The notes under the pieces: model-generated
The model's database searches: none
What the model saw: the letters and a program-made list of their open reading frames with translations, nothing else
What the model was told of the DNA's origin: nothing
Part shown: piece after piece, positions 1 to 22,908 of the stretch
Position numbering within the stretch: position 1 is the stretch's first letter
Layout: every line of letters begins with the position of its first letter
Translations under genes and position numbers: made by a program
Source of the DNA: a virus
IMG/VR virus record: IMGVR_UViG_3300010160_000238
Location: 1-22,908 of that record
Reading direction: 5' to 3' (one strand)
DNA length: 22,908 bases

Positions 1-199
1 GATCAATACCGCTTGGGGCTGTATAGCCTCTTGCGATAGCAATTGCTTTGACTGCTTGGTTTACGGCACCAGCGCCTACAGCACGAACTTTGCATCCACG
101 TGTTTCATAAACACTGTGGGCAATCGCTGAAGCAACTGATTGGGGATTAGAACCTGCGCCTACACGCAAAATTTGTTCTTCTTTTGGATCTGTAGTCAT
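1..199 (-). CDS. SpoVS-like (Alba-fold) protein, C-terminus cut by window edge
   Basis: The first 66 residues are visible and match the stage V sporulation protein S family closely. The shared blocks are LRVGAGSNPQSVASAIAH, then VRAVGAGAVNQAVKAIAIAR and GYTAPSGID. SpoVS proteins are small (about 86 residues), have an Alba-like nucleic-acid-binding fold, and in Bacillus affect sporulation. Their molecular role is not settled. The start is the ATG at 199, which has GAGGTG six bases upstream. It is the last gene of the visible rightward-to-leftward operon, after a 73-base gap that holds a small dyad and a CATAAT box. The remaining 20 or so residues lie beyond position 1. In a phage it may bind host or phage DNA or RNA; that is inference. 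The family call is strong. Confidence 0.85.
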   Translation of the reverse strand, partial: MTTDPKEEQILRVGAGSNPQSVASAIAHSVYETRGCKVRAVGAGAVNQAVKAIAIARGYTAPSGID

Positions 200-234
200 T
201 TTGTGCACCTCGGGGTTACGTATATTTGAGCTCC

Positions 235-255
235 TTGCCTAAATTATGAAGGCAA
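235..255 (-). other. Small inverted repeat and -10-like box before the SpoVS gene
   Basis: TTGCCT at 235-240 and AGGCAA at 250-255 are perfect complements around a nine-base loop. The minus strand has no T run after the stem, so this is not a good intrinsic terminator. The loop contains CATAAT on the minus strand (243-248), five of six matches to a -10 box, but no convincing -35 box sits at the right distance. It could be an operator or a weak promoter for the SpoVS gene, or chance. Confidence 0.25.
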
Positions 256-272
256 TTACCCTAGGTGTAATG

Positions 273-455
273 CTAAACAGTCCTGTAGTCCACTGGGGTT
301 GGGGCGGTAGCTAAGGAGCCACAAAGATAGCACTCCATATCCAGCATATATAGGGATATCTCACCCTCTTCAAATTGTGCTTTTACTTTCCACAATGTGG
401 ATCCGCAAACGCACACCTCAAGGGGCGCTTCTTTGTCTCTAAGGTCAAATGTCAT
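273..455 (-). CDS. Small zinc-ribbon protein
   Basis: This is a 60-residue protein with two cysteine knuckles, VCVCG (Cys15, Cys17) and ECYLCG (Cys42, Cys45). They are separated by about 24 residues, as in a single zinc ribbon. I chose the ATG at 455 because it overlaps the stop of the upstream gene as ATGA and has an AAGAAAAG stretch about nine bases upstream. A GTG at 464 would add three residues but sits too close to that stretch. No enzymatic motif is visible. Proteins of this kind are common in actinophage replication regions and usually have no assigned function. A nucleic-acid or protein-docking role is only a guess. Confidence 0.7.
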   Translation of the reverse strand: MTFDLRDKEAPLEVCVCGSTLWKVKAQFEEGEISLYMLDMECYLCGSLATAPTPVDYRTV

Positions 456-688
456 ACGTTCCACTTTTCTTTAAATTCTTCAACCACTTTACGGTTTTTT
501 TCAATCTCAACTTCAATTAAAGCCTGTTCTTCTTCAGACATTTTATCTTTATTTTCTAAATAAAAACGCATCCCTGTATCAAAATTCTGCTCAAATATTG
601 AAATTTGAGTTTTACGGCGTTCTTTTACAAACGCGTCTGCTTCGGCTTGTCGTTGAGCTCGTTTTTCTTGAGTTTTGCTAAGCGACAT
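452..688 (-). CDS. Small charged helical protein, function unknown
   Basis: This 78-residue protein is almost entirely charged and helix-favouring, with many Lys, Arg and Glu residues and no cysteines, signal peptide or membrane segment. The pattern suggests one or two long helices that could form a coiled coil, for example around EEEQALIEVEIEKNRK. It overlaps the upstream gene by 11 bases and the downstream zinc-ribbon gene by four. The tight coupling supports real translation. I do not recognise the family. Small basic/acidic helical proteins in phage operons may bind nucleic acid or modify host complexes, but nothing in the sequence proves either. Confidence 0.65.
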   Translation of the reverse strand: MSLSKTQEKRAQRQAEADAFVKERRKTQISIFEQNFDTGMRFYLENKDKMSEEEQALIEVEIEKNRKVVEEFKEKWNV

Positions 689-836
689 TTTCTTTAGACC
701 AATCTAGCCATGCTAAAGCTAGCTCGTTTACATCAATAGTGCCTGTAAACCCAAGTTCGTGTAAGTGCTCAATAAAATCGTCATCTGCCATTAGTACTGG
801 TAGACCCTTGTAAGTTACATTTTCTTCGTAGTTCAT
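678..836 (-). CDS. Small acidic protein, function unknown
   Basis: This 52-residue reading frame begins MNYEENVTYKGLPVLMADDD and ends with LAWLDWSKENVA. It is acidic and has no cysteines or membrane segment. Support comes from its junctions: its ATG overlaps the TGA of the FmdB-like gene as ATGA, a GGACAAGG stretch precedes it, and its end overlaps the next gene by 11 bases. Without this frame there would be a 145-base hole in an otherwise gap-free operon. I do not recognise the family. The DDDFIEHLHELG stretch looks helical, and a protein-binding role is possible. Confidence 0.65.
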   Translation of the reverse strand: MNYEENVTYKGLPVLMADDDFIEHLHELGFTGTIDVNELALAWLDWSKENVA

Positions 837-1003
837 CCTTGTCCCCCCCATCCTCCGCCTTTAAATTGCACCGCTGGTGGTGTCCAAACTTTTGTCATAA
901 AGTTTCCGCATCGATCGCAAGCAGGGCGGTCAACAGAATCAAACGCTAAATGCATTTCTACTGTGCTATCACACGGCACACAAGAAAAATCATATTTAGG
1001 CAT
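833..1003 (-). CDS. FmdB/CxxC_CxxC_SSSS-type zinc-ribbon protein
   Basis: The 56-residue product begins MPKYDFSCVPC and has a second knuckle ACDRCG (Cys8, Cys11, Cys29, Cys32). It ends in a Pro/Ala-Val-X-Phe-Lys-Gly-Gly-Gly stretch. That order (M-P-x-Y-x-F-x-C-x2-C, a second C-x2-C, then PAVQFKGGGWGG) is the hallmark of the FmdB putative regulatory family. FmdB was linked to formamidase expression, but most members, including phage copies, have no proven role. The gene starts one base inside the stop of the RuvC-like gene (TAATG) and ends in an ATGA overlap, so it is translationally coupled on both sides. Structural zinc is expected; the biological job is unknown. Confidence 0.8.
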   Translation of the reverse strand: MPKYDFSCVPCDSTVEMHLAFDSVDRPACDRCGNFMTKVWTPPAVQFKGGGWGGQG

Positions 1004-1572
1004 TACCTCTCCCGATTCTCTGCGGTTTGCAACTTCTGATAAATTTCTTTTTCATAGGCCATAGTACCCTTTCCTGAAACAATGTGCGCTAGCCCGTAAG
1101 AGTCAGCGGCATTGTCATCGGGAAACTCGACGTTCCATTTCTTGTATACCTGAAGGAGCATTTGGTTCTTTTGGACGCCAGTACCACGACCAGTTACGTA
1201 TTTCTTTAGGCTCGTTGGGGGAACAATCATGGGGCTATTCCCGTTTCCAAGACCTTCGGTTTCGTGAAGGGTTAGCTTAACAACCCCGCCTAGTTCCCCT
1301 AATTTATTAGCCATGATTGATCCGTAGGCGTAGCCTTCCATGGCAACGTCCTGAACTTGGCAACAATTTTTAGTTTGAGTTAAGGCGTCTTGCAGGTGAG
1401 CCTGTACCTCGCTAAGGCGTTCTCCGCCAGAGTTATCAAACTTGGCAACTGTGGTTTGGTAAGAACTATCTTCGCCAAGGACGGTTATAGCGAATCCGCC
1501 ATAGGACTGATCGATACCTACCCAACACTTTTTGTTGGGTGTAACCCCGTCTCCGTAAGTCTTTAGTCTCAT
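1003..1572 (-). CDS. RuvC-like Holliday junction resolvase
   Basis: This 189-residue protein has the RNase H-fold motifs of RuvC. WVGIDQSYGG gives the first catalytic Asp (Asp21), DVAMEGYAYGS the central Glu (Glu79), and PDDNAADSYGLAHI the C-terminal acidic pair around Asp153/Asp157. The length is close to bacterial RuvC (about 170). Such enzymes cut four-way junctions, and phages use them to resolve recombination or replication branches before packaging. It follows the helical protein and Cas4-like nuclease with a four-base overlap and lies in the same operon as RecA. Phage RuvC relatives often show relaxed specificity for branched DNA, so flap or junction clearing is equally possible. Host RuvA/RuvB partners are not encoded nearby. 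Confidence 0.85.
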   Translation of the reverse strand: MRLKTYGDGVTPNKKCWVGIDQSYGGFAITVLGEDSSYQTTVAKFDNSGGERLSEVQAHLQDALTQTKNCCQVQDVAMEGYAYGSIMANKLGELGGVVKLTLHETEGLGNGNSPMIVPPTSLKKYVTGRGTGVQKNQMLLQVYKKWNVEFPDDNAADSYGLAHIVSGKGTMAYEKEIYQKLQTAENRER

Positions 1573-2066
1573 GGAAACAGCCGATTTGAACGCTGGAGTG
1601 CGCTGTTGGATGTGCGTCGCGTCAACTCTCGGCTTACTAATTGCGTACTTCTATCTACGTTGTTAACCATTACTTCAATTAATTTGCGGTAAGCGTACTT
1701 AGCGGAAAGACCTTCGCGTAAATAAATAATTGTAGGATCTGCCGCCATTCGTGCTTTCATTATGGTTACAGTCTCTTTTTTGTTTTCTTCGTAAGAAGAT
1801 ATGTAGTTCTTACTTTCTTCCATGTCTAATGATTGATCTGCATTTTTTTCATCAATAACAGCACAGGCAAACTGCACAGATAAGAAGTTAGCGTAAGCGG
1901 TTAACTCGCCAAACAACTGCATAAGGCTTTCATCATCAATTTCTGTAATGTCTGCCGGTACATTTGGCAGTTTCATCTTCATTCGTGTTTGAAATTCAAA
2001 CCCTTGAAGTTGTAAACTTTCTATTACTGGCTGGCTAGTACCAGCATTAATTGCTAACTCGCTCAC
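1569..2066 (-). CDS. Helical protein, possible UvsY-like recombination mediator
   Basis: This 165-residue protein has no catalytic motif, cysteine pattern or membrane segment. It is predicted mainly helical, with a basic end (ELTRRTSNSALQRSNRLFP). The middle reads KARMAADPTIIYLREGLSAKYAYRKLIEVMV. The arrangement of a Lys-Ala/X-x-x-Ala-Asp helix start followed by a long helix and a C-terminal basic helix recalls T4 UvsY from memory, a small helical loader of the UvsX recombinase. The neighbours (Cas4-like nuclease before it, RuvC-like enzyme after it, RecA in the operon) fit a mediator. This is inference from pattern and context, not a proven homology. Otherwise it is a conserved phage protein of unknown function. 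It overlaps the upstream gene by 20 bases. Confidence 0.6.
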   Translation of the reverse strand: MSELAINAGTSQPVIESLQLQGFEFQTRMKMKLPNVPADITEIDDESLMQLFGELTAYANFLSVQFACAVIDEKNADQSLDMEESKNYISSYEENKKETVTIMKARMAADPTIIYLREGLSAKYAYRKLIEVMVNNVDRSTQLVSRELTRRTSNSALQRSNRLFP

Positions 2067-2913
2067 TTATTTTCTCCTCTTTGTAGTCGGAGCACTTTGG
2101 GCACCCTGCAACACCATTAATATTACAGATGGGAGGGGTACCTTTGTCAATTGCTAAAATGATGTTGGCTGCCGCTTCAAATAACTCGGCAATACCCCAA
2201 TCATTTTTTTGTACTACAAATTCTTTATGTTCGTGAAGACCCTTTGCTTCGTACAAAATAAGGGCTTCTTGTGGGGCATTAGGCTGTCCCATAAGTTCTA
2301 ACAGCTTCATATAAATCTGTGCCTGATGAATGTGCTCTAAAAATGGTGCGCCAATAGCTGCCCACATCTTTTTAAAATCATTGTTATTTGCATATGCAAT
2401 GTCTGGGGCATACCAACGAATACTGCCCTCACCAATAGTTTTTACTTCAAGTAGTAGTGGATCTCCAAAATTAACAAGCCATCCGTCGGCCTTACCTGAA
2501 ATGCGAAGGGGGTCAAAAAACACAGGCACTTCGTTGTATTTAGTACGGCATCCGCCTTGTGCGTGTTCGCTATTTAAACCAAACCACTCTAAATCATGTG
2601 TGTAGCAATACCATAAGCCTTTAATCTGATCCATCTCTTTAAACCAACTTTGCCACATATCGTGAGCGGCGTGACCTGTTCCAAAAATAGATGCGCGACG
2701 AAGACTCATAACTTCTGGTTTAGGTGCGTGACCGTTTAGCCAAAAGTATTGTGCCCGGTGACACCAGCTTGCTGATGCCATTTCAGAAGGGTGGATTACA
2801 TCTGAAGCACGAAAATCTCGCGGCTTCGAAATAATATGTTTTTCAACTTTACCAATTACTCTGGTGCCTTTATCTGCTGCTAAAAACGCTTTCAATGCAC
2901 CAGTTGGTTTCAT
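2047..2913 (-). CDS. Cas4/RecB-like PD-(D/E)XK nuclease with Fe-S cysteines
   Basis: The 288-residue protein carries the RecB-nuclease motifs in order: a His in GHAAH (about 81-84), SGKADG with the first catalytic Asp (Asp143), LLEVKT with Glu156 and Lys158, and QAQIY (Gln197 to Tyr201). One cysteine near the start (Cys51, WCHR) and three near the end (Cys263, Cys271, Cys274) match the one-plus-three arrangement that holds a 4Fe-4S cluster in Cas4 and AddB. It most likely resects DNA ends to make single strands for the RecA in the same operon. No cas1 or cas2 gene or CRISPR repeat is present, so a CRISPR adaptation role is unlikely. The ATG overlaps the WhiB stop as ATGA. Confidence 0.85.
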   Translation of the reverse strand: MKPTGALKAFLAADKGTRVIGKVEKHIISKPRDFRASDVIHPSEMASASWCHRAQYFWLNGHAPKPEVMSLRRASIFGTGHAAHDMWQSWFKEMDQIKGLWYCYTHDLEWFGLNSEHAQGGCRTKYNEVPVFFDPLRISGKADGWLVNFGDPLLLEVKTIGEGSIRWYAPDIAYANNNDFKKMWAAIGAPFLEHIHQAQIYMKLLELMGQPNAPQEALILYEAKGLHEHKEFVVQKNDWGIAELFEAAANIILAIDKGTPPICNINGVAGCPKCSDYKEEKISERVSN

Positions 2914-3236
2914 TTCTTTTTAACCCATTCCTCTAATGTTTTCCCGTTTTTAGCGGCTTTTCTTTTAAGAGCGTTGCGCTCTCGATGAGATAAGCCACCC
3001 CATATACCGTGTTGTTCATCGTTTTGATCCGAATACAAAAGGCAGGCTAGTCTCACGGGACATTCTGCCTTACCATCCTTGCCAAAGCAAACTGCCTTAG
3101 CCTTGTCAGCAATAGGTTTATATTTAGTTTTATCGCGTGGAGGGAACCAGTAATCGGTTTCTGGGCTGTCGCACATGCCGCGGCATTTAGCCTGATAACG
3201 CCACTTCTCTACACCTTCGTCTTCGTACAAGAGCAC
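2910..3236 (-). CDS. WhiB-family iron-sulfur transcription factor, variant cysteine spacing
   Basis: The 108-residue product has the WhiB hallmarks: an early Cys (Cys18 in AKCRG), CPVRLAC (Cys59, Cys65) and the turn GIWGGLSHRER before a basic C-terminal helix. WhiB proteins are restricted to actinobacteria and their phages, bind a 4Fe-4S cluster and often contact the main sigma factor. Two things are odd. The usual C-x2-C before PVR is C-x8-C (Cys50 to Cys59) because of the insertion FGKDGKAE, and there is a fifth Cys at position 22. The start is uncertain: GTG at 3236 or TTG at 3230, the latter with TTGGAG five bases upstream. It overlaps the Hjc-like gene and probably regulates phage or host transcription. 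Confidence 0.88.
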   Translation of the reverse strand: MLLYEDEGVEKWRYQAKCRGMCDSPETDYWFPPRDKTKYKPIADKAKAVCFGKDGKAECPVRLACLLYSDQNDEQHGIWGGLSHRERNALKRKAAKNGKTLEEWVKKK

Positions 3237-3547
3237 TCCAATAGGATTTGGCGCAGCTCTAGAAAGTCGTCTTCCGTTAACATGACGTAATTTTCGCCGT
3301 TAAGATAAAAGCCGAGAACAGGTGTCCGACCGTCAAGAATTGCTTCTGTGACAATCTTCTCTAAAACCGCAGCCTTAACGGATACGGAAGCTTTGCCAGT
3401 CCACTTATGCTCTACGAGCAAATCTTTGGATCTAACATCACCTTTTCGACTCCAAAATGCTCCGCTGGCTGCTGTTCGCTGACCACCAATAGCTTTTGCA
3501 AGTCTATCCTCGTGCTTCCTTGACTCTTTTTGTCCTTTAGTTTTCAT
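3209..3547 (-). CDS. Hjc-like PD-(D/E)XK endonuclease
   Basis: This 112-residue protein has the compact Hjc/VRR-like nuclease layout. There is an N-terminal helix with Glu13 (KHEDRLAK), a Ser/Gly-rich turn, then SRKGDV (Asp37) and DLLVEHK (Glu46, Lys48), followed by a helix with SVSVKAAVLEKI and a strand PVLGFYL. Archaeal Hjc and related phage enzymes cleave four-way or branched DNA. The gene sits directly after recA, whose end overlaps its start by 11 bases, so a recombination or branch-clearing role is likely. A restriction-like or homing nuclease is less likely because the protein is so small and lies inside the recombination operon. It is the third nuclease in this block. Confidence 0.72.
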   Translation of the reverse strand: MKTKGQKESRKHEDRLAKAIGGQRTAASGAFWSRKGDVRSKDLLVEHKWTGKASVSVKAAVLEKIVTEAILDGRTPVLGFYLNGENYVMLTEDDFLELRQILLECSCTKTKV

Positions 3548-4622
3548 CTTCGTCTGGTTCTACAACGTACTTAGATCCAGCTTTGACGGTTTCAAGAACA
3601 TCCTTCTCCAATGTTTCCCGCAGGTCAATCTCTTCTTTAATAGAAGCAACCATAGCATCTGCGCCTTGCCACTGCCTTTGCTCTCCGTTAAACGTGTAAC
3701 GGTAGTAAGCCCCAGCTCGAGCAATTACCCTGTTAATAATGCCTAAAGCCACAATTTCCTTAGCAAAATCGTAGTCTCCTGCTGGAACTGTCCCACCATC
3801 GGCAAAGTAAAAGTCTAAATATGCCACTTGTGACGGTGGGGCTGACTTGTTTTTAAGTGTTCTGGCTTTAATAGTCTGACCAACACGGCGCTTAGAATCT
3901 CCAGTGCCTACTTCGATCCACTCGTCACGTTTAATCTCAACACGCGTAAAGAACGCGTAGTTCTTTCCTTTACCACCAGGTGTTGTGCGTGGGTCACCGT
4001 ACATAACTCCAACTTTGTCACGCCACTGGTTAATCATTAATCCAATAAATGGGCGCTCTATCTCAATAAGACTGCGCTTAGATGCCTTACCAACCTTGCG
4101 AAAAAACTTGTTGGTCATAAGCGCTCCGCGACCTACGGTAAATTCTTCCATTTCTTTTTGATCTTCTGCACTAGGAACGAGAGCAGGAAGGGAGTCGATA
4201 ACAATGCAATCAACAGCCTTGCTTTCGATAATTTGAATAACCGCTTCATAAACTTCCTCCATAATATTAGACTCAATAACAAATAAACGTGAAACATCCA
4301 CACCGCATAGTTCTGCGTAGGAAGGAACCCATTGTTCAGCCGCTACCCAAACAGCAGTCCACTCTGGATCTCTGCGTTGGTTTGCTGCAATTGTTTTAAA
4401 AGCAATTGCGGTTTTACCGTTGGATTCTTCTCCAACAATCTCATGCCATTGGTTAATTGGCCATCCGCCACCAAGGGCTACGTCTAACGCTAGTGACCCT
4501 GTTGTAAAACGTCCAGATAAATCTCTAATGTTTGACCCAACAACAATTGTGTCTTGACCAAACTTTTTATTTAATTTTGCTACGATTTTTAATAATTCCG
4601 GATTGAGTGCCACGTTCGCCAT
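3537..4622 (-). CDS. recA: RecA/UvsX-type recombinase
   Basis: The 361-residue product is a full RecA core, close to the 353 residues of E. coli RecA. Walker A is GEESNGKT (64-71), the catalytic Glu lies in VAAEQ (about 96), Walker B is CIVIDS (Asp143), and the DNA-binding loop region reads NQWRDKVGVMYGDP. It forms filaments on single-stranded DNA and drives strand exchange. I start it at the ATG at 4622, which overlaps the stop of the zinc-ribbon gene as TAATG and has GGAAAG eight bases upstream. An ATG at 4658 would add 12 residues within the upstream gene and is less likely. The C-terminus is acidic (EPDEDEN), as in bacterial RecA. A phage-encoded RecA points to recombination-dependent replication or repair. 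Confidence 0.93.
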   Translation of the reverse strand: MANVALNPELLKIVAKLNKKFGQDTIVVGSNIRDLSGRFTTGSLALDVALGGGWPINQWHEIVGEESNGKTAIAFKTIAANQRRDPEWTAVWVAAEQWVPSYAELCGVDVSRLFVIESNIMEEVYEAVIQIIESKAVDCIVIDSLPALVPSAEDQKEMEEFTVGRGALMTNKFFRKVGKASKRSLIEIERPFIGLMINQWRDKVGVMYGDPRTTPGGKGKNYAFFTRVEIKRDEWIEVGTGDSKRRVGQTIKARTLKNKSAPPSQVAYLDFYFADGGTVPAGDYDFAKEIVALGIINRVIARAGAYYRYTFNGEQRQWQGADAMVASIKEEIDLRETLEKDVLETVKAGSKYVVEPDEDEN

Positions 4623-4984
4623 TAACCTAACTTTCCAATAATTGTTGTTGGATTCCATCCGCCTGTGGCTACTTGTACTGCTGGTTGAGCTGGACCTACG
4701 GCCTGTGGGCCACCAGTAATTCCTTTGCCTAAACCGCTACCGCTTTGAACAATTGGATAACCGCAATCGTAACAACGTGCTTTAGTTCCTTCAATTGATC
4801 CATAGTTTCCGCTACCGCAACCTGGGCATCGTGAAGCATTAGCTGATGCGGGTGGGCGAACTCCTTGTTGTGGAGGCGCTGGTGGTGCGTACGTCATGGG
4901 TTGTTGCGAGGGAGGCATCGGAGGCATATTTGCCGGACGTGATTGCTGTTGAGGTTGACTTAGTTTATCTGCCCACCAACTCAT
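4622..4984 (-). CDS. Proline-rich zinc-ribbon protein
   Basis: The 120-residue protein starts MSWWADKLSQ, continues with a disordered Pro/Gln-rich stretch (residues 10-48), then a zinc ribbon (CPGCG, Cys53/Cys56; CYDCG, Cys71/Cys74), and ends in a Gly/Pro-rich tail. The ribbon resembles those of transcription and replication factors. The disordered arms suggest a scaffold that links partners. It lies between recA (TAATG junction) and an unknown gene, in the DNA polymerase operon. Similar small ribbon proteins with low-complexity arms occur in actinophages without a defined role. DNA or polymerase binding is plausible but unproven. Confidence 0.75.
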   Translation of the reverse strand: MSWWADKLSQPQQQSRPANMPPMPPSQQPMTYAPPAPPQQGVRPPASANASRCPGCGSGNYGSIEGTKARCYDCGYPIVQSGSGLGKGITGGPQAVGPAQPAVQVATGGWNPTTIIGKLG

Positions 4985-5433
4985 ATTTGGATATCTCCTT
5001 TAATCGTATCTGTGCTGATAATACCCAATTCTAGTCCAGATGCAAAAGCGGACAAAAGCGCTGAATAACCTACCTGAACATACATATCTTCAATATGTTC
5101 TTTTTCGTGGGCTAACTCTTCTGGATTCATGCCTTGAGCTTTTGTAAAATGATCAAACTGTAATGCGGTAATGGCGCGAGCATTAATATCTGCAATAGTT
5201 TCTAAAAATGGAACTAATGGCATAACGTTAAGTAAACGTGCGTCACTCTCTGACTCTTCCTGCTCTTCGCCTTCTGCGCTAACGGGCATCATCCCTACAA
5301 GACTTGCAATCTTGTTTGGCTCTTCCATCCCAGCGTCGTAAAAGTACCAGCGGGCAAGAACTGGTAACGGAACCTCGGTTATAGTTCTTTCACCTTCATC
5401 AGCCTGAACTTTTTGCCAAAATTTCCAATTCAT
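4981..5433 (-). CDS. Conserved phage protein, function unknown
   Basis: The 150-residue protein starts MNWKFWQKVQ and contains an acidic, probably disordered stretch (EGEEQEESESDA, about 54-65). Mostly helical sequence follows, including LVPFLETIADINARAITALQ and the C-terminal YSALLSAFASGLELGI. There are no cysteines and no catalytic pattern I can name. The end is moderately hydrophobic but not a clear membrane segment. It is coupled to the polymerase gene upstream (TAATG) and to the zinc-ribbon gene downstream (four-base overlap). A polymerase accessory role is the natural guess from position only. Confidence 0.7.
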   Translation of the reverse strand: MNWKFWQKVQADEGERTITEVPLPVLARWYFYDAGMEEPNKIASLVGMMPVSAEGEEQEESESDARLLNVMPLVPFLETIADINARAITALQFDHFTKAQGMNPEELAHEKEHIEDMYVQVGYSALLSAFASGLELGIISTDTIKGDIQI

Positions 5434-7388
5434 TACTTAGCCTCTCCCCAACGCTGAACAACCGTTATGTCAGCAATGAGTGGCACCTCCAATAGGTTAA
5501 TGCCTTCCATGGCTTCTTTAATTGCTGCTTTTGTCTCTTCCACCAGATTATCTGGAGCAAGAGTCACCAATTCATCGTGAACGGTAAGTATAAGTTTAGC
5601 CTCTTTGGGTATTAAGCTGTGTGCTCGAACCATAGCAAGTTTAATGACGTCTGCTGCCGACCCTTGGATCTTGGTATTAAACGCTTGGCGTTCTGCACCA
5701 GCTCGATCATATTTATCAGAGGCATTCATTTCTGGAAGATAGCGGCGTCTTCCAAGAATGGTCGTAACGTAAGGAACTGGCTTTTCTTTATTACCTAATT
5801 TTCTGGTAGAAACAAGTACTTTAAACTTATAGGTGTTAATAGAAGGAAAACGGGCTGAAAAACGGTCTAAAAGATCTCTAGCCTCTTGTTTTGTACACCC
5901 GATTGATCTGGCAATTTTATCTGGACCTACTCCATAAGACATAGCAAGAACAAGAACTTTGCCAGCCTTGCGGTCTACGCCCATTTCATTTCCCACGGTG
6001 GTGTAGATGTCCCCACCGTTTTTGTAGTTTTCAACCATGATTGGATCCTTAGAAAAGGAAGCAATAACTCTTGGCTCAATCTGCGAATAGTCGGCTACAA
6101 CAAACTTGTACCCATCTGGGGCTTTAAAGAGGTTGCGAATTGCTTTACCGTGCGCCGTGTGTGGTGCTGGTACGTTTTGTAGGTTTGGGTTACGACTTGA
6201 GAACCGCCCTGTTTCTGCGCCGTGCTGTACAAAATCACAATGGATTCTGTTGTTAATGAGTAAACTGTCTTTTGTTTCAATTCTAACCTTTCCGGCTGTA
6301 GTCCTAGTAACTTCTCCGCCTAAATATGGGACAACGTATGTGGTGTGCAATTTGTTTAAATCAGCGTAAGTTAAAAGAGCGTCAACTAGCGGGTCTTCTC
6401 CCCGGTAAGCCTCCAGCGCTTCAGCTGAAACTGAATCCCCGCCCTTTGCGGTAACAATCTTTGGCTTAAGTCCTCGACCGCCTTCTGATTTGGGGCCATA
6501 CAAAATTACCTGCTTATCAACGTTAGAGTTGATGTTGAACTGCTGACCAGCAACCTTAAAGATCTCAGCTTTTGCGGCTTCAATGTCAATTTTTAATTGA
6601 GCATCTAAAACTGTAAGAGCATCCATATCGATAGGAGCGCCAGTCAACTTCATGTCACAAAGAACCTTAAGAACATCCATCTCAAGTTTCATAACGCCAG
6701 TCACTTGATTTTCTTCTAACTTCTTTACAAGTATTTTCCATAGCAAGAACGTGTACTTAGCGTCGAGGTATGCGTACTTAGCAACCTCATCAAATGAATA
6801 AACTTCTACTTGAGCTCCTACGCCCTTTTCCATTTGAAAACCAATTTCACGCTTTAAACAATCGGCAAGACCGCATCGGTTCTTGTTACGGTTATCGTAA
6901 AGAAACGAAGCAATCATGGTGTCAAAGTAAGGACCTACGGGAAAATTACCACCGTAGTATTTTGCAACAGAAGTAAGGTCAAATACTAAATTGTGACCAA
7001 TCTTTAAAATGCTGTTATTAAACATAAGAGGTTTAAGGGAAGCAAAAACCTCTGCTGGAAATAACTGTGAGGGAGGGTCAGAAAATACTTTAGTTGATTT
7101 TTTAGAGTCTCGTGAGTAGTCGCTAGGTCGTGCTTCAAGACCTTGTTCTACGCGCTTTTCACCTTGTCCTGTTAAAGGAAAGACCGTATCGAGAAGAACA
7201 CCATTAGGATGACCCATAGGGATAACATCACAACGACCGTGAGTAGCCAAACTAATCCAGAGTACTTCATTAACAGGCGTATCGCCTCTACGTTCTCCGA
7301 CTGTTTCCACGTCGTAAGCAAACGCATCTTGTTCAAGATAGTAGGCAACCATTTCATCTAGTTGATCGTTAGTTGTAATTATATTCAT
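5433..7388 (-). CDS. polA: Family A DNA polymerase with 3'-5' exonuclease, Leu at position 762
   Basis: The 651-residue enzyme has an N-terminal proofreading domain (AYDVETVG, GHNLVFD, and the YxxxD motif YAYLD) and a polymerase domain. Motif A is VVADYSQIEPR, motif B (O helix) runs RKAGKVLVLAMSYG, and motif C is LTVHDELV. There is no 5'-3' exonuclease domain, as expected for a phage replicase. The residue equivalent to E. coli Phe762 is Leu (residue 481, codon 5946-5948), a phage class discussed below. I chose the ATG at 7388 (MNIITTND), with TTGGGGAT just upstream. A TTG at 7400 would add four residues. A strong hairpin lies between this gene and the SSB-like gene upstream. It ends in a TAATG junction. 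Confidence 0.93.
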   Translation of the reverse strand: MNIITTNDQLDEMVAYYLEQDAFAYDVETVGERRGDTPVNEVLWISLATHGRCDVIPMGHPNGVLLDTVFPLTGQGEKRVEQGLEARPSDYSRDSKKSTKVFSDPPSQLFPAEVFASLKPLMFNNSILKIGHNLVFDLTSVAKYYGGNFPVGPYFDTMIASFLYDNRNKNRCGLADCLKREIGFQMEKGVGAQVEVYSFDEVAKYAYLDAKYTFLLWKILVKKLEENQVTGVMKLEMDVLKVLCDMKLTGAPIDMDALTVLDAQLKIDIEAAKAEIFKVAGQQFNINSNVDKQVILYGPKSEGGRGLKPKIVTAKGGDSVSAEALEAYRGEDPLVDALLTYADLNKLHTTYVVPYLGGEVTRTTAGKVRIETKDSLLINNRIHCDFVQHGAETGRFSSRNPNLQNVPAPHTAHGKAIRNLFKAPDGYKFVVADYSQIEPRVIASFSKDPIMVENYKNGGDIYTTVGNEMGVDRKAGKVLVLAMSYGVGPDKIARSIGCTKQEARDLLDRFSARFPSINTYKFKVLVSTRKLGNKEKPVPYVTTILGRRRYLPEMNASDKYDRAGAERQAFNTKIQGSAADVIKLAMVRAHSLIPKEAKLILTVHDELVTLAPDNLVEETKAAIKEAMEGINLLEVPLIADITVVQRWGEAK

Positions 7389-7405
7389 AGATATCCCCAA
7401 AAGCC

Positions 7406-7439
7406 TAGAGGCGCTAGGGGGATAAATCTAGCGCCTCTA
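7406..7439 (-). other. Perfect 12-bp hairpin between the SSB-like and polymerase genes
   Basis: TAGAGGCGCTAG (7406-7417) and CTAGCGCCTCTA (7428-7439) are exact reverse complements around a ten-base loop. On the minus strand an A run precedes the stem and only GGCTTTTGG follows, so an intrinsic terminator in the direction of the genes would be weak. On the plus strand the stem is followed by six T bases (7444-7449), but no plus-strand gene is present. It may be an attenuator or processing site that sets polymerase expression below that of SSB, a stabilising 3' end for the SSB message, or a protein site. Confidence 0.7.
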
Positions 7440-7451
7440 AACATTTTTTGG

Positions 7452-8126
7452 TTAGAGCAGACTTTCTGCAATCTCTACCAATGATTGATGAGAATCCTCA
7501 CGGATCTCAGTGCGCTCAAATGGTTTAAAAGCTGCAACAGCAAGTTCTGTCTCAGCCTCGTTAAGTCCCCAATCTTCTGTAAGATCACGAGCCTTTACTG
7601 GCATTAAGTTGTAAACAGTTTGCTGCTTTTGTCCTGTGCGACTTAGCGCCCAGTAGTTGCGGGTCAATGGACCAGCCTGTGAAAACTCACCCGCGTGCAA
7701 AGTCTTATACAAACGAGGTGTTGCAATTAGCATTTGACGCTGGTATGGCTTAGCAGTCAAATTAATAACAGTGAACGCACGCTTTACTTCTGGCTTGTCT
7801 TGAAGCTTTAAGCAAAGTGGGCAAGTATCACCTAAACACACATAAGAACGGCGACCTTCGGTCTTGTCCTTTAAGAAGTGTTGGCGGTAGTTGGCAAATG
7901 GACCAGCAGTATCGATGAAACGAACTAACTGGAATGTTTCAGAATGCTTGTACTCAGTTGGGAACTCTGTCTGAACTGGAACAAGTTGTTCTGCTGCTTC
8001 CCAACCCGATTGGATTGAGGATGTTGTTGCTGATGTTGTTTGAGTTGGACGATCTTCTACTGAGAATGATTCGTCTATTACTTGTCCGTATGTCGATGCA
8101 TCCGGTGTTGTTTGATTTACGCCCAT
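7452..8126 (-). CDS. Single-stranded DNA-binding protein, gp32-like with zinc site
   Basis: The 224-residue protein has a disordered Ser/Thr-rich start (about 1-45) and a core that looks like an OB fold. Within the core are His83 and the cluster CLGDTCPLC (Cys97, Cys102, Cys105), comparable to the His-Cys3 zinc site of T4 gp32. The C-terminal part carries acidic residues (TEDWGLNEAETELA, EIREDSHQS), as is usual where SSBs dock partners, although the last residues are not a classic acidic tip. It directly precedes the polymerase gene. The start at 8126 has AAGGAG about ten bases upstream. The call is inferred from pattern and position; a different zinc-binding replication factor is possible. 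Confidence 0.72.
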   Translation of the reverse strand: MGVNQTTPDASTYGQVIDESFSVEDRPTQTTSATTSSIQSGWEAAEQLVPVQTEFPTEYKHSETFQLVRFIDTAGPFANYRQHFLKDKTEGRRSYVCLGDTCPLCLKLQDKPEVKRAFTVINLTAKPYQRQMLIATPRLYKTLHAGEFSQAGPLTRNYWALSRTGQKQQTVYNLMPVKARDLTEDWGLNEAETELAVAAFKPFERTEIREDSHQSLVEIAESLL

Positions 8127-8162
8127 GGGCGGCTTTCTCCTTTTCGCAGTTGTATGCAGTTA

Positions 8163-8615
8163 TTAAGCAGTTTCCTCAGCGAGGGATTGTTCCCAAGCTT
8201 TGGCTATTTCTTCAGTGACCTCTCGGTACTTTACCCAGTCTATACGCTTCACGTGTAAAACGCCAAACTTAGTAAAGATCATGATTGCGGATTCAATCAT
8301 CGAGCGGCTATATAAGCGCCTTCCTTGCCGTTCCCGTCCCAACTTATCCGTTTTAGTCGGTAAGCGGTAAGGCGATGTTGGTAGGTGCCCTTCGTTCATC
8401 CATAGTTTAAGTGTCACAACTGGTCGACCCAGTGCTTGACTTAAAGAGCCTATGCTGAACAAATCTATTTCTTTCCCATTTGGAAGTAAAGTTGATCGTG
8501 GGTGTTTATCCCAATTTGATTCTTTAACTTCTTTAACTTCTGGCTCGCGACGTTTGCGTTTGCTATTAGGGTAAAACAAATCCCCAAACGTCTGATCGAT
8601 AAAATCTTCTGTCAT
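8163..8615 (-). CDS. MerR/excisionase-like helix-turn-helix protein
   Basis: The 150-residue protein has a basic, disordered N-terminal part (NSKRKRREPEVKEVKES) and a winged helix-turn-helix of the MerR type at about 53-110. DLFSIGSLSQALGRPVVTLKLW gives the two recognition helices, followed by a wing and GRRLYSRSMIESAI. These domains bind DNA; in phages they serve as regulators, excisionases or small terminase-like factors. A C-terminal helical part may dimerise it. It lies between the promoter-proximal coiled-coil gene (ATGA overlap) and the SSB gene (36-base gap), so regulation of this operon or a replication accessory role is likely. No integrase is visible to support an excisionase. Confidence 0.72.
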   Translation of the reverse strand: MTEDFIDQTFGDLFYPNSKRKRREPEVKEVKESNWDKHPRSTLLPNGKEIDLFSIGSLSQALGRPVVTLKLWMNEGHLPTSPYRLPTKTDKLGRERQGRRLYSRSMIESAIMIFTKFGVLHVKRIDWVKYREVTEEIAKAWEQSLAEETA

Positions 8616-9001
8616 AGTACGAAAGCGTAAGAAACCTTTGCTGGGAACATTGAGTCAATATCTTCTTCTGACAATTGACCTTTGTAAAACGCAGCCATGA
8701 TTGCGTCTTCACTAACCGTTGGGATCATGATGATGCAGTCATCTTTAATGCCACGTTCTACAAGCAACGTGTCTGCAACATCCATGTTAAGTGTTTTAGA
8801 AACTCGACGTTGGTTTGTAACCTTAATGTCTTCGTCAAGTTCTAATGTGATGTGGCCTCGGCCATCTGTTTCGCCAAGTTCTTTAACCGCGTCGTTTAAG
8901 CGATCTTTAATTTCTTTTTGGCGCTCTTCTAAAAACTTAATTTGCTTCTTAAGTTCTAGGTATTGCTTAGCTTCATTTGTAAGCTGTTTGATGTCTGACA
9001 T
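8612..9001 (-). CDS. Coiled-coil phage protein, first gene after promoter, function unknown
   Basis: The 129-residue protein starts with a strong coiled coil (about 3-43: KQYLELKKQIKFLEERQKEI and on). A compact alpha/beta part follows, with HITLELDEDIKVTNQRR and an acidic helix SEEDIDSMF near the end. The layout is reminiscent of small phage proteins that inhibit host nucleases or accompany SSB, but I see no diagnostic motif and make no functional call. It is the first gene downstream of the promoter at 9027-9054. AAAGGGG sits six bases before the ATG, which suggests strong early translation. Its end overlaps the MerR-like gene as ATGA. Confidence 0.7.
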   Translation of the reverse strand: MSDIKQLTNEAKQYLELKKQIKFLEERQKEIKDRLNDAVKELGETDGRGHITLELDEDIKVTNQRRVSKTLNMDVADTLLVERGIKDDCIIMIPTVSEDAIMAAFYKGQLSEEDIDSMFPAKVSYAFVL

Positions 9002-9018
9002 TTGTATCCCCTTTGTTT

Positions 9019-9039
9019 GGTAGGAATCTATACCCTACC
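9019..9039. promoter_or_regulatory. Inverted repeat over the -10 box, candidate operator
   Basis: GGTAGG (9019-9024) and CCTACC (9034-9039) are exact complements around nine bases that contain the TATAGA box of the adjacent minus-strand promoter. An outer TCCCC (9007-9011) and GGGGGA (9042-9047) extend the symmetry loosely. The ribbon-helix-helix gene ends only 27 bases away, so an autoregulatory operator is a reasonable reading. A hairpin in the transcript leader is less likely because half of the repeat would lie upstream of the start point. Confidence 0.5.
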
Positions 9040-9054
9040 TGGGGGGACTGACAA
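9027..9054 (-). promoter_or_regulatory. Sigma70-type promoter for the SSB-polymerase-recombination operon
   Basis: On the minus strand TTGTCA (9049-9054) and TATAGA (9027-9032) are separated by 16 bases, five of six and four or five of six matches to the consensus boxes. It falls in the only sizeable gap (9002-9066) of this region, and the transcript would start near 9020, just ahead of a strong ribosome binding site. It would drive the coiled-coil, MerR-like, SSB, polymerase, RecA and nuclease genes. Confidence 0.6.
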
Positions 9055-9066
9055 ATTGAGGGAGCC

Positions 9067-9213
9067 TTACTCGGAGGCTTTGTACTCCTCAAGAGCCTTA
9101 ATTATGACCGAGGTCACAGTTACGGACTCTCTGGCGGCTTTGCGCTGTACGGCAAGCCACAGGTCATCTGCCACCCGAATTGTGCGGGTTGGGGTCTTTG
9201 GTGCGTTAGGCAT
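9067..9213 (-). CDS. Ribbon-helix-helix (CopG/Arc-like) DNA-binding protein
   Basis: This 48-residue frame reads MPNAPKTPTRTIRVADDLWL, then AVQRKAARESVTVTSVIIKA, then LEEYKASE. A short strand (RTIRVADD), a helix (LWLAVQRKAARES), a Thr/Ser turn and a second helix (SVIIKALEEYK) form the classic ribbon-helix-helix. Such proteins dimerise through the strand and insert it into the major groove. The gene lies nine bases after the SNF2 helicase gene and just before the promoter with an overlapping inverted repeat, which suggests it represses or sets that promoter. The ribosome binding site is weak (AGACGG directly before ATG). There is no toxin gene beside it, so an antitoxin role is not supported. 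Confidence 0.8.
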   Translation of the reverse strand: MPNAPKTPTRTIRVADDLWLAVQRKAARESVTVTSVIIKALEEYKASE

Positions 9214-9222
9214 CCGTCTAGT

Positions 9223-10815
9223 TTACACGGAGCTGTTAAGCAAAAACTGGTTCAAACTAGACAAACTGAAGTCTATTCCACCCTCAGTATTTATGCCCTC
9301 GCCATCAATTACGGCGCTTGCTACGGCGTTTTTATGCTGAAGCATCTCGTGTTGACGAACTTCTATTGATCCTCCTACAAGAAAGTCTTGAATAACAATG
9401 CTGGGCCATTTAGAAGAGGCACGCATTATTCGTCCATTGCGCTGTGTCGCCCCGCCAGACGACCAAGGTAAGTCGTAATTGACAAGAAGATTAGCAGCTG
9501 GGAGGTCAACACCATACCCACCAGCATCAGAACTAACGAGGACACGGACATTTGGGTCTGTGTTAAGGGCAATTTTATTTTCTTCTTTAGTCTTGGCATC
9601 TAGTTTCCCTGTGTATGTTCTAGTTCCGTATTGAATAAGGGCTTGAGAAATCATGTCTGTCATGTCTACATATGTGGCAAAGATAACCACTTTGTTTTCT
9701 TCTGATTGTTCTAAAAAATCTTTTACGTATTGAATAAGCGCTTCTAGTTTAGGGGATTTATCAATACCTTCTAAATACCCAAACTCAACTAGTTCGTTTG
9801 CGTATGAAGAGCCTTCACCGGGAGTTGATAAGTATTTACGTGCGCTTGTTCTGAGTAGGTCTGGGTGGGAGCAAAGCATTTTAAGCGCCCCTACTTTAGA
9901 CATAATTTTTCCACGCCACTCGTTCTCTTCGTAACTACCACTACCGTTCTGCACACCGTAATGTGAAAAGATATTAAAGTTAGCCCCAAAAAGGGACTGA
10001 GCCTCTGCTAAGTCGTTTAATAAGTCTTTTCTAATTCGTTCGTATAACTTGGCACTTCGTCTATCGAACGTGATGAGAAGCGGCTCACTATGGATGGAAT
10101 CTGGTAGGTGAGGCGCAACATCTGGATCTTTTTGCGACTTTCTAACACTTGCTTCTTTAAGTTTTTCATGAAGAGTAGGCAAATTGCGATAACGCTGGAC
10201 TCCACCAAAATTATTACGAACAATAAAAGCTTTATCAAATATATCAAACCTTCCTAGTACGGAGTCATCAACAAACTGCATAATGCTAAAGACCTCTTCT
10301 GGCTTCCCATTCTCTACTGGAGTTCCAGTAAGAGCAAATTTAAACGGAGCGTTAGCCATACGCTTCACCGCTTTAGATCGTTTTGACTTAAAAGATTTAA
10401 TTGCTGTTGCTTCGTCAATAACAATAAAACCCCGTGGAAGTTTCTTTACTAAATCCCAATCGTTTACTACCTGCTCGTAGTTCATAATTACATAATCAAC
10501 TTTTGTTTCACGCCAATTAAAAGCCTCTTCGTATTGCTCAAGACGTTGCTTAGGTGTTCCGTCAATAACAATAGATTTAGAGGTGCCGTCAGTAAACTTT
10601 TCGATCTGGTTGTGCCATTGGTATTTAAGTGATGAAAGGCAGATAACCATTCCCGGTTCTGTAATCTGACCTTCGTCCATAAGTTGTTCTACGGCAGCAA
10701 TAGTCAGAACTGTTTTTCCTAAACCAAGATCGTAGGCAACTAATACCTTATGCCTGTCAACCATCTTGTTGACCGCCTCGGGTTGGTAAGGAAGTAGAGT
10801 CCCAGTAAAAGTCAT
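9223..10815 (-). CDS. SNF2-type DEAD/DEAH helicase
   Basis: The 530-residue protein has both RecA-like lobes of SNF2/superfamily 2 translocases. Motif I is DLGLGKT (29-35), motif II is IDEA (about 133-136), motif III is TGTP (163-166), and motif VI is QRNGRIMR (about 458-465), preceded by DAGGYGVDLP. The TGTPVENG and GLGKT forms are typical of SNF2 rather than DEAD-box RNA helicases. It probably remodels branched DNA or strips proteins, filling the place that UvsW or Dda has in T4. It overlaps the dNMP kinase gene by one base (TAATG). The ribbon-helix-helix gene follows. The coding region is complete, with no missing motif. Confidence 0.88.
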   Translation of the reverse strand: MTFTGTLLPYQPEAVNKMVDRHKVLVAYDLGLGKTVLTIAAVEQLMDEGQITEPGMVICLSSLKYQWHNQIEKFTDGTSKSIVIDGTPKQRLEQYEEAFNWRETKVDYVIMNYEQVVNDWDLVKKLPRGFIVIDEATAIKSFKSKRSKAVKRMANAPFKFALTGTPVENGKPEEVFSIMQFVDDSVLGRFDIFDKAFIVRNNFGGVQRYRNLPTLHEKLKEASVRKSQKDPDVAPHLPDSIHSEPLLITFDRRSAKLYERIRKDLLNDLAEAQSLFGANFNIFSHYGVQNGSGSYEENEWRGKIMSKVGALKMLCSHPDLLRTSARKYLSTPGEGSSYANELVEFGYLEGIDKSPKLEALIQYVKDFLEQSEENKVVIFATYVDMTDMISQALIQYGTRTYTGKLDAKTKEENKIALNTDPNVRVLVSSDAGGYGVDLPAANLLVNYDLPWSSGGATQRNGRIMRASSKWPSIVIQDFLVGGSIEVRQHEMLQHKNAVASAVIDGEGINTEGGIDFSLSSLNQFLLNSSV

Positions 10816-11363
10816 TAGTAAGACTGCATCCTAGTTCTAATTAAAAGTTCAAGGTCTTCTATAGACCCGTTATTAACAAATATTTGATCTACTTTATAGC
10901 CGTCTAGTTCGGATTCGGAAACATGTTCGTTAACCGGAGCTGTTCCTAATCGTTTTACACGCCAAATTTGTCCGCCAAACTCTTGAACCCATTGAGCTTC
11001 ATTTTCAAACCTAACGTCAGAAACAACAACTTTGTCTTGTGGTGCAACGTCTGACAAAGCTTGATAAATCCAAAAGGTGTCTCCAAACAATTTTCGTGCC
11101 TCTACTCCAACATCCTGTAAAAGTCTTCTAACTTCTGGATAATCAACTTTAACTTTGTCCCAACCATAAGAATCAACAAGATCTTGTAAACGGTAATTAA
11201 TTACGTTGTCTTCGTAACCTTTAGGTATTAAAGGATCCATTCCATAAATAAGATCTCGAATAGGGTCGGCAAAAGCAATACGTCGGTAGCCATGTTTTTC
11301 AACAAGAATGTTGGCAACGGTATCTTTTCCTGATTGTGCGTACCCAGATAATCCAATAATCAT
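10815..11363 (-). CDS. Deoxynucleoside monophosphate kinase, P-loop
   Basis: The 182-residue protein begins MIIGLSGYAQSGKDTVANIL, a P-loop (7-15) of the dNMP/nucleotide kinase type that favours GKDT over GKST. It continues with YRRIAFADPIRDLI, which is characteristic of T4 gp1-like deoxynucleotide monophosphate kinases, and VVSDVRFENEA. These enzymes phosphorylate dNMPs such as dGMP and dTMP to feed DNA synthesis. The length is below T4 gp1 (241) but common in actinophages. The ATG overlaps the primase stop as ATGA. It provides nucleotide supply next to the replication genes. Substrate choice cannot be read from the sequence. Confidence 0.85.
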   Translation of the reverse strand: MIIGLSGYAQSGKDTVANILVEKHGYRRIAFADPIRDLIYGMDPLIPKGYEDNVINYRLQDLVDSYGWDKVKVDYPEVRRLLQDVGVEARKLFGDTFWIYQALSDVAPQDKVVVSDVRFENEAQWVQEFGGQIWRVKRLGTAPVNEHVSESELDGYKVDQIFVNNGSIEDLELLIRTRMQSY

Positions 11364-12307
11364 GACAGTGCCTTCTCCCCATGTAGAGCGTGCTTTGCGT
11401 TTTCAATTCCGTAGACTATCTCAGATTTACTCATAGCGCCAACATCCTTAACACTAGAGCGCTCAACCCAGTCAATCCCAGAGTAATCAAAGAACCAGCA
11501 CTCAAACCACATGTCAATAGATTTTTTTAGAAAATCTTGAGAAGCTTGATGACCGGCCTCATCGTTATCCATTGCAACAATTACACGATCCGCACCCTTG
11601 ATTACGTTTAATTGATCTTTAGATACCGCGGTTCCGTAAGTAGAAACTCCTCCTAGAACCCCTACAGAAGCCATACGAGCAACATCAAGAGGCGACTCAA
11701 CAACTACCATCACTCCGCCCTTGTATTGCTGGTAACCAAACAACGAATGGCTTTTCTGAATACCGGCGGGATAATTTCTAAAGTAACGTCCCTTAGAGCC
11801 CTTCTCCTGCCAACCAAGTAATTTCCCAGTCATGTCACGGATAGGAAGAATCCAACACTCTTTACGAGAGTCATACAAAATTCCATACAACGCAGCAGCC
11901 TCTGGCGTTATTCCACGGCTTTGTAAAAGCTCAACTGGTGGCGCTACATAAGCAGCAAGGTTAGCCTCTGTAATAGTAATTGAATTTTCAACTACTTTTG
12001 GTTTTGGATTAAGCGCTCGCTCTAAACGCATTGATAAGTCGCTGGTAGTTGTTTTAACCCACTCGTCAGCTTGCTCCATAGGGATACCGTTAACGTATGA
12101 AACAAGATACTGCAGTCCACCACGGAATCCGCATGAGAAACAGTTATGCGCCCCTGTGTCTGCGTTGATTGACCATGATGGGTTGTGATCTTCCTTGCCT
12201 GTTCTATCAAAGTGACCGGGGCATAAACCCTTTACCTCTGAACCACGAACACCATAAGTTTCAATACCTAAACCTTTAAGAAAATCTTCCATCTCTTCTA
12301 CTGTCAT
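11360..12307 (-). CDS. DnaG-like primase with CHC2 zinc finger and TOPRIM domain
   Basis: The 315-residue protein has an N-terminal zinc finger (CPGH at 29-32 and CFSC at 56-59, the CHC2 form). A TOPRIM catalytic core follows: VVVESPLDVARM with Glu204 and AMDNDEAG with Asp247 and Asp249. It makes RNA primers for the replisome. It is shorter than bacterial DnaG (about 580) and lacks the C-terminal helicase-binding domain, so contact with the DnaB-like helicase encoded directly upstream must use another surface. The two genes overlap as ATGA. The TOPRIM domain also occurs in topoisomerases and nucleases, but the zinc finger settles the primase call. Confidence 0.9.
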   Translation of the reverse strand: MTVEEMEDFLKGLGIETYGVRGSEVKGLCPGHFDRTGKEDHNPSWSINADTGAHNCFSCGFRGGLQYLVSYVNGIPMEQADEWVKTTTSDLSMRLERALNPKPKVVENSITITEANLAAYVAPPVELLQSRGITPEAAALYGILYDSRKECWILPIRDMTGKLLGWQEKGSKGRYFRNYPAGIQKSHSLFGYQQYKGGVMVVVESPLDVARMASVGVLGGVSTYGTAVSKDQLNVIKGADRVIVAMDNDEAGHQASQDFLKKSIDMWFECWFFDYSGIDWVERSSVKDVGAMSKSEIVYGIENAKHALHGEKALS

Positions 12308-13545
12308 GCGTCTTCACCTGACATCTCACGGAAGGTACCTTCGTCCCAAGCCCACGTTAAGAATGTAGAACCAGGTCCAGAGTTACGGCTTGCAAGAACA
12401 CTGAGGATGCGAGTCTGGTCATCGCTTTCTTCTGGCTTTTCAAGACCGAACAATACGTCAGCATCTTGGAAGAATGAAGATGAGTAACCGATTGAGTTAG
12501 CGGTCAGTTTACCTTTGCTCTTCTTCCAATCCAAGGACTGAGTTGTAATAATAATTGGAATCTTAAAACTCTGAGCCAAACGCTTAAACCCACGGGTTAG
12601 ATTAGTTAGGGCTTGCGGAGTGTTCTGCTCACCAGTCTGCTCGTCTGTCATCAAGTACATACCGTCAATAAAAAGAATGCTTGGACGATGTAACTGTAAC
12701 TTAGCGGTAACGCCAGACAAAGTTGATCCTGATGAAGAGTCAACAAGCCAAAACTTTTCAGCATCATTACGCATTTTGTTAGTAACAAGTGTTTGGTATC
12801 TCGCCTCTTCGTCGGGGCGTAAAGTTCCAGTAATTAAACGCTGGTGTGAGATTCGAGCACGCATTGAGTCGTAGCGGTCTTCTTGCTCACGGTTGCTCAT
12901 CTCAAACGAGTAGAACATAGGCATTACCTCAGACTGAGTATGCACGTTAATTGCAACCTGCATAGCAACTGTTGACTTACCTGTCTTAGGTGTAGCGGTA
13001 ATAACAATTAACTGTTCGTTCTGCAAACCATTAGTAACCTTGTCAATAGTTGGAAACCCTGTTGGGTAACCAAGTAGACCGTTTGGAAGTAACTTGCGCT
13101 CTTGATAACGAGCCCAACGCCGGTCAAGTTCTTTGCCTTCGGTAATATCGATATCGTTGGTTTGACTAAACCCAGCTTCGTCCATTTTAAGAACGCCAGA
13201 TTGAAGAACTTGAAGAGCGCCCTCATGATCCTGCTCACGGTCAATCTTCTCAATAGCATCACGAAGTATGTTGGCGGTGTAAACCTTGCGACGTGCTGAA
13301 GATAAAGAGTCAAGAAGATACCCAGTAGTGTCATTAACTGGAACTACTTCATAAGAGGGGTAGTTATCTTTAATAACATCAAGGCTTGGGCACTCACCAT
13401 AACGTGCGTAGTGCTCACGTATGAATACCCAAATTTTTTTATCGTTATCATCTGAAAACCAAGATTGATTTACGTTGCGGTCAAATAACGGGGTTAGGTC
13501 TCTATCAGTAAGAGCCTTGCTTAATAATCTCTTCTCGTTGTTCAT
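12304..13545 (-). CDS. DnaB-like replicative helicase
   Basis: The 413-residue protein has an N-terminal helical domain (about 1-125) and a RecA-type ATPase domain. Walker A is ATPKTGKS (184-191), Walker B is ILFIDG (Asp294), FYSFEMS lies between them, and ITTQSLDWKKSKGK and SSSFFQDAD follow. It is a hexameric 5'-3' helicase at the fork. The length is slightly below E. coli DnaB (471), with a short N-terminal domain. Position 184 is Ala where most Walker A motifs have Gly, which is tolerated in this fold. It sits between an unknown gene and the primase gene, and the loader gene lies two genes upstream. Confidence 0.9.
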   Translation of the reverse strand: MNNEKRLLSKALTDRDLTPLFDRNVNQSWFSDDNDKKIWVFIREHYARYGECPSLDVIKDNYPSYEVVPVNDTTGYLLDSLSSARRKVYTANILRDAIEKIDREQDHEGALQVLQSGVLKMDEAGFSQTNDIDITEGKELDRRWARYQERKLLPNGLLGYPTGFPTIDKVTNGLQNEQLIVITATPKTGKSTVAMQVAINVHTQSEVMPMFYSFEMSNREQEDRYDSMRARISHQRLITGTLRPDEEARYQTLVTNKMRNDAEKFWLVDSSSGSTLSGVTAKLQLHRPSILFIDGMYLMTDEQTGEQNTPQALTNLTRGFKRLAQSFKIPIIITTQSLDWKKSKGKLTANSIGYSSSFFQDADVLFGLEKPEESDDQTRILSVLASRNSGPGSTFLTWAWDEGTFREMSGEDA

Positions 13546-13952
13546 AGCCGCGTTAAGTCCATTCCCCAGTGTCCGTATCTCATCAATCTATCAGGCCGAT
13601 CTATGACCCCTAAAATCTCAGGTCTGTAAGGAAGTTGCTTAACTAAAAAGTCAACCGACTCGTAAGCGTTGCAATGTCTAAACGGGTTAGTTCCGTACTT
13701 GTCTAACGTGTCTAAAACTTTTTGAAGTTCTTCTTGACTTAAATTAAAAGAAGCAAGCTCTACAACATATGGGGTTTGAACTGCCCATAAAAACAATTGA
13801 CTAAGTACTTCTTTTTTAAATGAAACCTTTTTGCGTGTTTGCTTAAATATTTTGTATTTCTTTGGCAGGTTTTCTGTTTCTAACAGTACAAACACATCCG
13901 TAGTAACAATAATCCGTTGCGGTATATCGTTACTAATATCCCCGAATTGCAT
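13542..13952 (-). CDS. Conserved phage protein, function unknown
   Basis: The 136-residue protein starts MQFGDISNDI. Strand-like segments RIIVTTDVFVLLE and PYVVELASF alternate with helices (EELQKVLDTLDKYG), and it ends with EILGVIDRPDRLMRYGHWGMDL. The alternating pattern and this last segment recall small phage proteins that look like reduced HAD-type folds, but the usual catalytic DxD is not visible, so I do not assign an activity. It lies between the SWIM protein gene (no gap) and the helicase gene (ATGA overlap), inside the helicase-loading block. Confidence 0.68.
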   Translation of the reverse strand: MQFGDISNDIPQRIIVTTDVFVLLETENLPKKYKIFKQTRKKVSFKKEVLSQLFLWAVQTPYVVELASFNLSQEELQKVLDTLDKYGTNPFRHCNAYESVDFLVKQLPYRPEILGVIDRPDRLMRYGHWGMDLTRL

Positions 13953-14264
13953 TTAGAAAACTTCAATCTTGCCAAAAGCTAATATGAAGTCTCTGTAAGC
14001 CTCAATAGAGTGCTTTGCTTTCTCTGTGTCTTCATCTGTTGCGCGTTTAGATATCTCAAGCGGATAGGAGCCTCCGTTAGAGTTAATGCGTGCTTGAACA
14101 AAACGAGTGTGCTTGCAAGTAGTTCGACCCTTAAACCCAGCGCAAGTACATAGCAAGTCACCGTTTGGCTTTGTGCTTACTTCGTAAATGCTAGGGCCCG
14201 GTGTTTGAGTCGGACTTAAAAAAACCTGAAGCAACTTCGGTTGATCCATTAAACGTCCTCTCAT
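13953..14264 (-). CDS. SWIM-type zinc-finger protein
   Basis: The 103-residue protein contains LLCTCAGFKGRTTCKH, with Cys39, Cys41, Cys50 and His52 in the C-x-C-x8-C-x-H order of the SWIM domain. SWIM fingers bind DNA or proteins and occur in recombination factors and SNF2 ATPases. Two starts are possible. ATG at 14264 overlaps the loader stop as ATGA. ATG at 14249 has GAGAGGA six bases upstream and would drop five residues. The gene sits between the loader and the helicase, so a link to helicase loading or to the SNF2-type helicase of the same operon is possible. This is inference. Confidence 0.75.
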   Translation of the reverse strand: MRGRLMDQPKLLQVFLSPTQTPGPSIYEVSTKPNGDLLCTCAGFKGRTTCKHTRFVQARINSNGGSYPLEISKRATDEDTEKAKHSIEAYRDFILAFGKIEVF

Positions 14265-14941
14265 CTTCGTAGGTCTCCTTTAGTTGATTTTAAATCAATA
14301 TTTAAAAATGCTTCGTGAGCAAAGCTAGCGGTAGCCTCACCGTAAAAGTCTTGCCATTTCATAAGGGGAATATTAGAGGTAACAATAGTCGGAAGACCAG
14401 CATTAAATCTACTACGAAGGACATGGTGAAGAGTACTTTGATTCCAGCCACTAGCCATATTGTGCTCACGACCAACATCATCTAAAACCAAAACCTTTAC
14501 ATTACGACGGCTATCAGAGGACTCTCCCATAATGCCTTCATAAAGCATCTCTCTGCTTTCCTCAATCTGATCGCCCATGGTTTCACCTTTAAGATCGATA
14601 AGACTTGCGTAAGTAGTGAAGTAACAAGGACGCACATCGTTAAGTTCAAAAATGTCAAGGGAGGAAGTTCTCATCATGTTTTGAATTAGTGCTGCAACCA
14701 AAGTTGTTTTTCCATTACCGGGATCGCCATACAAAGCAACACCACGACCGCAGGTTCTCTTTCCTACTGCGTTAATAATCTTTCCGTCTTGAACTAAAGT
14801 TTCCCAACCCTGTAAAGCCTCAAGATATTTTTTATCAACAGAATTGCAGTCTGAGTATTCCCAACCTTGTAAATGCTTTGGTATACCAGCAGCCCTAATC
14901 CAGCTCTTGCGCCGAATCTTTAGCTCTTCAACATTAAACAT
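14261..14941 (-). CDS. DnaC/IstB-like helicase loader ATPase
   Basis: The 226-residue protein is a AAA+ ATPase with Walker A GDPGNGKT (72-79) and Walker B VLVLDDVG (Asp154, Asp155). VTSNIPL near the end supplies the sensor I region. The length and layout match DnaC and phage helicase loaders, which place the DnaB hexamer on single-stranded DNA at the origin. It follows the initiator gene (overlap of eight bases), an order also seen in many phages with an initiator and loader pair (lambda O and P by analogy). An IstB transposition role is unlikely because no transposase is near. Cys64 (TCGRG) lies just before the P-loop. Confidence 0.87.
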   Translation of the reverse strand: MFNVEELKIRRKSWIRAAGIPKHLQGWEYSDCNSVDKKYLEALQGWETLVQDGKIINAVGKRTCGRGVALYGDPGNGKTTLVAALIQNMMRTSSLDIFELNDVRPCYFTTYASLIDLKGETMGDQIEESREMLYEGIMGESSDSRRNVKVLVLDDVGREHNMASGWNQSTLHHVLRSRFNAGLPTIVTSNIPLMKWQDFYGEATASFAHEAFLNIDLKSTKGDLRR

Positions 14942-15830
14942 CTTCTCCCCTTAAAATCCGTTGCGCTTTATCCCAAGCCTCTTCTGCCATAAGAACGTCT
15001 GCATCCGTGTTGACGGATAGTACGGCTCCCTTTACCAAACCCGGTAATCGGCTTACGAACAATCGCCACAATACCTCGGCGTCTTTGTATTCGCTAATTG
15101 AGATTTGCCTAAAGAATAAATCCATAGCGGCTACCTCGGTAACACTATCAGTGCCTAAACGTTTTCTAGCAGAAGCAAGGGCTCCAGAGAATTTACTTTG
15201 AGTAACTGACCATGGCTGAATATTCCAGTAACTGTGAATCCGCTCAGCAAACTCAAAACACACGTCAGTGACAGACCACTCGGCAACTGGCATGGTGTGA
15301 CGTTTTTGAAACCTGCTCACATGCGTTGTCATAGATTTTTTATCAAAATCAGACTTTCGCTTCTTTTCAGCGGCGGCACGACGCTTCTTCGGATCTTCGG
15401 AATCTTCGGAAGGTTCGGCGGTAGAGTCGAAAAATTCGTAACCCATCGTTTTATACTCCTCGGTCTCTAAAACCAATCTCGACTTCGTCGAGAGATTTGG
15501 TTTACTTATAACAGTAGAATTAGTAATTCTGCTTATATGCTCATTACTGTAATCAGAAGTCACGTTATGTGACTCCACAACTTGAGACGGCACAATACCA
15601 AAAAATGCACGATTTGCTTTTTCAGTTAACACCGAAACAGTCATAATCTTGTTACCGATTCGTTGCTGACTTGTGAGAATGTAGGAGTTATCCCTTAGTT
15701 CCTTCAAGCCACTCAACGCTGCCCTACGACCCACTCTAAAGTGATCCATCATAGTTTGGGCAGAGATGTTTAATGAGTGCTGATGAATTGCTAAAAGAAA
15801 CCCGTAGGCTTTTGGAGATAGGTCTTTCAC
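14934..15830 (-). CDS. Replication initiator-like protein with winged helix
   Basis: The 298-residue protein begins with a winged helix-turn-helix (about 1-80: SPKAYGFLLAIHQHS, SAQTMMDHFRVGRRAALSGL, then the wing KIMTVSVLTEKA). A low-complexity linker follows (about 85-165, ending in a Lys/Arg/Glu-rich helix KKRRAAAEKKRKSDFDKK). A helical C-terminal domain at about 175-295 (ARKRLGTDSVTEVAAMDLFF) probably contacts the loader. The layout resembles phage initiators of the lambda O or DnaD-like type. The codons for the linker are full of inverted and direct repeats, as in lambda O, where the origin lies inside the gene. It precedes the loader gene and follows an unknown gene with an ATGA overlap. 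Confidence 0.75.
   Translation of the reverse strand: MKDLSPKAYGFLLAIHQHSLNISAQTMMDHFRVGRRAALSGLKELRDNSYILTSQQRIGNKIMTVSVLTEKANRAFFGIVPSQVVESHNVTSDYSNEHISRITNSTVISKPNLSTKSRLVLETEEYKTMGYEFFDSTAEPSEDSEDPKKRRAAAEKKRKSDFDKKSMTTHVSRFQKRHTMPVAEWSVTDVCFEFAERIHSYWNIQPWSVTQSKFSGALASARKRLGTDSVTEVAAMDLFFRQISISEYKDAEVLWRLFVSRLPGLVKGAVLSVNTDADVLMAEEAWDKAQRILRGEDV
15385..15574. other. Candidate replication origin inside the initiator gene
   Basis: Within 190 bases there are three exact copies of TCTTCGGA (15386, 15394 and 15403) and a degenerate fourth (15412). There are also four inverted repeats: 15470-15503 (stem of 14 pairs with a three-base bulge), 15516-15530 (AGAATTA/TAATTCT), 15543-15553 (ATTAC/GTAAT) and 15558-15574 (AGTCAC/GTGACT). 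The stretch between 15497 and 15557 is A+T-rich. The region codes for the linker of the initiator (residues 86-149). The combination of iteron-like repeats, dyads and an A+T-rich block fits a phage origin. This is inference. Confidence 0.5.
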
Positions 15831-16396
15831 ACCACGCCAGCCTCTTTGAGCGCTTCCATAACCTTCTTGGTTATTAGCTCAGCAAGGTCAACCTTTACCT
15901 TAGGATCATTAGCCTTTACCTTAATCTCAGATTTTGGGATTTCCTCTGTAACGACCTCCTGGGGCTCGTTCTCACGTTCTATGTGTGACAACTCAACCAG
16001 ACCCATGCAAAGGTCGTAGGAGGGCACGGAAGCCTCTTGGAAGGCGTAAAAAGCAGCAGTCCCAAAGCCATCTTCCTCATCCCACAAAATGAACGCTTGA
16101 GTGTCCTCCCCACGAATCAGTTCGACTACAGCCGAGATTGGGTTTGAAGAGTTGTGAAGACTGGAGCTTCCAAGACTCATGATGACTGCGTTCTCTGGAG
16201 CTATGGCTATTGTTGGTATCTCAAGTTCTGCGGATACCTGATGCGCCCATATTTGCCCTTGACTTGGTCTATCTTGAAAAGGCAAAAGCAGTGTTACGTC
16301 TTTGCCGTTACCTCTGTAGTGATCTTCTAATAAAGCTTCTACGTTAACTCTTGTTGTTTCACCGTTACCGGCAATGACCAAAAATTTTGATCCCAT
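15827..16396 (-). CDS. Rossmann-like protein with acidic/basic C-terminal tail, function unknown
   Basis: The 189-residue protein has an alternating strand-helix pattern: KFLVIAGNG, VTLLLPFQ, IPTIAIAPE, AFILWDEED and SYDLCMGL as strands. This suggests a Rossmann-type fold of about 135 residues. A flexible charged linker (ENEPQEVVTEEIPKSEIKVKANDPKV) and a final amphipathic helix (ELITKKVMEALKEAG) follow; the helix may bind a partner. The WDEEDGFG loop could be an active or binding site, but I cannot name the family. The start has AGGGGGA four bases before ATG. It is the first gene of the replication block and ends as ATGA at the initiator, so a regulatory or initiation role is possible. Confidence 0.68.
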   Translation of the reverse strand: MGSKFLVIAGNGETTRVNVEALLEDHYRGNGKDVTLLLPFQDRPSQGQIWAHQVSAELEIPTIAIAPENAVIMSLGSSSLHNSSNPISAVVELIRGEDTQAFILWDEEDGFGTAAFYAFQEASVPSYDLCMGLVELSHIERENEPQEVVTEEIPKSEIKVKANDPKVKVDLAELITKKVMEALKEAGVV

Positions 16397-16420
16397 GTAA
16401 TCCCCCTGACTTGGAGGCAG

Positions 16421-16449
16421 ATACTACACAGGTCTGGGGAGTGCTACAA
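16421..16449 (-). promoter_or_regulatory. Weak promoter candidate ahead of the replication block
   Basis: On the minus strand TTGTAG (16444-16449) and TAGTAT (16421-16426) are 17 bases apart, matching about three and four of six consensus positions. The gap between the tail module and the replication module is where a promoter is expected, and a good ribosome binding site follows. The match alone would be weak. Confidence 0.35.
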
Positions 16450-16454
16450 ACCTG
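16429..16454 (-). terminator. Weak hairpin at the end of the tail module
   Basis: CAGGTCTG (16429-16436) and CAAACCTG (16447-16454) pair in RNA over eight positions with one G-U pair, around a ten-base loop, and span the stop codon of the gpI-like gene. No clear T run follows on the minus strand, so termination would be partial at best. It overlaps the weak promoter candidate. Confidence 0.3.
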
Positions 16455-18747
16455 GTTGGGCTAAGTCAACCCGAAAGGGGGTTCCATGCATTAAATAGCT
16501 AGGAAGTTGTGCAATTAAGCGTAGTTGTGTGGCAATTCTGTTTTTGTAGTAATGAGATCTACCTAAAAAAGCTTGATTGTCTTCCCATATAAGGTCATCT
16601 GTTGAAGTAAACCCAGAGTACCCATCAAAGTAAGGTTTTGGTGCTGTTGTTTGTTCAAACATTGCTGAATCTAAATGAATGACTTGAGTTGTTAAAGCGT
16701 TTGTCCAATCAAAATATGGTTTTGCGTAAACAGCGTTTTCTGGAGATAGATCCGAGTAGGAAGTTCTAATAAAATCAAATTTTAAATCTTGAATAGATGG
16801 CACTGGGCCAGGTTCTATTGTTGGAATATTAGTACCGTTAGAAACAACCTGGAAGTATCTTCCACCAATTGCCGTAACTGTTTTAACACCATTTAATCCT
16901 GTTAAATTGTATGTAGTTCCTTGAGAAGCAACAGAACCAAAATCTACAAATCTAACTGAGCCCCCTACAGTAAAGCTGTGTTGTTCTACCGTGTATACAG
17001 TCAACACATTTCCAGCACGTGAGATTTTATCTATTTTATAAAACTCACTTAATCGTTCTGGAGTACCAGAGGTAGTGGTTTCAAGAAAGTTTTTGTTAGC
17101 GTCGTACCAGTCAATTGACATACGACCAGTTAAGTCAGCAGATGGGTCACCTATAAAACCAGTGCGTGTGTAAACACTAAAGCTATACCAAAAGCCCTCT
17201 AGCACTTCTATAAATTCATTGTATTTTAAACGTACTTGACCGTTGGCTATTGGAATAAGTTTTAAAGAAACACTGCTATTTCTATCCTCATCAAAAACCG
17301 TAAGATCTTGTGTTGCCGTAGCGTTAGTAGCTACCCAAGGTGCAACAGCCCCATCAAAGCTTGGGTTTTTAAATTCGTTTACTCGACTTGCTTTAAGAGT
17401 AATATTAATTTGACGCGCTTCTTCAAACGTTGTTGCGCCTTCAGAAGATTGTTCAAATTGAGCCGCATCAAAGAAGTGCATTTCACCTTCTGTAGCGCCA
17501 TTAATTCGAACATATGGAACCGCAAAGTACGCGTTTACAGGAGCAATGCTAGTTGTAGCTACTCTAGTTGACCAAGAAGATGTGTTATTTGTTTTTGACT
17601 CTTCACCGGCTCTTGAGATTTCTTCACCGTTACGGTCATACCAACGAATATCAACAGTAATTTCTCTAGCCACTGTTTTAGCACGGCTATAGATTGAAAA
17701 CGTGTACGAAGAACCTTCTTTAATTGGAATGCCTCTAGTTTTAGGGGCGGATAGCCCGCACGCAAACTCAATACCTGCGTCTACGTAGGTTCCAGACGTT
17801 CCGTCACTTGCTGCTGTTACTTTAAGACTGGCTGCTCTTTTATTAGGAAATAGTGAGGGAGAAGAACTTTCTATGTAAGGCGCTACTTCTGCAGGAAGAG
17901 CCCGAGAAAGTGTTGCTCTGTAAATACTTGCCCATCTACCAAGGTCTTCTTCAAAAGAAGAGTCGTTATAGTCAAGCATTAAATTTTTACCAAGAGTAGT
18001 CGTTTCGTCATACCCCGTAAATGCTTTAATAAAGTCTTTAATTCCTTGAAGACTTCCCTTTTGTTTGTTTATGTAGATGGCGTTTCTTAAAAAGATACGA
18101 GACTGCTGAAGACCTAGTTCTGGTTCAAATGCAAGACCAAACTGTCTCATAATTTCAGGGACTATTGGAGCGTAGGTAATTGCAGTGTCGTATGACTTGT
18201 ACGATAACTCAGCGTTCGTTTTGTATAAATCGTATGCAAAAGCAAAGACGGAAAGAAACGCACGCAAGTCTGGGTTTTCGTTGTTATCCGTAACGCTTGC
18301 AAGTTGTGTATTTCTATATATTGCTGGCAAATTGTTGTACATAAAATCTAAAGATCCATAATTTTTTACAGATATACCCAAAGCGTTTCCTGCTTTAATC
18401 CAAATTTCAGTTTGTGCATCAAGAACAAAAATTGAATAATGGTAGGCAATTCCTTGGCGTAAACCAATATTATTTGGAACTTCTCCGCTATCTATGTAAC
18501 TGCCAAGTGAAAAGTTTTTTGGTTCATCAGCTACAATAGCTCCGTCATCTACGGAAAGTGGAAATCCATATGTGTTTCTTACAACGCGAAGGCGAGACCA
18601 ATCTCCCGTAGGAGGAGTCCAAGTTACAGTAATTTGACCATATCCAGTAGGAGTTGCTAAAACTGGTGACGCGTCAAAGTCAACAACAGCTACGCCACCC
18701 GATCCGTAGTTAGACAGACCGTAATAATCAATTCCGTACCGTGCCAT
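16444..18747 (-). CDS. Baseplate gpI-like tail protein with duplicated jelly-roll modules
   Basis: The 767-residue protein has a fibronectin-III-like N-terminus (about 20-128) and a core resembling P2 tail protein I at about 131-250 (NLPAIYR, and RNAIYINKQKGSLQGIKDFI). Two copies of a carbohydrate-binding-module-like jelly roll follow, at about 255-440 and 455-710. Paired landmarks are SYTFSIYSRA with WYSFSVYTRT, IRWYDRNGEE with IDWYDANKNF, and FFDAAQFEQ with LDSAMFEQ. Copy two contains an inserted small beta domain (about 577-650). P2 gpI is only about 180 residues. The protein probably joins wedge or fibre attachment with host-surface binding. The start lies three bases after the upstream gene, with GGGG before the ATG. 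Confidence 0.8.
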   Translation of the reverse strand: MARYGIDYYGLSNYGSGGVAVVDFDASPVLATPTGYGQITVTWTPPTGDWSRLRVVRNTYGFPLSVDDGAIVADEPKNFSLGSYIDSGEVPNNIGLRQGIAYHYSIFVLDAQTEIWIKAGNALGISVKNYGSLDFMYNNLPAIYRNTQLASVTDNNENPDLRAFLSVFAFAYDLYKTNAELSYKSYDTAITYAPIVPEIMRQFGLAFEPELGLQQSRIFLRNAIYINKQKGSLQGIKDFIKAFTGYDETTTLGKNLMLDYNDSSFEEDLGRWASIYRATLSRALPAEVAPYIESSSPSLFPNKRAASLKVTAASDGTSGTYVDAGIEFACGLSAPKTRGIPIKEGSSYTFSIYSRAKTVAREITVDIRWYDRNGEEISRAGEESKTNNTSSWSTRVATTSIAPVNAYFAVPYVRINGATEGEMHFFDAAQFEQSSEGATTFEEARQINITLKASRVNEFKNPSFDGAVAPWVATNATATQDLTVFDEDRNSSVSLKLIPIANGQVRLKYNEFIEVLEGFWYSFSVYTRTGFIGDPSADLTGRMSIDWYDANKNFLETTTSGTPERLSEFYKIDKISRAGNVLTVYTVEQHSFTVGGSVRFVDFGSVASQGTTYNLTGLNGVKTVTAIGGRYFQVVSNGTNIPTIEPGPVPSIQDLKFDFIRTSYSDLSPENAVYAKPYFDWTNALTTQVIHLDSAMFEQTTAPKPYFDGYSGFTSTDDLIWEDNQAFLGRSHYYKNRIATQLRLIAQLPSYLMHGTPFRVDLAQPGL

Positions 18748-18750
18748 TTT

Positions 18751-19227
18751 TTAAGCCCCAAAAATAGCAAGAATTATTGATTGATCAATTTCAGGAGCAT
18801 CAATGTAACTAGCAGTAATTTTTCCAACAGGACTAACACTTGCCACCGTTGTTCCAGCGGAGGTCTTCCACTCCATAAGGTTTGCGCTTTGAGATGCAGC
18901 ACCCCTAACAGTTAAACCAATGCTACTTGCCGCGACGTTTACAATAGTGTCAGCTCCGGCTTTTTTTACATACTGCGTGTGACTGTCTCCAACAATTCCT
19001 CGTTCAATGTTTGCCAATCGCAAAGCTACGGTCGAGTACTGGCTAGAGGTGCCAAGGAAAGTATCAGTTGATACAACTGAAGTAGAAAGCGCTGGGTTAA
19101 CACCAAGCGTTGTCTCGATAGCTACAACTTCTTCTTGCAAAGTGTTTGGATCAGCAGCGTCGATAACGCTGAGGATGTTTGTTTTTGTTGTAAACGGGCG
19201 TACCGATGATGGATAACTGGCTGTCAT
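18751..19227 (-). CDS. Small tail fibre-like structural protein
   Basis: The 158-residue protein has a helical start (TLQEEVVAIETTLGVNPALS), a middle with VALRLANIERGIVGDSHTQY, and a beta-rich end (SIGLTVRGAASQSANLMEW, VASVSPVGKITAS). The segment DPNTLQEEVVAIETTLGVNP recurs in tail proteins of many phages that I recall, usually near the baseplate, and the LTVRG / MEWKTSAGTTVASVSPVGKI part resembles fibre head-binding repeats. It is likely a short fibre or fibre-connector. AGGAGA sits four bases before the ATG, and the next gene starts three bases after its stop. The exact role is inferred from position between baseplate J and gpI-like genes. Confidence 0.65.
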   Translation of the reverse strand: MTASYPSSVRPFTTKTNILSVIDAADPNTLQEEVVAIETTLGVNPALSTSVVSTDTFLGTSSQYSTVALRLANIERGIVGDSHTQYVKKAGADTIVNVAASSIGLTVRGAASQSANLMEWKTSAGTTVASVSPVGKITASYIDAPEIDQSIILAIFGA

Positions 19228-19235
19228 GATGTCTC

Positions 19236-20687
19236 CTAGTCTTCAATTCCGCCGGTTACGGTAACTAAAATAGTTCCGGCTCGTGGAATTTCATTGAGTG
19301 CAAATACGGCATCTGCTATACCAGATTGAGCCGCACCTACCCGCGCTATTAAAGTAGGATTTGAATACGCTACACCTTGTGTTGCGGCAAGAGCCTCAAT
19401 TACATAGTGTAAAGAAATACGGTCAGCAAATTGAACGTTGTCAAATGTTAAAATTTCTTGTAATGCTTTTTCCGCGTTACTCTTAACAACACTTCTCTTG
19501 TACTGAGGTAAAGCATTTACTGTAACCGTAATGTTTACACCAACAAACGTTGGAGGAAGCAATGTAATACTTACATTTGGTGGAGTTTTATCTACAAAAA
19601 ATTGAGCAATTCTATTTCCAAGTTGTTGAAAAACGGCTGTTAAATTTCCAGAGCCGTCTAGTCCAGTATCGCCCGCTGGGGCAACATATAGATTAATGCT
19701 TGAGTAAACTTCTGATGTTGCGGTTGCTTTTGCAACTCCCGGAACTTGAAGTGCTAGGTCAGCATAATCTTTAAGAGACACGGCTCGTTGAATAGCACGA
19801 ATACTTGCTGGAGCATTTAAACGAATAGAGTCTGTAGATTCTGCGTCTACTCCACCCGAGGCTGCTGCCGCATTTGTTACAGTTAAACCGGGAGTAAAGT
19901 TTGTCACAATACTGTTTAAAGTTCCAACAGTTACGTTTCCTTGGGCTCCTCCGCCAATTCGATAGGCTACAAGAATTTCAGCGTTTGCTGGTGGAATTCT
20001 TCCACTAACTCCGTCTCCAAAAATAATAGTAGTAACTTCGTCCGCGTCAGTTGTGCTGTAGAAAACAGCGTCTGAACTACCAGCGTCAATAATGTAAGTA
20101 ACAGGTGAGTACACGGTGTCGTTTACTGTTACTGAAATGCTGTTACTAATAACAGGGGTTTCGGAAAGAATAAACTCTTGATCAGAGGTTCCATCAGATG
20201 TTCCCGCAACCTCCTCGTAGATAGTCTCACCTTCGGTTGCGGCTACGCTGATATTGCCATTTGCTGGAACGGTAACGGCTGCGTCTGTTTCAAATATAAT
20301 TTGCGTGTTTGTTCCATTTACTACAGTTGTGCTAGCTACTTGAGTTCCAGCAGGCACGACAATAGAAGCAGAAGTGCTGTTAAAAAACGATAATGTAGTG
20401 GTTGCTGGGATGCTGTCTACAGGGGTGTAGCCAAGAACATTTGCAATACGCAAAACGCTGTCTCGCTGGCTTGCTGTTGACAAGAAAGACTCATTAGCGG
20501 CTCTATCAATGTAGTAATTAAGTGAGTCGCCCATATAAGCAAACATTTCTAGCAAAACAATGCCGAAATCGGCTGGGTCACGGCTTACCCACTGTGGGGC
20601 GTAAAGAGGAATTAAATTAATTAAGTCTTCACGGATTGAGGCGTAATCACGGGAGGTGTAATCAACTTGTGGGACAAAGTCAGCCAT
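19236..20687 (-). CDS. Baseplate J / T4 gp6-like wedge protein
   Basis: The 483-residue protein opens with DYTSRDYASIREDLINLIPL and DPADFGIVLLEMFAYMGDSLNYYIDRAANESFL, the typical start of baseplate J-like proteins. It continues with a Gly/Ile/Phe-rich beta section (TIIFGDGVSGRIPPANAEI, YRIGGGAQGNV) and ends with SITLLPPTFVGVNITVTV and a C-terminal wedge part. In contractile tails it forms the wedge ring around the hub with gp25- and gpI-like proteins, and all three genes are adjacent here in the usual order. The ATG overlaps the gp25-like stop as TAATG, with AGGAG eight bases upstream. This gene is the main support for a contractile tail. Confidence 0.9.
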   Translation of the reverse strand: MADFVPQVDYTSRDYASIREDLINLIPLYAPQWVSRDPADFGIVLLEMFAYMGDSLNYYIDRAANESFLSTASQRDSVLRIANVLGYTPVDSIPATTTLSFFNSTSASIVVPAGTQVASTTVVNGTNTQIIFETDAAVTVPANGNISVAATEGETIYEEVAGTSDGTSDQEFILSETPVISNSISVTVNDTVYSPVTYIIDAGSSDAVFYSTTDADEVTTIIFGDGVSGRIPPANAEILVAYRIGGGAQGNVTVGTLNSIVTNFTPGLTVTNAAAASGGVDAESTDSIRLNAPASIRAIQRAVSLKDYADLALQVPGVAKATATSEVYSSINLYVAPAGDTGLDGSGNLTAVFQQLGNRIAQFFVDKTPPNVSITLLPPTFVGVNITVTVNALPQYKRSVVKSNAEKALQEILTFDNVQFADRISLHYVIEALAATQGVAYSNPTLIARVGAAQSGIADAVFALNEIPRAGTILVTVTGGIED

Positions 20688-21094
20688 TATGCAAGCTCCT
20701 GAATTAGATCGCCAGATCGGGTAAAGGTTCCAGCCTTAACGTCAAGACTGTCCACCTGTTTGTTTGGTAGCTCGTATTCTACAGAAATATTGAGCGCATC
20801 AACTCCTAAGCTACTTGACTCCTTTGTTACAGAAAGTCGCGTCAAGCTTAGCTCTGGCAGGTACTGGTTAAAAGCAGCGCCAATAGCCTTGCTCACATAC
20901 TCAGTCACAACACTTTCTGGCTCAAACACCGCTCCAGCAGCAACTGTTCCATATGTAGGTCGCATGACTCTACTATCAGGTGCTGTAAAAATTACCCCTA
21001 AAACACGGTCTTGGTATTGCTTAGAGGCTAAAGTAGTTGTATCAATAGCCCCCGATGTGTTAAACGAAAACGGTAATGAAATTGATGATGCCAT
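20687..21094 (-). CDS. gp25/baseplate W-like wedge protein
   Basis: The 135-residue protein (from the ATG at 21094) reads MASSISLPFSFNTSGAIDTT, and has QDRVLGVIFTAPDSRVMRPTYG and AIGAAFNQYLPELSLTRLSV. This is the gp25/GPW layout: a start strand, an arginine-rich turn around MRPTYG, and a helix ending near a strand. In T4, gp25 initiates sheath assembly on the baseplate wedge. I prefer 21094 because GGGAG lies seven bases upstream and the stop of the OB-hub gene overlaps as TAATG; ATG at 21112 would add six residues. It is the expected partner of the baseplate J protein encoded next. Confidence 0.85.
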   Translation of the reverse strand: MASSISLPFSFNTSGAIDTTTLASKQYQDRVLGVIFTAPDSRVMRPTYGTVAAGAVFEPESVVTEYVSKAIGAAFNQYLPELSLTRLSVTKESSSLGVDALNISVEYELPNKQVDSLDVKAGTFTRSGDLIQELA

Positions 21095-21615
21095 TAAAAT
21101 ACTCCCATCCATATTGGAAAGTTAGGGTCTCCGCCTTCAAACATGACCCAAACACCTTGATTTAAATCCGGCACCAACCTGTGAGGCGTGTGCTCAGGAA
21201 ATTCTGTAGTTATTTCTAGATTGTCATTCCATTTATTTTCTTCATCTGGATCCGTATCGTGAGCATGATCTAAGTTCCACGTAGTGTCGGGGCTCTTACC
21301 TGTGTGGTTATTGGTATGTGCTGCGGTATAGCTAAAGGTGTGGGTGTGGGAGCCAAAAGTAGAAACGGTAGTTCCACCAGTAGTTCCTGAAATTGCATGA
21401 TCTGCATGAGCATTAAGAAGCGCGGCTACCTCAGAGGCTAGGTGCTTTTTGTGGTCAGGGTGGTTAGCGTTAGAAAGTACAGGAAGGCACGGCCAAGCCC
21501 AGTCACTAATAGATTGCCCAAGCACCTGAGGAACTTGAACTTTAATACGATTTTTGTCAATAGGGTCGGCATTATCCATACAAACGGCTCTATATATGCC
21601 ATAGAACTTATCCAT
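21094..21615 (-). CDS. gp5/gpV-like OB-fold hub protein with His-rich insertion
   Basis: The 173-residue protein (ATG at 21615, with TTAGGAG five bases upstream) has an OB fold typical of baseplate hubs. YGIYRAVCMDNADPIDKNRI and VPQVLGQSISDWAWPCLPV form the first half, and LVPDLNQGVWVMFEGGDPNF and PIWMGVF the end. Between them, at about 48-145, is a histidine-rich insertion with HTH (90-92), HAH (117-119) and several single His residues. There is no long beta-helix or lysozyme domain after the OB fold. It should sit under the central tube as hub or spike base. An ATG at 21642 would add nine residues within the upstream gene and is less likely. The gene lies between the gp27-like and gp25-like genes. 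Confidence 0.8.
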   Translation of the reverse strand: MDKFYGIYRAVCMDNADPIDKNRIKVQVPQVLGQSISDWAWPCLPVLSNANHPDHKKHLASEVAALLNAHADHAISGTTGGTTVSTFGSHTHTFSYTAAHTNNHTGKSPDTTWNLDHAHDTDPDEENKWNDNLEITTEFPEHTPHRLVPDLNQGVWVMFEGGDPNFPIWMGVF

Positions 21616-22908
21616 TTGTTCTCCTAAGTTTTTTAACAACAACTGCCGACTTCCCAGTCTTTTTAGTTATTTTAACTAAATTTCCAGATGTACTTGCCCA
21701 CTTAGTTGCAATTATAGTCTTTCCAGCAGATTTAGGTTTAGCGCGATTTCCTATTTTTCCAAAACCAACTGGGGAGTTTTTGTTTGCGTTTTTTGTTCCC
21801 TTTTTAAGCGTAGTCCTACCCTTTTTGTTAGTTTGTCTAACGTTAGGAATAATTGTTCTTTTTGGACGACTATTTGGTACTTCACCCGTTCTTTTACCGC
21901 CCTTAGCCATACCAGCTCTAGTTCCAGCCGAACCCAAAGAGTCAGTTCCTAAATGTAAGATTGTTACGTATCGTTGGTTGCTATACGCTTCAGAATCAAT
22001 TACATGTTCCGCTTTAAGCACCACCCAATAACCCGCGTACGCTGATGCCACACCGTCTAAATACACTGGCATATCTGGATGCAAGTTAGGATCTCCAAGA
22101 ACTTTTGCGGTAGCACGATATGGAAACCTAGTTCTTTCATCCACAGACTTAGATTCGTTTTTTGCCATGTCGTAGTCGTTAACCACTACTCCAGTAGAGA
22201 AACTGTCAAAAAACTCAGGCTCATATTGTTTCTTTGCGGGCTTAGGTCGTTTTTGATTAGTTAACTGAATAACTTTTCCTGTGTGTTTATCCACACCCGA
22301 CATTGCCGCCGCTGATTTTATTTCTCCGTCGTGGTCTAAACTTTCGCCAATAAGAGGCTTAAAGGAGTAAAGAGTAGATCCTTGAGGATCGTTTGAGTCA
22401 CGAAGTACAAAGGTAGGAGCATTTTCTCGTTCTTGATCAAACAGCTTTGTTACTGGTTGAAAATGAATTTCAGAGTTTGTAATACGCAAAGAGTATCCAC
22501 ATTGTTTTGCTAATTTTTGTAACATTTCCATGTCAGTTAGACCAGCTTGTGAGACTTGATCGTACACACGTGGATGCGGTTCAGCTTTGTAACAAAAGTT
22601 GTTTCTTTTAGCAATTTTTACAACAATTTGATCAGCGGTTAGTTTTTTGTAAACTTGTTGGGAAGTCTGTTTTAAGTAGTAGGAAGCTCCAATAAAATGA
22701 GCTCTTACAAAGTTTACACCGGGGCTTATTACGGGCTCAACGTGATGTACATATGCGTTGTAGTCACGACTACCGTTGTCTCCATTAATTGTAAACTCAA
22801 CAGGAGTTCCCGGTCTAATATCATCAAAGTCTACGTCTACCTCACGAAATTGAAAATAACCAAACTCGTGCTTGTACCGCTCTTGCCAAAGTGTCATGTC
22901 AGAGACAC
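21608..22908 (-). CDS. gp27/late control D-like baseplate hub protein, start cut by window edge
   Basis: At least 433 residues are visible; the frame stays open to the window edge, so the ATG at 22897 may be internal. The part FREVDVDFDDIRPGTPVEFT and the following beta-rich stretch, LTDMEMLQKLAKQCGYSLRI and YWVVLKAEHVID resemble the gp27/P2 gpD hub family, which forms the ring between tail tube and spike. The last 105 residues (about 325-429 counted from the ATG) are strongly basic, with 29 Lys/Arg against a single Glu. Such an end is not typical of gpD. It overlaps the OB-hub gene by eight bases. Together the two proteins form the central hub. Confidence 0.78.
   Translation of the reverse strand, partial: VSDMTLWQERYKHEFGYFQFREVDVDFDDIRPGTPVEFTINGDNGSRDYNAYVHHVEPVISPGVNFVRAHFIGASYYLKQTSQQVYKKLTADQIVVKIAKRNNFCYKAEPHPRVYDQVSQAGLTDMEMLQKLAKQCGYSLRITNSEIHFQPVTKLFDQERENAPTFVLRDSNDPQGSTLYSFKPLIGESLDHDGEIKSAAAMSGVDKHTGKVIQLTNQKRPKPAKKQYEPEFFDSFSTGVVVNDYDMAKNESKSVDERTRFPYRATAKVLGDPNLHPDMPVYLDGVASAYAGYWVVLKAEHVIDSEAYSNQRYVTILHLGTDSLGSAGTRAGMAKGGKRTGEVPNSRPKRTIIPNVRQTNKKGRTTLKKGTKNANKNSPVGFGKIGNRAKPKSAGKTIIATKWASTSGNLVKITKKTGKSAVVVKKLRRTNG

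Follow-up and report, generated by a model that had tools for sequence, protein, structure and literature searches.

Phage replication origins that lie inside initiator genes have so far been recognised by their repeats, and for most uncultivated phages the origin is unmapped. The locus described here raises the question of whether a dense group of inverted repeats within a phage initiator gene marks such an origin, and whether it is the DNA, the mRNA or the encoded protein that selection maintains. The DNA studied is IMG/VR virus record IMGVR_UViG_3300010160_000238, positions 1-22,908, all 22,908 nucleotides of which are referred to as the window. A sequence-only reading of this DNA had proposed that four dyads at 15470-15574, together with nearby direct repeats, form a complete phage origin embedded in the initiator gene.

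The initiator gene and its neighbours

The dyads lie in a gene of 298 codons with a GTG start (14934..15830, minus strand, the strand that carries all main genes of the window), the product of which matches phrog_270 (replication initiation protein) with an E-value of 8e-7. The gene next to it encodes a DnaC-like helicase loader (14261..14941, minus strand; phrog_50, E 1.4e-27) that is likely the partner of the initiator, and the genes located 3′ of the initiator also include those for a DnaB-like helicase (12304..13545, minus strand), a primase, a SNF2-type helicase, a family A polymerase and RecA. An AlphaFold2 model based on 11 sequences, which has a mean pLDDT of 65 and was used for architecture only, predicts a two-domain protein in which a wHTH domain (residues 6-77) and a helical C-domain (residues 147-293) are joined by a disordered linker (residues 79-144, pLDDT <50). 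The linker-coding part (15399..15596, minus strand) houses all four dyads, in agreement with their earlier placement in the code for a flexible linker. The identification of the host gene as an initiator is likewise borne out by the phrog_270 match, the wHTH/linker/C-domain layout and the adjoining loader and DnaB genes.

Structure searches with the N-domain returned MarR-type wHTH proteins, the best with a weak E-value of 0.06. The viral models matched were uncultured-phage proteins and a RepA-like initiator from Gordonia phage VanLee (E 9e-4). The initiator protein has no relative among 50,697 named phage records, and a PDB sequence search gave no meaningful match. The 189-aa gene located 5′ of the initiator (15827-16396, minus strand) has no family match; its N-terminus resembles by eye those of LuckySocke gp104 and BRock gp120, which are likewise placed between tail and replication genes.

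Relatives were collected from IMG/VR by protein and by DNA pattern, yielding a set of 11 distinct full-length genes (window included) and one partial gene, with 49-100% protein identity to the window. Matches to a 15-nt pattern were mostly due to chance. Among 84,980 genomes of bacteria and archaea, the core pattern has 17 matches, all of them chance matches that lack the rest of the element, which gives no sign of a host attachment site.

Dyads, core and hairpin under comparison

All four dyads are present in the window. These are an extended bulged hairpin, AAACCAA-TCTCGAC-TTC-GTCGAGA-gat-TTGGTTT, of 7+7 pairs with a 3-nt bulge (15470..15503); a 7-1-7 palindrome, AGAATTA-G-TAATTCT or AGAATTACTAATTCT (15516..15530); a 5-1-5 palindrome, ATTAC-T-GTAAT (15543-15553); and a 6-5-6 inverted repeat, AGTCAC-GTTAT-GTGACT (15558..15574; AGTCACATAACGTGACT in gene sense). 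Perfect dyad arms of at least 6 nt take up 40 nt of the stretch, and permutations that keep the protein and the codon usage fixed average 4.7 nt (P = 0.0008; P = 0.006 when the best stretch anywhere in the initiator gene is taken), and the DNA fold z-score against codon permutations is -4.3 for the coding strand and -4.8 for the complement. The stretch is the densest of the 22.9-kb window, and the contention that its density is not explained by the protein holds, the dyads being rarer in codon-shuffled controls. The A+T-richness ascribed to it is modest: 66% overall and 70% in the 60 bp of 15504-15563, a value reached by 3.7% of windows. Next in density within the window is a cluster of perfect dyads at 509-643, which is also A+T-rich and may be due to chance.

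The dyads differ in their conservation among relatives. The 14-pair hairpin is conserved in its inner 7 pairs, and its outer AAACCAA/TTGGTTT arm (15470-15476 with 15497-15503) is limited to the window lineage and L004. The 7-1-7 palindrome is conserved, with compensatory and longer-centre variants; the 5-1-5 palindrome is not. The 6-5-6 repeat accompanies wHTH type 1 and retains 5/6 pairs with different letters in L004, and it is lost in L013 and L033. The nearby direct repeats, taken earlier as part of the origin, are an (A)TCTTCGGA unit that codes PSEDSED and is missing from most relatives. No iterons were found, only unconserved coding repeats, and the picture of a complete origin with direct repeats is not supported.

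Three other parts are conserved, none of which had been listed in the sequence-only reading. Core part A, CAGTAATGAGCATATAAG (15532..15549, minus strand), is nearly invariant, and core part B, TTCTACTGTTATAAGTAA (15502..15519, minus strand), shows no variation as far as ...AGTAA in any relative, its frozen portion being ACTGTTATAAGTAA. Upstream of the core lies a TGTG-4-CACA dyad, TTGTGGAGTCACATAA (15565..15580, minus strand), of which TGTG...CA is found in all relatives. Across the ~48-nt core (residues 95-110), the codon is identical in 458/464 (99%) comparisons between identical residues, a figure that falls to 85% in residues 81-94 and to 39-63% for most of the gene. In L033 and L041, one additional nucleotide before GCAGAAT and two in the palindrome centre shift the reading frame, and GCAGAAT is retained though it is read as KQN, not SRI. 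In L007 and L034, AGAAATACTATTTCT replaces AGAATTACTAATTCT; both arms are altered and pairing is retained, with a difference of two amino acids. Variants of the palindrome with a longer centre are AGAATAAAACTTATTCT and AGAATAATAAATATTCT. The core is single-copy in the long contigs, and no second copy of the element was found.

The inner hairpin (15477..15493; TCTCGAC-GAA-GTCGAGA in gene sense) has a 7-bp stem and a 3-nt loop and lies exactly 8 nt past ACTGTTATAAGTAA in every relative, completing a fixed layout of core with palindrome, 8-nt spacer and hairpin. Its stem letters are free. Besides that of the window, six further stem types occur: CTCCGAC-GAA-GTCGGAG, CCTTGAC-GAA-GTCAAGG, CCTTGAC-AAA-ATCAAGG, TCGAGAC-GGA-GTCTCGA, TTTCGAC-AAA-GTCGAAA and CTTTGGC-GGA-GCCAAAG. 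Of their 49 distinct pairs, 48 are Watson-Crick, none is G-U and one is C·A (the closing pair in L013). In the alignment 98.6% of hairpin cells are paired, and two-sided changes have occurred at 5/7 pairs. The covariation score of 0.711 is reached by 0/500 shuffles (0.28 in shuffles), controls slid along the alignment so as to preserve relatedness score at most 0.260, and RNAalifold recovered the helix unprompted. The peptide encoded over the hairpin varies (NLSTKSR, QTPTKSE, PSLTKSR, HSLAEPK), and the shape therefore outlives the amino acids. A C-GNA-G loop is present in 5/7 stem types and an AAA loop in L034 and L013; in each long contig with a GNA loop, no 7-3-7 hairpin other than that of the element has a C-GNA-G loop. 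Free stem letters combined with a fixed size, loop and distance imply recognition of shape.

The synonymous freeze, the letters kept in a shifted frame and the compensatory pairs together show that selection on the element is on nucleotides and not on the protein. Part of the core does code a conserved peptide, STVIS, as would be expected if chance or protein-level constraint alone had shaped the stretch. That explanation is refuted by the codon permutations, the synonymous freeze, the shifted-frame letters, the covariation and the predicted disorder of the linker, and its probability is practically nil.

The N- and C-halves of the initiator gene swap independently among phages, and the element marks the junction. 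The window and L004 (L004:6645-7529 against window 14934-15830) share 59% nucleotide identity in the N-half and 98% in the C-half, with a sharp junction; the corresponding values are 57% and 77% for L008 and L013, and 85% and 63% for the window and L005. The exchanges in the window/L004 and L008/L013 pairs would suit a recombination hotspot, with the core kept as shared sequence for domain swaps between phages, but shared sequence would not account for stems that covary in different letters at a constant distance, nor for conserved letters in a shifted frame. A hotspot is accordingly a very improbable explanation of the element, and domain swapping may instead be a consequence of it.

A cis-acting DNA site or an mRNA element

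Since a nucleotide-selected site lies in the linker-coding part of an initiator gene and beside a loader gene, an origin is the simplest explanation, and the element (~15470-15580) is probably a replication origin or helicase-loading site that acts in cis as DNA inside the initiator gene. The earlier suggestion of an embedded phage origin is consistent with constraint at the nucleotide level, as expected of an embedded cis element, and gains no support from strand composition. The wHTH domain is assumed to bind the core and/or the upstream dyads, after which the A+T-rich core would open and the hairpin would extrude or form on single-stranded DNA. The hairpin could then mark the assembly site of the C-domain, the DnaC-like loader and DnaB. 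The anatomy of the element and the selection on it are observed, and the steps of binding and opening are inferred from them. A more specific form of the proposal is an iteron-less origin defined by shape, with an invariant core, a palindrome of variable centre, a hairpin whose extrudable triloop positions the loader and a C-domain supplied from an internal start; in this full form it is offered tentatively, as a possibility that is rather less than even.

Cumulative GC skew, which had been put forward as a check, has its minimum far from the element in three long contigs, 17 kb away in G001, 18 kb in G002 and 44 kb in G003, in a test that is weak because contigs may be incomplete and genes are co-oriented. 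Both GC and AT skew in these contigs mostly track gene orientation. Skew at fourfold sites in seven contigs shows no origin-type switch, the coding strand downstream being more C-rich, not G-rich. The skew thus lends no support to an origin and does not firmly refute one.

The gene also contains signals for an internal start. An in-frame ATG (15444-15446) at the beginning of the C-domain is preceded by GAGGAG (15456..15461, minus strand), a ribosome-binding site of which GAGG is present in all relatives, and GAGG with the in-frame ATG is found in 11/11 full-length genes. This arrangement, which had also escaped the sequence-only reading, suggests that the gene makes a second, short product consisting of the C-domain alone, predicted at 170 aa (14934..15446, minus strand). 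Under the origin proposal, such a product would be a loader-binding C-domain minus the DNA-binding half. The Streptomyces phages BRock, LuckySocke and pSt2308, which have baseplate, helicase and loader genes in common with the window, encode a C-domain-like protein of 151-157 aa directly before the loader in pSt2308 (L148:6352-6807) and LuckySocke (L147:6325-6798) and one gene earlier in BRock (L146:6124-6585). The pSt2308 protein, alone of the three, is weakly similar to the C-domain by itself (E 0.005 in a search against 26 proteins). These proteins lack the wHTH and begin with LGYDDVLSDLW or alike, compared with MGYEFFDSTAE in the window. The three phages were dropped from the comparison of the element, the gene before the loader being short and without a wHTH.

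The internal start also bears on the main rival to an origin, a role in the mRNA. The palindrome and the hairpin may fold in the transcript, possibly as targets of the initiator or another protein, and so regulate how the initiator and, chiefly, the short C-domain product are translated. The GAGG and ATG follow the hairpin in all 11 genes, the ATG at a distance of 30 or 36 nt (measured in the seven stem types), and this near-constant distance would suit such a role also, as does an RNA fold z-score of -2.7 against dinucleotide shuffles. An mRNA structure is nonetheless unlikely: the lack of G-U among the distinct hairpin pairs is more in keeping with DNA than with RNA, most lineages have, on the mRNA strand of the palindrome, a C·A mismatch that would pair on the complement, Rfam gave no match up to an E-value of 1 in 14900-16000, and ribosomes on the full gene would melt the structure.

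Non-pairs in the kept stems (L008, L013, L041) and in the palindrome flank read as C·A on the coding strand, which makes them G·T on the complement, an asymmetry that looks as if the complement strand folds, in too few cases to be sure. The GNA loop sits on the coding strand, whereas the wobble pattern sits on the complement, and the non-pairs have no simple fit with a coding-strand GNA loop. A cruciform would use both DNA strands.

A DNA site need not be an origin. Palindromes, TATAAG hexamers and the replication genes downstream on the same strand would also be expected of a regulator binding site or of an internal promoter or operator for those genes, but centre and spacer lengths differ by 1-3 nt in L033 and L041, which a dimer site or promoter would hardly tolerate, and the covarying hairpin would play no part. 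Regulation in place of an origin is therefore improbable, more so than a role in the mRNA.

If the element is an origin, then an origin does not require repeats and can be organised around a hairpin selected for its shape and not its sequence, and such sites could be found by comparison alone, from synonymous freeze and covariation in the linkers of initiators. If it acts in the mRNA instead, it would represent a novel means of controlling a phage initiator.

Comparison with known origins and hairpins

A limited search of the open-access literature yielded no description of an element of this form, and several known systems share parts of it. The lambda O protein has a DNA-binding half and a loader-binding half, with the origin-coding part between them. 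As in the present gene, oriλ lies inside the initiator gene, O, and contains inverted-repeat sites; its DNA is A+T-rich, as that of the present element is to a modest degree. A 19-bp iteron occurs in several copies in lambda, in contrast to the single core and the shape-selected hairpin found here (PMC5043065). In SPP1, oriL lies inside the replisome organizer gene, gene 38, by the genes for the loader gp39 and the DnaB-type gp40, an arrangement like that of the window, and it differs in its direct repeats, its A+T-rich unwinding element and the existence of a second origin, oriR (PMC6316719). The present site therefore shares with the lambda and SPP1 origins its position within an initiator coding sequence, the adjoining loader gene and selection at the nucleotide level, and departs from them in having one copy of its core where several iterons would be expected.

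The hairpin resembles those at the promoters of the phage N4 virion RNA polymerase, which have a 5-7 bp stem with partly free letters, a 3-nt loop of the form 5′G...A3′ and a closing C-G pair, and which need the C-G pair and the G-N-A loop to extrude under supercoiling (PMC4496689). Five of the seven stem types conform to this description and two have an AAA loop. In N4 the hairpins serve as early promoters, and the polymerase that uses them has ~3,500 aa; the present phages have a single hairpin, and a search for a giant virion RNA polymerase gene in four long contigs, which may be incomplete, found no open frame longer than 1214 codons.

Internal in-frame starts within initiator genes are known for TrfA-44/33, R6K pi, RepB′ and RepR′ (PMC6854812). 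The gene described here is predicted to have the same feature; its short form would lose the whole wHTH. A working analogy for the hairpin itself is provided by the ABC primosome, in which an initiator-bound hairpin of single-stranded DNA (the A-site hairpin, with its DnaA box) can load DnaB from DnaB-DnaC (PMC6127211). The stem of that hairpin carries a fixed binding sequence, whereas the stem letters of the present element vary freely.
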